Below are positions 1 through 64,000 of a stretch of 64,000 nucleotides of DNA, piece after piece (the stretch's first letter is position 1; each line of letters begins with the position of its first letter). A program made the position numbers and the translations under genes. This DNA is from Leclercia adecarboxylata (GTDB lineage Bacteria > Pseudomonadota > Gammaproteobacteria > Enterobacterales > Enterobacteriaceae), in assembly GCF_006171285.1 (NCBI RefSeq), contig NZ_CP040889.1, positions 3,224,001-3,288,000 of the forward strand. The letters are read 5' to 3'. Under the pieces are notes generated by a model that was not told where the DNA came from, ran no database searches, and saw nothing but the letters and a program-made list of their open reading frames with translations.

Positions 1-395
1 AGCCGCTGCGCCTGGGTGGCCTGCAACACCATCGCGATCTGCCATAGCGGCTGGCTCTCGAGCATCGAGACAGATAAGCCAAGCTCGTCGGCAACCCGCT
101 GCAGTTCAGCCAGCTGCGTCTCGCTGAGACGCTCCTCCAGCGGAGGTGGTATCGCAAGCCCGGCGAAAGGCGACTCGTCCCCGGAGATATCCGCTTCGAC
201 GATCAGCGCGTCGGCCTGACGCAGTCGGCTAATCAGCCCCTCGGGCAACGGAGACATATCTCGCGTCCCCATATGGATGCTGCCAACCAGATGCAGATGC
301 TGTCCGCCGGGAAGGGTGATATCGAGTCCAGGCCAGCGATAGCGGCGGGGAAAAAGGGCGCGAAACGATGCTTTCAGACGTTGAAACAGACCCAT
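1..395 (-). CDS. ybaP: YbaP, TraB/GumN family protein (3' end outside window)
   Basis: Reading the minus strand from the ATG at 395 gives an open frame that runs off the left edge after about 131 codons. The peptide starts MGLFQRLK and contains the stretches DITLPGGQHLHLVGSIHMG and QPLWQIAMVLQATQAQ, which match E. coli YbaP as I recall it. The start has an AGGGAG ribosome-binding site 5 nt upstream. TraB/GumN proteins are a metalloprotease-like fold of unclear function. It follows copA in the same direction, as in E. coli, although ybaQ, which lies between them in E. coli, is missing here. Only the N-terminal half is visible, so integrity cannot be judged. Confidence 0.85.
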   Translation of the reverse strand, partial: MGLFQRLKASFRALFPRRYRWPGLDITLPGGQHLHLVGSIHMGTRDMSPLPEGLISRLRQADALIVEADISGDESPFAGLAIPPPLEERLSETQLAELQRVADELGLSVSMLESQPLWQIAMVLQATQAQR

Positions 396-471
396 ACGCG
401 CTCCCTGAATGAAAAATTCATGCTAGCGCGTGGGGCAGGGCGGTGCAAGACGTCCTTGTCCTGCAACCGCC

Positions 472-2970
472 TCAGGCTTTAGGTTTAAAGCGCAACAGGC
501 GGTTAGCGTTGCTCACCACGGTAATAGAGGAGAGGGCCATGGCGGCACCCGCCACTACCGGGTTCAGCAGCGTGCCGGTCAGCGGCCATAAGATCCCGGC
601 GGCGATGGGAATACCAAAGGCGTTATAGATAAAGGCCCCCAGCAGGTTTTGCTTCATGTTGCGCAACGTCGCTTTCGAGATGGCAAGCGCGTCGGCCACT
701 CCGGTCAGGCTGTGGCGCATCAGGGTGATGGCTGCCGTTTCGATGGCGACATCGCTCCCGCCGCCCATGGCGATGCCCACATCCGCCTGCGCCAGCGCCG
801 GGGCGTCGTTGATGCCGTCGCCAATCATCGCCACGCGGCGTCCCTGGCCCTGCAGTTTGATAATCGCATCCGCTTTGCCATCCGGCAGCACGCCGGCGAT
901 CACCTCATCGATACCCGCTTCCCGGGCGATAGCCTGGGCGGTGGTGGCGTTATCGCCGGTGAGCATCACCAGACGATAGCCTTCCCGGTGCAGGCGTTGC
1001 AGGGCAGCCACGCTGTCAGCGCGTAATGGATCGCGAATGGCAAACAGCGCCGCAGCCTGTCCGTCGACCGCCAGAAGCACCGGGGTTGCCCCCTGTGAAG
1101 CCCAGGTTTGCAGCTGCTCGTCCAGCGCACGGGTATCAATGCCGTTTTCTGCGAGCAGCGCCTGGTTACCCAGCAGCAGGGTGCGATTATCCACCTCACC
1201 GCTGACCCCAAGCCCGCGCAGGGTGCGGAAGTTATTCATCTGCGGTAATGCGTTGCCCGCTTTCTCCAGAATCGCCCGGGCCAGCGGATGGCTGGAGCCC
1301 TGCTCCAGTGCGCCCGCCAGGCTCAGGGCCTCGGCTTCGCTCATCCCCCCCAGGGTATGGACGGCAACCACCTGCGGTTTACCCTCGGTGAGGGTCCCGG
1401 TTTTATCAAACACCAGGGTGTCTAAGGTGCTGGCGCGCTGCAGGGCGTCGGCATCACGTACCAGCACGCCCGATTCTGCGGCACGCCCGACGCCGGAGAT
1501 AATCGACATCGGCGTCGCCAGTCCCAGGGCACAAGGACAGGCGATGATCAGCACCGTGGTGGCGATCACCAGGGTATAGACAATCTGCGGCGCGGGGCCG
1601 AAGAAGTACCAGATAGCGGCGCTGAACAGGGCGATACCCACCACCACCGGCACGAAGATGGCAGAGATTTTATCGGCCATTTTGCCGATCTCCGGCTTGC
1701 TGCTCTGGGCCTGGCGCACCATTCGAATAATGCGCGACAGCGTGGTGTGGCTGCCGACGGCACTGGCGCGGAACAGCACGCTGCCATCCTGCACGACGGT
1801 ACCGGCATGAACGCTTTCCCCGTCGCTTTTCTGCTGCGGCACCGGCTCGCCGGTGAGCATCGCTTCGTCAAACCAGGCTTCGCCCTGGGTGATCTCCCCG
1901 TCCACCGGCACGCGATCTCCGGTGGTCAGGCGCAGGATCATGCCTTCCTGAACCTCTGCCAGCGGCACGCTCTGTTCGCCGTTTTCGGTCACAACCCGGG
2001 CGGTAGGCGGCGTTAAGTCGAGTAATCTTTCCAGCGCTTTCGACGAGCGCTGACGGGCCCGGGCTTCCAGCATATGGCCGAGGTTAATCAGGCCGATAAT
2101 CATCGCGCTGGCTTCGTAATAGAGGTGGCGCGCTTCCATCGGAAACCACTGCGGCCAGACGTTGACGCTCATTGAGTAGAGCCACGCCGCGCCGGTACCC
2201 AGCGCCACCAGCGTGTCCATGGTGGCGGTGCGGTTTTTCAGGCTCTTCCAGGCGCTGGTATAGAAGTGGCCGCCTGCGAAGATCATCACCCCAAGGGTGA
2301 GCACGCCAATTGCCAGCCACAGCGTGCGGTTGTCGTCGGTGACCATCATGTTGTCGCCGAGCATTCCCCAGCCCATCACCGGGATACCTACCAGCAGGGC
2401 GACAATCGCCTGCCAGCGAAAACGTTTCATGGTGGCGATGGCGGTCTCCTGCTGGCGCGTCCGGCGTTCGAGGTCATCCTCAATCGCCTCGGCGCCATAG
2501 CCTGCTTTTTCAACCGCCTGCACTAAATCAGCGGCGGAGGCGCTGCCCATGACCAGCGCAGTGCGCTCCGCCAGATTGACCCGTGCCTGTGCCACACCCG
2601 GAACCGCCTGCAGGGCATCCTGGACGCGGGTGACGCAGCTGGCGCAGCTCATGCCATTGATCAACAGCTGCTGGCTGTCATCGCTATCGTGAGCTGCCGG
2701 AAGCTCAGAGGGGGCCGCTGTCAGTGCTTCCGACGGAGTTGTTGACGCTGTCAGCGGATCAGCCTTTGGGTGGCTTAACGCCGCACCGTAACCGGCCTGT
2801 TTGATGGTGTCGATCAGGGCATCGGCGCTTGCGCTGCCGGTGACGACCGCGTGCTCGATGGTCACATCTGCACTCTCAACGTCCGGGCGTTGCTCCAGAC
2901 TCTCTTTAACGCGTTTGACACAGTGGCCGCAGGAGAGGCCATCCAGTGTCAGGTCGATGGTTTGAGACAT
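472..2970 (-). CDS. copA: CopA, Cu(I)-exporting P1B-type ATPase
   Basis: This inner-membrane ATPase exports Cu(I) from the cytoplasm to the periplasm. It has 832 aa (E. coli 834). Two N-terminal heavy-metal-associated domains carry GLSCGHC near residue 14 and GMSCASC near residue 110. The transmembrane Cu site CPC sits in [13 protein letters not shown]. The phosphorylated aspartate is in DKTGTLTEG, the P1B SHPLA motif follows, and [10 protein letters not shown] closes the ATP-binding hinge. A longer frame begins at 3024, but the ATG at 2970 matches the E. coli N-terminus ([11 protein letters not shown]) and has AAGGAG upstream. It is divergent from cueR, without the ybaS-ybaT genes that separate them in E. 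coli. Regulation by CueR is expected from the operator at 3045-3065. Confidence 0.97.
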
Positions 2971-3044
2971 AGGTAAACTCCTTCTAAACCTCCAGCCAGA
3001 TATTGACCGGAGAGACACTTTCATCTAACTGTTATGAAGGTTAA

Positions 3045-3065
3045 ACCTTCCATCAAGGGGAAGGT
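3045..3065. promoter_or_regulatory. CueR operator in the copA promoter
   Basis: The dyad is ACCTTCC, 7 nt, GGAAGGT, a perfect 7-bp inverted repeat. On the minus strand it lies inside a long-spacer promoter, with TTGACC as -35 at its edge, as in the E. coli copA promoter where MerR-type CueR untwists a 19-bp spacer. It lies in the 107-bp gap between the copA and cueR starts, so it may also affect cueR. Confidence 0.9.
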
Positions 3066-3077
3066 CAAGGGGGAAAC

Positions 3078-3488
3078 GTGAATATCAGTGATGTTGCCAA
3101 AAAAACCGGCTTAACCAGCAAAGCGATTCGTTTTTACGAAGAGAAAGGGCTGGTGACGCCGCCGCTGCGCAGTGAGAACGGCTACCGGAGCTATACCCAG
3201 AAGCACCTCGATGAACTGACGCTGCTGCGCCAGGCGCGACAGGTGGGTTTCAATCTGGAGGAGTGCGGCGACCTGGTGAACCTGTTCAACGATCCCGCGC
3301 GCCATAGCGCCGACGTTAAAAGCCGGACGCTGGAGAAGGTGGCGGAGATTGAACGTCATATTGTGGAACTACAGGCGATGCGCGATCAATTGCTGGCCCT
3401 GGCGGAGAGCTGTCCGGGGGATGACGGCGCCGACTGTCCGATCATTGATAATCTGTCCGGCTGCTGTCATCGCAAGGCGAAGGCCTAA
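3078..3488 (+). CDS. cueR: CueR, MerR-family copper-responsive activator
   Basis: This 136-aa MerR-type regulator senses Cu(I) and activates copA and, elsewhere, cueO. An N-terminal winged helix ([20 protein letters not shown]) is followed by a dimerisation coiled coil and a C-terminal metal loop with [10 protein letters not shown], whose two cysteines bind Cu(I) in the family, then a CC pair near the end. The start is a GTG at 3078, giving the E. coli N-terminus. In E. coli ybbJ follows directly; here a DUF3142 gene converges on it and the two frames overlap by 4 bp at their stops. Confidence 0.96.
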
Positions 3489-4201
3489 CCGCGGGCCGGG
3501 TTGAGCATAAATACCACCGTACCGCGATACCACGGGGATTGTTGCAGCTGCGCTTCGGCCTGCCGATCCCGCTGGCCGTTCTGGACCAGCCCGAGCTTGA
3601 ATGGAATGCGCAGCCGGGCAAGCGCGGGCAGATAGGCCTGATAGTTGGCCACCGTATGGCGGCCCTGATAGCTCTGGATCACCAGTTCATCCACCGCCAG
3701 CGCGTTCAGCGTGGCGACATCCCCGGTTTTTGCCCAGTCCAGCAGCCCGGTGACCCCCAGCGAAAATTCGGCCGGCAGCTGCTGGCGCAACGCCTGCAAA
3801 AAGCGGGCGTAGTCCGCCAGCTGGTGGGTGGCCGCATCAAAATCAACCTGCAAACCCACCACCTGATTACCGGCCGCCTGCCAGCGCTGCATCAGGCGGA
3901 CTATTCTCGGGAAGATCTCAGGCGGTACGTCGAGGGTGGTAAAGCGCACGGTCAGCCAGATTGAGGGAAAGGTCAGGCGGCTGACGGGCAGTCCGAGGCG
4001 CTGGAACACCACCTCATTCGGGCGGGCCAGCACCTCTCCCTGATGCAGATAGACCGTTTGCGCCTCCTTCAGCGCATCGCTGGCCTTAACCCCCGACCAG
4101 AGCCAGAAGGCCGGGTGCTCGTGGGCGGTAACGATCTCCTGCGCCTGCGCCTGTCCGGCCAGCAGCGCGGCTACCAGTAGTATTTGAGTTTTTGTGCCCA
4201 C
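3485..4201 (-). CDS. DUF3142 exported protein
   Basis: This is a protein of about 238 aa read from a GTG at 4201. A hydrophobic segment ([15 protein letters not shown]) near the start looks like a signal peptide cleaved after AQA. The body has features I associate with DUF3142: [30 protein letters not shown] and [14 protein letters not shown], suggesting a TIM-barrel-like fold. No catalytic role is known to me. The start overlaps the end of the upstream 714-aa gene by 31 bp, so translation is probably coupled. No clear Shine-Dalgarno precedes the GTG, and a longer frame to 4279 would bury the signal peptide. Gene position suggests it works with its exported neighbour. Confidence 0.7.
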
Positions 4202-6315
4202 GGGCTGCCCGGATACTGCGTTTTTAACTGCGTGAACCAGCCTTTGCGCTGGGCTTTGTCCACCTCTGCTCCACCACATTCGTTATAGCCGGACGGGGCA
4301 TAGCACATGATGGCCCGATAGAGCGCGTAGCTTTTATCTTCATGCTCCGCCTTTGGCGAGGTGATGACCTGCTGATAGTAACCCTGCCTGTCAAACTGGC
4401 CGTAAGGTTCCTTGCGTTGGATCGCCGCGCCAAGCAGGCCGTTGCCCGTGCTGTCTTTCCACAGATCGACATGGGTACTGGTCGTGCGGAAGAACTCGCC
4501 CAGACAGTTCAGGGCATGGGCATCATTGGCGTTCTGGCTGAGTACCTGCACCGTGTTGTCCAGACTTCGACAGACGTAACCGGCTTCGGCGGCATCGCCG
4601 TTCCAGTCGAAAACGCTCAGGTTAACATCGTCAAACGCTTTGCCCACGACCGGAGGCGCTATGGCGCTGGCGAGCTTCCTGTCGGTTAACCAGTCGCTGA
4701 AGCGGTTTTCGGTTAAATCACGCACCAACAGCGTGTGCAGCGCAATGGTGCGCTCCTCGTTGTTCGGCCCCTGGCTGGCCTGCTGGCGTAACCGCTCAGG
4801 CGAGGCCACCGCTTTCAGCACCTGTGAGCGAAGCCGCAGGTTGGTGACGGCGCTGTCAGGAGCAAAAATTGCTTCTGCGTTGCCGCTAAACACCAGCGTG
4901 GCGGCCAGCCTGGCCTGCACATACTGCTGCTGTTCGACATCCTTGCTCAGCTTCAGCAACGTCAGCCAGAAATCACCTGCCGCCAGCCACTGCTTTTGCG
5001 CCATCAGCGCGTCGCCGTACAGCACCTGTTCGCTAAAGGCGAGAATGTCGTGCGCCGGGAGTTTTTCCGCTGGCTTAACGGCCTGCAAAATGGCGGCATC
5101 GTTGTTTGTCGCCCGCCACAGGTTCAACTGCAGATTACGCCACAGCGCCAGCTTGCCGCTTTTTTCAAACACCGGTTTGCTGCTGTCGAGCACCTGCTGC
5201 GTCAGGGTCGGTTTCTCGTCGCTGTTCAGGCGAAGGGCGCGCAGCATTTCGGTATAGCTGACCAGCGGCGCGTCGGGGAATGCCTCCTGCACGGCGCTTA
5301 CATAGAACTGCATGCCAAAGACATTATCGTATTCGATCACCAGCCCGCGCAGCGCCCCGGCGTCACTGGCCTGCTGGAACCGCTGCTCATACAGCCCCGC
5401 CAGCTGCGGCCAGGCCTGCAGATACCAGTTGATACGGCGCAACATGCCGCGCGCGGAATCGGCATAACGCCCCTCCGGCCAGCGCTGAAGATAGACCTGG
5501 GCAGCTTTCTGCGCCTGTTCGGCTGCAGAGCGATCGATGCGATCGAGAGTGAAATCGCCGTACTCCCCCGTGCTGTTCTGGCTGCTTTTGTTCAGCGCCG
5601 TACGCATCAGCATATAGTGCGCGGTTTCCGCCAGCCACGGGCGATTGCTGTCGATCAATGCGCTAAATGCGCGATCCGCCCCGGCGTAATCCCCGGCATA
5701 AAAAAGGGCTGCCCCTGACAGATAGGTTTTGTACTGCACGGCTGTCGATTGTGCCGGAAGAGTCTCCAGAGATGCCGCCAGCTGCTCGTCGGTCGCGCCG
5801 GAATAGAGCCCTGAACGCGCCCGGGCCAGGGCATGGCGCTGTTCGGCCGTGAGCGTGTCATCGGCCAGCAGGACGGCAAAAAACTGGCTCACGCTGTCGG
5901 CACTGTTCGAGACGAAGCGGTTTTCCAGCTCACCGTCGTTGCGGATCTCAACGGGGTCAAGCTGCAGAGCGGCGAGCTGTTTGCTGAGCGAACTCTCTTC
6001 AACCGGTGCTTCCCCTGCGGCGGTGGCAGGTGTCGTTGCGGCATCCCACTCCGGATGATAAGCAAAATAGAAGTCTCGGGAGCGGGTGATATCCGCAGGC
6101 GTGGCCTGCACGGGCAGGGCAAAGGATTTTGCTTCGCTCAGCAGGCGCAGCAGGTTGTCGCGGGAATCATTGCCGGGTGTCAGCACCGGGTCGCCTTTCA
6201 GCAGGCAATGGTCATCGCTCCATTTACAGTCTTCAATATCAAACGAGGCGTATGCCGGTACGGCACTTGCCAGTAATGCGCTAACGCTCATTGCCAGCGT
6301 TGTCTTCCTGACCAT
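4171..6315 (-). CDS. Exported 714-aa helical protein of unknown function
   Basis: I do not recognise this family. A signal peptide is clear: MVRKTTLAMSVSALLASAVP then AYASFDIEDC, with cleavage likely after AYA. Four cysteines (DCKWSDDHC early, then SGYNEC and CRSLDN late) suggest periplasmic disulfides. Much of the middle reads as helical, TPR-like pairs, for example ALFYAGDYAGADRAFSALID and AQKAAQVYLQRWPEGRYADS. The ATG at 6315 is preferred to an upstream in-frame start at 6420 because it places the signal peptide first and has AGGA upstream. It lies 16 bp after ybbJ and overlaps the DUF3142 gene, so qmcA-ybbJ-this-DUF3142 may be one transcript. The pair is absent from this place in E. coli K-12. 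Confidence 0.7.
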   Translation of the reverse strand: MVRKTTLAMSVSALLASAVPAYASFDIEDCKWSDDHCLLKGDPVLTPGNDSRDNLLRLLSEAKSFALPVQATPADITRSRDFYFAYHPEWDAATTPATAAGEAPVEESSLSKQLAALQLDPVEIRNDGELENRFVSNSADSVSQFFAVLLADDTLTAEQRHALARARSGLYSGATDEQLAASLETLPAQSTAVQYKTYLSGAALFYAGDYAGADRAFSALIDSNRPWLAETAHYMLMRTALNKSSQNSTGEYGDFTLDRIDRSAAEQAQKAAQVYLQRWPEGRYADSARGMLRRINWYLQAWPQLAGLYEQRFQQASDAGALRGLVIEYDNVFGMQFYVSAVQEAFPDAPLVSYTEMLRALRLNSDEKPTLTQQVLDSSKPVFEKSGKLALWRNLQLNLWRATNNDAAILQAVKPAEKLPAHDILAFSEQVLYGDALMAQKQWLAAGDFWLTLLKLSKDVEQQQYVQARLAATLVFSGNAEAIFAPDSAVTNLRLRSQVLKAVASPERLRQQASQGPNNEERTIALHTLLVRDLTENRFSDWLTDRKLASAIAPPVVGKAFDDVNLSVFDWNGDAAEAGYVCRSLDNTVQVLSQNANDAHALNCLGEFFRTTSTHVDLWKDSTGNGLLGAAIQRKEPYGQFDRQGYYQQVITSPKAEHEDKSYALYRAIMCYAPSGYNECGGAEVDKAQRKGWFTQLKTQYPGSPWAQKLKYYW

Positions 6316-6331
6316 TCTGTTAATCCTGTTC

Positions 6332-6790
6332 TTATCGGGAGAGGGCGCGGATGCGAAGGGTGATCCCCTCGACGGCCACCACTTCAACTTTTGTACCGGC
6401 GACAAAGTCGGCATCGGCAATCACCGGCCATGAGCTGTCGCCGACGCGCATATGGCCGCGTCCGTTCACCAGGGCGGTATCCAGCGTAAACTGCATCCCC
6501 ACCAGCTGTTGTCCACGCTGGTTGAGCCGGGCATCGGCGGGTTTCTGCCCGCGCACCTGGCGTGAGAGCCAGCGCCACCAGAGCCAGGCGGCAATCAGGG
6601 TGAGTACCGCGAAAAGCACCCCCTGCCAGGCCCAGTCGAAGGGTAAGATCCACACCAGCAGGCCGGTGATAACGGCCGCCACGCCGCTCCACAGCAGATA
6701 GCCGTTGCCGCCAAGCATCTCTGCCGCCAGCAGCAGGCCGCCGAGACTCAGCCAGAAGACGTGCGGATGTGCAGCAATTAACGCGATCAT
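6332..6790 (-). CDS. ybbJ: YbbJ, NfeD-like membrane protein
   Basis: This 152-aa protein has two or three N-terminal membrane helices ([55 protein letters not shown]) and a C-terminal OB-fold of NfeD type ([17 protein letters not shown]). NfeD proteins pair with SPFH/stomatin proteins. Its ATG overlaps the qmcA stop as ATGA, so the two are translationally coupled, as in E. coli. Role inferred from the family: partner of QmcA in an inner-membrane SPFH complex. Confidence 0.93.
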
Positions 6791-7701
6791 AATTTGCGCT
6801 CGTTGCCGCTGTTTTTAATCAGCTCCGCGATCCCGCCGATCGAGCCCATCAGGCTGCTGGCATCCAGCGGCATCATTACCACCTTGCTGTTATCCGCCGA
6901 GCCAATGGCCTGTAGCGCTTCAGTGTACTTCTGCGCCACAAAGTAGTTCACCGCCTGGATATCCCCGGCAGCGATGGCCTCCGAAACCATTTTGGTGGCG
7001 CGGGCTTCTGCTTCCGCCGAACGTTCACGGGCTTCGGCCTGCAGGAAGGCAGACTGGCGTTCGCCTTCGGCTTTAAGGATCTGCGACTGTTTTTCCCCTT
7101 CGGCTTTGAGGATCTCCGCCTGGCGCACCCCTTCGGCCTCCAGAATGTAGGCGCGCTTGGTTCGCTCAGCCTTCATCTGGGCGTTCATCGAGGTGATCAA
7201 CTCTGCTGGCGGGCGCACGTCGCGGATCTCAATACGCGTGACTTTAATGCCCCACGGGTTGGTGGCTTCGTCGACGATGTGCAGCAGGCGGGTATTGATG
7301 CTGTCGCGCTGGGAGAGCATTTCGTCCAGCTCCATCGAGCCCAGCACGGTTCGGATATTGGTCATCGTGAGGTTGATGATGGCTAACTCAAGGTTGCTCA
7401 CCTCGTAGGCGGCTTTCGGGGCGTCAATCACCTGAATAAAGCACACCGCGTCGATGGTGACATTGGCGTTATCCCGGGAGATGACCTCCTGCGACGGGAT
7501 ATCGAGCACCTGTTCCATCATATTGATCTTGCGGCCAATGCGGTCCATAAACGGCACGACCAGGCTTAACCCCGGCTGCAGCGTATTGGTGTAACGACCA
7601 AAACGCTCAACCGTCCACTGGTAGCCCTGCGGAACAATTTTGACGCCAGCGGCGACGATCACCAGCGCCACGAAGATGAGAATAGGGATGACGATGAACA
7701 T
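6787..7701 (-). CDS. qmcA: QmcA, SPFH/stomatin-family membrane protein
   Basis: This 304-aa protein has one N-terminal membrane anchor ([20 protein letters not shown]), an SPFH/band 7 domain ([15 protein letters not shown] through [14 protein letters not shown]) and a long alanine/glutamate-rich coiled coil with the repeat [11 protein letters not shown]. It nearly matches E. coli QmcA, a suppressor of ftsH htpX defects thought to form large membrane assemblies. A longer frame starts at 7740, but the ATG at 7701 gives the known N-terminus and has a strong GGAGG at 7 nt. It is the first gene of the qmcA-ybbJ pair. Confidence 0.95.
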
Positions 7702-7821
7702 GTAAAACCTCCTGTTTTGTATTCCATGTTGCGATAACAATTGTTCGTTTGTTGCCCATTAGTATATCGGCAAACAGGGGGAAATTCGCCTTGAATCAAC
7801 GAGCCGGGCAGGGTCCAGACA

Positions 7822-7850
7822 TAAAAAAGCCCCGCTAAAAATAGCAGGGC
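7822..7850 (-). terminator. Rho-independent terminator of the 7879-8733 gene
   Basis: Read on the minus strand, GCCC-TGCTA pairs with TAGCG-GGGC around a short T-rich loop and is followed by six T residues. It lies 29 bp after the unknown gene at 7879-8733 and separates it from qmcA. Confidence 0.85.
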
Positions 7851-7878
7851 GACGGGACTTTTAGTCGACAGCGGCAGG

Positions 7879-8733
7879 TCAGGCATCGGGATGGGTGTAA
7901 GCGAAGTCAGAGATGTACTGCTCGCCCGCTTCGTTGATCGCCCGTGACAGTCCGGCATAGTATTTTTCCAGGCCAATCGCTTCAATCTGCTGCAGCTGTT
8001 CGCGCACCGGGGCGCAGAACAGGCTGGCATTACCGGCTTCGACGCGCTTATTGTTAGGCGGCAGATCGCCGGTGATCGCTTTGAACCAGGTGCGGATCCC
8101 CTGTTTGAGGTTATTTGGCGCTTTTGACAGGTTATCGATACCGGTCAGCACTTGCAGGGTCGGGAACTGATCCTCTGCCACGGCGCTTTTCAGGCGGTCA
8201 AAGAACTGGCTGAACAGCTCAAAGGAGCCCAGTTCGATGATTTTCGGCTTCGTTGTTTTACCGTTTTTATTGCCGATTTTGTTCGCGGCAGGAGTCGTGG
8301 ACGGCACGATACCTGTCTTATGCAAGTCTAATCCGAACAGCAGATTGCAGTGGGCACGACGCTCTTTCAGCGGGTAAGACATCAGCACTTCAATAAACTT
8401 CGTCGCCATCACATCCGACAGCTTATGGTTGATCAGCCACTGCGAGCGGGAAAAGTCTGCCGGGGAGACAAACCATTCCGGAACCTCGTCGTAACGCTTT
8501 GATTTACCTTTCCCATCAAATTCAATGAAGTGCGTGCCGTTGTCGAAAGCGAATTTGCAATTTTTAAAGCTGCCAATAGTGGTATTAACGATCAACGCTT
8601 TTTTTACGAAATCAACGACTTCAGGGCCAATAACAAAACTGGTTTCTGCCGAGGAGTGGATGACTTGCATTAATGTTTCTACATTAGGAACACCCGGCTT
8701 AAGGGAGGTGAACTCATAAAAGATATGTGTCAT
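7879..8733 (-). CDS. Uncharacterised 284-aa protein
   Basis: I do not recognise this protein. It has 284 aa, with no signal peptide or membrane helix. It contains a basic, polar linker (NKIGNKNGKTTKPK, about residues 150-163) between an N-terminal part rich in beta-like stretches (KNCKFAFDNGTHFIEFDGKG) and a helical C-terminal part (LQQIEAIGLEKYYAGLSRAINE). The start at 8733 has AGGAAG about 10 nt upstream. The 5' part looks more AT-rich than its neighbours. It stands alone between qmcA and ybbN, where E. coli has fetA-fetB on the other strand, and has its own terminator. Likely a cytoplasmic accessory protein acquired independently. Confidence 0.75.
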   Translation of the reverse strand: MTHIFYEFTSLKPGVPNVETLMQVIHSSAETSFVIGPEVVDFVKKALIVNTTIGSFKNCKFAFDNGTHFIEFDGKGKSKRYDEVPEWFVSPADFSRSQWLINHKLSDVMATKFIEVLMSYPLKERRAHCNLLFGLDLHKTGIVPSTTPAANKIGNKNGKTTKPKIIELGSFELFSQFFDRLKSAVAEDQFPTLQVLTGIDNLSKAPNNLKQGIRTWFKAITGDLPPNNKRVEAGNASLFCAPVREQLQQIEAIGLEKYYAGLSRAINEAGEQYISDFAYTHPDA

Positions 8734-8989
8734 GCCGCATACTTCCTATAGTTAAAAGCGAGCCATTTTTATCGCGAAAAAGTTTAACATCTCCCGCAAG
8801 ATGAGGCTATTAGCACCGCGTGCGGGAGTTTTGCGCCGATCACAAATGGAAGATAAAGGTTACTACAGGCGGGCTATCCGTTCAGAAGCGTGGACATGCT
8901 AAAGACTATATTTTACATCGTTAAAGACTCATTAACTTTTTTTCAAAATAAAACATTAGAAAGACTTAATGAACGCTAGCGGCAGATAT

Positions 8990-9015
8990 AAAAAAAGCCG
9001 CCATAACGGCGGCTC
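8990..9015 (-). terminator. Rho-independent terminator of ybbN
   Basis: On the minus strand GAGCCGCCGTTATGGCGGC is followed by seven T residues; the GCCGCC stem closes on an ATAA-type loop. It is 18 bp past the ybbN stop. The rest of 8734-9032 is AT-rich (TTTTTTTCAAAATAAAAC around 8940) and probably holds the promoter of the 7879-8733 gene; no further gene is visible there. Confidence 0.9.
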
Positions 9016-9032
9016 CAGTATTTTCTAAACGA

Positions 9033-9887
9033 TCAGTACAGCAGAGCGTAAAGCTTACGGCGATAGGAGGAGGCCAGAGAGTCACCCGTGCCGAGTGCCG
9101 CCAGAATGTCCTGGAACGTTTTACGCGCCTGGCCGTCAGCGGCAGCCAGATCGGTTTTCAGGTGGCTGAACAGCAGTTCCAGCGCTTCTTCGTTGCGCCC
9201 CACCTGATGCAGCTGCAGTGCCAGCTGGCTGGCCAGCGCCGCGTCGGCAGGGCTATTGGCCACCTGCTGTTGCAGTTGCTGAATTTCCGGCGTATCCGCG
9301 GCTTTCTTCAGCAGTTCAATCTGCGCCATCAGCCCCTGGTAGCGGGTATCCTGATCCTGAAGTGGGATAGTTTTCAGCACCACTTCGGCGTCTTCAGAAC
9401 GTTTTAAGACAATCAGCGTTTCCGCCAGCAGCAGGCCGGTTTCGCTGTTCTGACCGGAAAGCTGCCACGCCTCTTTCAGCAGCGGCAGGGCGTCGTCATG
9501 TTTGCCTTCGGCCATCAGGGCCGCCGCCTGCTGCGCTTTCAGCTCATCTTCGCGCGGTAGCACTTTATCCAGCAGGGCGCGGATCGCCTCTTCCGGCTGC
9601 GGGCCCTGGAAGCCGTCCACCGGCTGACCGTTCTGGAACAGATAGACCGTCGGAATGGCGCGCAGGCCAAACTGCGAGGCGATCATCTGCTCGGCGTCGC
9701 AGTCGAGCTTCGCCAGAATAAACTGACCGTTGTACTGGGCGGCCAGCTTCTCAAGGACCGGGGTCAGTTCCAGACAGTGCTGACTCCGCTCAGACCAGAA
9801 GTAGAACAGCACCGGTTTGGTCATCGACTGTTCAAGGGTCTGGTGCAGGTTTGCTTCGGTAATGTTGACAATATTCTGTACGGACAT
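9033..9887 (-). CDS. ybbN: CnoX (YbbN), chaperedoxin
   Basis: This 284-aa cytoplasmic protein has an N-terminal thioredoxin-like domain in which the usual CxxC is replaced by SQHC ([11 protein letters not shown]), and a C-terminal TPR domain ([38 protein letters not shown]). The length equals E. coli YbbN/CnoX, which protects substrates from aggregation and oxidation under hypochlorous stress and hands them to GroEL. It is upstream of ybbO in chromosome order and read the same way, with 57 bp between the genes. Confidence 0.96.
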
Positions 9888-9944
9888 GCGGCATTCTCGA
9901 TTATGAGTTTCTGTTTACATGGGGGCGTGACGCGTGGCTTCAAC

Positions 9945-10754
9945 TCAGCCCTGTAAAATTTTGTCCATCATCCGGCCCGGCAGCAGGCGCTTCAGCAGGC
10001 CGACGGCGTGGGTCACCAGCGTGACCGGATAACGCATTTTGGGGTTTTTGCTCTCAAAAGCATGGCGCACTTTGGCGACCACCGCCTCCGGCCCCAGCGT
10101 AAAACGTGCGGCAATGCCGGGATTTTCCACCGGCTTGTCGGCCTGGGTTTGATTGACGTTGTCGGTAAAGCGGGTGCGGATAGGGCCCGGTTCAATCAGG
10201 CTCACCTTGATTCCGCTGTGGCGCAGCTCCATGCGCAGTGCATCCGACCAGGCTTCCAGCGCATATTTGCTGGCGGCGTATGCCCCGCGACCCGGCGTGG
10301 AGATGAGCCCCATCACCGAGGAGGTCATCACAATCCGGCCCTCGCCGTGCGGCAACATGGCGGGCAGCAGGCGCATGGTCAGCTGATGGACGCCAAAAAA
10401 ATTGGCCGAAAACTGCTGTTCAAGCTGCTGGCGCGTAATAGTCTGCAGCGGGCCGTAAACGCCAAATCCGGCGTTGTTGAACAGCCCATACAGGCGATTA
10501 CCGGTCAGGGCGATCACTTCATCGGCGGCGCGTTCAATGCTTTCTGCACAATCCAGATCCAGCAGCACGCCGGCAAAACCCATGTTGTTCATACGTTCAA
10601 CGTCTTCGGGTTTGCGGCAGGCGGCCAGCACCCAGAATCCCTGACGCTTCAGTTCAAGGGCGCTGTCAAAGCCAATTCCGCTGGAACATCCTGTTATTAA
10701 GACCGATTTTTGCATAACTTTACCTGTCAGGATCTCCGCTGAATTACGAGTCAT
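9945..10754 (-). CDS. ybbO: YbbO, short-chain dehydrogenase/reductase
   Basis: This NADP-dependent SDR has the glycine motif TGCSSGIG near the start, NNAGFG, and the catalytic YAASK preceded by SSVMG. E. coli YbbO has been reported to reduce aldehydes and ketones. The 269-aa reading from 10754 matches the E. coli N-terminus (MTHKATEILTGKVMQ in my memory) and overlaps the tesA stop by 11 bp. An internal ATG at 10715 has a better ribosome-binding site (ACAGGT) and gives 256 aa, so both starts are possible. Confidence 0.93.
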   Translation of the reverse strand: MTRNSAEILTGKVMQKSVLITGCSSGIGFDSALELKRQGFWVLAACRKPEDVERMNNMGFAGVLLDLDCAESIERAADEVIALTGNRLYGLFNNAGFGVYGPLQTITRQQLEQQFSANFFGVHQLTMRLLPAMLPHGEGRIVMTSSVMGLISTPGRGAYAASKYALEAWSDALRMELRHSGIKVSLIEPGPIRTRFTDNVNQTQADKPVENPGIAARFTLGPEAVVAKVRHAFESKNPKMRYPVTLVTHAVGLLKRLLPGRMMDKILQG

Positions 10755-11370
10755 GTTTAACTAAAGGAGCCAGCCGGGTTGCCATCCAGTCTGCGATAAA
10801 CGGCTGGGCGTCCCGATTGGGGTGAATACCGTCGTCCTGCATCCACTGCGGTTTCAGGTAGACCTCTTCCATAAAAAAGGGCAGCAGCGGAACATCGAAC
10901 TCTTTGGCGAGCTTCGGATATATCGCGCTGAAGGCTTCATTATACCGACGACCATAGTTAGCAGGCAGGCGAATTTGCATCAGCATCGGCTGGGCGTTGG
11001 CGGCGCGGATATCCTGCAAAATTTTGCGCAGGGTTTGCTCCGTCTGCTGCGGCTGGAAACCGCGCAGGCCGTCATTGCCGCCAAGCTCCACCAGCACCCA
11101 GCGCGGCTGATGCTGTTTCAACAGGGCAGGCAGACGGGAAAGTCCCTGCTGGGAGGTGTCGCCGCTGATGCTGCCGTTGACGACCGTCGTTTTGCTCTGC
11201 CATTTATCGTTCAGCAGCGCAGGCCAGGCGGCACTGGCCGCCATCCGGTAGCCAGCGCTCAGACTGTCACCCAGAATTAATAGCGTGTCCGCCGCCGCGG
11301 CGCGAAATGAGAACAGAATCAAAAACAGGAAGGGCAAATGCCAGCGGAAAACATTGTTGAAGTTCATCAT
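10744..11370 (-). CDS. tesA: TesA, periplasmic acyl-CoA thioesterase I / lysophospholipase L1
   Basis: This 208-aa SGNH hydrolase has a signal peptide (MMNFNNVFRWHLPFLFLILF, FRAAA), then ADTLLILGDSLSAGYRM with the nucleophile serine in GDSL, the GGNDGLRG block with its catalytic-fold asparagine, and DGIHPN with the Asp/His pair. It hydrolyses acyl thioesters and lysophospholipids. The start at 11370 is set by the signal peptide, although the frame is open to 11961 across ybbA. The first codons overlap the start of ybbA on the other strand by 33 bp, and its stop overlaps ybbO, so tesA-ybbO are probably co-transcribed. Confidence 0.97.
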   Translation of the reverse strand: MMNFNNVFRWHLPFLFLILFSFRAAAADTLLILGDSLSAGYRMAASAAWPALLNDKWQSKTTVVNGSISGDTSQQGLSRLPALLKQHQPRWVLVELGGNDGLRGFQPQQTEQTLRKILQDIRAANAQPMLMQIRLPANYGRRYNEAFSAIYPKLAKEFDVPLLPFFMEEVYLKPQWMQDDGIHPNRDAQPFIADWMATRLAPLVKHDS

Positions 11371-12024
11371 CTTAAGAAGTCCGTGGGTCAGGGGGAGCAC
11401 GAGCTTTCCATCCTTACCGGAGTTGAACTCATTGTCAAACGCGGGCAGAGCATCGCCCTGATTGGTGAATCGGGTTCGGGCAAATCCACGCTGCTGGCGA
11501 TCCTCGCCGGTCTGGATGACGGCAGCAGCGGTGAGGTCAACCTGGTCGGCCAGCCCCTGCATGCGTTGGATGAAGAGGCGCGCGCCGCCCTGCGGGCAAA
11601 GCACATTGGTTTTGTTTTTCAGTCGTTTATGCTGATCCCGACCCTTAACGCGCTGGAGAACGTTGAGCTGCCGGGGCTGCTGCGCGGCGAGAATACCGCC
11701 CACAGCCGGGAGAGCGCCAGGGCGCTGCTGGAACAGCTGGGGCTGGGTAAACGCCTCGATCACCTTCCGGCGCAGCTCTCCGGCGGCGAGCAGCAGCGCG
11801 TGGCGCTGGCCCGTGCGTTCAATGGCCGCCCGGATGTGCTGTTTGCCGACGAACCCACCGGTAACCTCGATCGCCAGACCGGGGACAAAATTGCCGATCT
11901 GCTGTTCTCGCTTAACCGCGAGCACGGCACCACGCTGATCCTCGTCACCCACGATCCGCAACTGGCTGCACGCTGCGATCGCCGCCTGCGCCTGGTGAAC
12001 GGCGAACTGCTGGAGGAAGCATGA
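11338..12024 (+). CDS. ybbA: YbbA, ABC transporter ATPase
   Basis: This 228-aa LolD/MacB-type ATPase has Walker A GESGSGKST, Q-loop VFQSFMLIPT, signature LSGGEQQR, and Walker B VLFADEPTGNLD. It is nearly identical to E. coli YbbA. It partners the FtsX-type permease YbbP, whose ATG overlaps its stop as ATGA. Such pairs act as mechanotransmission machines rather than classical importers; the substrate of YbbAP is not established, but in E. coli it has been linked with TesA, encoded divergently here with overlapping 5' ends. Confidence 0.96.
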   Translation: MPAENIVEVHHLKKSVGQGEHELSILTGVELIVKRGQSIALIGESGSGKSTLLAILAGLDDGSSGEVNLVGQPLHALDEEARAALRAKHIGFVFQSFMLIPTLNALENVELPGLLRGENTAHSRESARALLEQLGLGKRLDHLPAQLSGGEQQRVALARAFNGRPDVLFADEPTGNLDRQTGDKIADLLFSLNREHGTTLILVTHDPQLAARCDRRLRLVNGELLEEA

Positions 12025-14435
12025 TTACCCGCTGGTTCTGGCGCGAATGGCGCTCCCCCTCGCTGCTGATCGTCTGGCTGGCGTTAAGCCTGGCGGTGGC
12101 CTGCGTGCTGGCGCTCGGCAGCGTCAGCGATCGCATGGAAAAGGGGCTCAGCCAGCAAAGCCGTGAGTTTATGGCCGGGGACCGCACGCTGCGCAGCTCC
12201 CGCGAGGTGCCCCAGGCGTGGCTTGAGGAGGCGAGAAAAGAGGGGCTGAAGGTCAGCGAGCAGTTGAGCTTCCAGACCATGACCTTTGCCGCCGATACGC
12301 CACAGCTGGCAAGCGTAAAGGCCGTCGATGATATTTACCCGATGTACGGCGAGCTACAAACCAACCCGCCGGGCCTCAAGCCCGCGCCGGGGACGGTGTT
12401 GCTGGCCTCGCGCCTGATGGCGCTGCTGAATCTGAAAACCGGCGACAGCATTGACGTCGGGGATGCCACACTGAAAATCGCCGGAGAGGTGATTCAGGAG
12501 CCGGATTCCGGCTTCAACCCCTTCCAGATGGCGCCGCGCCTGCTGATGAACACCGCAGATGTCGCCAAAACCGCGGCGGTACAGCCCGGGAGCCGCGTCA
12601 CCTGGCGCATTAAGTTTGGCGGCACGCCCGCCCAGTTGAGCACCTATGAAAAATGGCTGCTGCCGCAGCTGAAGGCGGAGCACCGCTGGTCCGGCATGGA
12701 GCAGGAGGATGGCGCGCTCGGCAAGTCGCTTGAGCGTTCCCAGCAGTTCCTGCTGCTTTCGGCACTGCTAACGCTGCTGCTGGCTGTCGCGGCGGTGGCG
12801 GTGGCCATGGGCCACTACTGCCGCAGTCGCTACGACCTGGTGGCGATCCTCAAAACCCTCGGCGCGGGCAGGGCACAGCTGCGCAAACTGATCGTCGGCC
12901 AGTGGTTGATGGTGCTTACCCTTTCAGCTGTCACCGGCGGGGCGATGGGGCTGCTGTTTGAGAAGGTGCTGATGGTGCTGCTCAAACCGGTGCTGCCCGC
13001 CGCGCTGCCGCCAGCCAGCCTGTGGCCGTGGCTGTGGGCGATCGGGGCCATGACCGTCATCTCGCTGCTGGTGGGGCTGCGGCCTTATCGCCTGCTGCTG
13101 GCGACGCAGCCGCTTCGCGTCCTGCGTCGCGACGTGGTGGCCAGCGTCTGGCCGCTGAAATATTACATTCCGGCGATTGTGGTGCTGGTGGTGGTGCTCC
13201 TCGCCTGGCTGATGGGCGGCAGCATGCTGCTGTGGGCGGTGCTGGCCGGGGCCGTGGTGCTGGCGCTGCTCTGCGGCGTGCTGGGCTGGATGCTGCTCAG
13301 CGTGCTTAAGGGGCTGACGGTAAAATCCCTGCCGGTGCGTCTGGCGGTGAATCGCCTGCTGCGCCAGCCGTGGTCAACCCTCAGCCAGCTGTCGGCCTTC
13401 TCGCTGTCGTTTATGCTGCTGGCTTTGCTGCTGGTGCTGCGCGGCGACCTGCTGGATCGCTGGCAACAGCAGCTCCCGCCCGAAAGCCCGAACTACTTTC
13501 TGATTAACATCGCCCCGGAGCAGGTGACGCCGCTGAAGACGTTCCTCTCGGAGCATCAGATTATCCCCGAGTCCTACTATCCCATCGTGCGGGCGCGTCT
13601 GACCCAGATTAACGGCCAGTCTACCGAGGGTAATAAAGATGAATCCCTTAACCGCGAGCTGAACCTGACCTGGCAGGATAAACGCCCGGATCATAACCCG
13701 ATCACCGCCGGAACCTGGCCGCCAGGCGCGGGGGAAGTGTCGATGGAAGAGGGGCTGGCAAAACGCCTGAACGTCGCCCTGGGAGATACGGTGACCTTTA
13801 CCGGCGATACCCAGGACTTCAGCGCTAAAGTCACCAGCCTGCGCAAGGTTGACTGGGAGAGCCTGCGGCCAAACTTCTTCTTCATCTTCCCTTCCGGGGC
13901 GCTGGACGGACAGCCCCAGAGCTGGCTGACCAGCTTCCGCTGGGAGAACGGCAACGGCATGCTCACCCAGCTTAACCGCGAGTTCCCGACCATCAGCCTG
14001 TTGGATATCGGCGCGATCCTCAAGCAGGTCGGGCAGGTGCTGGAGCAGGTAAGTCGGGCGCTGGAGGTGATGGTGGTTCTGGTGACGATCTGCGGCGTGC
14101 TGCTTTTGCTGGCGCAGGTGCAGGTCGGGATGCGTCAGCGCCATCAGGAGCTGGTGGTTTATCGTACCCTGGGCGCAGGTAAAAAACTGCTGCGCACCAC
14201 GCTCTGGAGCGAGTTCGCCCTGCTGGGACTGGTGGCTGGCCTGGTGGCGGCCATCGGGGCCGAAACCGCGCTGGCGGTGCTGCAAACCCGGGTGTTCGAC
14301 TTCCCGTGGGAGCCTGACTGGCGGCTGTGGGTGATCCTGCCGCTCAGCGGCGCGGTGATGCTCTCGCTGTGCGGCGGCTGGCTGGGGGCCCGGCTACTTA
14401 AGGGCAAAGCCCTGTTCCGCCAGTTCTCCGGTTAA
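12021..14435 (+). CDS. ybbP: YbbP, FtsX-family ABC permease
   Basis: This 804-aa inner-membrane protein begins with a short cytoplasmic helix and one membrane span (SLLIVWLALSLAVACVLALG). A periplasmic MacB-like domain follows, then FtsX blocks with helices such as LLLSALLTLLLAVAAVAVAMG, a middle set (YYIPAIVVLVVVLLAWLMGG), a second periplasmic domain and a C-terminal FtsX block (VMVVLVTICGVLLLLAQVQVG to LCGGWLGARLL). This layout matches ten-helix YbbP. It is coupled to ybbA. Probably moves a lipid or hydrophobic ligand in the envelope, by family and by its link with tesA. Confidence 0.94.
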   Translation: MITRWFWREWRSPSLLIVWLALSLAVACVLALGSVSDRMEKGLSQQSREFMAGDRTLRSSREVPQAWLEEARKEGLKVSEQLSFQTMTFAADTPQLASVKAVDDIYPMYGELQTNPPGLKPAPGTVLLASRLMALLNLKTGDSIDVGDATLKIAGEVIQEPDSGFNPFQMAPRLLMNTADVAKTAAVQPGSRVTWRIKFGGTPAQLSTYEKWLLPQLKAEHRWSGMEQEDGALGKSLERSQQFLLLSALLTLLLAVAAVAVAMGHYCRSRYDLVAILKTLGAGRAQLRKLIVGQWLMVLTLSAVTGGAMGLLFEKVLMVLLKPVLPAALPPASLWPWLWAIGAMTVISLLVGLRPYRLLLATQPLRVLRRDVVASVWPLKYYIPAIVVLVVVLLAWLMGGSMLLWAVLAGAVVLALLCGVLGWMLLSVLKGLTVKSLPVRLAVNRLLRQPWSTLSQLSAFSLSFMLLALLLVLRGDLLDRWQQQLPPESPNYFLINIAPEQVTPLKTFLSEHQIIPESYYPIVRARLTQINGQSTEGNKDESLNRELNLTWQDKRPDHNPITAGTWPPGAGEVSMEEGLAKRLNVALGDTVTFTGDTQDFSAKVTSLRKVDWESLRPNFFFIFPSGALDGQPQSWLTSFRWENGNGMLTQLNREFPTISLLDIGAILKQVGQVLEQVSRALEVMVVLVTICGVLLLLAQVQVGMRQRHQELVVYRTLGAGKKLLRTTLWSEFALLGLVAGLVAAIGAETALAVLQTRVFDFPWEPDWRLWVILPLSGAVMLSLCGGWLGARLLKGKALFRQFSG

Positions 14436-14450
14436 TCCCTTTTCGTAACC

Positions 14451-14482
14451 ATCACGCACCGGTTTTTATATCGGTGCGTGAT
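14451..14482 (+). terminator. Hairpin after ybbP
   Basis: ATCACGCACCG and CGGTGCGTGAT form a perfect 11-bp stem around a T-rich 10-nt loop, 15 bp after the ybbP stop. No T-run follows, so intrinsic termination is uncertain. Confidence 0.5.
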
Positions 14483-14617
14483 GTCTTAGCAGCATAAAAA
14501 GATAAAACACTGAGTGTTAGTGGCACAAATCATTAAAAACCGGACAACACGGACAGATAAATTCTGGTTAATATTCACCTGCTAAATAAATGGCAGTGTG
14601 TCTATCAAGGAAAAACA

Positions 14618-15763
14618 GTGACAATAAATAAAAAAGCGCTGGCAGTCGCTATTGGCGCTGCAGTGGCATTGACGTCTTTTGCATCCCAGGCTGAAATCAC
14701 CGTTCTGAAACAAGATCCGCAGGCGGGCAACCCGCTGAGCCGCCTCAACTTTACCGTTGGCGGCAGTATTCGTCCCCAGTTCCAGAATATGACCGGCGAC
14801 GACGGCAAAAACAGCTACAAGCGTAACGGCTTTGACGGCGGCACCCGCTTCCGTTTCGCGGCAGATTACTACCTGTTTGATGACATCAGTTGGGTGAGCT
14901 ACTACGAGCTGGGTGTGAACATTCCGGCCCAGTTCAACTGGGATAACCACCATGCAGACGGCGCGCGTGATACCTCCCGTCGTATGCTCTACACCGGCCT
15001 GAAAAGCGATACCTGGGGTACCCTGACCTTCGGTCAGCAGAACAGCGTTTACTACGATGTGGTTGGTGCGAAAACCGATATCTGGGACTACGACATGATC
15101 GGCCAGGCGCCGGGTAACGGTATCAACGGCGACTACGACGGCTCTTACCGTTCACGCCAGATGCTGAAGTACAAGAAAACCCTTGGCGATGCGGACATCT
15201 ACGCCTCTTACCTGTTCGAAGACAGCGAATACCTGCCGGGCAACGGCCTGCGCTACAAGCGTAAAGGCGGCGGTTCACTGGGTCTGGATTATCGCCTGAC
15301 CACCGACCTGACCTGGGGCGCGGCGTGGAACTACACCCGTGCGGACATGCGTAATCCGGATAACGGCGACAGCAAAACCTGGGATCAGAATATCCTTGGT
15401 ACCGCGCTGAGCTGGACCCCGGACAACTGGACCTTCTCCGCAGGCGGCGGCTGGTATCAGAACTTCATGACCAGCAAAAAAGTGTCGGTAAACGACTACT
15501 TCGCGGGTGACGCGTGGGGTATTGAGTACTTTGCGGGTTATAAATTCCCGATTGGTCAGTATGCTGTGAAATCCATCCAGCCTTACTTCATGGGCGACCG
15601 CATCGAGACCATGAATGGCCGCAACTACCAGCGCATCGACAACGGCGTGGGTATCAGCTTCCAGCTGGATTACGGTTTCCGCGTGGATTACGAGCACGTG
15701 TTCACCTCCAGCACCGACGATCTGGGCGATATGAACCTGGTGCGTCTGCGTTACGACTTCTAA
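14618..15763 (+). CDS. Outer-membrane porin-like beta-barrel protein
   Basis: This 381-aa protein starts at a GTG at 14618 with AAGGA upstream. A signal peptide is clear (KKALAVAIGAAVALTSFASQ then AEITVLKQD). The mature chain alternates hydrophobic and polar residues in aromatic-rich strands (TRFRFAADYYLFDDISWVSY, GLKSDTWGTLTFGQQNSVYY) and ends in phenylalanine (VRLRYDF), the beta-barrel assembly signal. It resembles Gram-negative general porins in its TGLKSDTWGTLTFGQ motif but I cannot assign a named porin. It sits between ybbP and selU, where E. coli K-12 has rhsD. Substrate unknown. Confidence 0.85.
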   Translation: MTINKKALAVAIGAAVALTSFASQAEITVLKQDPQAGNPLSRLNFTVGGSIRPQFQNMTGDDGKNSYKRNGFDGGTRFRFAADYYLFDDISWVSYYELGVNIPAQFNWDNHHADGARDTSRRMLYTGLKSDTWGTLTFGQQNSVYYDVVGAKTDIWDYDMIGQAPGNGINGDYDGSYRSRQMLKYKKTLGDADIYASYLFEDSEYLPGNGLRYKRKGGGSLGLDYRLTTDLTWGAAWNYTRADMRNPDNGDSKTWDQNILGTALSWTPDNWTFSAGGGWYQNFMTSKKVSVNDYFAGDAWGIEYFAGYKFPIGQYAVKSIQPYFMGDRIETMNGRNYQRIDNGVGISFQLDYGFRVDYEHVFTSSTDDLGDMNLVRLRYDF

Positions 15764-15773
15764 ATCGTCTGTT

Positions 15774-15893
15774 CCCCGGTGGCGCTGCGCTTACCGGGGC
15801 TACGTGGGGTGCGGTCTGTTCCCCGGAGGCGGGGTTACAAAAACGCGCCGAACCTGTAGGCCGGGTAAGGCGTAGCCGCCACCCGGCTTTTTT
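15774..15893. repeat. REP/BIME-like palindromes after the porin gene
   Basis: Two REP-like units: CCCCGGTGGCGCTGCGC then TTACCGGGG at 15774-15800, and GTAGGCCGGGTAAGGCG, TAGCCGCCACCCGGC at 15856-15887 followed by seven T residues. The second can fold and, with its T-run, probably ends transcription of the porin gene. Confidence 0.85.
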
Positions 15894-16961
15894 TCAGCAG
15901 CTCAGCCACTCTGAAACATCCCCGTACGTCCCGCGATACACAATCTTCTCCGCTTTTTTCTCCAGCTGATAACGGTACATCGGGTCGTAATAGTCATTCA
16001 GCAGCGGCGCAAGCCAGCTGAAATGCGCTTCGGTGCTGCCGGTACGCTGCTGATCGTCCAGAGCGCTATCCAGCAGGGCGGTAAATTCTGCATAACGCTG
16101 CAACCCCAGACGGCGGCGGATGGCAAACAGGCCGTGGTGCAGATAGTCGCGATACTCCAGCCAGCCCGCTTCTTCTCCCCGCGCCTCTCGAAAGGCCTGC
16201 CACATCTGCGCGAAATACTCTTCCCGCAGCCGCTCAAGACGCACTTCAAACGGATCCTCGACCACCACAATCGGCGACTGCGTCATGCGATCGCGCAGGC
16301 ATTCCGGCAGGTGGTTGGAGCCGATCATCCGGCCTTCGTCTTCCAGTACCCAGCGCGTGGCGTCTTTTTTTAACAGCTCAACCGCCAGATGGTTTTCAAA
16401 ACTCGCCTGGGAGAGCTGCGGGGCCAGCGTGCGGCCAAAGGAGGAGCCGCGATGGTGCGCCAGCCCTTCGAGATCCACGCCCTCAGGATGCGCCTTCACT
16501 AACAGCGTTTTGCCGCTCCCGGTGCAGCCGCCAATCAGCACGCTGGGTTTTTGCGCCTGCTCGACGGTCGCCTGCATTGCCGCCTGACGTAGCGCTTTAT
16601 AGCCGCCCCGGATCAGCGGGTAGTCCACGCCTGCCTCTTTCAGCCAGGCCTGCACGATATGCGAGCGCTGCCCGCCCCGGGCGCAGCAGATGTAGCCCTG
16701 CGGCCGGGCAAGGCAGGCGGCGCGCCGCCTCCGGCGCTGTTCGCGCGTCTCGCCGCTCACCAGACGGTGGCCGAGCGCGAGCGCGGCTTCCGGCCCCTGG
16801 CGCTTATAGCAGGTGCCCACGGCGGCGCGTTCGTCGTCGTTCATTAAAGGCAGGTTGATTGCCGCAGGCATGGCGCCCTGAGCAAATTCCACGGGCGCAC
16901 GCACGTCAATCAATGGCGTGTCGGCGGTAAGAATGGCGCGGTAGTCCGTCCCATCGTTCAT
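15894..16961 (-). CDS. selU: SelU, tRNA 2-selenouridine synthase
   Basis: This 355-aa enzyme replaces sulfur by selenium in 2-thiouridine at the wobble position of Lys, Glu and Gln tRNAs, by way of a geranylated intermediate. The N-terminal rhodanese domain has [16 protein letters not shown] and the active-site loop [12 protein letters not shown]-loop domain follows (GGCTGSGKT), then the family block [13 protein letters not shown]. Slightly shorter than E. coli YbbB (364 aa). It needs selenophosphate from SelD, which is not in this window. It is read against the porin gene. Confidence 0.95.
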
Positions 16962-17035
16962 AAGGATCCCTCAAAACAGCGATGGGCAGGATTTTACGCC
17001 GGGGAAGGGGAAGGTCAACTCCCCGGCGGTGAGGC

Positions 17036-18103
17036 TTAGCTGAGTGCGGACTGCGCCCAGGCAATACCGCTGGCGTACTCTGGCGGCAGCAGCGGCACGA
17101 TAGCGTCCAGCGCGGCGCTCAGGCGCGCGGTGTCGGTATCGTTCAGGTTCAGGTGGCCGACCTTACGACCCGGGCGCACCTCTTTGTCGTACCAGTGCAG
17201 GTGCACCAGCGGCAGGTTCAGCCAGTCGTAGTTCAGATCGGTGCCGATCAGGTTGATCATCACCGACGGGCTGTTCACCACCGGCTTCGGCAGCGGCAGC
17301 CCGGTGATGGCGCGCAGATGCAGCTCAAACTGGCTGATGGACGCCCCGTTTTGCGTCCAGTGACCGCTGTTGTGCACGCGCGGTGCCAGCTCGTTGATCA
17401 GCAGACCTTCCGGCGTGACGAAACACTCCATCGCCATCACACCCACGTAGCCCAGCTCCTGCATGATGGCAGAGAGCATGCTTTCAGCCTGCGCCTGCTG
17501 GGCTGCGTCCGCCTGCGGGAAGACTACGCTGGTGCGCAGAATGCCGTCCTGATGCAGGTTGTGGGTCAGGGGATAGAAAACCGTGCTGCCGTCGTGGGCG
17601 CGGGCACCGACCAGCGACACTTCGCCGCTGAAATTGATGCCCTGCTCAACGATGCACTCGCCGTAGCACTCGTCCGGCAGCTGGTCGGTTTCACCGGCGC
17701 GCAGACGCCACTGGCCGCGGCCGTCGTAGCCGCCCACGCGACGCTTGACGATCGCCAGCTCGCCCAGCGTGTCAAACACGCCCGGCCACTGGCCTTTTTC
17801 GGTCAGCAGCTGCCACGGCGCGGTGGCGAGATGCAGATCGTCAAACAGCTGTTTTTGCGTCAGGCGGTCGGCGATGATCGGAAAGACGTCGCGGTTGACG
17901 AAGGCGTTGTGACGCGCCAGCTCGCGGGTTAAGGCGGTTTCAGGCCAGCGCTCAATCTCTGCGGTGATGACGCTTTGCTGAAACGGCACGGCTTCAGGTT
18001 CATCGTCCAGCCCAACCGGCCAGACGGTGATCCCCAACGGTTCACCGGCCTGACGCAGCATACGGCCTAACTGGCCGTTACCAAGGACGCAAACCTGCTT
18101 CAT
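17036..18103 (-). CDS. purK: PurK, N5-carboxyaminoimidazole ribonucleotide synthase
   Basis: This 355-aa ATP-grasp enzyme makes N5-CAIR from AIR, ATP and bicarbonate in purine synthesis. Visible marks are [17 protein letters not shown] at the N-terminus, the glycine-rich [13 protein letters not shown], the metal-site [26 protein letters not shown], and the C-terminal GRKVGHLNL. Its ATG overlaps the purE stop by 3 bp, so the two are coupled. A GC-rich inverted repeat (GCCGGGGA / TCCCCGGC, 16998-17027) follows the stop and may help end the transcript. Confidence 0.97.
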
Positions 18104-18609
18104 GCCGCACCTCGCGGGTCGGGATTGTCCAGCACCTCGTCGGTCTGGGCTTTACGCCAGTCCGCCAGGCGCTGATGGAGTGCTTTATCGTGGGTTGCGA
18201 GGATCTGTGCGGCCAGCAGGGCGGCGTTGGCAGCGCCCGCTTTACCGATGGCCAGCGTACCAACAGGAATGCCGCGCGGCATCTGCACGATGGAGTAGAG
18301 GCTGTCGACGCCGCTCAGTGCTGCGCTTTGAACCGGGACGCCGAGCACCGGCACCAGGGTTTTGGCAGCAATCATGCCGGGCAGATGCGCGGCACCGCCG
18401 GCACCGGCAATAATCACCTGATAGCCGTTCTCTTCTGCGCCTTCGGCGAAGCTGAACAGTTTATCGGGGGTGCGGTGCGCGGAGACCACTTCAACGTGGT
18501 GAGGAACGTTCAGGATGTCAAAGATTTCGGCGGCGAACTGCATGGTAGCCCAGTCGCTTTTGGACCCCATTACGATGGCGACACGCGCCGGATTATTGCT
18601 GGAAGACAT
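18100..18609 (-). CDS. purE: PurE, N5-CAIR mutase
   Basis: This 169-aa class I PurE converts N5-CAIR to CAIR. The motif [14 protein letters not shown] near the N-terminus and SAHRTPDK hold the substrate-binding and active-site residues; [12 protein letters not shown] and [15 protein letters not shown] are conserved. The ATG at 18609 with AGGAG upstream gives the usual start; an in-frame opening to 18714 is not needed. First gene of purEK, with a PurR box in the promoter region. Confidence 0.97.
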
Positions 18610-18680
18610 GCGTCTTAAAACTCCTGTGGTGCACAACTCTCGGCTTTTGAGGTGACAGAGAATAGCACGATCTACAGGCA

Positions 18681-18696
18681 AGGAAAACGGTTGCGC
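18681..18696. promoter_or_regulatory. PurR operator of purEK
   Basis: On the minus strand the 16-mer is GCGCAACCGTTTTCCT, matching the PurR consensus ACGCAAACGTTTTCGT at 13 positions and nearly the same as the known E. coli purEK operator. It lies 72-87 bp upstream of purE. Purine excess should repress the operon through PurR. Confidence 0.9.
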
Positions 18697-18733
18697 GGCT
18701 AAAACTTCCGCCAAAGTCTGTCGCTTTATGCAA

Positions 18734-18765
18734 TAAAAAAACCGCCAAAAGGCGGTCTTTTTACA
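18734..18765 (-). terminator. Terminator after the 62-aa exported protein gene
   Basis: ACCGCC and GGCGGT form a stem around AAAA, with a run of seven A on the left and five T on the right, so it can work both ways. Read on the minus strand it closes the gene at 18780-18968 and keeps its transcript out of purE. Confidence 0.85.
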
Positions 18766-18779
18766 GTCTGCTTTACGGC

Positions 18780-18968
18780 TTACAGCAGATTGCCTGCGGT
18801 CAGGTTCTCTTTGTCGAAAGCATGGTTCACATCAATATGATTCTGATGCACCGCCGTGTCGATATTCGAACCCGCTTCCGGGGCGGAGAAGTGGTGCTCT
18901 GCAGCCATCGCGCCAGAGGACAGTGAAGCGGCCAGCAGCAGGGCGCTGACGATACTGATAGTTTTCAT
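18780..18968 (-). CDS. Small exported protein, 62 aa
   Basis: A short protein with a textbook signal peptide: [20 protein letters not shown], cleavage likely after AMA, leaving about 38 residues beginning [12 protein letters not shown]. The mature part is histidine-rich ([11 protein letters not shown]) and has no cysteine. The ATG at 18968 has AAAGGA upstream; a start six codons earlier would precede the basic signal region needlessly. I do not recognise the family. It sits with a DUF1471 gene between purE and lpxH, adjacent genes in E. coli, and is followed by a terminator. Probably a periplasmic stress-type protein; the histidines could bind metal, which is a guess. Confidence 0.75.
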
Positions 18969-19038
18969 TCTCTTTTCCTTTTTCATCGTATTGTCGCTGT
19001 CGCTGGGCTCTTATCTGGCGGCACGGCAATCGGGCAAA

Positions 19039-19248
19039 TTATTTAGTCAGTTCAGCGGTCATGTGCACGCGGTTGTCGAACTGGGCGCTGGTGATTTTGT
19101 AAGCAGCACCTTCTTTTGCGGCCTGAGCGGCAATATTCGCTTCTGCACGGTCAAGGGTAGAGGCGGTAGCGCTCACGCTCTGGGCAAAAGAACCGAAAGA
19201 GATCAGAGACAGAGCGGCAACTGCAACGAAAGTTTTGATGGATTTCAT
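19039..19248 (-). CDS. DUF1471 (YdgH/BhsA/McbA-like) periplasmic protein
   Basis: This 69-aa exported protein has a signal peptide (MKSIKTFVAVAALSLISFGS, FAQS) and a short DUF1471 domain with the typical ATASTLDRAEANIAAQAAKE and YKITSAQFDNRVHMTAEL, ending at a lysine. Members are stress-induced periplasmic proteins that affect biofilm and envelope permeability. The ATG at 19248 has AAGGA 7 nt upstream; an upstream in-frame ATG at 19311 lacks a signal peptide directly after it. It precedes the 62-aa gene by 70 bp and may share a transcript with it. Confidence 0.85.
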   Translation of the reverse strand: MKSIKTFVAVAALSLISFGSFAQSVSATASTLDRAEANIAAQAAKEGAAYKITSAQFDNRVHMTAELTK

Positions 19249-19391
19249 GGTCGTGTTCCTTAAGCTGTTTTGTTTGGAATAGGGCGTTGTTGCCCTGATG
19301 TGAGTAATCATAGGCCGACCAGAGTGTGATTAAAATCAAAACAATTTGCTGAGATAGTCCAAAAAATTTGAATGATTTCTGGGCAGGGATT

Positions 19392-20114
19392 TCAGAACGG
19401 GAAGGCGATAAGCTCCACATCTTCAGGCGTGACTTTGACCATCGAGCCTTCGGTGTGCCAGGCCCCTAACACCACGCGCTTAGCGGGTTCACCGTTTACG
19501 GTCAGTCTATGGACGTCCGGGCGATGGGTATGGCCGTGGATCAGCCACTGCACATGGTGCTTTTCCATCACGCTGACCACCGCCTGCGGGTTCACGTCCA
19601 TGATGGTCATTGATTTGCTGCTGTTAGCGGCTTTGCTGCCGGCACGCATTTTTGCGGCGATACGGCTGCGGATAAACAGCGGCAGGGCGAGAAACAGCGT
19701 CTGGATCCAGGGGGTGTGCACTTTGGCGCGAAACGCCAGATAGCCGGTATCGTCGGTGCAGAGCGTATCGCCATGCATGATCAGGACTTTACGGCCATAC
19801 AGGTCGAGGACGGTCTCTTCCGCCAGCAGGGTCATGCCGCAATCACGGGCGAAGCGTTTGCCCAGCAGAAAGTCGCGGTTACCGTGGATAAAGAAGCAGG
19901 GGACGCCGGAGTTGACCAGCGCTTTAAGCGCACTCGCTATGTCGCGGTGCAGCGGGTTCGGATCGTCATCGCCAATCCAGGCTTCAAACAGATCGCCCAG
20001 GATGTAAAGCGCGTCGGCGTGGCGGGCTTCGCCCTGTAAAAAACGCAGAAAACCGGCGGTGATCGCCGGTTCTTCTGTTTGCAGATGCAGATCTGCAATA
20101 AAGAGTGTCGCCAC
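19392..20114 (-). CDS. lpxH: LpxH, UDP-2,3-diacylglucosamine diphosphatase
   Basis: This 240-aa Mn2+ enzyme hydrolyses UDP-2,3-diacylglucosamine to lipid X in lipid A synthesis, at the inner membrane. The calcineurin-like motifs are all there: DLHL at residue 8, [30 protein letters not shown], and HGHTHRP. Same length as E. coli. The gene begins 3 bp from the ppiB stop, so it follows ppiB in one transcript. Confidence 0.97.
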
Positions 20115-20117
20115 GAA

Positions 20118-20612
20118 TTATTCGCTGACGGTCACGCTTGTGATCACAACGTCTTCTTTTGGAACGTCCTGGTGCATGCCGCTGCGGCCGGTAGAAACGC
20201 CTTTGATCTTGTCAACCACGTCCATACCCTCAACCACTTCTGCAAACACACAGTAGCCCCAACCCTGCAGGCTTTCGCCGGAGAAGTTCAGGAAGTCGTT
20301 GTCTGCTACGTTGATGAAGAACTGCGCGGTGGCAGAGTGTGGCGCCTGAGTACGGGCCATTGCCAGGGTACCGCGGGTGTTTTTCAGACCGTTGTTCGCT
20401 TCGTTTTTGATCGCCGCTTTGGTCTCTTTCTGGTTCATGCCAGGTTCAAAACCGCCGCCCTGGATCATAAAGCCGTTAATGACACGGTGGAAAATAGTGT
20501 TGTCGTAGAAACCTTCGCGGCAGTAGTCCAGGAAGTTTTTGACTGTTTCAGGCGCTTTGTCATCAAAGGTTTTGATTACGATATCGCCATGATTAGTGTG
20601 GAAAGTAACCAT
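20118..20612 (-). CDS. ppiB: PpiB, cytoplasmic peptidyl-prolyl isomerase B
   Basis: This 164-aa cyclophilin starts [16 protein letters not shown] and carries the active-site region [13 protein letters not shown], with [18 protein letters not shown] and the bacterial tryptophan block [13 protein letters not shown]. It accelerates cis-trans isomerisation of proline bonds. The ATG at 20612 with AGGA upstream gives the E. coli length; the frame is open to 20702. Divergent from cysS, 172 bp away. Confidence 0.97.
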
Positions 20613-20784
20613 TTTTGCATCCTGTTCCGTTATAGTGGTGCTTCGACCCCGCCAGGGGCCACAATAAGCGCTTGTTATAGCATAACCGCAACGCGCGATC
20701 ACCTTGCATTACTTGCTGCTTCCGGTTTGAATTACCATTAGAATATGCCGTTTTCACCCACACACGTCTCACATGGAATCTTCG

Positions 20785-22170
20785 ATGTTAAAAATCTTCA
20801 ACACACTGACGCGCCAAAAAGAGGAATTCAAACCTATTCATGCCGGGGAAGTCGGCATGTACGTGTGTGGTATTACCGTTTACGATCTCTGTCATATCGG
20901 CCATGGCCGTACCTTTGTCGCCTTCGACGTGGTTTCACGCTACCTGCGTTTCCTCGGGTACAACCTTAAGTATGTACGCAATATCACCGATATTGACGAC
21001 AAAATTATTAAGCGCGCTAACGAAAATGGCGAAAATTTCGTCGCCTTAGTCGATCGCATGATCGGTGAAATGCACAAGGATTTTGACGCGCTGAATATCC
21101 TGCGCCCGGACCTTGAGCCGCGCGCAACGCACCATATTCCGGAGATCATCGAGATCACCGAACAGCTGATTGCCAAAGGCCATGCCTACGTGGCGGACAA
21201 CGGTGACGTGATGTTCGACGTGCCGACAGACCCGCACTACGGCCAGCTCTCCCGTCAGGATCTGGATCAGCTCCAGGCCGGGGCGCGCGTGGACGTGGTT
21301 GACGTGAAGCGCAACCCGATGGACTTCGTGCTGTGGAAGATGTCCAAAGAGGGCGAGCCAAGCTGGCCATCCCCGTGGGGCGCGGGCCGTCCAGGCTGGC
21401 ACATTGAATGTTCGGCCATGAACTGCAAACAGCTGGGTAACCACTTCGATATTCACGGCGGCGGTTCTGACCTGATGTTCCCGCACCATGAAAACGAAAT
21501 CGCCCAGTCCACCTGTGCGCATGACGGTGAATACGTGAACTACTGGATGCACTCCGGCATGGTGATGATTGACCGCGAGAAGATGTCTAAATCGCTGGGC
21601 AACTTCTTCACCGTGCGCGACGTGCTGAAGTATTACGATGCCGAAACTATCCGCTACTTCCTGATGTCCGGCCACTATCGCAGCCAGCTGAACTACAGCG
21701 AAGAGAACCTCAAGCAGGCGCGTTCTGCTCTGGAGCGTCTGTACACCGCGCTGCGCGGCACCGACACCTCCGTGCCAGCGGCCGGCGGCGAGGCGTTTGA
21801 AGCCCGCTTCGTCGAGGCGATGAACGACGACTTCAACACCCCGGAAGCCTACTCTGCACTGTTCGATATGGCCCGTGAAGTGAACCGCCTGAAAGGGGAA
21901 GATGCCCACGCCGCCAACGCGCTGGCTTCCCATATGCGTAAACTCTCTGGCGTGCTGGGCCTGCTGGAGCAGGAGCCAGAAGCGTTCCTGCAGAGCGGTG
22001 CGCAGTCGGATGACGGCGAAGTGGCGGAGATTGAAGCGTTAATCAAAGCGCGTCTGGAAGCGCGTCAGGCGAAAGACTGGGCCGATGCCGATGCCGCGCG
22101 TAACCGTCTGACCGAGATGGGTATTATCCTGGAAGATGGCCCGCAGGGTACGACCTGGCGCCGTAAGTAA
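20785..22170 (+). CDS. cysS: CysS, cysteinyl-tRNA synthetase
   Basis: This 461-aa class I synthetase charges tRNA-Cys. The signature [12 protein letters not shown] (HIGH) follows the zinc and cysteine-binding [18 protein letters not shown] and HHENEIAQS complete the zinc site; KMSKS lies in [15 protein letters not shown]. The DALR-type helical domain and a small C-terminal domain end in TTWRRK. The ATG at 20785 matches the E. coli start; an earlier in-frame codon at 20773 would add four residues. Monocistronic, divergent from ppiB-lpxH. Confidence 0.98.
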
Positions 22171-22187
22171 ATCTGCTGCGCGCTGAT

Positions 22188-22223
22188 GCCCTCACCCCAA
22201 CCCTCTCCCACAGGGAGAGGGTG
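22188..22223. repeat. Palindromic CCCTCACCC/GGGAGAGGG repeat
   Basis: CCCTCACCCCAACCCTCTCC then CACAGGGAGAGGG. The CCCTCTCCC and GGGAGAGGG parts form a stem around ACA. The same element occurs at 38855-38896 and twice at 58763-58851, always between genes. Confidence 0.8.
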
Positions 22224-22232
22224 CAAACACTA

Positions 22233-22258
22233 AAAACGGCAACCTGGTTGCCGTTTTG
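22233..22258. terminator. Bidirectional terminator between cysS and ybcI
   Basis: AAAACGGCAA, CCTGG loop region, TTGCCGTTTT: a strong stem flanked by A and T runs. It can serve cysS on the plus strand and ybcI on the minus strand, whose stops face each other here. Confidence 0.9.
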
Positions 22259-22261
22259 CTT

Positions 22262-22783
22262 TTACCTCCGCCGCCACCACAACATCCCCATCACAACCAC
22301 CCCCGGCAGCCACACCCACAGCAGTTCCGAGATAATCACCTGATGCCCGTACGGCGTGGTATAGCGTGAGAGGGCAAAGGGCGCGACCTTAATCACCTGC
22401 CAGGGCGCGAAGAAGCGTTCATCCGACCACGGCCACAGCCAGCCGACCCCTTTCCCGCCTGTCGTCACCGAATCCAGCAGGCTGTGCGACAGCAGCGACA
22501 CGGTTAAAAACAGCCAGCAGCGCATCAGCCCCGCCCGGAACCATCGTCGCCCGGCCAGCACGCAGAGTAACGGCACCACAAAGGCAAACAGCAGCGAGTG
22601 GGTAAATCCGCGATGACCAAAAATATTGCCGTAGGCGACGCCAAACTTAAATGACAGCACGTCGGCATCCGGTAGCATGGCGAGAACGATCCCGGCGAAC
22701 AGCAGGCGAGGGGGAATAACCCGGGTGCCCAGCCCCAGACCTAAGCAGATCGGTACGGCGGCGTGAGTAATGATGGTTGGCAT
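22262..22783 (-). CDS. ybcI: YbcI, DUF457 inner-membrane protein
   Basis: This 173-aa membrane protein is close to E. coli YbcI. It has the LexA-independent YdjM/DUF457-type histidine and aspartate motifs (MPTIITHAAVP, LPDADVLSFKFGV, GHRGFTHSLLFAF, LLSHSLLDSVTTGG), which look like a metal-dependent hydrolase set in a membrane, plus about four hydrophobic helices. Function not established. The ATG at 22783 gives the E. coli start; six further codons upstream are open. Confidence 0.92.
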   Translation of the reverse strand: MPTIITHAAVPICLGLGLGTRVIPPRLLFAGIVLAMLPDADVLSFKFGVAYGNIFGHRGFTHSLLFAFVVPLLCVLAGRRWFRAGLMRCWLFLTVSLLSHSLLDSVTTGGKGVGWLWPWSDERFFAPWQVIKVAPFALSRYTTPYGHQVIISELLWVWLPGVVVMGMLWWRRR

Positions 22784-22855
22784 AATGATTATCCATGGCA
22801 AATCATGGAAATATAGCAGAGCGCCGCTGAACTCAGGGCCGGGCGGAAATCTGAA

Positions 22856-23872
22856 TTATGCCGATTCCCGCGCGACGAGCTGTCCGGAGAGGGTAATGCG
22901 CTGGGTTTGCAGCTCGGGCTCTTTCAGCTGGCGGATCATCAGCCCCGCCGCCTGACGCCCGGTCTCTTCGCTGGCGGAGGAGACATAGGTAAACGACGGG
23001 GAGGTGAGATTAACGTGCAGCATATCCTCAAACCCCACCAGCGCTACCTGCTGGGTAAGAAAGACATCTTTCCCCACCGTGCGGCCAACGTGATGAATAC
23101 CGGAGATAGAGCCGATCATCGCATCCGGGGAGTGGCAGAGCAGGGCGGTGATGGTGTTGTTTTTCTCCAGCAGCTGGCGGGTGGCGAAGCTCACCGCCTG
23201 GGTATCGTCGCTGCATGCGGGGGCGGATTCGTCGCGGAACACCAGCCCGTTCTGCGTCATCGCGCTGCGAAAACCCAGCAGGCGCTGCTCGCGGATCAGA
23301 TCTCCCTCCCTGCCGCCGATATAGGCGATATTGCGATGGCCGCGCTCAATCAGATAGCGGGTAGCCAGATGCGCCGCCTGGCGATTATCCCGCATCACCA
23401 GATTGCAGGTTTCGTTGAGCAGCGACTGCGACACCGCCACCAGCGGCAGCGGGCACTGGCGGATCAGCGCCGGCAGGGCGGCATGACGCGTATCGGAAGC
23501 CAGATAGATCACCCCGGCGACGCCCTGCTGTTTGAAGGAGAGCAGGCAGCGCTCGAGGTGCTCACCGTCGTTCAGCGGCTGGCCGAGAAAGACCATATAC
23601 CCTTGCTTTTCCAGCTCCTGGACGATGCTGGCCATCACTTTGATGGAAAAGCTGTCGCTGAAATCGCGCAGGATCAGGCCGATAAGATTGGAGGTGTTGG
23701 CGCGAAGATTGGCGGCGGCCACGTTATGCACGTAGCCCAGGGCAGTGATGGCGGCGTGGACTTTTTCAATCGTCGCCTCTGAGATCTTTCCTTTTTGACG
23801 CAGAACCAGCGAGACGGTAGAAACAGATACCCCTGCCTCTCTGGCGACATCTATGATGCTGACCTTCTTCAC
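22856..23872 (-). CDS. LacI/MalI-type repressor next to a PTS gene
   Basis: This 338-aa regulator is read from a GTG at 23872 with GGGAGAA upstream. The helix-turn-helix and hinge begin at once (SIIDVAREAGVSVSTVSLVL, AAANLRANTS), followed by a periplasmic-binding-type sugar domain (LIGLILRDFSDSF, VAGVIYLAS, RYLIERGHRNIAYIGG). The VSTVSLVL recognition helix matches MalI subtype repressors better than LacI itself. It lies 74 bp after the PTS EIICB gene on the same strand, and the palindrome at 25489-25517 is its likely operator. The inducer is unknown. A TTG at 23902 is a less likely start. Confidence 0.88.
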   Translation of the reverse strand: MKKVSIIDVAREAGVSVSTVSLVLRQKGKISEATIEKVHAAITALGYVHNVAAANLRANTSNLIGLILRDFSDSFSIKVMASIVQELEKQGYMVFLGQPLNDGEHLERCLLSFKQQGVAGVIYLASDTRHAALPALIRQCPLPLVAVSQSLLNETCNLVMRDNRQAAHLATRYLIERGHRNIAYIGGREGDLIREQRLLGFRSAMTQNGLVFRDESAPACSDDTQAVSFATRQLLEKNNTITALLCHSPDAMIGSISGIHHVGRTVGKDVFLTQQVALVGFEDMLHVNLTSPSFTYVSSASEETGRQAAGLMIRQLKEPELQTQRITLSGQLVARESA

Positions 23873-23946
23873 ATCTTCTCCCTGAAATGCCTGATAAGAC
23901 AACGCCTCCCGTAAGAGTACAGGAGACGTGTCGGTCAGGCAGCTTA

Positions 23947-25446
23947 TTATTTACCGATCATGGTCGACATCGTCTGGGCGATAAACTGCGCCCGGGCGCC
24001 AAAGATAACCTGAATACCGGAGTCGCCGACAAAGACCACGCCGCGGGCGCCGAGGCCGTTCAGACCGTCCTTATCCACCATGTCGCTCTTCGCCACTTCC
24101 AGACGCAGACGGGTGATGCAGGAGCCCACAGAGTCGATGTTCTGCGCCCCGCCCAGCAGGCCGATGATCTCGGTGGCGATTTCGGTGTCGGTTTTATCAT
24201 CCGCGTTGGCCGTCACGTCGGTGCGGCCCGGCGTTTTCACGTCGAAACGACGGATCACGAAGCGGAAGGTGAAGTAGTAAATCAGCGCCATCGGAATACC
24301 GATGATAATGGCGTTCAGGAAGTTGGTCTGATAGCCGTTAAACGACGGCAGGATCCCGAACGACAGGTAGTCGATAAAGCCAGCGGAGAAGGATTTGGCG
24401 ATGTGCGCATGCAGCAGGTACATGGTCATGTACGCCAGGCCCGCCATAATGGCGTTAAAGACATACAGGATTGGCGCCACGAAGATAAAGGTGAACTCGA
24501 CCGGCTCGGTGATCCCCGTCAGGAAGCAGGTCAGCGCCGCAGAGAACAGGATACCGGCGGCAATCTTTTTGTTTTTGGTGTGCGCTTCGTGGTACATCGC
24601 CAGACAGGCCGCAGGCAGGGCAAACAGCATCAGCGGGAATTCGCCCTGCATGAACTTACCGGCGTTCTGATAGGTGTCGCTGCTGAAGGATTTCACCCCT
24701 TCTTCCAGCATCTTGAACCAGATGGTCTGGTCGCCGTGGATCACCTGGCCCGCCTGGGTGGTGTAATCCCCGAACGAGTACCAGAAGGAGGGATACCAGA
24801 TGTGGTGCAGACCCAGCGGGATCAGCGCGCGTTCCACCAGACCGAAGATAAAGGTCGAGGCTGCCTGGTTATCGCCGTTCACAATCACCGACAGCGCGTC
24901 GATACCGGCCTGGATATGCTGCCAGACGTACGGCAGCAGCAGACCCATCACAAACGCCAGGAACGCCGTGGCAATGGCGACAAAACGCTTCCCGGAGAAG
25001 AAGCCGAGGAACTCCGGCAGCTGCATGGTGTGGAAGCGGTTATAACACCACGCGGCGAGGATCCCGCACAGCAGGCCGCCAAAGACGCCCATCTGCAGCG
25101 TCGGGATGCCCACCACCATGGCGTATTTCCCGCCCTGGGAGGCCATCTCCGGCGTGATGCCGAGTACGGTGCCGATGGTGATGTTGGTGACGAACACCGC
25201 CACCGCCGCCGACAGCGCCGCAATACCGGATTCAGATGCCAGACCGACGGCCGAGCCGATGGCGAACAGCATCGGCAGGTTATCAAAAATAACGCCGCCC
25301 GCGTTCATCATCAGCGGCAGATGGAATTTATCGCCGAAAGCCAACAACAGGCCCGCAGCGGGAAGCAGCGAGATCGGCAGCATTAACGCGCGACCAATCA
25401 TCGACAGTTTTGACAACGATTTAACAAACCCTGACATCAGACCCAT
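23947..25446 (-). CDS. PTS EIICB permease, glucose/alpha-glucoside family
   Basis: This 499-aa sugar permease has an EIIC domain of about 400 residues (start SMIGRALMLPISLLPAAGLL; LVERALIPLGLHHIWYPSFW; substrate-site GITEPVEFTFIFVAPILY) and an EIIB domain whose phosphorylated cysteine is in DSVGSCITRLRLEV. There is no EIIA domain, so it needs Crr (EIIA-Glc) or a similar partner. The family contains PtsG, MalX and NagE; which sugar it takes is not decided by the sequence. No hydrolase or isomerase gene accompanies it. The ATG at 25446 follows GGGGA; the next ATG is three codons on. Not present here in E. coli K-12. Confidence 0.9.
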   Translation of the reverse strand: MGLMSGFVKSLSKLSMIGRALMLPISLLPAAGLLLAFGDKFHLPLMMNAGGVIFDNLPMLFAIGSAVGLASESGIAALSAAVAVFVTNITIGTVLGITPEMASQGGKYAMVVGIPTLQMGVFGGLLCGILAAWCYNRFHTMQLPEFLGFFSGKRFVAIATAFLAFVMGLLLPYVWQHIQAGIDALSVIVNGDNQAASTFIFGLVERALIPLGLHHIWYPSFWYSFGDYTTQAGQVIHGDQTIWFKMLEEGVKSFSSDTYQNAGKFMQGEFPLMLFALPAACLAMYHEAHTKNKKIAAGILFSAALTCFLTGITEPVEFTFIFVAPILYVFNAIMAGLAYMTMYLLHAHIAKSFSAGFIDYLSFGILPSFNGYQTNFLNAIIIGIPMALIYYFTFRFVIRRFDVKTPGRTDVTANADDKTDTEIATEIIGLLGGAQNIDSVGSCITRLRLEVAKSDMVDKDGLNGLGARGVVFVGDSGIQVIFGARAQFIAQTMSTMIGK

Positions 25447-25488
25447 GCTGATTTCCCCCGAGTACGCTCTGTGAGCGCTATTATAGTG

Positions 25489-25517
25489 AGTAGAACGTTT
25501 TAGTAGAACGTTCTACT
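25489..25517. promoter_or_regulatory. Operator for the MalI-like repressor
   Basis: AGTAGAACGTTCTACT at 25502-25517 is a perfect 16-bp palindrome with a central ACGT, as LacI-family operators often have. An imperfect second copy, AGTAGAACGTTTTAGT, lies at 25489-25504, overlapping by 3 bp (centres 13 bp apart). It is 43-71 bp upstream of the PTS start codon. Confidence 0.85.
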
Positions 25518-25640
25518 TATCGTGAGGAAAGCCTGAAATTCGCGCAACTTAATTTTCACATTTCAACAGATGAAATAGTGATTATTTGAAGTTGATCGAT
25601 AATTAACCGCGATAGGGGTGGGGGAATGTTGAGGAAAATT

Positions 25641-25711
25641 GCCGGGTGGCGGCTGGCGCCTTACCCGGCCTACCGACTCATGTAGGCCCGGCAAGCGAAG
25701 CACCGCCGGGC
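25641..25711. repeat. REP/BIME pair between the PTS gene and ybcJ
   Basis: GCCGGGTGGCGGCTGGCGCC, TTACCCGGCCTAC, then after 10 nt TGTAGGCCCGGCAAGCGAAG, CACCGCCGGGC in the opposite orientation: two inverted REP units making a BIME-like element just past the ybcJ stop. Confidence 0.9.
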
Positions 25712-25723
25712 GTGCCAGATCGC

Positions 25724-25936
25724 TCAGGCAGTAACCGTAACGCTCTGACCTTCAAAACTCACGGTCTGCCCGGCAACGATTTTGCAGCGCTTACGGGTTT
25801 CTACCACGCCATCAACCTTGACCAGACCGTCGGCAATAACGATCTTGGCCTGGGCGCCGCTTTCGCTCCAGCCTTCGAGCTTCAGCAGATCGCACAGCTC
25901 AACGTGCGGATGTTTACCTAATGAAAATGTCGCCAT
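25724..25936 (-). CDS. ybcJ: YbcJ, S4-domain RNA-binding protein
   Basis: This 70-aa protein consists almost wholly of an S4-like fold (HVELCDLLKLEGWSESGAQA, KIVIADGLVKVDGVVETRKR) as in ribosomal S4 and pseudouridine synthases. It is the size of E. coli YbcJ. Its start is next to the folD stop, so it is the second gene of folD-ybcJ. RNA target unknown. Confidence 0.94.
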   Translation of the reverse strand: MATFSLGKHPHVELCDLLKLEGWSESGAQAKIVIADGLVKVDGVVETRKRCKIVAGQTVSFEGQSVTVTA

Positions 25937-25937
25937 C

Positions 25938-26804
25938 TTACGCTTCCTCTACGTCGTGATACTCAACGCATGCCTGCAAAGTATTCTGAATCAGTGTTGC
26001 TACGGTCATCGGGCCTACGCCGCCCGGAACCGGAGTGATATAAGAGGCACGTGCGGCGGCATCTTCATACACCACGTCGCCGACCACTTTGCCGCTCTCG
26101 AGACGGTTAATCCCCACGTCCACGACAATTGCCCCTTCCTTAATCCACTCACCCGGAATAAAGCCCGGCTTACCGACCGCCACGATCAGCAGGTCGGCAT
26201 TTTCGACGTGCTGGCGCAGATTCTTGGTAAAGCGGTGGGTGACCGTAGTGGTGCAGCCAGCGAGCAGCAGTTCCATGCTCATCGGGCGACCGACGATATT
26301 GGAGGCGCCAATGACCACGGCGTTCAGGCCGTAGGTGTCGATATTGTAACGCTCCAGCAGGGTGACGATGCCGCGCGGCGTACACGGACGCAGGCGAGGC
26401 GCACGCTGGCACAGGCGGCCCACGTTATACGGGTGGAAACCGTCGACGTCTTTGTCTGGCGCAATACGTTCCAGCACCTTCACGTTGTCGATGCCCGCAG
26501 GCAGCGGCAGCTGAACCAGAATGCCGTCGATCTCTTTGTCGGCGTTCAGGGTATCAATCAGCTCAAGCAGCTCTGCTTCTGAGGTGGTTTCCGGCAGATC
26601 GTAAGAGCGGGAGAGGAAGCCCACCTCTTCGCACGCTTTACGTTTGCTGCCGACATAAATTTGTGAAGCCGGGTTGCTGCCGACCAGCACAACGGCCAGC
26701 CCAGGAGCGCGTTTTCCAGCGGCCCGACGTGCTGCCACTTTTTCCGCAACCTCAGAGCGCACCTGCTGCGCAATCGTTTTACCGTCAATAATCTTTGCTG
26801 CCAT
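25938..26804 (-). CDS. folD: FolD, methylenetetrahydrofolate dehydrogenase/cyclohydrolase
   Basis: This 288-aa bifunctional enzyme interconverts methylene-, methenyl- and formyl-tetrahydrofolate with NADP. The catalytic stretch [14 protein letters not shown] includes the essential lysine, [10 protein letters not shown] is the folate site, [13 protein letters not shown] is the Rossmann nucleotide loop, and [11 protein letters not shown] closes the protein. Same length as E. coli. The gap to argU (26805-27027) holds the argU promoter and nothing else I can support. Confidence 0.98.
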
Positions 26805-26960
26805 CAGAGAGAAGATTCCGTCTGTAAGGAGTGAAAGGGGGGATGAGCATATTTTGTCAGAAGCGCGCGCTGCTGTCAGTCACACTTTGCGGATTTTCCT
26901 GTTAAGCGATGCTGTTGCAGGGCATGGGTATGAACTACAAGAGGATTGTACTAAAATGCA

Positions 26961-26988
26961 TTGACTCAACCTGAGTTGACCGTATAAT
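26961..26988 (+). promoter_or_regulatory. argU promoter
   Basis: TTGACT, 16-bp spacer, TATAAT, followed by the GC-rich discriminator TCCACGCGC, as is common for stable-RNA promoters under stringent control. It is 39 bp upstream of the mature tRNA 5' end. Confidence 0.85.
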
Positions 26989-27027
26989 TCCACGCGCTTC
27001 ACCACTGCGAAGTTTCTTCTTCTCCGT

Positions 27028-27104
27028 GCGCCCTTAGCTCAGTTGGATAGAGCAACGGCCTTCTAAGCCGTAGGTCAAAGGTTCGAATCCTTTAGGGCGT
27101 GCCA
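27028..27104 (+). tRNA. argU: tRNA-Arg(UCU)
   Basis: A 77-nt cloverleaf: acceptor GCGCCCT pairs with AGGGCGT, D-arm AGCTCAGTTGGATAGAGC, anticodon stem ACGGC/GCCGT with loop CTTCTAA and anticodon TCT at 27062-27064, T-arm GGTTCGAATCC, and an encoded CCA end. It reads the rare AGA codon. argU is a prophage insertion site in E. coli (DLP12 there). Here no integrase follows, though the next 9.7 kb up to pheP is accessory DNA. Confidence 0.98.
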
Positions 27105-27180
27105 TTCAAACACCGTTTTCTCCCCCAGACTTTTCACTTTTATTGATTCTGCGTCATGTGCTTTTTCACATCTCTGCGTT

Positions 27181-27216
27181 AAACTATCTCAAATATTGGA
27201 TATTTTGAGATAGTTT
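27181..27216. promoter_or_regulatory. Perfect 13-bp inverted repeat at the fic start
   Basis: AAACTATCTCAAA and TTTGAGATAGTTT are exact reverse complements around 10 nt. The repeat ends 4 bp before the ATG and covers the place of the ribosome-binding site. It is a likely operator, probably for the Fic protein itself through its C-terminal winged helix; an mRNA hairpin hiding the start is another reading. Confidence 0.8.
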
Positions 27217-27220
27217 AATC

Positions 27221-28519
27221 ATGGCCATTAAACGTCCTCCCGGTCTGATACCTCTGGAATTTCTGACGGGAGCCGATATTGCTGCCCATCAGCAATATGC
27301 ACGCACCACTGACGACAAAGGCCGGTATCTTCCCTTTGATGCATTCAGACACCGGGTATCCCAGCGCGAGAACGTGGCGCTTGCCTGGACCCTGACGCGT
27401 CGCGCCCGCGATGCCGCGCTGCAGCGAATCGATTACCGTAACCAGGCGGGTGATCAGGCCGGATTCGTGCTCACCTCCGCCCTCTTCGCCACCTGCGAAA
27501 GGGTAGATAAACAGGCCACCGGTCTGGCGCTGGATAGCCTGATAAACCGCCTGCGTGGCGCGGGAGCGGCGTTGATCCAGCTCCAGCTCGATGAACCGAT
27601 CACCAGCTCGCAGCTGGAGGGGGCTAATACCACCACGCTGGTGGCCAGAAACATGCTGGGCTCCGGTCGTGCACCGCGTACCGAAGGCGAGCATATGATC
27701 GTCGGTAATGCGCGGCTGATGGCAGCAATCCCTGAATGGTTGAATGAGCCCCTTACACCAGAGCTTATCCGCCGTATGCATGCGACAGGGATGGAGGGGA
27801 TTAACGATGCGAAGTATCAGCCCGGCGAGTTCCGCACGACAAACGATGTTGTGATTGCCGATTACGACGGCAACGTGATCCATCAGCCGCCAGCGGCAGA
27901 CCAACTCCCGGCCCGCCTGCAGGGCATTTGTGACTGGGTGAACAGCAGCACGGACTATGTACACCCTCTGGTGAAAGCCTGCGTCCTGCATTTCATGATC
28001 GCCCACGAGCATCCTTTCCGGGACGGAAACGGGCGCACCAGCCGGGCGCTGTTTTACTGGTTTATGCTGAAATCGGGTTACGAGGCGTTTAAATACATCT
28101 CGGTAAGCAGCCTGCTGCATGCCGCCCCGGTGAAATATGCCCAGAGTTACCAGTACACGGAAACGGACGGCATGGATCTGACCTATTTTCTGGAGTACCA
28201 GACCGGCATCGTCCGCCGCGCGCTGGACCGGCTTCTGCAGCATGTTGATGGCCTGGTCACCCGGGCGGCAAACATTGAGCGGTTCCTGTTCGAATCGCGG
28301 GCCTTATCGCGCCTGACGTCCCGCCAGATTACGCTGCTGAATATCATGCTGGCAACATCGACAACGGCCTATACCGCCGCAGACGTCAGCGAGGCGCTGG
28401 GGATATCCGATAATACCGCTCGTAAAGATTTACGCGCCCTGGTGCGTGAAGGGCTGGCTGAGGAAACCGCGGCAAACGATCAGAAAACGGTTTACAAAAT
28501 CGCGCGAAACCTCGTTTAA
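27221..28519 (+). CDS. Fic-domain protein (class II, self-inhibited) with winged helix
   Basis: This 432-aa protein is a likely AMP-transferase. The Fic motif is HPFRDGNGRTSR with catalytic His264. An inhibitory helix precedes the Fic core: S129-S-Q-L-E133-G fits (S/T)xxxE(G/N), so it is class II, with its own inhibitor in the same chain. The N-terminal Fic/DOC domain of this group runs from about residue 20 to 100, and the C-terminal 70 residues look like a winged helix (YTAADVSEALGISDNTARKD). Targets are unknown. It follows argU directly and has a perfect palindrome over its start. Weak Shine-Dalgarno (GAGA). Horizontal origin is likely from its position. Confidence 0.93.
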   Translation: MAIKRPPGLIPLEFLTGADIAAHQQYARTTDDKGRYLPFDAFRHRVSQRENVALAWTLTRRARDAALQRIDYRNQAGDQAGFVLTSALFATCERVDKQATGLALDSLINRLRGAGAALIQLQLDEPITSSQLEGANTTTLVARNMLGSGRAPRTEGEHMIVGNARLMAAIPEWLNEPLTPELIRRMHATGMEGINDAKYQPGEFRTTNDVVIADYDGNVIHQPPAADQLPARLQGICDWVNSSTDYVHPLVKACVLHFMIAHEHPFRDGNGRTSRALFYWFMLKSGYEAFKYISVSSLLHAAPVKYAQSYQYTETDGMDLTYFLEYQTGIVRRALDRLLQHVDGLVTRAANIERFLFESRALSRLTSRQITLLNIMLATSTTAYTAADVSEALGISDNTARKDLRALVREGLAEETAANDQKTVYKIARNLV

Positions 28520-28584
28520 CCTTCGGTTCCATTCTGCGATATAGTAGGGGCATTCTCGTCTCCTTCTGACAGGTAACACCGGCA

Positions 28585-28932
28585 ATGGCTCTGATCCCAA
28601 AAAACTACGCGCGGCTGGAAAGCGGCTACCGTGAAAAAGCCCTTAAAATTTATCCATGGGTATGCGGACGCTGCTCGCGGGAGTTTGTTTACTCAAACCT
28701 GCGCGAGCTGACGGTTCACCATATCGATCATGACCATACCAACAACCCGGAAGATGGCAGTAACTGGGAGCTGTTGTGTCTGTTCTGTCACGATCACGAG
28801 CATTCGAAGTACACCGAGGCCGACATCTACGGCACCACCGTGGTGGCGGGTGAAGATGCGCAAAAAGATGTAGGTGAAGCCACCTATAACCCCTTTGCCG
28901 ATCTGAAATCGATGTTGAATAAGAAGAAGTAA
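28585..28932 (+). CDS. yajD: YajD, HNH nuclease-family protein
   Basis: This 115-aa protein matches E. coli YajD almost residue for residue. It has a zinc site made of CGRCSREF and CLFCHDHEH, and the HNH-type core HHIDHDHTNN, ending in SMLNKKK. DNA cleavage is expected from the family but not shown as far as I know. In E. coli yajD lies near tsx, well away from argU, so its place here differs. It is 65 bp after the Fic gene, with its own promoter-like AT-rich gap. Confidence 0.95.
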   Translation: MALIPKNYARLESGYREKALKIYPWVCGRCSREFVYSNLRELTVHHIDHDHTNNPEDGSNWELLCLFCHDHEHSKYTEADIYGTTVVAGEDAQKDVGEATYNPFADLKSMLNKKK

Positions 28933-28973
28933 ATCAAGCCGGGCTGAAAACGGATAAGTATGTTGAGGGAATG

Positions 28974-29816
28974 ATGTCCGGTATTGCGCATTACTATGTA
29001 CAGCAGCAGAGCGTGAACACCCAGCAGGTGGCGACGCTATCGGCTCAGGTCTCATCTTCCGGGGCGTCCCAGACCAGCGTCCCGGCCTCCTTTCAGCAGA
29101 TGTCCAGTGCGTCGCAACCGATCGTAACGCAGCCTGCGATCCCGACGCTGCACGCTGCCGATACCCGCCAGACAGCCGTTGCCGCCACGCCAGCCTCGTT
29201 TGGCCAGCTGGATCAGTACGCCCGCATCCAGGGCTGGAGCGAAAATCAACTCGCGCTGATGAACCGCCTGTCGCAGTACAAAAAGGGTCGCTCTGGTCCG
29301 TCGTGGACGGCACCGGGCGGAAGCGTTCGCGGTATTCGCAATAACAACCCGGGTAATCTCGAAGCCAGCTGGGCATTCAGCTGGCAGGGTCAGAATGGCA
29401 CCGACGGGCGCTTTGCCACCTTCGCCACGCCGGAGCACGGCATCCGCGCGCTGGGCGTTAACCTGCTCTCCTACCAGCGACGTGGTCTGGATACCATCAG
29501 TAAAATTATCTCGCGATGGGCGCCCCCGCAGGATAACAACGATACCACCGCCTATATTCAGAATGTCAGCCAGGCCCTCGGCGTCTCGCCCACGACCCAC
29601 CTGGATGTGACCTCTCCGCCGGTCCTGCTTGCGCTAAGCAAGGCGATCATTCGTCAGGAAAATGGGAACGTGCCTTTTACGGATGAGGTCATCAACAGCG
29701 GTGTCTTCTCCGCGCTGGGGATGGCGGAGCTGTCCGGCGTTGAGCCTTCGGTGCTGAAAAGCGCGCCGGTTGAACAAGAACACGCCCCGTTTGTGCTGCA
29801 GGCCCGCCAAAATTAA
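28974..29816 (+). CDS. Phage-like IRNNNPGN protein
   Basis: This 280-aa protein has a Ser/Gln/Thr-rich, low-complexity N-terminal third (residues 1-75) without a signal peptide, then a domain of about 130 residues with IRNNNPGNLE, WQGQNGTDGRFATFATPEHG, IRALGVNLLSYQRRGLDT and IISRWAPPQDNNDTTAYIQN. That domain occurs in phage virion proteins of the PRD1 P5/structural-protein kind and has the look of a peptidoglycan-binding or lysozyme-like fold. Two ATGs (28971, 28974) follow GAGGGA; the second has better spacing. Its role is unknown: domesticated phage protein, secreted effector, or remnant of a lost prophage at argU. Confidence 0.75.
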   Translation: MSGIAHYYVQQQSVNTQQVATLSAQVSSSGASQTSVPASFQQMSSASQPIVTQPAIPTLHAADTRQTAVAATPASFGQLDQYARIQGWSENQLALMNRLSQYKKGRSGPSWTAPGGSVRGIRNNNPGNLEASWAFSWQGQNGTDGRFATFATPEHGIRALGVNLLSYQRRGLDTISKIISRWAPPQDNNDTTAYIQNVSQALGVSPTTHLDVTSPPVLLALSKAIIRQENGNVPFTDEVINSGVFSALGMAELSGVEPSVLKSAPVEQEHAPFVLQARQN

Positions 29817-29924
29817 ACCGCCAGTTAACGCGGATTATCCGTATTTGTGAAGCAACACTCTGTTATAAAAGAAACTCCCCGGAAACGTGGCTTTTCCTGC
29901 GCTTGTTCACCATGCTGATTAAAC

Positions 29925-29944
29925 CTCACGCTATAGAGTGAGGC
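29925..29944. promoter_or_regulatory. Inverted repeat upstream of yahO
   Basis: CCTCAC and GTGAGG form a 6-bp inverted repeat around GCTATAGA, 38 bp before the yahO start. It could be an operator or a leader hairpin. The rest of 29817-29981 shows no gene. Confidence 0.35.
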
Positions 29945-29981
29945 GATCGCTGCTCGTTTACTCATCACAAGGGATCAGGTT

Positions 29982-30257
29982 ATGAAAAAGACGATTGCTG
30001 TTCTGCTGGGTACCGCCGTGTTGTTCACCTCCAGCGCTTTCGCTGCTGAATTGCTGACGCGGGAAGACTTTAAAAAAGTCGAAACGCAGTACACGAAAAT
30101 TGGCACGGTTTCGACCTCTAACAAGGTGTCGGTTTCAGATGCAAAAAAGGAGTTGACGGAAAAAGCGGATAAAAAAGGTGCAGACGTACTGGTACTGACG
30201 TCGGGGCACACGGAAAACAAAATCCACGGCACCGCGGATATCTACAAGAAAAAATAA
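29982..30257 (+). CDS. yahO: YahO, DUF1471 periplasmic protein
   Basis: This 91-aa protein is like E. coli YahO in sequence and length. It has a signal peptide ([20 protein letters not shown], cleavage after AFA), then [20 protein letters not shown] and the DUF1471 end [27 protein letters not shown]. Family members respond to envelope and acid stress. The ATG has GGGATCAGG upstream. In E. coli yahO lies near prpR, not here, which fits a mosaic argU-pheP interval. Confidence 0.92.
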
Positions 30258-30263
30258 TTCTGA

Positions 30264-30286
30264 CGCCACCCCGTAGCGGGGTGGCG
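30264..30286 (+). terminator. Hairpin after yahO
   Basis: CGCCACCCCG, TAG loop, CGGGGTGGCG: a perfect 10-bp stem 6 bp after the yahO stop. There is no T-run after it, so it may be a weak terminator or mRNA-end stabiliser. Confidence 0.6.
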
Positions 30287-30316
30287 CAGCGCACACCCCG
30301 TATCTGGCGACCGTCC

Positions 30317-30641
30317 ATGCTTTACTGGCTGGCAGGGGCGATTTTTTTACTCTCCTGCGCCGTGCTCTTTCCTGAAATAAAACAGGCTGAACCGGTATTT
30401 GTTGGCTATCACCTGACAGGTACGATTGACGGATGTGAGGTCTACCGATAAAAGCCAAAGAGCGTGGGCCTCGCTGTCGCAGCGCTATCCATTAAACTGC
30501 AAGAAAGGCAATGTGACCTATATCACCCTCAATCATGCTCAGCTTGGAATATCGGTGATTATCTTCGATCGCGCGCCGGAAAAACGCGAGGCGCGCTGCG
30601 AGTCTATTTTTTACAGGCAGCCCTATTATGATAATGAATAA
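30317..30641 (+). pseudogene. Remnant of a membrane-bound winged-helix regulator (C-terminal part, frameshifted)
   Basis: From the ATG at 30317 a membrane helix (LYWLAGAIFLLSCAVLFPEI) leads to FVGYHLTGTIDGCEVYR and a stop at 30451. The adjoining frame continues the protein as WASLSQRYPLNCKKGNVTYI, QLGISVIIFDR and EARCESIFY up to 30641. Together they resemble the transmembrane and cysteine-containing periplasmic part of CadC/MarT-type regulators that accompany FidL-like proteins. The N-terminal DNA-binding domain is absent; upstream lies the yahO hairpin. One frameshift near 30448-30460 joins the two parts. The gene is therefore doubly broken. Family assignment is from motif memory and from the FidL-like neighbour. 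Confidence 0.6.
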
Positions 30642-31092
30642 CAAAGCAATGCGCTGGAGCATTATTTTTCTGCTGGCCGTTTCCCCGCTGTTTGTTGCCG
30701 GGTATCTGCATTATTAGCGCAATAATTTTAGCTGCGAGACGCATGTGATTATTGTTGAACAGGGTGCGGTAATCGATACGGTAATGAACTTTTCGTTTAA
30801 TAATGGGGGCGGGAGTTACGACGCATCAGGAGAGTATATCGAAGAGAATGCCCAGCCGGTGGCGATCAGTAATAAGGTAGGATTCAGTTACTGGCGCGAA
30901 GGAGACGAAACGATCATGGTCTCTGACGAAACCAACGTGCTGCCGAAGAAAAAATTAAATTACCTTTCTTATGTCCCGGATTTCTTTCAGCACCGGGAGC
31001 GGGGAATAAGACTGAATATCCTGCCTGCCAATGCGGACAGCTATTACTTTATCTACAGTAATTCCCCCGTCATATATTGCACCAGAGGATAA
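30634..31092 (+). pseudogene. FidL-like membrane protein gene with internal amber stop
   Basis: The frame from the ATG at 30634 starts with a basic end and membrane helix (RWSIIFLLAVSPLFVAGYL, HY), hits TAG at 30715-30717, and continues without any other stop as NNFSCETHVIIVEQGAVIDT through GVGFSYWREGDET-like and PDFFQHRERGIRL motifs to 31092. The join is exact in frame, so the reading without the stop would be 151 codons. It resembles FidL of Salmonella SPI-3 (small inner-membrane protein beside MarT). A GTG at 30745 could start a soluble fragment, but without the anchor. Either a pseudogene or a single-base sequence error; the broken neighbour supports decay. Confidence 0.65.
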
Positions 31093-31104
31093 TATCCCGC
31101 CATT

Positions 31105-31130
31105 AAAGGGTAATTTCTCACCCTTTTTTT
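31105..31130 (+). terminator. Terminator after the FidL-like pseudogene
   Basis: AAAGGGT and ACCCTTT pair around an 8-nt loop, followed by T residues to 31130. It closes the decayed unit and insulates the iron block that follows. Confidence 0.85.
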
Positions 31131-31152
31131 ACTTTGTTGCCCCTATTTACAC

Positions 31153-31190
31153 TTGATCACAGATAGATAATGCGTATAGTTCTCATTCTC
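31153..31190 (+). promoter_or_regulatory. Promoter with overlapping Fur box before the YncE-like gene
   Basis: TTGATC (31153-31158), 16 bp, TATAGT (31175-31180) is a good sigma-70 promoter. The 19-mer GATAATGCGTATAGTTCTC at 31166-31184 matches the Fur consensus GATAATGATAATCATTATC at 13 positions and covers the -10. Iron repression of the YncE-like lipoprotein and the TonB receptor gene is inferred. About 185 nt of leader separate this promoter from the start at 31373. Confidence 0.7.
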
Positions 31191-31210
31191 TTTAGTGTTT
31201 GTGGGCGCGA

Positions 31211-31297
31211 ATGGACTTTCCCGCAGCAACAGTGAATGCATTTTTCACACGGAACACTGAGCGTTACGGGAGACGCTGCTCTGGCCTGACGGCCTGA
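31211..31297 (+). CDS. Possible 28-aa leader peptide
   Basis: Inside the leader of the YncE-like gene, ATG at 31211 opens a 28-codon frame (MDFPAATVNAFFTRNTERYG, RRCSGLTA) ending in TGA at 31295-31297, with GGGCG a few bases upstream. Nearby GCGT/ACGC and GACGC/GCGTC repeats could fold. It may be an upstream regulatory frame or chance. I know no homologue. Confidence 0.25.
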   Translation: MDFPAATVNAFFTRNTERYGRRCSGLTA

Positions 31298-31372
31298 ATC
31301 CACAAACCTAATCGCAAAACATAAGCGACGCAGGCGTCCTCCTCACATTTTGCACGGTAAAGGATGTTCCTG

Positions 31373-32455
31373 ATGACCAAAAAATTGTCCGCCCTGGCGC
31401 TGCTCGTGGCCGTCTCACTCAGCGGCTGCGCTGCACAGCACACCGCGACAACCGCACCCGCCGCTGACGCTCCGAAACCGGCCGCCCCTGCCCAGACCAA
31501 CGTTGTAAAACGCGATCTGGCTGACGGCCTGTACGAAATGGTCCTGAGCCCGAAAGGGGACGCGCTGTACGTTGCCAGCTCGGAAGGCTTTAAGGATGTG
31601 CAGGGCGGGGTGGTGTATAAGCTCGATCCGGCGACCCTTAAAACCATTGGTCGCAGCCATACCGATCTAAAAAACTTCGCCCTCGCTATCTCCCCGGACG
31701 GTAAAACCGTTTATGCCACCAACTCGCTGGACGGCGGGATCAGCGCCATCAGCACCGAAGACGGCAAAATCAAAAAGCGCCTGCTGTTTACCGAGCGCAA
31801 CAAAGAGGGCTACCCGTACGGCGCGCGTCAGGTTCTGCTGCATAACGACGTCCTGTACATCGGCGGCGTAGCCGATCCGGCGGTGATTTGGGTAGTGGAT
31901 GCCAAAACCCTGACGCTGAAAAAAACCATCAAAAACGCGGGGCAGTGGGTCACCGGCCTGATGTGGTCTGAACAGACTCAGCGTATCTATGTGGCAAACG
32001 GCGGCGGTGAAATTCTGATTGTTAATCCTGAGCGCAACCGCATCGAAAAACGCTGGAAGCCGCTCGGGGATAAACCGGCCCTGCTGCTGAACCTGGCGGA
32101 AGATCCGGCCACCGGTCGCCTGTTCGTCACCGACAACTCAAAAGCCAAAACCACGCTGGTGCTGGATATCCACACCGGGGCGCTCGTTAAACAGCTCGAT
32201 GTGGGCGATTCGCTGGCGGTGAAGTTCAACGCTAAGCGCAACGAGCTGTACATCACCCAGCGCGAAAGCGGCAAGCTGCTGAGCCTGGATGCCACGACCT
32301 ATGCCGTGAAGCAGAGCTGGGATCTGCCGCCGAATCCGAACAGCCTGCTACTGTCGGCGGACGGTCAGACGTTGTACGTCACCGTGAAACAGGCGTTCAA
32401 CAAAGATCACTCCACCAACGGGCCGGACAGCGTTGTCCGTATCGCCCTGAAATAG
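31373..32455 (+). CDS. YncE-like beta-propeller lipoprotein
   Basis: This 360-aa protein is a seven-bladed propeller like E. coli YncE (VYKLDPATLKTIGRSHTDLK, LAISPDGKTVYATNSLDGGI, NPNSLLLSADGQTLYVTVKQ) but with a lipoprotein signal, ALLVAVSLSGC, so Cys19 should be lipidated and the protein anchored in the periplasm. The +2 residue is alanine, which favours the outer membrane. A Thr/Ala/Pro linker follows (TATTAPAADAPKPAAPAQ). The ATG at 31373 is used because AAAGG is correctly spaced from it and is too close to the ATG at 31364. E. coli yncE is Fur-regulated and next to the TonB receptor gene yncD; here a TonB receptor follows 64 bp on, so the partnership is kept with a different receptor. 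Confidence 0.88.
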   Translation: MTKKLSALALLVAVSLSGCAAQHTATTAPAADAPKPAAPAQTNVVKRDLADGLYEMVLSPKGDALYVASSEGFKDVQGGVVYKLDPATLKTIGRSHTDLKNFALAISPDGKTVYATNSLDGGISAISTEDGKIKKRLLFTERNKEGYPYGARQVLLHNDVLYIGGVADPAVIWVVDAKTLTLKKTIKNAGQWVTGLMWSEQTQRIYVANGGGEILIVNPERNRIEKRWKPLGDKPALLLNLAEDPATGRLFVTDNSKAKTTLVLDIHTGALVKQLDVGDSLAVKFNAKRNELYITQRESGKLLSLDATTYAVKQSWDLPPNPNSLLLSADGQTLYVTVKQAFNKDHSTNGPDSVVRIALK

Positions 32456-32519
32456 ACGTTTTTATAACAATTAAGGCCCGGCAACGGGCCATTTTGCGCG
32501 AACTTTGAACGAGTTAATC

Positions 32520-34706
32520 ATGAACAACACCGGAAAAATGAACAAAACGCTGCTGGCCCTCGCCATCGGCACGATCGCTCATTCCGCCGTCGCGGCGGAG
32601 AGCAAAAAAGAAGAGACCATCGTGGTGCAGTCCGCTGCCAGCGACTTCAAACCCGGCGGCGACCAGCTGGTACCGGCCTTCCTGGACGGCCAGGTTGCAA
32701 ACGGCGGACGCATGGGGATGCTCGGTCAGCAAAATGCGATGGACGTGCCGTTTAATATCATCAGCTACACCTCTAAGCTGGTGGAAGATCAGCAGGCCCG
32801 CACCATTGCTGACGTGGTCGCAAACGATGCGGGCGTGCAGTCCGTGCAGGGCTACGGCAACAGCGCGGAGAGCTATCGCATTCGCGGTCTGAAGTTCGAC
32901 GGAGACGACATGACCTTCGGCGGACTCTCCGGCGTGCTGCCGCGCCAGGTAGTGGACGCCCAGATGGTGGATCGCATTGAGATCTTCAAAGGCGCCAACT
33001 CCCTGATGAACGGCGCAGCCAGCTCCGGCGTGGGCGGGATGATCAACCTTGAGCCGAAACATGCGGGCGCTACGCCGCAGGCGAAAGTGGGCGTGGACTA
33101 CACCTCCGATTCGCAGATTGGCACCACCCTGGATGCCGGTCGTCGCTTCGGCGATAACGACCAGTTTGGCGCCCGCGTCAACGTGGTTCACCGTGAAGGC
33201 GAGGCCCCGGTAGCCAACGATCGCCGCCGCACCACGCTGCTCTCCACCGGCCTGGACTATGCGGGCGATAAGTTCCGCAGCTCCGTGGACCTGGGTTATC
33301 AGATGAAAACCTTCCACGGCTCAGAAACCGGGGTCAATATCTCCGGCGTTGATTTCGTGCCCGAGCCGCCGAAAAACGATCGTAACTACTCGCAGAAATG
33401 GGCCTACAGCAACATCGAAAACGAATTCGGCATGTGGCGCAGCGAGTACGACATCACCGACAACTGGACGGCTTACACCGGTCTGGGTGCCCAGCACGCC
33501 CATGAAGAGGGGCTTTACAGCGGTGCGAAGCTGGTGGACAAGAGCGGCAAAGCCACCGCGTCGCGTCTCGATACCAACCGCATCAGCGACAGCGTGAGCG
33601 GCATGGCGGGCATCCGCGGTAACTTCGATACCGGTTTTGTGTCGCACAAGGTGAACGTCGGCTACTCAGCGATGAGCAAAAACGAGAAAATCGCCTGGAA
33701 GATGTCGGCCGCGAAGGATAACCCGGTCACCAACATTTATCACAATACCGGCGTGGATGCGCCGCCAAGCACTAACTTAAACGGCTCCGGCGGTAACTAC
33801 AGCGATCCGCTGACCAGCGGCCGCACCCGCACTCAGGGCTGGCTGCTGAGCGACACCCTCGGGGTGCTGGATGACACCCTGCTGTTCACCGTTGGGGCCC
33901 GTCATCAGAAGGTGGTGATCCGCGGCTATAACAAAATCACCGGTCACGAAAACGAGGCGGACAGCTTCGACGGCAGCCGCTGGATGCCGACCTATGGCGT
34001 GGTCTACAAACCGTGGGAGACGGTATCGCTGTACGCCAACCACACCGAGGCGCTGCAGCCGGGTAAAACCGCGCCAAACACCGCCACCAACTACGGCCAG
34101 AGCACCGGGATCGTCCACTCTAAGCAGAACGAAGTGGGCGTGAAGGCCGATTTCGGTCGCGTTGGCGGCTCGCTGGCGCTGTTTGAGATCAAAATGCCGT
34201 TCGCCATTCTCGACAGCCAGACCAAACACTACGGTCTGGATGCCGAGCAGCGTAACCGCGGCGTGGAGCTGAACGTCTTTGGCGAGCCGGTGCTGGGCCT
34301 GCGTCTGAACGCCAGCGCCACCTGGCTGCAGGCGGAGCTGACCAAAACCAACAACGGCGTTAACCAGGGCAATGACGCCATTGGCGTCCCGAGCTTCTAC
34401 GGCGTGCTGGGGGCAGAGTATGACATCAAGCCTGTCGACGGCCTGACCGCCACAGCCCGCGTAAACCACTCCGGCTCGCAGTATGCGGATCTCGCCAACA
34501 GCAAGAAACTGGACAGCTACACCACCCTGGATCTGGGCATGCGTTACCGCTTCGCGGTCAACAATGACCAGAACCAGATGACCGTTCGCGCCGGGATCGA
34601 AAACATCACCGACGAAAACTACTGGTCAAGCGTGGACGACGGCGGCACCTACCTGTTCCAGGGGGAGCCGCGCACCTTTAAGGTCTCTGTAGGCTACGAG
34701 TTCTGA
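32520..34706 (+). CDS. TonB-dependent siderophore receptor, FcuA-like
   Basis: This 728-aa outer-membrane receptor has a signal peptide (NKTLLALAIGTIAHSAVAA), a TonB box in EETIVVQSA, a plug domain (DVPFNIISYTSKLVEDQQAR, ESYRIRGLKFDG, IEIFKGANSLMNG) and a 22-strand barrel ending in FKVSVGYEF. The plug resembles FcuA-type ferric-hydroxamate receptors such as Yersinia FcuA; I cannot fix the ligand. It is not YncD. It is 64 bp after the YncE-like gene and probably shares its Fur-controlled promoter. The ATG at 32520 has GAG upstream; a TTG 15 bp earlier is less likely. Confidence 0.9.
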   Translation: MNNTGKMNKTLLALAIGTIAHSAVAAESKKEETIVVQSAASDFKPGGDQLVPAFLDGQVANGGRMGMLGQQNAMDVPFNIISYTSKLVEDQQARTIADVVANDAGVQSVQGYGNSAESYRIRGLKFDGDDMTFGGLSGVLPRQVVDAQMVDRIEIFKGANSLMNGAASSGVGGMINLEPKHAGATPQAKVGVDYTSDSQIGTTLDAGRRFGDNDQFGARVNVVHREGEAPVANDRRRTTLLSTGLDYAGDKFRSSVDLGYQMKTFHGSETGVNISGVDFVPEPPKNDRNYSQKWAYSNIENEFGMWRSEYDITDNWTAYTGLGAQHAHEEGLYSGAKLVDKSGKATASRLDTNRISDSVSGMAGIRGNFDTGFVSHKVNVGYSAMSKNEKIAWKMSAAKDNPVTNIYHNTGVDAPPSTNLNGSGGNYSDPLTSGRTRTQGWLLSDTLGVLDDTLLFTVGARHQKVVIRGYNKITGHENEADSFDGSRWMPTYGVVYKPWETVSLYANHTEALQPGKTAPNTATNYGQSTGIVHSKQNEVGVKADFGRVGGSLALFEIKMPFAILDSQTKHYGLDAEQRNRGVELNVFGEPVLGLRLNASATWLQAELTKTNNGVNQGNDAIGVPSFYGVLGAEYDIKPVDGLTATARVNHSGSQYADLANSKKLDSYTTLDLGMRYRFAVNNDQNQMTVRAGIENITDENYWSSVDDGGTYLFQGEPRTFKVSVGYEF

Positions 34707-34747
34707 GTTCGACCCTCGTTATCGGGGCAGGGATGCCCCCCTTCTGA

Positions 34748-34781
34748 CTGTTATAAAAATGTAATCAATTGTACTTATAGT
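34748..34781 (+). promoter_or_regulatory. Pho box and -10 element upstream of phoX
   Basis: CTGTTATAAAAATGTAAT at 34748-34765 matches the 18-bp PhoB consensus CTGTCATAWAWCTGTCAY at 15 positions. Ten bases later TATAGT (34776-34781) is the -10. The end CTTATAGT and spacing are the same as in the E. coli phoA promoter. Phosphate-starvation control of phoX by PhoB is strongly suggested. Confidence 0.88.
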
Positions 34782-34824
34782 GTTCCCACTTTATCGTTTC
34801 TTAGCCTGAAGAAAGGAAGCCATT

Positions 34825-36786
34825 GTGGGTAAACCTCTTAAGTCCGTATTCAAAAAAGAACATCGCGACGATGTCAGCAATTCCAGCGCTAACCCGGTCT
34901 TTTCCAGCGTGCTCTCCCGCCGCCGTTTCCTGCAGATGGGCGCCATTGCCGGTGCCGCCGCCTCTTTCCCGTTCCTGCTTAAGTCTGAAAACGCCCTGGC
35001 CGCGGTTTCCCGGCCTTCAGCCCTGAGCAAGGCGGTCGCGCTCGGCTTTACCAGCATTCCGGTGTCGACTGACGATACGGTCAGGGTGCCCGAGGGCTAC
35101 GTCGCGCGTCCTTTCTACCGCTGGGGTGATGCCACCGGCATTAAGGGCGCAATGCCGGACTTCAAATTTGACGCCAGCAACACCACCGACGAACAGGCAG
35201 CACAGGCGGGCATGCACCATGACGGCATGGCGTGGTTTAGCCTGCCGCAGGGGGAAGAGAACCCCGGCCACGGCCTGCTGGCGATGAACCATGAGTACAT
35301 CGACAACGGCATGCTCTTTAGCGACGGCACCGCCAACTGGAGCCTGGATAAAGCGCGTAAAGGCCAGAACGCCATGGGCGTGTCGGTTATCGAAGTGAAA
35401 AAGAACGGCAGCGACTGGGAGGTGGTGCGTCCTTCCGGCTTTGCCCGCCGCATCACGGTCAACACACCGATGCAGCTCACCGGTCCGGCGCGTCAGCAGG
35501 ACTTAATGAAAACCGCCGCCGATCCGCAGGGTGAGCGGGTGCTCGGCACCATGCAAAACTGCGCCAACGGCCACACGCCGTGGGGCACCTACCTGACCTG
35601 CGAAGAGAACTGGTCGGATATTTTCGTCAAGAAAGGCGAACGTAACGCGCTGGAGAAGCGCTATGGCATCAGCGACAGCGATGAGTCCTACCGCTGGAGC
35701 GAAGTGGACGACAGGTTCAGCGTCGATAAAACCCCTAACGAGCCGAACCGCTTTGGCTGGGTAGTGGAAATCGATCCCTACAACCCGGACTCCACGCCGC
35801 GCAAACACACCGCGCTGGGGCGCTTCAAGCATGAAGGCGCCGCCGTCACCCTGGCCGCCGACAAGCGCGTGGTCACCTACATGGGCGACGACCAGAAGTT
35901 TGAGTACATCTACAAATTTGTCTCCGACAACAAATACAATCCGGCCGATCGCGCCGCCAATATGCAGCTGCTGACCGCCGGCACGCTCTACGTCGCCCGA
36001 TTCAACGACGACGGCTCCGGCGAGTGGCTGCCGCTGGTCTTCGGCCAGAACGGGCTGGACAAGAGCAAAGGCTTCGAAAGCCAGGGCGATCTGCTGATCA
36101 AAACCCGCCTGGCGGCCGATGCGGTGGGGGCCACCAAAATGGACAGGCCGGAGTGGATTGCGGTCGATCCGCACGCCAGCGGCAGCGTTTACTGCACTCT
36201 GACCAACAACAGCGATCGCGGCAAAGAGGGCAAAGCGCCGGTGGACGCGGCCAACCCGCGAGCCAGTAATGCCTTCGGCCACATCATGCACTGGCACGAA
36301 GAGGGTGAAGATCCGGCGGCGTTACGCTTCAAATGGGACATCCTGGTGCTGGCCGGGCGCACGGACACCGCGGATGAGAAGGCGAAGGGCAGCATGAAGG
36401 GGGCCGAATTTGGCAGCCCGGACGGCCTGTCGTTCGACCATCAGGGCGTGCTGTGGATCCAGACCGACGTCTCCTCCAGCACCATTAATAAGAAAGCCTA
36501 CGAGGGAATGGGCAATAACCAGATGGTGGCGACCATTCCGGGCACCAACGAGTACCGCCGTTTCCTGACGGGCCCGCGCGGGTGCGAAATCACCGGCATC
36601 GCGTTCACGCCGGACAACCGCACGCTGTTTATCAACATTCAGCATCCGGGCGAGGGTGGGGACGACATTACCGACCCGGCAAACCCGCGCGTCGTCTCCA
36701 ACTGGCCGGACAATAACCCGAACGGACGCCCCCGCGCCTCGACGGTGGTCATCACCAGAGCGGACGGCGGCATTATCGGGTCGTGA
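34825..36786 (+). CDS. PhoX-family alkaline phosphatase, Tat-exported
   Basis: This 653-aa DUF839/PhoX protein starts at a GTG with GGAAG upstream. A twin-arginine signal is plain: SRRRFLQMGA at residues 31-40, then a hydrophobic stretch to about residue 55. The mature part has PhoX-like blocks: MHHDGMAWFSL, LLAMNHEYID, NCANGHTPWGTYLTCEEN (the cysteine and metal-site segment), KFEYIYKFVS, PDGLSFDHQGVLWIQTD and GPRGCEITGIAFTPDNRTLF. PhoX enzymes are Ca2+/Fe3+ phosphomonoesterases folded before export. The gene has its own Pho-box promoter, separate from the Fur-controlled pair upstream, and a terminator-like stem after it. Confidence 0.92.
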   Translation: MGKPLKSVFKKEHRDDVSNSSANPVFSSVLSRRRFLQMGAIAGAAASFPFLLKSENALAAVSRPSALSKAVALGFTSIPVSTDDTVRVPEGYVARPFYRWGDATGIKGAMPDFKFDASNTTDEQAAQAGMHHDGMAWFSLPQGEENPGHGLLAMNHEYIDNGMLFSDGTANWSLDKARKGQNAMGVSVIEVKKNGSDWEVVRPSGFARRITVNTPMQLTGPARQQDLMKTAADPQGERVLGTMQNCANGHTPWGTYLTCEENWSDIFVKKGERNALEKRYGISDSDESYRWSEVDDRFSVDKTPNEPNRFGWVVEIDPYNPDSTPRKHTALGRFKHEGAAVTLAADKRVVTYMGDDQKFEYIYKFVSDNKYNPADRAANMQLLTAGTLYVARFNDDGSGEWLPLVFGQNGLDKSKGFESQGDLLIKTRLAADAVGATKMDRPEWIAVDPHASGSVYCTLTNNSDRGKEGKAPVDAANPRASNAFGHIMHWHEEGEDPAALRFKWDILVLAGRTDTADEKAKGSMKGAEFGSPDGLSFDHQGVLWIQTDVSSSTINKKAYEGMGNNQMVATIPGTNEYRRFLTGPRGCEITGIAFTPDNRTLFINIQHPGEGGDDITDPANPRVVSNWPDNNPNGRPRASTVVITRADGGIIGS

Positions 36787-36796
36787 TCCGCTCGCA

Positions 36797-36818
36797 CCGG
36801 GCAGCAACCGCTGCCCGG
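36797..36818 (+). terminator. Hairpin after phoX
   Basis: CCGGGCAGC, AACC, GCTGCCCGG: a perfect 9-bp stem 11 bp past the phoX stop, followed by a weak T-rich tract (CGTTTAACTTGC). Confidence 0.65.
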
Positions 36819-36889
36819 CGTTTAACTTGCTCCCGTCTGTCTGAAGTGTTAAAAGGTGCCCCTTCCATAGAAAGAGACAGGGCCAGGCC

Positions 36890-38278
36890 GTGAGAAACGC
36901 CTCATCCGCTTCAGATAAAAGTGTTGCTGAAGCCGCGTCGGAACAGACACCGACGCTCCACCGTGGTTTACAGAACCGCCATATTCAACTTATCGCCCTC
37001 GGCGGCGCAATTGGTACCGGGCTGTTCCTCGGTATCGGGCCCGCCATTCAGATGGCCGGTCCCGCCGTGCTGCTGGGTTATGCCATTGCGGGCATTATTG
37101 CCTTTCTGATCATGCGCCAGCTCGGGGAGATGGTGGTTGAAGAGCCGGTGTCCGGCTCCTTCGCCCATTTCGCCTACAAATACTGGGGCCCGTTCGCCGG
37201 GTTCCTCTCCGGCTGGAACTACTGGGTGATGTTCGTGCTGGTGGGGATGGCGGAGCTGACCGCCGCAGGGATCTACATGCAGTACTGGCTGCCGGACGTA
37301 CCGACCTGGGTCTGGGCGGCGGTGTTCTTCATCATCATCAACGCCGTTAACCTGGTGAACGTGCGCCTGTACGGTGAGACGGAGTTCTGGTTTGCCCTGA
37401 TCAAGGTGCTGGCGATTATCGGCATGATCGGCTTTGGCCTGTGGATGCTCTTCACCGACCACGGCGGCGAGCGGGCGACCATCGACAACCTGTGGCAGCA
37501 CGGCGGCTTCCTCGCTACCGGCTGGAAAGGGCTGGTGCTCTCCCTGGCGGTGATCATGTTCTCCTTTGGCGGGCTGGAGCTTATCGGTATTACCGCCGCC
37601 GAAGCCCGGGATCCGCATAAAAGCATCCCGAAAGCGGTCAACCAGGTGGTGTACCGTATTCTGCTGTTCTATATCGGTTCGCTGGTGGTTCTGCTGGCGC
37701 TCTACCCGTGGGTGGAAGTGAAATCTGACAGCAGTCCGTTTGTGATGATTTTCCACGATCTGAACAGCAACCTGGTGGCCTCTGCGCTGAACTTCGTGAT
37801 TCTGGTGGCGTCGCTGTCGGTCTATAACAGCGGCGTCTACTCCAACAGCCGGATGCTGTTTGGCCTCTCCGTGCAGGGCAACGCACCGAAGTTTCTGACC
37901 CGCGTCAGCCGTCGCGGCGTGCCGGTGAACTCGCTCCTGCTCTCCGGGGGCATTACCTCGCTGGTGGTGCTGATCAACTACCTGCTGCCGCACGAAGCCT
38001 TTGGCCTGCTGATGGCGCTGGTGGTAGCAACATTGCTGCTGAACTGGATCATGATCTGCCTGGCACACCTGCGTTTTCGCGCTGCGATGCGCCGCAAAGG
38101 GCGCGAGACGCAGTTCAAAGCGCTGCTCTATCCGGCGGGTAACTACCTCTGTATCGCTTTCCTGGCGATGATCCTGGTGCTGATGTGCACCATGGACGGC
38201 ATGCGCACCTCGGCAATTCTGCTTCCGGTGTGGATTCTGTTCCTGTTTGCGGCGTTTAAGCTGTCGCGCAAGAAGTAG
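36890..38278 (+). CDS. pheP: PheP, phenylalanine-specific permease
   Basis: This 462-aa amino-acid/polyamine/organocation transporter brings phenylalanine in with protons. It follows E. coli PheP closely: LHRGLQNRHIQLIALGGAIG, GTGLFLGIGPAIQMAGPAV, the FAHFAYKYWGPFAGFLSGWN block and twelve helices. The start is a GTG at 36890 with an AGG 3 bases upstream; the N-terminal 25 residues are variable and cytoplasmic. In E. coli pheP is next to mscM (ybdG); here a 5-kb insert separates them. Confidence 0.97.
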   Translation: MRNASSASDKSVAEAASEQTPTLHRGLQNRHIQLIALGGAIGTGLFLGIGPAIQMAGPAVLLGYAIAGIIAFLIMRQLGEMVVEEPVSGSFAHFAYKYWGPFAGFLSGWNYWVMFVLVGMAELTAAGIYMQYWLPDVPTWVWAAVFFIIINAVNLVNVRLYGETEFWFALIKVLAIIGMIGFGLWMLFTDHGGERATIDNLWQHGGFLATGWKGLVLSLAVIMFSFGGLELIGITAAEARDPHKSIPKAVNQVVYRILLFYIGSLVVLLALYPWVEVKSDSSPFVMIFHDLNSNLVASALNFVILVASLSVYNSGVYSNSRMLFGLSVQGNAPKFLTRVSRRGVPVNSLLLSGGITSLVVLINYLLPHEAFGLLMALVVATLLLNWIMICLAHLRFRAAMRRKGRETQFKALLYPAGNYLCIAFLAMILVLMCTMDGMRTSAILLPVWILFLFAAFKLSRKK

Positions 38279-38287
38279 TCGGCTATT

Positions 38288-38313
38288 GCCCGGTGGCGCA
38301 GCGCTTACCGGGC
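38288..38313. repeat. REP-like palindrome after pheP
   Basis: GCCCGGTGGCGC, AGCGCTTACCGGGC folds into an imperfect stem. It lies 9 bp after the pheP stop and may protect the transcript end. Confidence 0.8.
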
Positions 38314-38342
38314 ATAAATGCGAGCACAATGCCGCACATTGT

Positions 38343-38642
38343 TCAAAAATGAAACGCGACCCGCTTTCCTGTTGGAAGGATCACATCAATGCTCACTTCA
38401 CCGCCCAAAGCCGTGACATAGCGCTTAAGGGTGGAGAGGCGCGGATCGTTATCCGGTTGCTCAATCTTCGCAACGGTAGGCTGTTTAACCCCCATCGCGG
38501 CGGCAAGCTCCGTTTGCGAAATATTGAGCTCTTCGCGAAGTTGATTCAGCGCGACAATAATTCGCAGTTCCTCAACCTTTGCGGCTATCCGCTCCTGACT
38601 CTCTTCACTCTGCTGGGCCATGAGTTCTTTTAACGTTGCCAT
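38343..38642 (-). CDS. HigA-type antitoxin (XRE family), orphan
   Basis: This 99-aa protein has an N-terminal helical part (KELMAQQSEESQERIAAKVE) and an XRE helix-turn-helix (LNISQTELAAAMGVKQPTVA, KIEQPDND), then LSTLKRYVTALGGEVSIDVI and LPTGKRVAFHF. This ending is typical of the antitoxins that follow Gp49/HigB-type mRNA-cleaving toxins. Its start overlaps the end of a toxin frame by 13 bp, as in intact pairs, but that toxin is only a stump here. The antitoxin is therefore likely an orphan, maintained as a DNA-binding regulator or left over. Confidence 0.85.
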   Translation of the reverse strand: MATLKELMAQQSEESQERIAAKVEELRIIVALNQLREELNISQTELAAAMGVKQPTVAKIEQPDNDPRLSTLKRYVTALGGEVSIDVILPTGKRVAFHF

Positions 38643-38730
38643 TTGGCCTCCTGATTTGCCAGATATTTGCTGAATTCAGCGTCAGCTATGGCGATCATCT
38701 GTTTGTAGAATCGCTTTTCAACTTTATAGC
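38630..38730 (-). pseudogene. C-terminal stump of a HigB/Gp49-type toxin
   Basis: On the minus strand, after an in-frame TAG at about 38731, the frame reads PKGYKVEKRFYKQMIAIADA, EFSKYLANQEAKWQR and stops at 38630. EKRFYKxMI-ADxEFxxHL is the usual C-terminus of RelE/HigB-type toxins of this family. The N-terminal two thirds are missing; REP-type repeats lie just upstream (38771 on). It is too short to act. Confidence 0.65.
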
Positions 38731-38770
38731 CTTTTGGCTATAGGGAATACAGCTTAAAGATTAGAATTAC

Positions 38771-38896
38771 AACCGCCCGGCGGCGCTGCGCTTGCACGGG
38801 CCTACGGTTTGTGCGGTTTGATGCCCGGTGGCGCTCTAAATATTCGCACGGACGATCCCCTCGCCCCTTTGGGGAGAGGGTTAGGGTGAGGGGAAG
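38771..38896. repeat. Mixed repeat block: REP units and GGGGAGAGGG palindrome
   Basis: CGCCCGGCGGCGCTGCGC with TTGCACGGGCCTACGG, then GATGCCCGGTGGCGCTC, then CCTCGCCCCTTTGGGGAGAG, GGTTAGGGTGAGGGG (38858-38896). This block lies between the toxin stump and the LacI operators. Between 38643 and 39046 there is no intact gene. Confidence 0.8.
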
Positions 38897-38980
38897 CACC
38901 ACCCGGCATCTCCCCGCACCCAACTTCACCTTTATCGTGACCCCCCTCCCACTTCTTAATCGATCCCCAGGATCTTTGTT

Positions 38981-39029
38981 TTGTAATCGATTACTTTTCA
39001 TTTGATACGGTTTGTAATCGATTACTTTT
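38981..39029. promoter_or_regulatory. Twin LacI-family operators of the sugar cluster
   Basis: Two identical 19-mers, TTTGTAATCGATTACTTTT, contain the perfect palindrome GTAATCGATTAC at 38983-38994 and 39014-39025. The centres are 31 bp apart, three helical turns, which suits cooperative binding. The second lies just before the ribosome-binding site of the MFS gene at 39047. The repressor is probably the product of 42536-43516. A weaker half site, TTAATCGATCC, is at 38956. Confidence 0.88.
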
Positions 39030-39046
39030 TAAGGGTGGGGCTGATC

Positions 39047-40285
39047 ATGGTGTCAACAACTGAAAGTAGTGGAAAGGTGATAGGGCAGCACCGGATGCTG
39101 GTGCCGCGCCTGTCGCTGATGATGTTTCTGCAGTTCTTTATCTGGGGGAGCTGGTCGGTCACCCTCGGTCTGGTGATGACCCAGCACAACATGTCATTGC
39201 TGATTGGCGATGCGTTCTCCGCCGGGCCAATCGCCTCTATTTTATCGCCATTTGTGCTCGGCATGCTGGTGGACCGCTTCTTCGCCTCGCAAAAGGTGAT
39301 GGCGGTGATGCACCTTGCAGGGGCTGCGATCCTCTGGTTCGTTCCGGGCGCGCTGATGGCGGAAAACGGCGCGCTGCTGATCGGCCTGCTGTTTGGCTAC
39401 ACCCTCTGCTACATGCCGACCCTGGCGCTGACCAACAATATCGCCTTCCACAGCCTGGCGAATGTCGATAAAACCTTCCCGGTGGTTCGCGTGTTCGGCA
39501 CCATCGGCTGGATTGTGGCGGGGATTTTTATCGGCGTCACCGGTGTCGCCGCAAGCGTCACCATCTTCCACGTCGCAGCGGCCAGCTCCGTCCTGCTGGC
39601 GCTCTATAGCCTGACGCTGCCGCACACGCCAGCGCTCGCCAAAGGCATGCCGGTTAAGATGCGCGATCTCTTCTGCGCCGACGCCTTTGCTCTGCTGAAA
39701 ACCCGGCACTTCTTTATCTTCTGCCTGTGCGCGATGCTGATCTCCGTCCCGCTGGGCACCTACTACGCTTACACCGCGTCCTACCTGGCGGATGCCGGGA
39801 TCGCGGATGTCAGTACCGCCATGTCCTTCGGCCAGATGTCCGAAATCTTCTTTATGCTGGTGATCCCGCTGCTGTTCCGCCGCCTGGGCGTGAAGTACAT
39901 GCTGCTGATCGGCATGCTGGCGTGGTTTGTCCGTTACGCGATGTTTGCCCTCGGCGTGAGCGAAGAGGGACGCATTCTGCTCTATCTCGGCATCCTGCTG
40001 CACGGCGTGTGCTATGACTTCTTCTTTGTGGTGGGCTTTATCTACACCGACCGCGTCGCGGGCGATAAGGTAAAAGGCCAGGCGCAGAGCATGATCGTGA
40101 TGTTCACCTACGGCATCGGCATGCTGCTGGGCTCACAGATTTCTGGCGCGCTGTACAACCGCCTGGTGGCGGGGCAGACCGTTCCTCAGGCCTGGGTCAC
40201 CTTCTGGTGGATCCCGGCGGTGGCGGCTGCGGTCATCGCGCTTGTTTTCCTCGTCTCGTTCAAATATGACGACGACAAGGCGTAA
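39047..40285 (+). CDS. MFS permease, YegT-like (nucleoside:H+ symporter family)
   Basis: This 412-aa twelve-helix transporter is related to E. coli YegT and NupG: LMMFLQFFIWGSWSVTLGLV, ILSPFVLGMLVDRFFASQKV, YMPTLALTNNIAFHSLANVD, FPVVRVFGTIGWIVAGIFIG, and LLHGVCYDFFFVVGFIYTDR. The ATG at 39047 has GGTGGGG upstream; the frame is open to 39002, but that start lies inside the operators. It is the first gene of a four-gene group with an isomerase-like enzyme, a dehydrogenase and a LacI repressor, so it probably brings in a sugar or glycoside rather than a nucleoside. Confidence 0.9.
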   Translation: MVSTTESSGKVIGQHRMLVPRLSLMMFLQFFIWGSWSVTLGLVMTQHNMSLLIGDAFSAGPIASILSPFVLGMLVDRFFASQKVMAVMHLAGAAILWFVPGALMAENGALLIGLLFGYTLCYMPTLALTNNIAFHSLANVDKTFPVVRVFGTIGWIVAGIFIGVTGVAASVTIFHVAAASSVLLALYSLTLPHTPALAKGMPVKMRDLFCADAFALLKTRHFFIFCLCAMLISVPLGTYYAYTASYLADAGIADVSTAMSFGQMSEIFFMLVIPLLFRRLGVKYMLLIGMLAWFVRYAMFALGVSEEGRILLYLGILLHGVCYDFFFVVGFIYTDRVAGDKVKGQAQSMIVMFTYGIGMLLGSQISGALYNRLVAGQTVPQAWVTFWWIPAVAAAVIALVFLVSFKYDDDKA

Positions 40286-40299
40286 TTACTGGAGGTGGT

Positions 40300-41325
40300 A
40301 TGAGGACGATTAAAGGCCCGGGCATTTTTCTGTCGCAGTTTATCGGCGGGCAACCGCCGTTTAACACCCTCGACGGGCTGGCAGGCTGGGCGGCGGAAAA
40401 GGGCTATAAAGCGCTGCAAATTCCCTGCAACCATAAAGCGATTTTTGACGTGGAGCAGGCGGCGGAAAGCCAGACCTACTGCGATGAGATAAGCGGCAGG
40501 CTGGCGGAGAAGGGGCTGGTCATCAGCGAGCTCTCCACCCATCTTGAAGGGCAGCTGATCGCCGTCAATCCGGCCTACGACGACGCCTTTGATAACTTCG
40601 CCCCGCAGGCGGTGCGCGGCAACGCGGCCGCCCGCCAGGCATGGGCTACCGATATCGTGAAAAAGGCGGCGCTGGCCTCGGCCCGCCTCGGGCTCACCGC
40701 CCACGCCACCTTCTCCGGATCGCTGGCCTGGCCGTTTATGTACCCCTGGCCGCCGCATAACGAGGCGCGTTTCGAGGAGGCGTTCAGCGAACTGGCCCGC
40801 CGCTGGCGGCCGGTTCTGGATATCTTCGACGAGCAGGGGGTGAACGTCTGCTATGAGATCCACCCCGGGGAAGATCTGCACGACGGCGTCACCTTTGAGC
40901 GTTTCCTGGCGCTGGTGGGCAACCACCCGCGCTGCAACATCCTCTACGATCCGAGCCACCTGCTGCTGCAGCAGATCGATTATCTGAGCTATATCGATCA
41001 CTACCACACCCGCATCAAGGCGTTTCACGTGAAGGATGCCGAGTACCGCCCCAACGGGCGTAGCGGAGTCTATGGCGGGTATCAGAGCTGGATCAACCGC
41101 GCCGGACGCTTCCGCTCGCCGGGCGACGGGCAGATCGACTTCAAGGGCATCTTCAGCAAGCTGACCCAGTACGACTACGACGGCTGGGCAGTGCTGGAGT
41201 GGGAGTGTTGCCTGAAGGATGGCGACACCGGGGCGCGGGAAGGGCGCGAGTTTATCTCCCGCCACATTATTCCGGTCTCCGATCGGGCGTTTGACGATTT
41301 CGCCGCAGGAGAACTTCATGATTAA
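40300..41325 (+). CDS. Sugar phosphate isomerase/epimerase-family TIM barrel
   Basis: This 341-aa protein belongs to the xylose-isomerase-like/AP-endonuclease 2 fold. Likely metal ligands are the Glu in VNVCYEIHPGEDL, the Asp/His in NILYDPSHLLLQ, the His in KAFHVKDAEY and the Glu in GWAVLEWE. It opens 15 bp after the MFS gene with GGAGGTGG upstream and its stop overlaps the next gene. The exact reaction is open: isomerase, epimerase or 3-keto-sugar hydratase are all seen in this family next to Gfo/Idh/MocA enzymes. Confidence 0.88.
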   Translation: MRTIKGPGIFLSQFIGGQPPFNTLDGLAGWAAEKGYKALQIPCNHKAIFDVEQAAESQTYCDEISGRLAEKGLVISELSTHLEGQLIAVNPAYDDAFDNFAPQAVRGNAAARQAWATDIVKKAALASARLGLTAHATFSGSLAWPFMYPWPPHNEARFEEAFSELARRWRPVLDIFDEQGVNVCYEIHPGEDLHDGVTFERFLALVGNHPRCNILYDPSHLLLQQIDYLSYIDHYHTRIKAFHVKDAEYRPNGRSGVYGGYQSWINRAGRFRSPGDGQIDFKGIFSKLTQYDYDGWAVLEWECCLKDGDTGAREGREFISRHIIPVSDRAFDDFAAGELHD

Positions 41326-42460
41326 CGTCGGCATTATCGGCAGCGGCTTTATCGGCCCGGCGCACATCGAAGCCCTGCGCCGTCTCGGCTTTGTGCAGGT
41401 CGTCGCCCTGTGCGACGGCTCGCTGGAACAGGCGCAAGAGAAGGCCCGGGCGCTCAATATTCCCCACGCTTACGGCAGCGTGGACGAGCTGCTGGCCCAC
41501 CCGGATCTGCACGTGGTGCATAACTGCACCCCGAACCATCTGCATGCGGCGATCAACCGCCAGATCCTGCGAGCCGGGAAGCATCTCTTCTCTGAAAAGC
41601 CGCTGTGCATGACCCCGGACGAGGCGCGGGAGCTGGTGGCGCTGGCGGAGCAGGCGGGGGTGGTACACGGCGTAAGCTTTGTTTATCGCCAGTTTGCGAT
41701 GGTTCGCCAGGCGGCGAGCATGGTGGAGGCGGGCAGCCTCGGACGGCTGTTTGCCGCCCACGGCAGCTATCTTCAGGACTGGATGCTGCTGGAAACCGAC
41801 TACAACTGGCGGGTCGACGCCGCGCTCGGAGGGGCATCGCGGGCGGTGGCCGATATCGGCTCCCACTGGTGCGACACTATCCAGTTTATAACCGGGCGGC
41901 GCATCGTCGAGGTGATGGCCGATCTCTCGGTCGTCTGGCCGACCCGCAAGGCCAACGTGGCCGGGAATCAGACCTTCAGCCAGGCGGGCGAGGCGGTGTA
42001 TGAGGACAAACCGGTCACCACCGAGGATTTCGGCTCGGTGCTGTTCCGCTTTGAGGATGGCAGCAAGGGCAGCTTTAACGTCTCGCAGGTGAGCGCCGGA
42101 CGTAAAAACCGCCTCAGCCTTGAGGTGAACGGCAGCGACTGTTCCCTGGCCTGGGATCAGGAGGTGCCGCAGCAGCTGTGGGTGGGCCATCGGGCGCAGG
42201 CCAATCAGACGCTGACGGACGATCCGGGCCTGATGAACCAAGATGTGGCATACAGCGCCCACTTCCCCGGCGGACACATTGAAGGCTGGCCGGATGCCTT
42301 CAAAAACATGATGGCGCAGTTCTATCGCGCGGTGCAGGCGGGCAGGATGCCGGAGAAGCCGGTGTTTGCCACCTTCCATGACGGGGCGAACGTGATGTAC
42401 ATCATTGATGCCATTGTGAAAAGCCATCAGCAGCAGCGCTGGGTCGCCGTCGCGCAGTAA
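41318..42460 (+). CDS. Gfo/Idh/MocA-family sugar dehydrogenase
   Basis: This 380-aa NAD(P)-dependent oxidoreductase starts with the Rossmann motif GIIGSGFIGPAHIEA, has VHNCTPNHLHAAINRQILRA and the conserved SEKPLCMT, where the lysine is catalytic in the family, and DIGSHWCDTIQF, carrying the Asp and His of the active site. The ATG at 41318 has GCAGGAGAA upstream and overlaps the isomerase stop by 8 bp, so translation is coupled. Together with the isomerase-like enzyme it suggests oxidation and rearrangement of a sugar or inositol-like substrate. Confidence 0.9.
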   Translation: MINVGIIGSGFIGPAHIEALRRLGFVQVVALCDGSLEQAQEKARALNIPHAYGSVDELLAHPDLHVVHNCTPNHLHAAINRQILRAGKHLFSEKPLCMTPDEARELVALAEQAGVVHGVSFVYRQFAMVRQAASMVEAGSLGRLFAAHGSYLQDWMLLETDYNWRVDAALGGASRAVADIGSHWCDTIQFITGRRIVEVMADLSVVWPTRKANVAGNQTFSQAGEAVYEDKPVTTEDFGSVLFRFEDGSKGSFNVSQVSAGRKNRLSLEVNGSDCSLAWDQEVPQQLWVGHRAQANQTLTDDPGLMNQDVAYSAHFPGGHIEGWPDAFKNMMAQFYRAVQAGRMPEKPVFATFHDGANVMYIIDAIVKSHQQQRWVAVAQ

Positions 42461-42464
42461 CACC

Positions 42465-42484
42465 TTGCCCGGTGCGCCGGGCAA
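42465..42484 (+). terminator. Hairpin between the dehydrogenase and repressor genes
   Basis: TTGCCCGG, TGCG, CCGGGCAA forms a perfect 8-bp stem directly after the dehydrogenase stop. Without a T-run it may only reduce read-through into the repressor gene. Confidence 0.55.
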
Positions 42485-42535
42485 CGCATTTATGGTAGCC
42501 TGCTGCTAACGCAAAATGCAGGATCACTCGTCGCT

Positions 42536-43516
42536 ATGTCAATTCAGAAAATCGCCCAACTGGCGGGCGTCTCGGTGGCGACGGTATCGCGCGTGCTGAA
42601 TAACAGCGATACCGTCAAAGCCAAAAACCGCGATCGCGTCTTGCAGGCGATTAAAGAGGCTAACTATCAGCCCAATCTTCTGGCCCGTCAGCTGCGAACG
42701 TCGCGCAGCTATATGGTGCTGGTGATGGTCTCCAACATTGCCAACCCGTTCTGCGCCGAAGTGGTGAAGGGCATTGAGGAGCAGGCGGAGAAAAACGGCT
42801 ACCGCATCCTGCTGTGTAATTCCGGCTCCGACATTGAACGCTCCCGCTCGGGGCTCAGCCTGCTCACCGGCAAAATGGTCGACGGCATTATCACCATGGA
42901 CGCCTTCTCCCGGCTCACCGAACTGGCGGCGCTGATTGGCGATGCCCCCTGGGTGCAGTGCGCCGAATACGCCGACGCGGGCGCGGTCTCCTGCGTCGGG
43001 ATTAACGACGTCGATGCTTCCCAGCATGTGGTCAGCCACCTGGCGGACGGCGGGCGTCAGCGGATCGCGCTGATCAACCATGACCTGAGCTACAAATATG
43101 CCCGTCTGCGCGAGCGGGGGTATAAAAGCGTGCTGCACCTGCGCGACCTGTCATATCAGGCGGTGGAGTATGCCAGCGATCTGAGCGCCGCCGCAGGCAA
43201 AGCGGCGATGCGCAAACTGCTGGCCGCCGAACCGCGCCCGGATGCGGTCTTTGCCGTCTCCGATACCCTGGCCGCGGGCGCGCTGCGCGCGATTGAAGAG
43301 GCGGGGCTGCGCGTGCCGCAGGATATTGCCGTAGCCGGGTTCGACGGCACGGAGCTCTCCGGGATGGTTTCGCCGCCGCTCAGCACCATCGAGCAGCCGT
43401 CGCGGGATATCGGGCGCAAGGCGGTCGATCTGCTGCTGAATAAAATCGACAACCCCGACGCCCCTGCCGAGCGGGTAATGATGAACTGGCGCTTTATTTC
43501 CCGCGCCAGCACCTGA
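42536..43516 (+). CDS. LacI-family repressor of the sugar cluster
   Basis: This 326-aa regulator has the LacI helix-turn-helix and hinge at the N-terminus (SIQKIAQLAGVSVATVSRVL, NLLARQLRTSRS) and a sugar-binding core (VMVSNIANPFCAEVVKGIEE, AVFAVSDTLAAGALRAIEEA, DIAVAGFDGTELSGMVSPPL). It closes the MFS-isomerase-dehydrogenase cluster on the same strand and most likely binds the GTAATCGATTAC sites at 38981-39029. The ATG at 42536 has AGGA about 11 nt upstream. It converges with mscM, whose stop abuts its own. Confidence 0.92.
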   Translation: MSIQKIAQLAGVSVATVSRVLNNSDTVKAKNRDRVLQAIKEANYQPNLLARQLRTSRSYMVLVMVSNIANPFCAEVVKGIEEQAEKNGYRILLCNSGSDIERSRSGLSLLTGKMVDGIITMDAFSRLTELAALIGDAPWVQCAEYADAGAVSCVGINDVDASQHVVSHLADGGRQRIALINHDLSYKYARLRERGYKSVLHLRDLSYQAVEYASDLSAAAGKAAMRKLLAAEPRPDAVFAVSDTLAAGALRAIEEAGLRVPQDIAVAGFDGTELSGMVSPPLSTIEQPSRDIGRKAVDLLLNKIDNPDAPAERVMMNWRFISRAST

Positions 43517-44761
43517 TTATTTCGCCAGCGCGCCTGCCAGGGAGCGAATATCGTTCCCGGTTGGCGACTGGTGAATACGCAGGCCGAATTCATCGATCAC
43601 CGCAAAAATATGATCGAAGATATCGGCCTGAATCTCCTCATATTCCGCCCAGATCACCGTGTTGGTAAAGGCATATATTTCTATCGGCAGACCGTTGGCG
43701 TCTGGCGCTAACTGGCGCACCATTAAGGTCATATCCTTGCGGATATTCGGATGGTTGCGCAGATATTCATTCAGGTAAGCGCGGAAGGTGCCAATATTGG
43801 TCATCTTACGCAGGTTCAGCACCGATTCCCCTTCACCATTCTGCTGATTCCACAGCGTAATTTCCTCATGGCGTGTGACCATATAAGGTTTAAGCAGCTT
43901 CGCCTGAATCAGCTGCCGCTGCTCCTGTTCGTCGAGAAAATGAACGCTGGTGGTGTCGATATTCAGGCTGCGCTTGATGCGCCGACCGCCGGAGGCCGAC
44001 ATCCCGCTCCAGTTAATAAAAGCATCGGACACCAGCGCCCAGGTGGGAATGGTGGTGATGGTATTATCAAAATTGCGCACCTTTACGGTGGTCAGGCCAA
44101 TGTCAGTTACCGTGCCGTTAGCGCCGTATTTCGGCATCTCCAGCCAGTCGCCGAGCTTGAGCATATCGTTTGCCGACAGCTGGATACCGGCGACCAGCCC
44201 CAGAACCGGGTCTTTGAATACCAGCATTAACACCGCCGCCATCGCACCCAGGCCGCTAATCAGAATGGCAGGGGACTGACCAATCAGCAGGGAGATAATC
44301 AGGATGCCAACCAGAATGGCGCTCACCAGCTTAATGCCCTGGAAAATCCCTTTCAGCGGCAGCTGCGAGGCGGTAGCCATCTTTTGTGACAGATTGAAAA
44401 CGACGTCCAGCAGCGAGAAAAAGGTGAGCAGGGCATATACCATCGTCCACAGTTTCGCGCAGGTGGTTAATAATTCCGCCGCGTCGCTGCCGCTTTGCAG
44501 CCACAGCTTCGCCTGGATGTTGACGATTATCCCCTGCAGCGTAAAGGCCAGACGGTAAAATAATTTATTCTGGGTAATGATCTGTAGCCATAAATGGCTA
44601 CTGGCGCGGGCGCGTTTTTCAAATGCCCGCAAAACGACTTTATGTAATATAAAATGAATAATGAGTGCAGTCAGAAAGATAAGTCCAAAAATAATCACCA
44701 GGCTGGTAGTGTGATTAATTTCAATACCTGACTCTTCGACCAGGGAAATAAACTCCTGCAT
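43517..44761 (-). CDS. mscM: MscM (YbdG), miniconductance mechanosensitive channel
   Basis: This 414-aa MscS-family channel follows E. coli YbdG through its length. It has about five membrane helices, the pore helix [20 protein letters not shown], and the beta-domain after [20 protein letters not shown], then [19 protein letters not shown] near the C-terminus. It opens in hypo-osmotic shock at low threshold. In E. coli it lies between pheP and nfsB; here foreign blocks flank it on both sides. Confidence 0.96.
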
Positions 44762-44828
44762 AACGTCTCCTGTATTAAAGCAGCCGCCATAATGGCGACT
44801 GCGGAACCGTTTTGCAAATTCGCGAGGC

Positions 44829-46265
44829 TTATTTAGCGGCCTGACAGGCCTTCACCACCGGCAGGCTCAGGCGATGGCGCAGCCGCAGGGTGGCCAGCGC
44901 CAGCACGATCATCATCCCCGTTTCCACCCCCAGGAAGACGTTGATCGCCCGGGCGTAATCCCCGTGATGGCTGTGCAGGGCGTGGAGCAAAATCGCGCCA
45001 AATATTGCCGGACCAAGGCCGAGCGCCGCCTGCTGCAGGGTGCTGAGGATCGCGCTGGCGGCCCCGGCGTCGTCGGGCTGAATATCGCGCATCCCGATAC
45101 GGTAGAAGCTGTTCACAATCAACGCCTGGCCGTAGCCCACCAGCCCGGTGGCCGGGGCCAGGGTCAGGGCGGTGTTGTCCATTCCCCAGACGCGGAAGGT
45201 GGCGATCAGCGCCAGCAGGCCGGTTATCTGGATTGCCAGCCCGGTCAGCAAAATGGTGCTGGTGCTGTAGCGGGCAATCAGGCGCGGAGCGAACCATGCC
45301 GAGACGAAATAGGTTACGCCGAGGGCAATAAAACTGTTCCCGGACTGCCACGGGGCCATTCCCAGCCCGGTTTGCATGGTCAGCGCCATGCAGAACATAA
45401 ACCCGGACCAGACGCTGAAAAAGAGCATCGCAATCAGCACGCCGAAACGGATGCTGCCGAGCTGCATTAAGCGCGGCGGGATCAGCGGGTGGGCACCCTC
45501 CCGCTCTTTTTTACGCGCGTTCAGCGCCATTAACCAGGCCAGCGGGATAATGGCGAGCAGCATTACCTGCAGCGGCCACGACCAGTGCCACTGCGGCCCC
45601 AGCGCCATCGGGAACAGCAGGCAGCAGAGGATCGCCGCCAGCAGCGCGGTACCCTGCCAGTCAATGCGCGACGGGGTATCGCGACGGGTCTCCGGCACAA
45701 AGCGGCGGCTCAGGGTCAGCACCAGCAGACAGATCGGCACGTTGATAAAGAAGGCGTTGCGCCAGCCCAGCCCGGCGATATCCGCTGATACCAGCCAGCC
45801 GCCGCCCATCTGCCCGACGATAAAGGCAATCCCGCCGATACCGCCAAACAGGCTGATGGCTTTGGCATGGGCGGTGCCTTTCAGGGTGACGTGAAGGGTG
45901 GCAAGAATTTGCGGCACGATCAGCGCTGCCCCGGCCCCCTGCACGATGCGCGCGGCCAGCAGTTGCTCGATGTTGCCCGCCATTCCGCACAGCAGCGAGG
46001 CCAGACCAAAGCTCGCGACGCCCCACATAAACAGACGACGGCGACCGAGGTTATCCCCCAGCTTGCTGCCGAGCGCCAGGCAGACGGCGAAGGCCACGCC
46101 GTAAAGGGCCACAATCAGCTCCAGCTCGGTGGCGGTGGAATGCAGCGAATGGGTGATGGAATCCAGCGCCACGTTGGTGATCGAGGTATCAATCAGCGGC
46201 AGCATCTGGCCGGTTAACAGCAATATCAGGCCTGCTCGGCCCGGTGAAACAACTGACGTATTCAT
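44829..46265 (-). CDS. DHA2-type MFS efflux transporter
   Basis: This 478-aa protein has about 14 helices, as EmrB/QacA drug exporters do. It has [16 protein letters not shown] in helix 1 (the D-x-T-I-V-N-V-A-like motif), the MFS motif [19 protein letters not shown], motif [18 protein letters not shown], and [13 protein letters not shown]. No membrane-fusion partner gene is nearby, so it may act alone in the inner membrane. It is divergent from the frameshifted XRE regulator at 46382, its likely controller. Substrates unknown. Confidence 0.9.
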
Positions 46266-46322
46266 GGTGACTCCATTGCGTCAAACAGCGGATGGCCGTA
46301 GCATCAACCATCTGATAAACGG

Positions 46323-46348
46323 GTACCAGTTCTTGCTTATACTGGTAC
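46323..46348. promoter_or_regulatory. Inverted repeat between the DHA2 pump and the XRE regulator
   Basis: GTACCAG and CTGGTAC form a perfect 7-bp inverted repeat with a 12-bp spacer, in the middle of the 116-bp divergent gap. It is a plausible operator for the regulator. Confidence 0.55.
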
Positions 46349-46381
46349 TGGCACTACCATGCAGGGGGCAATATGGCGCTG

Positions 46382-47241
46382 ATGTCTGAACCCGTCACCT
46401 CACTCCAGGATGACCCCGTAAACAGCTGGGCGCATTTTTACGCGCGCGGCGTGAAAGTCTCGATCCCCAGCGCCTCGGCCTGCCGCGCAGCGGCCGACGC
46501 CGCACGCCGGGCCTGCGCCGTGAGGAGGTGGCCCTGCTGGCGGATGTCGGCGTCACCTGGTACACCTGGCTGGAGCAGGGCAGGGACGTGAACCCGTCCA
46601 GCGCGGTGATGGCGGCGGTGGCGAAAGCGCTGCAGTGTACCCCAACCGAATCCCGCCACCTGTTCCTGCTGGCCGGATTGCCGCCGGGCGAAGCGCCGCA
46701 GGGGGCGGTCTGCTGCGAAGGCATCAGCGAAGGCACCCGCCGTCTGCTGGATACCCTGATGCCAAAACCTGCCAGCATCCAGAAGCCGAATTTCGATATC
46801 GTGGCGTGGAACGACAGCTTCTGCCATCTGATGGGCGTCGACTTTAACGACATCCCGCCGGAAGACCGCAACTGTACCTATCTCTATCTCACGCATCCGG
46901 CGTGGCGCGCCCGGCTTGGCAGACGTGACGACGTGCTGGCGATTTTTGTCTCCTATTTTCGCGCGGCGATGGCCGAGCACCGGGGCGATCCGCAGTGGGA
47001 GGCGAAACTGGCGCGCTTCTTTGCCGTCTCGGAAGAGTTCAAAACCCTGTGGCACCAGCGCTACGACGTGCGCGGCGTAGAAAACCAGCTGAAGCTGTTC
47101 ACCCATCCTGAGCTCGGGGATTTTACTCTCCAGCAGATGTACTGGTACTCCGCCCCGCGCAACGGCTCGCGACTGCTGGTCTATCTGCCGGTGGATGAGG
47201 CAGGGGAAAGGGTAATGGCGTGGCTGGCTGCACAAAAATAA
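46382..47241 (+). pseudogene. XRE/MmyB-like regulator with a frameshift in a C-tract
   Basis: The start ATG at 46382 gives MSEPVTSLQDDP, but at the four-C tract 46414-46417 the frame is lost. The next frame then reads RKQLGAFLRARRESLDPQRL, RRRTPGLRREEVALLADVGV and TWYTWLEQGRDVNPS, the classical helix-turn-helix of this family, and continues as the MmyB-like ligand domain (FDIVAWNDSFCHLMGVDF, DRNCTYLYL, GVENQLKLFTHPELGDFTLQ) to 47241. A fifth C would restore one protein of about 286 aa. A start only at 46528 would lack the DNA-binding domain. Either a real one-base deletion or a sequence error. Confidence 0.82.
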
Positions 47242-47380
47242 TTTCTGCGAGGCGGTTTCAGGGAATGAGTTCCCGTTCTGTTTAGCTAACTCAACAGGCG
47301 TAAGCTAAAACAACTTGCTGAATTTTCATCATTTAGATGAGAAGCCAGGTGGACTATACTTACGCCATGAGAAACAATCC

Positions 47381-47983
47381 ATGTCACCGCTGATGATTGA
47401 TAATGCTGATTTCAGCCAGAAGTTAGGTCTTGTCTCCCGAAACGTAGAACATACCGAAGCCTTTCTTGCACGCGGTACGGCGGACTTTCATCTGCCGGGA
47501 TTTGTCTTGCCTGTGGGTTATCGCCTCTTAAAATCCCTTTCAAGCGATGAATACCGGATTGTGACCACGGACGAAGGCAAGCCCTACACGGCCTATGCTG
47601 TTAAGCTGCAGTTTCATAAAGAGATTACTTTTCCTCACGGGGCGGCGACACAGGTCATGGTCTGGCGTACCCCGCGTACCGTACACCAGCGCGTCGTTAG
47701 CGGCTTTCCGCAACTCTTTTTCCAGTGGCTGTTAAGCGAGTACGACATTGTGGTTTCAGATAGCGAGCAAACCGGTGACGGCCAGCGGTTTTGGCTGCGG
47801 ATGATCGACTGGGCGTTTACCATGAATTATCAGATCAGTGTGGCAGACGGAACGGTTGGGGAAGAGTGGGCCTTAACGCCAGTCAGCTCTTACGCTGAGC
47901 TGGAGGCTCGCTGGATAGCGTTCGCCTGGGGATACGATCGTGACGTGCATCCGCATCGCCGGTTAGTCATCACTAAAACGTAA
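47381..47983 (+). CDS. Uncharacterised 200-aa protein
   Basis: I do not recognise this protein. The ATG at 47381 is chosen because no good ribosome-binding site fits the TTG at 47315. No signal peptide or membrane helix is seen. The chain is rich in aromatic residues and tryptophan (FQWLLSEYDIVVSD, FWLRMIDWAFTMNY, ARWIAFAWGYDRDVHPHRR), and the middle (ATQVMVWRTPRTVHQRVVSG, FPQLFF) suggests a compact mixed fold like some acetyltransferase-like or phage-encoded proteins. It stands alone between the XRE regulator and nfsB and shares a bidirectional terminator with nfsB. An accessory gene of unknown role. Confidence 0.65.
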   Translation: MSPLMIDNADFSQKLGLVSRNVEHTEAFLARGTADFHLPGFVLPVGYRLLKSLSSDEYRIVTTDEGKPYTAYAVKLQFHKEITFPHGAATQVMVWRTPRTVHQRVVSGFPQLFFQWLLSEYDIVVSDSEQTGDGQRFWLRMIDWAFTMNYQISVADGTVGEEWALTPVSSYAELEARWIAFAWGYDRDVHPHRRLVITKT

Positions 47984-48006
47984 TGGGCCGCTGAGAGCGG
48001 CCCATT
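47982..48006. terminator. Bidirectional terminator between the 200-aa gene and nfsB
   Basis: AATGGGCCGC, TGAGA, GCGGCCCATT: a perfect 10-bp stem beginning in the stop codon of the plus-strand gene, with TTGCTTTT after it, 6 bp before the nfsB stop. Confidence 0.88.
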
Positions 48007-48011
48007 TGCTT

Positions 48012-48665
48012 TTAGCACTCAGTCACAACCGTGCTCAGCGGCAGACGTGATTTCGGCAGCGTGGCGTTGAAATCTTCCACGCTGTGATGCCCCACCGGCA
48101 CCACCACCAGGCTGGTGAAGCCTTTCTCTTTCAGGCCGAACTCCTCGTCGAGGATAGCGGCGTCGAAGCCTTCAATCGGCACCGCGTCCAGGCCCATCGC
48201 GCCGATGCCCAGCAGGAAGTTGCCGACGTTCAGGTAAACCTGTTTTGCCATCCACTGGTGGTCATCTTTCAGCTCGACACGGTGCAGATCGGCAAAGAAG
48301 GTGCGGCCCTTGTGGTTAGCGGCTTTCGCTTCCGGGGTGGCGAAACGGCCATCGGCCTCTTCCTGATCCACCACGCGCGTCAGCCAGGCGTCGTCCATCG
48401 CGGTTTTGGCGCAGAACACCACCACGTGAGAAGCATCCAGCATTTTGCGTTCGTTGAACACAAAGCCACCGGCCGCGGATTTCGCCACGCGGGCTTTACC
48501 TTCCTCGGTGCTGGCGACGATAAAGTGCCACGGCTGCGAGTTGGTGCTGGACGGGCTGTACTGCAGCAGGGTTTTAATCTGTTCCGCCTGGTCGGCAGTC
48601 AGTTTTTTGCTCGGGTCAAAGGCCTTTGTTGAGTGACGCTTTAAGGCAACAGAGATGATATCCAT
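48012..48665 (-). CDS. nfsB: NfsB, oxygen-insensitive NAD(P)H nitroreductase
   Basis: This 217-aa FMN flavoprotein reduces nitroaromatics and quinones by two-electron steps and activates nitrofuran prodrugs. It follows E. coli Nfs[39 protein letters not shown], the FMN-binding [16 protein letters not shown] and [14 protein letters not shown]. The position before ybdF matches E. coli and Salmonella. MarA/SoxS/RamA-type regulators are known to affect nfs genes; ramA is 2.3 kb away. Confidence 0.97.
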
Positions 48666-48741
48666 TACGACTCCTGGGGTTCAGTTCAAAAGGGAAAAGG
48701 GTACAAGAGGAAAGGGGCAAAGATAAGGGCATTCCGGGCCT

Positions 48742-49113
48742 TTAAACGCCCGGACGCAGCCGTTTCTGATCTTTTTTCGGCAGCTTATCCACCACCAGAT
48801 GCCATGAATCATTCACCAGATCGGTCACCAGTTCCGGGGTGATATCGTCCACCCCATACACCGAGATCCAGTGCTTTTTATTCAGGTGATATCCGGGCTC
48901 GATCCCCCGGTAGATCTGCTGGTTAAGCAGCGATTTTTGCGGATCGGACTTCAGGCTGACGTGCAGACGCCCGTGCGCCACGCCCATCAGCATAAAAATT
49001 TTACCGCCGACTTTAAACACGTCGTACTCCGGGCCAAACGGCCAGCAGTGCTCGGTAAAGGGCAGATCCAGCGCCACCTGCTTTGCGCAGGCCGCGAGCG
49101 TCTTACTGTCCAT
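48742..49113 (-). CDS. ybdF: YbdF, MmcQ/YjbR-family protein
   Basis: This 123-aa protein resembles E. coli Ybd[65 protein letters not shown] and [11 protein letters not shown]. This family has a CyaY-like, DNA-binding-type fold and no firm function. The ATG at 49113 overlaps the end of ramR by 11 bp, so ramR-ybdF are probably co-transcribed, as in Salmonella. Confidence 0.93.
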
Positions 49114-49693
49114 CTGAATCCTCTTCGGCCAGCGCGCGCCACATGGCTTCAAAACCCAGCGCTTTGAATTCGGCGGCGCGGGCCGGTTCGCGGGTGGCGA
49201 AGGCCATGGTGGTCTCCGCCAGGGATAAAAACAGGGCGTCGCCAAACAGACGGAATTCTTCCGACATAAACACCGTGCGAATCGAGCGGCGGCACAGCTC
49301 GTGCAGCTCCGGGAACATCTCGTGCACCGCCTGTTCGGTTTCGGCGTTGATCTTCTCGCTCACCCCAAGCTGGCGGATGGCGCCGTGAGCCACCGGGTTG
49401 CGAATACCCCAGTCAACGTAGCTGTTCCAGATATTGCGGGTATGCTCTTTCGGCTGGGTGAGGGCCCTGTCCATATTCGCCAGCATGGTCTGGCACAGAT
49501 CCTGTTTCAGATGCAGATAGAGGGCGTTAAGCAGATCGTCTTTGGTAGCGAAATAGCGAAACAGGGTGCCTTCAGCCACCCCCGCGCTGCGGGCGATTAA
49601 CGCGGTAGAAGCCGCAATGCCCGACTGGGCAAAGGCGCTGGTTGCCGCGTCCAGCAACGCCAGTTTTTTATCTTCACTTTTCGGACGAGCCAC
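49103..49693 (-). CDS. ramR: RamR, TetR-family repressor of ramA
   Basis: This 196-aa regulator has an N-terminal TetR helix-turn-helix ([40 protein letters not shown]) and a helical ligand domain with the hydrophobic [18 protein letters not shown] region. RamR binds the ramA promoter region and releases it on binding bile salts and various drugs; loss-of-function mutations raise efflux. The reading frame here is intact with no obvious lesion. Identity is fixed by the neighbours: romA-ramA divergent on one side, ybdF on the other. Its operator is at 49810-49829. Confidence 0.95.
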
Positions 49694-49809
49694 TACATTT
49701 CCTCCAGGTAACGTGCAAAAACCCCGATTGAATCATGCCCTTTGTGGGGCTGCAACGCGGAATGTCAAAGATCTTAAAACGTCTTGACGACTTTCGCATC
49801 ACTTCTATA

Positions 49810-49829
49810 ATGAGTGCTTACTCACTCAT
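49810..49829. promoter_or_regulatory. RamR operator
   Basis: ATGAGTG, CTTACT, CACTCAT: a perfect 7-bp inverted repeat with a 6-bp spacer, in the same form as the RamR site upstream of ramA in Salmonella. It is 116 bp from the ramR start and 54 bp upstream of romA, so it can control both. Confidence 0.92.
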
Positions 49830-49883
49830 AATCAAGTTTTGCCCGCGCAGGCCATCGGATGGGGCGCGAATTCGGGTCGGGAT

Positions 49884-50987
49884 ATGAAAAAGCGTTTTAT
49901 TGTTAGCCTGGTGGTAGTGATGATTATTGCATCCGCGGCAACCTTGCCGTTCGTACTGAATGCCGGATTCGGCCAGCCGCCGCAGGGCGAGCAACTGAGT
50001 GAGTTTGCCGCCTCGCCGCAGTATCGCGACGGCCAGTTCCATAACACCCTGCCGACCCCCGGATTTACCGGCAACAAGAACATGCTGGCGGCGTGGTGGG
50101 ATTTTCTGGTGACGAAGCGCGAGAACGCGCGCCCTGCAGCGCCGCTGCCGCTGGTGAAAACCGATCTGGCGCAGCTGCCGCTGGATCAGGAGACCCTGGT
50201 CTGGCTCGGCCACTCCTCGTGGTATCTGCAGCTGGTGGGTAAACGCATTCTGATCGACCCGGTGTTCAGCAACTACGCCGCGCCGTTCTCCTTCCTTAAC
50301 AAAGCCTTTGCCGGGGAGTACCCGTGGCGTGCTGAAGAGATGCCTGAGATCGATCTGCTGATCATTTCGCACGATCACTACGATCATCTTGACTACGCCA
50401 CCATCAAAGCGCTGATACCGAAAGTGAAGCGGGTGGTCACGCCGCTGGGAGTGGGATCGCATCTGCGCTACTGGGGCATGGATCCGTCGATCATTGAGGA
50501 GCGGGACTGGGATCAATCGGTGCGCATCAGCGATGATCTGACCGTTCACGTCCTGCCGGCGCGTCACTTCTCCGGGCGCGGGCTGAAGCGCAACCAGACC
50601 CTGTGGGGCAGCTTTATGTTCGTTACCCCGCAGAAAAAGGTGTTCTACAGCGGTGACTCCGGCTACGGCCCGCACTTTAGCGCCATCGGCGAGCAGTTCG
50701 GCAAAGTCGATCTGGCGATCATGGAGAACGGCCAGTACGACCAGGACTGGAAGTACATCCACATGCACCCTGCCGAAACGGCGCAGGCGGCTGCGGATCT
50801 GAATGCCAGCGCGGTGGTTCCGGGCCACTCCGGACGCTTTGTGCTGGCAAAACACACCTGGAACGACCCACTGATCCAGCTTACGCAGGCCAGCAAGGAT
50901 AAAAACTATCGCCTGCTGACCCCTGAGCTCGGGGAGCCGGTGAGGGTGGATGATGCCTCGCAACAATTTCGTGCGTGGTGGGAATAA
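49884..50987 (+). CDS. romA: RomA, metallo-beta-lactamase-fold protein
   Basis: This 367-aa protein has an N-terminal signal anchor (KKRFIVSLVVVMIIASAATL) and a metallo-beta-lactamase fold of the NAPE-PLD-like type: WLGHSSWYLQL, the metal motif ISHDHYDHLD (HxHxDH), LPARHFSGRGL, FYSGDSGYG and VVPGHSGRF. RomA was named from Enterobacter cloacae, where multicopy romA-ramA DNA lowered porin levels; later work assigns most effects to RamA. The start at 49884 is preferred to 49839 because the signal anchor follows directly. 32 bp before ramA in one RamR-controlled transcript. Confidence 0.93.
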   Translation: MKKRFIVSLVVVMIIASAATLPFVLNAGFGQPPQGEQLSEFAASPQYRDGQFHNTLPTPGFTGNKNMLAAWWDFLVTKRENARPAAPLPLVKTDLAQLPLDQETLVWLGHSSWYLQLVGKRILIDPVFSNYAAPFSFLNKAFAGEYPWRAEEMPEIDLLIISHDHYDHLDYATIKALIPKVKRVVTPLGVGSHLRYWGMDPSIIEERDWDQSVRISDDLTVHVLPARHFSGRGLKRNQTLWGSFMFVTPQKKVFYSGDSGYGPHFSAIGEQFGKVDLAIMENGQYDQDWKYIHMHPAETAQAAADLNASAVVPGHSGRFVLAKHTWNDPLIQLTQASKDKNYRLLTPELGEPVRVDDASQQFRAWWE

Positions 50988-51019
50988 TGTTAAATCGAAG
51001 AGCAGAGGGGGAGAGCAGC

Positions 51020-51361
51020 ATGACTATTTCCGCTCAGGTTATCGACACTATCGTCGACTGGATTGACGACAATCTTCATCAGCCGTTGCGCATTGAGGAT
51101 ATTGCCCGGCATGCGGGCTACTCCAAATGGCACCTGCAGCGGCTGTTTATGCAGTACAAAGGGGAAAGCCTGGGGCGTTATATTCGTGAACGCAAGCTGC
51201 GGCTGGCGGCGCGGGATCTGCGTGAATCGGATGAAAAGGTGTACGACATCTGCCTGCGCTACGGCTTTGACTCCCAGCAGACTTTTACCCGCGTCTTCAC
51301 CCGCACCTTCAACCAGCCGCCCGGGGCGTATCGCAAGGATAACCACAGCCGGGCGCACTGA
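51020..51361 (+). CDS. ramA: RamA, AraC/XylS-family multidrug-resistance activator
   Basis: This 113-aa protein consists of two helix-turn-helix motifs only, like MarA and SoxS. It begins MTISAQVIDTIVDWIDDNLH, has the recognition helix regions GYSKWHLQRLFMQYKG and GFDSQQTFTRVFTRTFNQPP, and ends YRKDNHSRAH. It differs from Klebsiella RamA as I recall it at only a few positions. It raises acrAB-tolC expression and micF. The ATG at 51020 has GAGGGGGAG upstream; an in-frame opening to 50975 overlaps romA. Control is by RamR through the site before romA. Confidence 0.97.
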   Translation: MTISAQVIDTIVDWIDDNLHQPLRIEDIARHAGYSKWHLQRLFMQYKGESLGRYIRERKLRLAARDLRESDEKVYDICLRYGFDSQQTFTRVFTRTFNQPPGAYRKDNHSRAH

Positions 51362-51386
51362 GCGCAACGAACCCGGATTTTTGTTT

Positions 51387-51466
51387 GCCCGGCGGCGCTA
51401 CGCTTACCGGTCCTGGAAGTGGAAACGTAGGCCGGGTAAGGCGTAGCCGCCACCCGGCATTTTTTG
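51387..51466. repeat. REP/BIME pair after ramA
   Basis: GCCCGGCGGCGCTACGC, TTACCGGTCC at 51387-51413, and GTAGGCCGGGTAAGGCG, TAGCCGCCACCCGGC at 51428-51459 followed by six T residues. The second is the same sequence as the REP unit at 15856-15887. Together they probably end the romA-ramA transcript. Confidence 0.88.
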
Positions 51467-51475
51467 CCAGGCACA

Positions 51476-53620
51476 TTACCAGCGGTAATTCACCGTCGCC
51501 GTCACCGTGCGGCCAATGCCGTAAAAGCACGCCGTATCGCTTGCGCAGGAGGCAACGTACTTCGTATCCGCCAGGTTGTTGACGTTGAACTGCACGCTTG
51601 CCCCTTTCAGGCTGCTGTTCATCTCGCCCAGATCGTAGCTCAGCATGGCGTCATACAGATCCACCGACGGCACTTTGAAGGTGTTCTTCGCATCGCCGTA
51701 GCTGGTGCCGATATAGCGCATGCCCACGCCTGCGGTCAGGCTCTTCAGCGCGCCGCCGGGCAGGGTGTAGCTGGCGAACGCGGAGGCCATATGCGCCGGG
51801 ATGCGCGCAGGCGTTTTGCCTTCCGTTCCCGCCACCGTTGTGCTCTCGGTTTTCGCATCCGTGTAAGTGTAAGAGCCAATCAGGTTGATGTTGTCCAGCA
51901 GCGTGGAGTGGATCTCCGCCTCAACGCCTTTCGAACGCACTTTGCCCGCGTTTTCGAACCAGCCTTCGGCGCTGTTGTAGGTCGCCACGTTATCCTGGGT
52001 TAAATCGTACAGCGCCAGGGTCATCAGGGTGGTACCGACCGGCTGATACTTCAGGCCGATTTCGGTCTGCTCGCCGGTGGTAGGTTTAAACGGCCCGACG
52101 CCCGGTGCCCGGTTGGTTTGCAGGTTCGGTTCAAACGAGGTGCTGTAGCTGATGTACGGCGACAGACCAACGTCGAAGGCGTACAGCAGGCCGGTACGCC
52201 AGGTAAATTTACTGTCGTTCTGCTGGGTGAAGCTGCTATCGGTGAAGTCGTTGGTACGCACTTCGCTCCAGTCGTAACGCCCGGAGAGCAGCCACTCCCA
52301 GTTATGCCAGCTCATCTGATCCTGCAGATACAGCCCCATCTGATCGAGATTTTGCTGCTCGTCGCTGGCGGTCCGGAAGCTGCTTTCATCCACATTCACC
52401 CCGTAAACCGGATTTTGCCAGTCGAGGTCGTACTGTGAACCGCTCCCGCGTTCCAGCAGCTGTTTATCTTTGCTGGTTTTGTAGTCAAAACCGCCGAGCA
52501 GGGTGTGGCTGACAGCACCGGTGTTCGCCAGATACTCCAGCTGATTATCCAGACCAAACTCATCCGTGGTACGTTCTTCATGCTGAGCGCGGCGGGTCAG
52601 TACCGAGCTGTTGGCGGCGCTGGTGGCGTAGACCAGATAACGATACTTCTGCTTGATGGTGGCGTAACGCGCGTTCTGGCGGAAGGTGAGGTTATCGGCG
52701 AACTGATGCTCCAGCTCGTAGCCGATCATCGTCTGCTCACGCCAGGATTGATCGTAATCCGGATCGCTGACGTTAAAGTCGCGCGGAATGTATTTGCCGT
52801 CGACGCTTTTTACCGTGCCGTACGCGGGCAGGAAGTTGCGGTATCCCGCATCGGGATCTTTCTGGTAGCTGGTCAACAGCGTAAAGCGGGTCTGATCGTT
52901 GGGATACCAGGTGATCGCCGGCGCAATCGCCATGCGCGTCTCTTTATAATCCTCCACCTGATTATGCTGGGTGCGGGCGATGCCGTTAACGCGATAGAGC
53001 ACCCGGCCGTCATCGCTGAGCTTGCCGCCGAAATCAAACGCGCCTTCCGCGAGGTCGTTATTGCCGGTGCGGAACTGAACGTTGTGAATGGATTCAGAGG
53101 TCGGGCGCTTGCTGGTCATGCTGATTAACCCACCCGGATTGACCTGGCCAAACAGGACCGAGGCCGGGCCGCGCACCAGCTCCACACGCTCCAGCAACCA
53201 GGGGTCAACCGTTCCCGTCTGTGACGAGGCGGTGGCGCCGAAACTTAACCCGTCGAGGAATTTCGGCACATAGCTAAAGCCACGCACAAACACTTCATCG
53301 TTACGGTTTGACGATCCGCGGTATTCGGTAAACACCCCCGCCGAGTAGCGCAGCGCCTGGGATACGGAGGTCACATCCTGCATGTTCATCTGATCGCGAG
53401 TGATCACCGAGACCGACTGCGGCGTCCTCACGATCTCCGCGCTGGTTTTGGTGGCGGAGAGGGTTTTGGTGGCCACGATGCCCTTCACCGGGGCGGTAGG
53501 TTCTTCACTCGTTCCCTGCGTCACCGTAATGGTTTCTTCTCCGTTTTCTGCCTGAGCCGCCACGCTAACCGTGGCCAGACTCAGGAGCCATGCCTGCATT
53601 ATCTTATTATTTTTAAACAT
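51476..53620 (-). CDS. TonB-dependent siderophore receptor, FhuA/FoxA-like
   Basis: This 714-aa outer-membrane receptor has a signal peptide (MQAWLLSLATVSVAAQA), a TonB box in GEETITVTQG, a plug with TPQSVSVITRDQMN, RGSSNRNDEVFVRGFSY, VELVRGPASVLFGQVNPGGL, and SMTSKRPT, and a barrel ending in GRTVTATVNYRW. This plug pattern is typical of the FhuA/FoxA/FiuA hydroxamate receptors, but the gene opposite is an enterobactin-esterase-type hydrolase, so the ligand could be an ester-containing siderophore. The gene has a Fur-type box in its promoter. Located between ramA and ybdJ, where Salmonella has neither gene. Confidence 0.9.
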   Translation of the reverse strand: MFKNNKIMQAWLLSLATVSVAAQAENGEETITVTQGTSEEPTAPVKGIVATKTLSATKTSAEIVRTPQSVSVITRDQMNMQDVTSVSQALRYSAGVFTEYRGSSNRNDEVFVRGFSYVPKFLDGLSFGATASSQTGTVDPWLLERVELVRGPASVLFGQVNPGGLISMTSKRPTSESIHNVQFRTGNNDLAEGAFDFGGKLSDDGRVLYRVNGIARTQHNQVEDYKETRMAIAPAITWYPNDQTRFTLLTSYQKDPDAGYRNFLPAYGTVKSVDGKYIPRDFNVSDPDYDQSWREQTMIGYELEHQFADNLTFRQNARYATIKQKYRYLVYATSAANSSVLTRRAQHEERTTDEFGLDNQLEYLANTGAVSHTLLGGFDYKTSKDKQLLERGSGSQYDLDWQNPVYGVNVDESSFRTASDEQQNLDQMGLYLQDQMSWHNWEWLLSGRYDWSEVRTNDFTDSSFTQQNDSKFTWRTGLLYAFDVGLSPYISYSTSFEPNLQTNRAPGVGPFKPTTGEQTEIGLKYQPVGTTLMTLALYDLTQDNVATYNSAEGWFENAGKVRSKGVEAEIHSTLLDNINLIGSYTYTDAKTESTTVAGTEGKTPARIPAHMASAFASYTLPGGALKSLTAGVGMRYIGTSYGDAKNTFKVPSVDLYDAMLSYDLGEMNSSLKGASVQFNVNNLADTKYVASCASDTACFYGIGRTVTATVNYRW

Positions 53621-53684
53621 TTTTATTTAACATCCTTGGTTGCTATCGCCATATAAACACCGATCAATTCGCCCAAATGATATT

Positions 53685-53703
53685 GCAAACTATTACCATT
53701 TGC
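53685..53703. promoter_or_regulatory. Fur box between the receptor and the esterase
   Basis: Read on the minus strand, GCAAATGGTAATAGTTTGC matches the 19-bp Fur consensus at 12 positions and is nearly palindromic (TGCAAA / TTTGCA). It lies in the 121-bp divergent gap and can repress both genes when iron is sufficient. Confidence 0.7.
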
Positions 53704-53741
53704 ATTAGCGTTGTTAACAAATTTTGGGGGGACACGCGGTA

Positions 53742-55310
53742 ATGAAGAGGGCATGGAGTGGTTTGTTATTAGGGATCGGGGCGCTGCCCGCCGTGGCGGC
53801 GACGTGCGAACCCTCGTCCCTGCAAGGGGAGGTTCAGGGAAAGTTTGATGCCAGCGGTGAAGTCTGTTTTAGCCTGCCAGAGTTGGGTGAAAACTATGTT
53901 TCGGCCACGCTGAACGGCGTAACCGATGCCCGCCAGCTGGACGGCCAGAACCGCCGTATCCGCACCCTGGTTGAAAATGGCCCTGCCGACGGGGAACACA
54001 CCCTGCTGTTTGCCCTGCCGGTGAAGCAGAACAGCTCCCTGGTGCTGCATGGCGAAGCCGGCAAGCCCTGGCGTTTTCAGTGGCGGATGAAAGAGACTTC
54101 TGCCTTACCGCGCGTACAAATGCTGATGCCTGAAAGCCCGACGCTGCAGGCGCTGGCTAAAACGGTTGCTGCCGGGGGAAGTACCGATGCGTTCTGGCAG
54201 GCGCAAATTCGGCAGGGAACGCCGATGGTGGAGCCGGTTGACGCGCACCACAAGCGCGTCACCTTCCTGTGGCGTGGCGCGCGCGGCAACGTCTTTATTC
54301 TCGGTTCTCCGGCGGGGGATCACGATCCGCTGTTCCGCCTCGGTAACAGTGACGTCTGGTTCCGCAGCTTCGTCGTGCCCGCCGACACGGTGATGCAGTA
54401 CAAGCTCGCCCCGGATGTGCCGACAATTGACGGCTCTCCCCGCGAACAGCGACGGGCGATCCTCGTCAGCGCCCAGGCCGATCCGCTAAACCCGAACACC
54501 TTTGGTGAACAGAAAACCGATCGCTGGAACCGCTACTCTCTGCTCGATCTCAGCCCGGCGCGCTACTGCTCCGTTCAGGCCACCTCCAGGCCGCTGACGC
54601 AGGGCTCGCTGAGCCGCCAGACGCTGACCAGCACTATTCTGGGTAATTCCCGGGAAGTAATGATCTACAAACCGCGTGGGCCGCAGCCTGCACGCTGGAC
54701 GTTAATCCTCTTTGACGGCCAGATCTATCAGGACGAGTACCATTTCGCCAACGTGCTGGATGGCCTGATTGCCCGTCACCATCTCCCGCCGGTCAACGTG
54801 GTGTTTGTCGACAGTCTCGATCACGCCCGACGCAGTAAAGAGTTGCCGCCGAATGCGGATTTTGCCGACTTTATGGCGCACGAACTACTGCCGTGGTTGC
54901 GCGGGCAGGGGGTCGCCATGCAGCGGCAGAAAACCGTGCTGGCGGGGTCAAGCTATGGCGGGATCGCCTCTTCATGGGTGGCGCTGCGCTATCCGCGTCT
55001 CTTTGGGAATGTGCTGAGCCTGTCCGGCTCCTACTGGTGGGCCCCGAAAGGGGAAGCGCCAGGCTGGCTGACGCGTCAGTACCAGCAGTCACCGCAGTAT
55101 CCGGTGCGCTTCTGGCTACAGGCCGGGAAGTTCGAAACCACCGGGCCGGGGGGAGGGATCTATCGCACGACCCAGGATTTTGAACAGGTTTTGCGGCAGA
55201 AAGGCTACCGTGTCAGCTTCCATCCGTGGTCCAGCGGCCACGACTACGCGGCCTGGTGTGAAGCCCTGATCCACGGCATGCGCGATTTAACCGGCTTACG
55301 CCGCCCGTGA
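53742..55310 (+). CDS. Exported Fes-like siderophore esterase
   Basis: This 522-aa protein has a signal peptide (MKRAWSGLLLGIGALPAVAA), an extra N-terminal domain of about 110 residues, a Fes-type N-terminal domain (VTFLWRGARGNVFILGSPAG, LAPDVPTIDGSPREQ), and an alpha/beta hydrolase domain. The nucleophile is S404 in AGSSYGG. FVDSLDHARRSKELPPNADF matches the Fes block, and SSGHDYAAWCEAL carries the catalytic His. Fes itself is cytoplasmic, so a secreted enzyme of this design suggests hydrolysis in the periplasm, like IroE or PfeE. A TTG at 53724 opens the frame but GGGGG spaced before the ATG at 53742 makes that the start. Divergent from the receptor gene, over a Fur box. Confidence 0.9.
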   Translation: MKRAWSGLLLGIGALPAVAATCEPSSLQGEVQGKFDASGEVCFSLPELGENYVSATLNGVTDARQLDGQNRRIRTLVENGPADGEHTLLFALPVKQNSSLVLHGEAGKPWRFQWRMKETSALPRVQMLMPESPTLQALAKTVAAGGSTDAFWQAQIRQGTPMVEPVDAHHKRVTFLWRGARGNVFILGSPAGDHDPLFRLGNSDVWFRSFVVPADTVMQYKLAPDVPTIDGSPREQRRAILVSAQADPLNPNTFGEQKTDRWNRYSLLDLSPARYCSVQATSRPLTQGSLSRQTLTSTILGNSREVMIYKPRGPQPARWTLILFDGQIYQDEYHFANVLDGLIARHHLPPVNVVFVDSLDHARRSKELPPNADFADFMAHELLPWLRGQGVAMQRQKTVLAGSSYGGIASSWVALRYPRLFGNVLSLSGSYWWAPKGEAPGWLTRQYQQSPQYPVRFWLQAGKFETTGPGGGIYRTTQDFEQVLRQKGYRVSFHPWSSGHDYAAWCEALIHGMRDLTGLRRP

Positions 55311-55544
55311 AAACCAGCGGCGCCAGATGAAACGCAGAACAAAGAATTCGATGGCGCCGAGGACTAAAAACCACAGGCAGAAGAGGATGGTGTAAAGCTG
55401 GTTGAGATCCATCAGATGGAAGGTGCCCATCAGCTTTTGCGCCAGCACCAGCCCCAGGGAGGGTGCTGGCAGCAGCAGAACGGAGAGAAAGGCCATCAGT
55501 AAGATGCCGCCAGCCGTTAACAGCGATTCTAACGGGTGTTTCAT
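55296..55544 (-). CDS. ybdJ: YbdJ, small inner-membrane protein
   Basis: This 82-aa protein has two membrane helices (ESLLTAGGILLMAFLSVLLL, LYTILFCLWFLVLGAIEFFV) and a basic C-terminus (RFIWRRWFSRAA). It is nearly the same as E. coli YbdJ (DUF1158). Function unknown. Its end overlaps the esterase gene by 15 bp in convergent orientation. In E. coli ybdK follows directly; here 7.5 kb intervene. Confidence 0.93.
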   Translation of the reverse strand: MKHPLESLLTAGGILLMAFLSVLLLPAPSLGLVLAQKLMGTFHLMDLNQLYTILFCLWFLVLGAIEFFVLRFIWRRWFSRAA

Positions 55545-55709
55545 AATAATGTTAATCGTCAGTTAAAAATAACATTGTCACGGATAGGGCTTCGTAAAGC
55601 AATATCAACCGTCAGAGAGGAGGATGATAAATAATCCTCCGCTAATCCGCTGAATTATCCCTGCCAGAAAAGAATTAATTCAATTAATCTCCGCTAATGT
55701 AAATTACTG

Positions 55710-55826
55710 TCACCCTCCGGCTAATAGTTTTACAAAGGTATAGGTGCTGTATCCAATTAACGTCGCAATAACAACTGCTGCGATTATATATAACGCCAGT
55801 CGACGCCCGCGATAAATTCCAAACAT
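55710..55826 (-). CDS. 38-aa single-span membrane microprotein
   Basis: A short frame: MFGIYRGRRLALYIIAAVVI, ATLIGYSTYTFVKLLAGG. It has a basic N-terminal end (RGRR), one hydrophobic helix of about 20 residues and a lysine near the end. A perfect GGAGG lies 5 nt before the ATG at 55826, which makes translation likely. It is not a protein I recognise. It is divergent from the P2-type ATPase gene, with a PhoP-box-like repeat between the two, close to its start. It may modulate the ATPase, as small membrane proteins do for other ion pumps; this is inference. The rest of 55545-56026 is AT-rich non-coding DNA. Confidence 0.72.
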   Translation of the reverse strand: MFGIYRGRRLALYIIAAVVIATLIGYSTYTFVKLLAGG

Positions 55827-55835
55827 GCTGACCTC

Positions 55836-55852
55836 CGTTTAGTTTAGGTTTA
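55836..55852 (+). promoter_or_regulatory. PhoP-box-like direct repeat upstream of the ATPase gene
   Basis: CGTTTA, GTTTA, GGTTTA: two hexamers with an 11-bp period, as in the PhoP consensus (T/G)GTTTA-N5-(T/G)GTTTA, facing the ATPase gene 175 bp away. An A/T-rich TAAAAAT lies about one turn downstream as a possible -10. The leader has small repeats (GACAA/TTGTC, AAAAGC/GCTTTT). PhoPQ control, that is low Mg2+ or membrane stress, is inferred only. Confidence 0.5.
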
Positions 55853-56026
55853 GAAATAATTTGTAAAAATAGCTGTATTGAAATGAAACGTTATCTGTTT
55901 AATGCCGTCGATAGCAATAATAGTGCGTTAAATTAATTTCCGTGACAACCCATTATTGTCGACTGATTTATAAAAGCAGAAATGGAATTCAGGCTTTTGC
56001 TCACCGCAAACTGAAGGAGCTGATAT

Positions 56027-58744
56027 ATGACCAAAATGCACCACACCCAGACGCCGCCCGCGCCGGGCACCACGCCGAACCTGGCGTACCAGCAGACCCT
56101 TGACCAGACGCTTGCCGCGCAGCAGAGTACCGCCGCGGGTCTGAGCCGTGCTGAGGCGCAGGCGCGCCTGCAGCAGCATGGCCATAATGCCCTGCCGGAG
56201 AAAAAATCCCGACCGGCGTGGCTGCGTTTTCTGGCCCATTTTAATGACGTCTTAATTTATGTCCTGCTGGCCGCCGCGGCGTTAACGGCAATTATGGGCC
56301 ACTGGGTCGATACCCTGGTTATTCTGGGTGTGGCGGTCATTAATGCGTTAATTGGTCATATTCAGGAAAGTAACGCCGAAAAATCCCTGAAGAGTATCCG
56401 TAATATGCTCGCCAGCGAGGCGCGGGTTATTCGTGACGGAAACCATGAAACAATACCCACAACTGAAATAGTCCCCGGGGATATTATTGTCCTGCGTGCC
56501 GGAGATCGTATTCCAGCGGATATGCGTTTAATTGAGGCGCATAATTTACGCGTTGAAGAAGCGATCCTGACCGGCGAATCGACGGTCGTGGATAAACACA
56601 CCCAGCCGCTGAACGGCGAATTACCGCTCGGCGATCGCACCAATCTGGTCTTCTCCGGTACGACGGTGAGCGCAGGCGGCGGCGTCGGGGTGGTGATTGC
56701 CACCGGTCAGGAGACCGAACTGGGCCACATTAACCAGATGATGGCCGGGATCGAAAAACACCGCACGCCGCTGCTGGTGCAGATGGACAAACTCGGCAAG
56801 GCCATTTTCGGGCTGATCATGGCGATGATGGCCGCGCTGTTCGTCTTCAGCCTGTTGCTGCGCGACATGCCGCTCGGCGAGCTGCTGCTGTCGTTGATAA
56901 GCCTGGCGGTGGCGGCCGTACCGGAAGGTCTGCCGGCCATTATCTCCATTATTCTCTCCCTGGGCGTGCAGGCGATGGCCCGCAAGCGCGCCATCATCCG
57001 TAAACTGCCCACCGTTGAAACCCTGGGGGCGATGACCGTGGTGTGCTCGGACAAAACCGGCACCCTGACCATGAACGAGATGACCGTTAAGGCGATCATC
57101 ACCGCCGACAGCTGCTACCGCGTGGAGGGCGACAGCTACGCCCCGGAAGGCAATATCTGTCTGGAGGGCAGCGACGAGCCGGTGCAGATCCAGCCGGGTA
57201 CCGTGCTGGAGCAGTACCTGCGCACCGTCGACCTCTGTAACGACAGTCAGATGATTCAGGACGAGCGCGGCCTGTGGGGCATCACCGGTGGGCCAACCGA
57301 AGGGGCGCTGAAGGTGCTGGCGGCCAAGGCTAAGCTCGCGCCGGTCATGACCACGCTCATCAACAAGATCCCGTTTGACTCCCAGTACAAGTACATGAGC
57401 ACCCACTACCAGATTGGTAGCGAGGAGCAGATTTTGATTACCGGCGCGCCGGACGTGATTTTCGCCCTCTGCGCGCAGCAGCAGACCCGCAGCGGTGCCG
57501 AAGCCTTTAACCGCAGCTATTGGGAAGCCGAGATGGAGCGCTATGCCCGTCAGGGGCTGCGCATGGTGGCCGCCGCGTTCAAACCGGCAAACGGTGAGCA
57601 GACGTTAACCCACGACGACCTCAGCCACGGCCTGATCTTCCTCGGCATCGCCGGGATGATGGATCCGCCGCGTCCGGAGGCCATCGACGCCATTCACGCC
57701 TGCCAGCAGGCGGGGATCCGCGTGAAGATGATCACCGGGGATCACCCGCAGACGGCGATGAGCATTGGCCAGATGCTGGGGATCAGCAACAGCGCCCAGG
57801 CGGTGACCGGCTATCAGCTGGAGCACATGGACGATGCCGAGCTGGCAAAAGCGGCGGTGGAGTATGACATTTTCGCCCGCACCAGCCCCGAGCATAAGCT
57901 GCGTCTGGTGAAAGCCCTGCAGGAGAAAGGCGAGATCGTCGGCATGACCGGTGACGGCGTGAACGACGCGCCGGCGCTGCGCCAGGCGGACGTTGGGATC
58001 GCGATGGGCATCAAGGGCACCGAAGTGACCAAAGAGGCCGCCGACATGGTGCTGACGGACGACAACTTCGCCACCATCGCCAGCGCGGTGAAAGAGGGGC
58101 GTCGCGTCTACGACAACCTGAAGAAGACCATTCTGTTTATCATGCCGACCAACCTCGCGCAGGGTCTGCTGATTGTGATTGCCCTGCTGGCGGGGAACAT
58201 TATTCCCCTGACGCCGGTGCTGATTCTGTGGATGAACATGGCGACCTCCGCCACGCTCTCCTTCGGTCTGGCTTTTGAAGCCGCCGAGCGCAACATCATG
58301 AAGCGCCCGCCGCGTCAGACCGGGCAGCACGTGATGGACGCTTATGCCGTCTGGCGCGTGGCCTTCGTCGGCACCCTGATCGCCGTCGCCGCCTTTGCGC
58401 TTGAGGCCTGGCTGGCTCCGCGCGGCCACAGCGCCGAGTTCATCCGCACCGTGCTGCTGCAGATGCTGGTCTGCGCCCAGTGGGTCTACATGATTAACTG
58501 CCGCAACACCGAAGGCTTCTCCCTGAACCGCGGCTTGCTTGCGAACAAAGGGATCTGGCTGGTGACGGGCGTGCTGCTTCTGCTGCAGCTGGCGATTATC
58601 TACCTGCCGTTTATGCAGATGCTGTTCGGCACTGAAGCCCTGCCGCTGCGCTACTGGGGTGTGACCCTGGGGATGGCGGGCGCGATGTTCTTCATCGTCG
58701 AAATTGAGAAGCGACTGACCCGCAGGTTCCGCAAGGCTGCATGA
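56027..58744 (+). CDS. P2-type cation-transporting ATPase with unusual ion site
   Basis: This 905-aa SERCA-like pump has an actuator TGES loop (ILTGESTVVDK), phosphorylation motif CSDKTGTLTMNE, and GDGVNDAPALRQADVG hinge. Helix 4 keeps AAVPEGLPAI with its ion-binding Glu. In helix 6, where Ca2+ pumps have N-x-x-T-D, it reads WMNMATSATLSFG, so the Asp is replaced by Ser, and helix 5 has PTNLAQG without the usual acidic residue. The ion is therefore unlikely to be Ca2+ in the usual way. It is not MgtA or KdpB. The ATG has AAGGAG upstream. It lies between a microprotein gene and an RND pair, with a PhoP-box-like repeat in front. Confidence 0.9.
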   Translation: MTKMHHTQTPPAPGTTPNLAYQQTLDQTLAAQQSTAAGLSRAEAQARLQQHGHNALPEKKSRPAWLRFLAHFNDVLIYVLLAAAALTAIMGHWVDTLVILGVAVINALIGHIQESNAEKSLKSIRNMLASEARVIRDGNHETIPTTEIVPGDIIVLRAGDRIPADMRLIEAHNLRVEEAILTGESTVVDKHTQPLNGELPLGDRTNLVFSGTTVSAGGGVGVVIATGQETELGHINQMMAGIEKHRTPLLVQMDKLGKAIFGLIMAMMAALFVFSLLLRDMPLGELLLSLISLAVAAVPEGLPAIISIILSLGVQAMARKRAIIRKLPTVETLGAMTVVCSDKTGTLTMNEMTVKAIITADSCYRVEGDSYAPEGNICLEGSDEPVQIQPGTVLEQYLRTVDLCNDSQMIQDERGLWGITGGPTEGALKVLAAKAKLAPVMTTLINKIPFDSQYKYMSTHYQIGSEEQILITGAPDVIFALCAQQQTRSGAEAFNRSYWEAEMERYARQGLRMVAAAFKPANGEQTLTHDDLSHGLIFLGIAGMMDPPRPEAIDAIHACQQAGIRVKMITGDHPQTAMSIGQMLGISNSAQAVTGYQLEHMDDAELAKAAVEYDIFARTSPEHKLRLVKALQEKGEIVGMTGDGVNDAPALRQADVGIAMGIKGTEVTKEAADMVLTDDNFATIASAVKEGRRVYDNLKKTILFIMPTNLAQGLLIVIALLAGNIIPLTPVLILWMNMATSATLSFGLAFEAAERNIMKRPPRQTGQHVMDAYAVWRVAFVGTLIAVAAFALEAWLAPRGHSAEFIRTVLLQMLVCAQWVYMINCRNTEGFSLNRGLLANKGIWLVTGVLLLLQLAIIYLPFMQMLFGTEALPLRYWGVTLGMAGAMFFIVEIEKRLTRRFRKAA

Positions 58745-58762
58745 CAAAACCTTAAAACCTTA

Positions 58763-58851
58763 CCCCTCACCCTAACCCTCTCCCCACAGGGGAGAGGGAA
58801 TAGTCGGTGTTCTCCCTCGCCCCTATGGGGAGAGGGCCGGGGTGAGGGGAC
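58763..58851. repeat. Inverted pair of CCCTCACCC/GGGGAGAGGG repeats
   Basis: First copy CCCCTCACCCTAACCCTCTC, CCCACAGGGGAGAGGG; second copy TCCCTCGCCCCTATGGGG, AGAGGGCCGGGGTGAGGGG in inverse order, so the outer parts pair as well. It fills most of the 126-bp gap between the ATPase and adaptor genes and may end or attenuate transcription. Confidence 0.85.
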
Positions 58852-58870
58852 AAACACCGAGGCATTCTCT

Positions 58871-59950
58871 ATGAAACTGACTTTCCTGCGCGCCGCCCTG
58901 GCCAGCGCGCTCCTCGTCTGCACCCTTAATTCCGCCTTCGCCGCCGCCATTCCCGTGCGCGTCGCCACCGTGGAGCAAACCGCCCACGCCGCGGAGCGTC
59001 AAATCCCGGGCCGCATCGAAGCCATTCACACCGTTGAGCTGCGGGCCCGCACGGAAGGCGTCATCACCCGGACCCACTTTCGCGACGGGCAGTATGTGAA
59101 AAAAGGCGACGTGCTGTTTGAGCTGGACGATGCCGAGCCGCGTGCCGCCGTGCGCCTGGCCCAGGCCGAGGTGAAAAGCGCCGAAGCCACGCTGCGTCAG
59201 GCGCAGCAGCAGCTCTCCCGCTTCGAGAGCCTGGGCAACAACAACGCCATCAGCCGCCATGACGTGGACAACGCCCGCATGCAGCGCGACGTGGCCAGCG
59301 CCGCGCTGGAGCAGGCGCGAGCCCGGCTTGAGGCCCGCAACCTGACCCTGACCTACACCCGCATCATCTCCCCCATCGACGGCCGCGTGGGGCACAGCCC
59401 GTTCCACGTGGGCAGCCTGGTGAATCCTGCCAGCGGCGTGCTGGCGGACGTGGTGCAGCTCGACCCGATCCGCATCGCCTTCGCGCTGGAAGAGGGGGCG
59501 TTTGCCACCAAAGCCGGGCAGCATGCGGATATCCACGCCATGAAGCAGGCCTGGCAGGCGCTGATCGACAGCAACGGCCAGCGCGTAAGCGGGGAACTGA
59601 CCTCGGTGGATAACCGTATCGACCCGCGCACCGCCAGCGTGATGCTGCGTGCCGAGTTCGCCAACCCGCGCCATCAGTTGCTGTCCGGCGGTAACGTGAA
59701 TGTGTACCTGCGCCCGGCAAGCGTTCAGCCGGTGCTGACCCTGCCTGCTGCGGCGGTCCAGCAAAACGGCGAGGGGTTCTTCGCCTGGGTGGTTAACGCC
59801 GACGGCAAAGCCGAAAAACGCACGTTGAACATCGCCGGGCAGATCGGCCAGCAGTTCCAGATTGCATCCGGTGTTAAGCCCGGTGAGCGAGCTATCGCTG
59901 ACGGCGCGCAGCGCGTGTCGTCGGGCGCTACAGTCCAGATACTGAATTAA
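58871..59950 (+). CDS. RND efflux periplasmic adaptor
   Basis: This 359-aa membrane-fusion protein has a signal peptide (RAALASALLVCTLNSAFA then AAIPVRV) that lacks a proper lipobox (LLVC), so it is probably a free periplasmic or weakly anchored adaptor. Barrel-sandwich halves surround an alpha-hairpin: GRIEAIHTVELRARTEGVIT, FRDGQYVKKGDVLFELDD, QAEVKSAEATLRQAQQQLSR, TYTRIISPIDGRVGHSP. It is 9 bp before the RND pump gene, so they are one unit. No outer-membrane channel gene follows; TolC is the likely partner. It is an AcrA relative but I cannot equate it with OqxA or EefA. Confidence 0.92.
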   Translation: MKLTFLRAALASALLVCTLNSAFAAAIPVRVATVEQTAHAAERQIPGRIEAIHTVELRARTEGVITRTHFRDGQYVKKGDVLFELDDAEPRAAVRLAQAEVKSAEATLRQAQQQLSRFESLGNNNAISRHDVDNARMQRDVASAALEQARARLEARNLTLTYTRIISPIDGRVGHSPFHVGSLVNPASGVLADVVQLDPIRIAFALEEGAFATKAGQHADIHAMKQAWQALIDSNGQRVSGELTSVDNRIDPRTASVMLRAEFANPRHQLLSGGNVNVYLRPASVQPVLTLPAAAVQQNGEGFFAWVVNADGKAEKRTLNIAGQIGQQFQIASGVKPGERAIADGAQRVSSGATVQILN

Positions 59951-59959
59951 GGAGCCATC

Positions 59960-62900
59960 ATGCTGACGTTTTTCATCAAACGCCCGCGCTTCGCGATGGT
60001 CATTGCGCTGGTTGTTGCCCTGATGGGGGCTATCGCCCTGAAGATCATTCCCGTGGAGCAGTATCCGCAGATCACCCCCCCGGTGGTGAATGTGTCAGCC
60101 TCATGGCCCGGCGCCAGCTCGGCCGACGTGGCGGAGGCCATCGCCACGCCGCTGGAGACCCAGCTTAACGGCGTGGATCACATGCTGTACATGGAGTCCA
60201 CCAGCTCTGACGAAGGCAGCTACAGCCTGAACATCACTTTTGCCGCGGGCACCGATCCGGATCTCGCCGCCATCGACGTGCAGAACCGCGTGGCCCAGGC
60301 CGTGGCGCAACTGCCCACCGAGGCCCAGCAAAACGGCGTGCAGGTGCGCAAGCGTGCCACCAACCTGATGATGGGGGTAAGTCTTTACTCACCCAACAAC
60401 AGCCACACGCCGCTGTTCGTCAGCAACTACGCCAGCACCCAGGTGCGCGAGGCGCTGGCCCGTTTACCGGGCGTCGGGCAGGTACAGATGTTTGGCGCGC
60501 GGGACTACAGCATGCGCATCTGGCTGCGACCGGATCGGATGAACGCCCTGAACGTCACCACCGACGACGTGGCCCAGGCGCTGCGCGAGCAGAACGTGCA
60601 GGGGGCGGCGGGGCAGGTGGGAACGCCGCCGGTGTTTAACGGCCAGCAGCAGACCCTGACCATCAACGGGCTGGGGCGCTTAAATCAGGCCGACGACTTT
60701 GCCGGGATCGTCATTCGCGCGGGCGAGATGGGCCAGCTGGTGCGCCTGAAGGATGTCGCCACCATTGAACTCGGCTCCCGCAGCTACAGCTCCGGCGCTC
60801 AGCTTAACGGTCATGACTCGGCGTATCTGGGGATCTACCCGACGCCATCCGCTAACGCCCTGCGGGTGGCCGACGCGGTTCGTGCCGAGCTGGAGCGTCT
60901 CTCGACGCGCTTCCCGGACGATCTGACGTATGAGGTGAAGTTTGACACCACCACCTTTGTTGCGGCGACCATCAAGGAGATTGGCGTCTCGCTGGCGCTG
61001 ACCCTGCTGGCGGTTGTGGTGGTGGTCTCCCTGTTCCTGCAGAGCTGGCGCGCCACGCTGATTGTCGCTCTCGCTATTCCGGTGTCGCTGGTGGGCACCT
61101 TTGCGGTGCTCTATACCCTGGGGTATTCCGCCAACACCCTGAGCCTGTTTGCCATCATTCTGGCCCTGACCATGGTGGTGGATGACGCCATCGTGGTGGT
61201 GGAGAGCGTCGAAACCCTGATGGCGGAAGGGCTGAGCCGTACGGCGGCCACCGCCCAGGCGCTGCGCCAGATTGCCGGGCCGGTGATCGCCACCACCCTG
61301 GTGCTGCTGGCGGTGTTTGTGCCGGTGGCGCTGCTGCCGGGGATCGTCGGCGAGCTGTTCCGCCAGTTCGCGGTGACGCTCTCGACGGCGGTTACCCTCT
61401 CAAGCCTGGTGGCGCTGACCCTGACGCCTGCCCTGTGCGCCATGCTGCTGCGCCCGCGTCCTGCGCGCCCGGCGGCAATTTATCGCGGCTTCAACCGCGG
61501 GCTGGATGCCACCCGCAACGGGTACTCCCGCATCGTCAGCCTGTTTAACCTGCGCCCGTGGCTGGCGCTGCTGGCCACCGCAGGGGCGGCCGCGGTAGTG
61601 GTCTTCAGCTTTATGTCGATGCCAAAAGGCTTCCTGCCCCAGGAGGATCAGGGCTACTTCTTTGCCAGCGTCCAGTTGCCGGAAGCGGCCTCGCTGGAGC
61701 GCACCGAAGCGGTGATGAAAACCGCCCGGGAGCTGATCGCTAAAAATCCGGCGGTGGAGGACGTGATTCAGGTCTCCGGATTTAACATTCTCAACGGCAC
61801 CAGCGCCTCCAACGGCGGCTTTATCTCCGTGATGCTGAAGGACTGGAGCGAGCGCCCCGCGCTGGATGAGGTGATGGGCACGCTGCAGCGCCAGCTGCTG
61901 GCCCTGCCGGAAGCCACCATCATGACCTTCGCGCCGCCGACGCTGCCGGGGCTGGGCAACGCCTCCGGCTTCGACCTGCGCATTCAGGCCCAGGCGGGGC
62001 AAAGTCCGGCGGAGCTGGAGCGCGTGACGCGCGAAGTGCTGGCGAAAGCCAACCAGCATCCGCAGCTGAACCGGGTGTTCACCACCTGGAGCAGCAACGT
62101 GCCGCAGCTGACCCTCACCGTCGATCGCGAGCGGGCCGCGCGTCTCGACGTGCCGGTGTCGCGCATCTTCAGCAGCCTGCAGACCGCCTTTGGCGGCACC
62201 CGCGCCGGGGATTTCAGCGTCAACAACCGCGTCTACCACGTGGTGATGCAAAACGAGATGCAGTGGCGCGAGCGGGCGGAGCAGATCGGCGAGCTGTTCG
62301 TGCGCAGCAATAACGGCGAGCGGGTACGCCTGAGCAACCTGGTCACCATCACGCCGACCGTCGGCGCGCCGTTCCTGCAGCAGTACAACCAGTTCCCGTC
62401 CGTCTCCGTGAGCGGCTCGGCGGCAGCCGGGGTCAGCAGCAGTACGGCGATGGCGGCGATGGGGCAGCTGCTGGCGGAGCACCTGCCCGCCGGGTATGAC
62501 TACGCCTGGAGCGGGATGTCATATCAGGAGCAGCAGACCGGGAATCAGGCGATCTGGATTGTGCTGGCGGCGGTGGTGATGGCGTGGCTGTTCCTCGTCG
62601 CCCAGTATGAGAGCTGGACGCTCCCGGCAAGCGTCATGCTCTCGGTGCTGTTCGCCATCGGCGGGGCGCTGGTGTGGCTGTGGGTTGCCGGGTACGCCAA
62701 CGACGTCTACGTGCAGATTGGCCTGGTCCTGCTGATCGCCCTCGCGGCCAAAAACGCGATCCTGATCGTCGAGTTTGCCCGCGCGCGGCGCAATGAGGGG
62801 ATGGCGATTGTTGATGCGGCGCGCGAAGGGGCCACGCGCCGTTTCCGGGCGGTGATGATGACCGCCGTGTCGTTCATTATCGGCGTACTACCGATGATGC

Positions 62901-63094
62901 TGGCGACCGGGGCGGGTGCCCAGAGCCGTCGCATCATCGGCACCACGGTGTTCAGCGGTATGCTGGTGGCCACCCTGGTGGGGATTGTCTTTATCCCGGC
63001 GCTGTTTGTGCTGTTCCAGCGCCTGCGCGAGTGGGGGCACCGCCTTACGGACTCGTCGCCCACAGATCGCAGTGCTTCTGCACCAGAGAAATAA
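59960..63094 (+). CDS. RND multidrug efflux pump (HAE1 family)
   Basis: This 1044-aa AcrB-like proton antiporter has helix 1 ([20 protein letters not shown]), two large periplasmic loops, the proton-relay aspartates in [15 protein letters not shown] of helix 4, and the lysine in [18 protein letters not shown] of helix 10. Gene order adaptor-pump suggests it forms a tripartite system with TolC. The substrates are not clear. Its C-terminus ([16 protein letters not shown]) overlaps the end of ybdK by 50 bp in convergent orientation. RamA, encoded 8.6 kb away, activates efflux genes, but no marbox was identified here. Confidence 0.94.
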
Positions 63095-64000
63095 GTGAAC
63101 CGCCGTCTGCGATAAAGTCCCGCATCAGGTCTGCCTCGCTCTTGCCCTGCTTTAACCGCAGGGCAATTTCCTGGATCGCGCTGCTGGCGCCCACTTTTTC
63201 CGCCGACGGCGCGACGCGCTCCAGCAGCCAGGCGAGATCCTCCGCAATGGTTTTTTGCTCCCCGGTGTGGACGTCGGTCAGGATCCCCTCCAGCCCGTAG
63301 CGGCAGGCCTGAAAACGGTTAAAGCGATAGAGCAGAAAATCCCGCTCCTGATGCTTATAAGGCCGGGTGGTCAGCAGCCAGTGGGAGGTGGCCTGGATCA
63401 GCCCGGCGATATTAATGGCATGGGCGAGGGTGAGCGGGGTATCCATCACCCGCACCTCCACGGTGCCGAAATGGGGGCTCGGGCGAATGTCCCAGTGCAG
63501 ATCCTTAATGCTGTCGATCATGCTGGTGTGGCTCAGGCGACGGAACAGTCCTTCGAACTCCTGCCAGCTGCTGACCCACGGCATCAGGCCGTTATCCGGG
63601 AACCCGGAGAAGATATTGAGCCTTGATGACGAGAACTTCGTGTCGGTGCCCTGCATATAGGGCGAGGTGGCCGCCAGGGCGATGAAGTGCGGCACAAAGC
63701 GCGACAGCCCGTGCAGCAGGTAGATGGCGTCATCCCCGGTGCGACAGCCGACGTGAACGTGCTGGCCAAACACCGTCGCCTGCAAAATCAGATAGCCGAA
63801 GCGCTCAAGCGTGGCGTTATAGCGCTCATCCTCGCACACCTCCTGACGCTGCCACTTCTGAAACGGATGCGTACCGCCGCCGCAAATCTGGATATGCTGC
63901 TCCGCCGCGGCCCGCAGAATGCTCTGCTGCATCGCGGAGAACTGCGCCGCCGCCTGGTCGATGTTCTGGCACACGCCGGTGGCGATTTCGAGCATGCTTT
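63045..64000 (-). CDS. ybdK: YbdK, carboxylate-amine ligase / weak glutamate-cysteine ligase (5' end outside window)
   Basis: The frame enters from the right edge, reads [20 protein letters not shown] onward and ends [11 protein letters not shown] at 63045. It covers about the last 318 of some 370 residues of E. coli YbdK, a GCS2-type ligase with weak gamma-glutamylcysteine activity in vitro. [45 protein letters not shown] and [11 protein letters not shown] mark the ATP and substrate sites. The ATG at 63995 is internal, not the start. In E. coli ybdK follows ybdJ directly. Confidence 0.95.

Follow-up and report, generated by a model that had tools for sequence, protein, structure and literature searches.

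Which siderophore would be served by a gene pair in which a TonB-dependent receptor resembling FhuA and FoxA stands divergent from an exported esterase of the Fes type? The question is raised by a window of Leclercia adecarboxylata DNA (the whole 64-kb stretch that was analysed; the assembly holding it is 5.76 Mb), for which an earlier note had read the receptor as hydroxamate-type and so as a mismatch to an enterobactin-type esterase. Based on the receptor family tree and the gene company of its clade, chrysobactin-type catechol siderophores of other bacteria are the most likely ligands, over hydroxamates.

The divergent genes and their promoter

The receptor gene (51476–53620, minus strand, 714 aa) and the esterase gene (53742–55310, plus strand) were both found where the earlier note had placed them, divergent and 121 bp apart. 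The pair is flanked by ramA and a P-type ATPase gene. The ramA product (51020–51361, plus strand) scored 225.5 bits against the NCBIfam model ramA_TF, above its cut-off of 180; RamA is a drug-efflux regulator, and its gene adjoins the putative iron-uptake pair. The genes upstream of ramA are presumably ramR and romA. Of the named loci compared, Leclercia sp. 29361 has the most similar flanking genes (nfsB 98%, ramA 98%, romA 94% and ATPase 95%).

The longest open reading frame of the esterase begins with TTG at 53724; the likely start is the ATG at 53742, giving 522 aa. Residues 1–20 (53742–53801) form a predicted signal peptide, with the cleavage site placed by eye and pLDDT below 50 for residues 1–19, and no lipobox was seen by eye at this N-terminus. 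The Enterochelin_N (PF11806, 54255–54560, renumbered from the ATG by a 6-residue shift) and Esterase (PF00756, 54630–55286) domains both exceeded the Pfam cut-offs. The Fes-type motifs claimed earlier, namely S404 (codon 54951–54953), the NADF block and H500, were confirmed, and S404 and H500 are invariant across 55 aligned sequences, that of the window included. The alignment and the AlphaFold model (mean pLDDT 90.8) indicate a two-domain Fes fold with a catalytic Ser and His. A hydrophobic N-terminus occurs in most of the 55 esterases and is unclear in L066, L048, P0341, P0350 and P0351.

The additional N-terminal domain of about 110 residues described in the earlier note does exist (residues 21–130, 53802–54131) and is mostly beta. 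In the structure prediction that had been proposed as a check, residues 28–118 were all beta strands; Cys22 and Cys42 are mostly conserved. Pfam gave no family for the window copy, and a profile search against solved structures returned one match (E 1.1), taken as chance. By eye, the domain may resemble a pre-peptidase C-terminal (PPC) beta domain. The structure comparison covered residues 138–521 with at least one-fifth of its rows and the extra domain with fewer, so it gives no fold family for that domain. The esterase gene is under purifying selection, with dN/dS of 0.04–0.12 in eight esterase-only pairs and 0.05–0.19 in four receptor-bearing pairs.

The divergent promoter contains a conserved block with overlapping Fur-box-like sites (53676–53710). 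In an alignment of 23 loci, its mean column agreement was 0.90 versus 0.53 for the remaining intergenic region, and it was kept in the nine loci without the receptor. The single Fur box proposed earlier at 53685–53703 is Fur-box-like and lies in this block, but it agrees with the 19-bp Fur consensus at 12 positions, and a better register exists at 53679–53697 (13 of 19). Such a score is weak alone, since ten sites in the window score at least 13. Fur control of the pair would be suggested by the conserved block together with the match.

Family of the receptor

The Plug and barrel domains of the receptor were both above the Pfam cut-offs. Its description as FhuA/FoxA-like holds at the family level, the best NCBIfam model being FhuA, but not at the level of the curated cut-offs, with 666 bits for FhuA (cut-off 803) and 551 bits for FoxA (cut-off 1300). 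Elsewhere, the genome encodes a separate FhuA together with fhuCDB (L101), genes that the window receptor does not adjoin, and a separate FoxA, which at 1373 bits passes the cut-off.

Two trees were built, one of 60 rows and one of 45 rows without the longest branches and some near-copies. In both, the window receptor fell in a clade that includes Dickeya proteins named ferrichrysobactin receptor (support 100/99) and excludes FhuA and FoxA. The phylogeny suggested earlier as a check therefore did not group it with ferrioxamine or ferrichrome receptors, and the hydroxamate-type assignment was not borne out, ferrichrysobactin receptors being of catecholate type. The receptor shares 57.8% identity with D. 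dadantii Fct and 53.2% with a D. chrysanthemi Fct, versus 38.0% with E. coli FhuA, 35.6% with the genome's own FoxA and 23.5% with FhuE. A protein with 89% identity is named "ferrichrysobactin receptor [Lelliottia jeotgali]"; other database names in the same list of relatives are ferrichrome receptor, FhuA or malleobactin receptor. At 14 ferrichrome-contact positions of FhuA, the receptor agrees with FhuA at one (R81) and lacks an aromatic residue at eight of the nine aromatic positions, while it agrees with D. dadantii Fct at nine, one being a shared gap. It has Arg at 244 and 391, and Arg391 is absent in L097 and L071. Fct is named the ferrichrysobactin outer membrane receptor in an excerpt of PMC6637903, and a 1996 paper cited by PMC2771747 mentions in its title the homology of Fct with hydroxamate receptors.

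Company of the clade and distribution of the pair

In a family sample of 295 genomes, the receptor (E ≤ 1e-170) was present in 42, with the secreted esterase adjacent in 15, elsewhere in 2 and absent in 25. A large NRPS is encoded close to the receptor in 20 of these 25 esterase-lacking genomes; 17 of the NRPS stretches were fetched, and G176, G184 and G292 were assigned by coordinates and a 61–68% match, the receptor stretches being fetched for the other 22. A Fes homologue stands beside the receptor in the 17 fetched loci and in G176, the loci among the 20 that were inspected for it. Of the remaining five, G113 and G119 show a gene or fragment of Fes type but no NRPS, and G022, G167 and G251 show neither; a separate NRPS search gave no match in any of the five. 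In 8 of the 17 loci (L079–L082, L086, L087, L095 and L096), four genes of EntC, EntE, EntB and EntA size, judged by length only, adjoin the receptor. The supposed mismatch with an enterobactin-type esterase is not supported, as receptors of this clade in other genomes adjoin both a Fes homologue and an NRPS of catechol type.

In module 1 of these NRPSs, Asp or Glu replaces the pocket His of EntF in all 17, and a basic amino acid is tentatively assigned to the module from this acidic residue; the adjacent pocket position is ambiguous (a gap and Trp in the alignment, Glu in an ungapped reading by eye). The second module follows EntF at the Ser pocket in 15 of 17 frames, and no Ser-type second module was found in the short frames of L116 and L117. 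The epimerisation-domain motif HHxxxDGVSW occurs in 14 and is absent in L122, L130 and L131, the presence of the domain being judged from length and this one motif because the NCBIfam table listed the best 25 of 104–108 families. According to an excerpt of PMC8480324, CbsF has an E domain and D-Lys, and FreF has no E domain and L-Lys. The window's genome encodes a Fes as well as an NRPS similar to EntF, and a search of it gave no chrysobactin-type NRPS match.

The co-occurrence survey called for earlier showed that the two genes are often adjacent. In a genus sample of 60 genomes, 32 had the esterase, 22 the receptor, always adjoining the esterase, 10 the esterase only (two, G584 and G598, being incomplete drafts) and 28 neither; both genes of G620 are broken or partial, and the receptor gene of G588 contains a single stop. 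In the family sample, 38 genomes had an esterase match at a threshold of 1e-40. Six of these (G240, G040, G176, G257, G209 and G098) align only from residue 132 on, look like ordinary Fes and were removed. Among the 32 longer-type esterases left, an Fct-like receptor was adjacent in 16 (in divergent order in 11 and in tandem in 4, the last being G028, where neither gene is intact), elsewhere in 2 and lacking in 14. No chrysobactin-type NRPS was found in these 32 genomes, five of which were scored on the best 18 candidates: 18 had only an EntF-like match at 33–43%, and 14 had no match at E ≤ 1e-140.

A biased set of 49 loci, collected by peptide patterns of the window esterase, had an adjacent receptor relative of at least 45% in 32 (only in part in L011, L043, L047 and L056), no receptor in 13, a different TonB gene in L050, L052 and L054, and nothing in L057. 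A quick esterase tree with five rows unlabelled shows 11 changes between presence and absence of the receptor, of which 5 or more are forced. In an order sample of 295 genomes, 5 of 13 esterase matches were outside the family: a TonB gene follows the esterase in L150 (best model CirA, under the cut-off) and L151, an FhuA/FoxA-like one precedes it in L153, and none was seen within the short stretch examined in L149 and L152. Loci with the pair occur in Enterobacter, Lelliottia, the Klebsiella oxytoca group and Raoultella, and for Citrobacter koseri a listing of proteins, which does not show gene order, contains both. The genes that adjoin certain more distant esterases (alkaline phosphatase, trehalase, DUF218 and Na/Pi cotransporter) gave no functional hint.

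Proposed function and known systems

Based on the above results, the earlier idea of a receptor and an exported esterase for an ester-containing siderophore is supported in outline, and we suggest that the pair probably serves Fur-regulated uptake of foreign ester-linked chrysobactin-type catecholates, namely trilactones of the composition (2,3-DHB–basic amino acid–Ser)3, for example frederiksenibactin and cyclic trichrysobactin, with their linear forms. Under iron starvation, Fur would leave the shared promoter. The Fct-type receptor would import a chrysobactin-type ferric triscatechol through the outer membrane, and the exported esterase may open its seryl trilactone in the periplasm via Ser404 and His500. 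Ring hydrolysis would either free the iron in the periplasm or yield weaker linear fragments that enter by catecholate permeases.

Other readings must be weighed against this one. The esterase may be a general periplasmic catechol-trilactone hydrolase acting on enterobactin, its glucosylated and linear forms and chrysobactin types, serving several receptors with the divergent one optional. Among the 32 esterase-bearing genomes of each sample, 10 (genus) and 14 (family) have no such receptor, yet the esterase is under purifying selection and the promoter block is retained in the nine aligned esterase-only loci; relatives of the esterase adjoin CirA-like receptors in L050, L052 and L150, and the genome itself carries an EntF-like NRPS and a Fes. 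Such retention suggests that the enzyme also serves other ligands or receptors. However, no receptor without the esterase occurs among the 22 of the genus sample, and the pair recurs in both divergent and tandem order, so that we consider a purely general hydrolase rather unlikely. Far less probable is a hydroxamate receptor whose partner cleaves an ester-linked hydroxamate siderophore (coprogen, fusarinine C or TAFC): these ligands, and likewise the candidates vicibactin and salmycin, rank low in view of the receptor tree and the gene company. A redundant ferrichrome or ferrioxamine transporter with an unrelated neighbour would fit the FhuA/FoxA-family sequence, but the receptor is below both curated cut-offs, FhuA and FoxA are present elsewhere in the genome, and the clade is often partnered with Fes-type genes; this reading is hardly credible.

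Within the preferred reading, that of chrysobactin-type uptake, a narrower guess is offered by the receptor subclades. Of the 14 producers found to carry the E motif, the 12 included in the 45-row tree group in a clade of their own (100/100), and the 14-row clade of the window receptor (99/98) holds one producer, L097, whose NRPS lacks the motif. The motif-less producers L071 and L072 have no firm place in this tree and join the window's side in the 60-row tree (96/76). This placement faintly suggests L-amino-acid, non-epimerised siderophore forms as the ligand. It is possible, though doubtful, that the pair is a widespread module for pirating basic-amino-acid triscatechols and that the subclade of the receptor tracks siderophore chirality. 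The receptor would then be specific for L-Lys/L-Arg forms (e.g., frederiksenibactin), and the exported Fes, carrying its new beta domain, would be their dedicated periplasmic hydrolase. An excerpt of PMC8480324 raises the question of whether outer-membrane receptors tell apart mirror-image Fe(III) complexes of these siderophores. The two subclades, one tied to E-motif NRPSs and the other partly to motif-less ones, provide a ready pair for it.

The result corrects an easy misreading, in which FhuA-like sequence is taken as hydroxamate specificity, and offers a testable route by which common opportunists may steal chrysobactin-type siderophores. The receptor could also bear on siderophore–antibiotic conjugates. 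Searches of titles and abstract starts, with most subscription journals outside their scope, found no paper on this pair; excerpts of PMC3795760, PMC13251462, PMC10734418 and PMC9470620 provided further background.

The gene pair shares with the Dickeya fct–cbs chrysobactin locus the receptor clade and, as in the Dickeya undicola stretch L081, a receptor divergent from a Fes homologue; CbsH is a Fes homologue of Dickeya. It differs in that the window's genome has no match to such an NRPS and the esterase carries a predicted signal peptide and the extra domain: 18 of 19 producer-side or receptor-side Fes homologues had no clear signal peptide by eye (the mechanical ORF start lying upstream of the likely one in L079, L080 and L091), and L083 is a fragment. 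The same lack of an NRPS match sets the window's genome apart from the frederiksenibactin (fre) and cyclic trichrysobactin clusters, although the NRPSs by this receptor clade follow the CbsF/FreF plan, 3 of 17 lacking the E motif as FreF lacks the domain. The window esterase departs from cytoplasmic Fes in its predicted signal peptide and added domain, and its score of 211.8 bits against the Fes model (PRK10439) is under the cut-off of 222. According to an excerpt of PMC8001512, PfeE of the Pseudomonas aeruginosa PfeA/PfeE system and Cee of Campylobacter open enterobactin in the periplasm; the gene pair would form a similar uptake system with a putative periplasmic trilactone esterase. PfeE, IroE and Cee are exported trilactone hydrolases, and the window esterase, with its predicted signal peptide, may be another. 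Those enzymes consist of the hydrolase domain only, PfeE and IroE aligning essentially to residues of about 280–519, whereas the window esterase also carries Enterochelin_N.

Further receptor and efflux genes in the window

A gene for a YncE-like beta-propeller lipoprotein immediately precedes another TonB-dependent receptor gene of siderophore type (positions 31364-34706, profile match). The lipoprotein scored 307 bits, below the cut-off of 400. Genes encoding an RND efflux adaptor and permease (58871-63094) were found near ramA, and the permease scored above the TIGR00915 cut-off.

Related loci in other genomes

Six receptor-less loci with a distant secreted esterase (L063, L064, L065, L066, L067 and L077) carry an adjoining gene of about 480-490 aa, which encodes an alkaline phosphatase in L063, the one locus of the six in which it was tested. 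Since the enterobacterial nfsB-ramR-romA-ramA-esterase locus is present in L037 under the title Chryseobacterium sp. 18061, this record is probably mislabelled or contaminated.

Distribution and layout of Fct-like receptor genes

Among the receptor relatives listed, one Fct-like protein (P0236, 70% identity to the Dickeya undicola receptor) is encoded by a plasmid of Enterobacter ludwigii, and further ones by a Pantoea plasmid; therefore, the producer-type receptor may be mobile. In the locus L090, FhuC/FhuB-like ABC permease genes adjoin an Fct-like receptor and a Fes homologue, in which inspection by eye showed no clear signal peptide. L090 was not found to contain an NRPS, and it perhaps represents another layout for siderophore piracy, with a Fes lacking the signal peptide.
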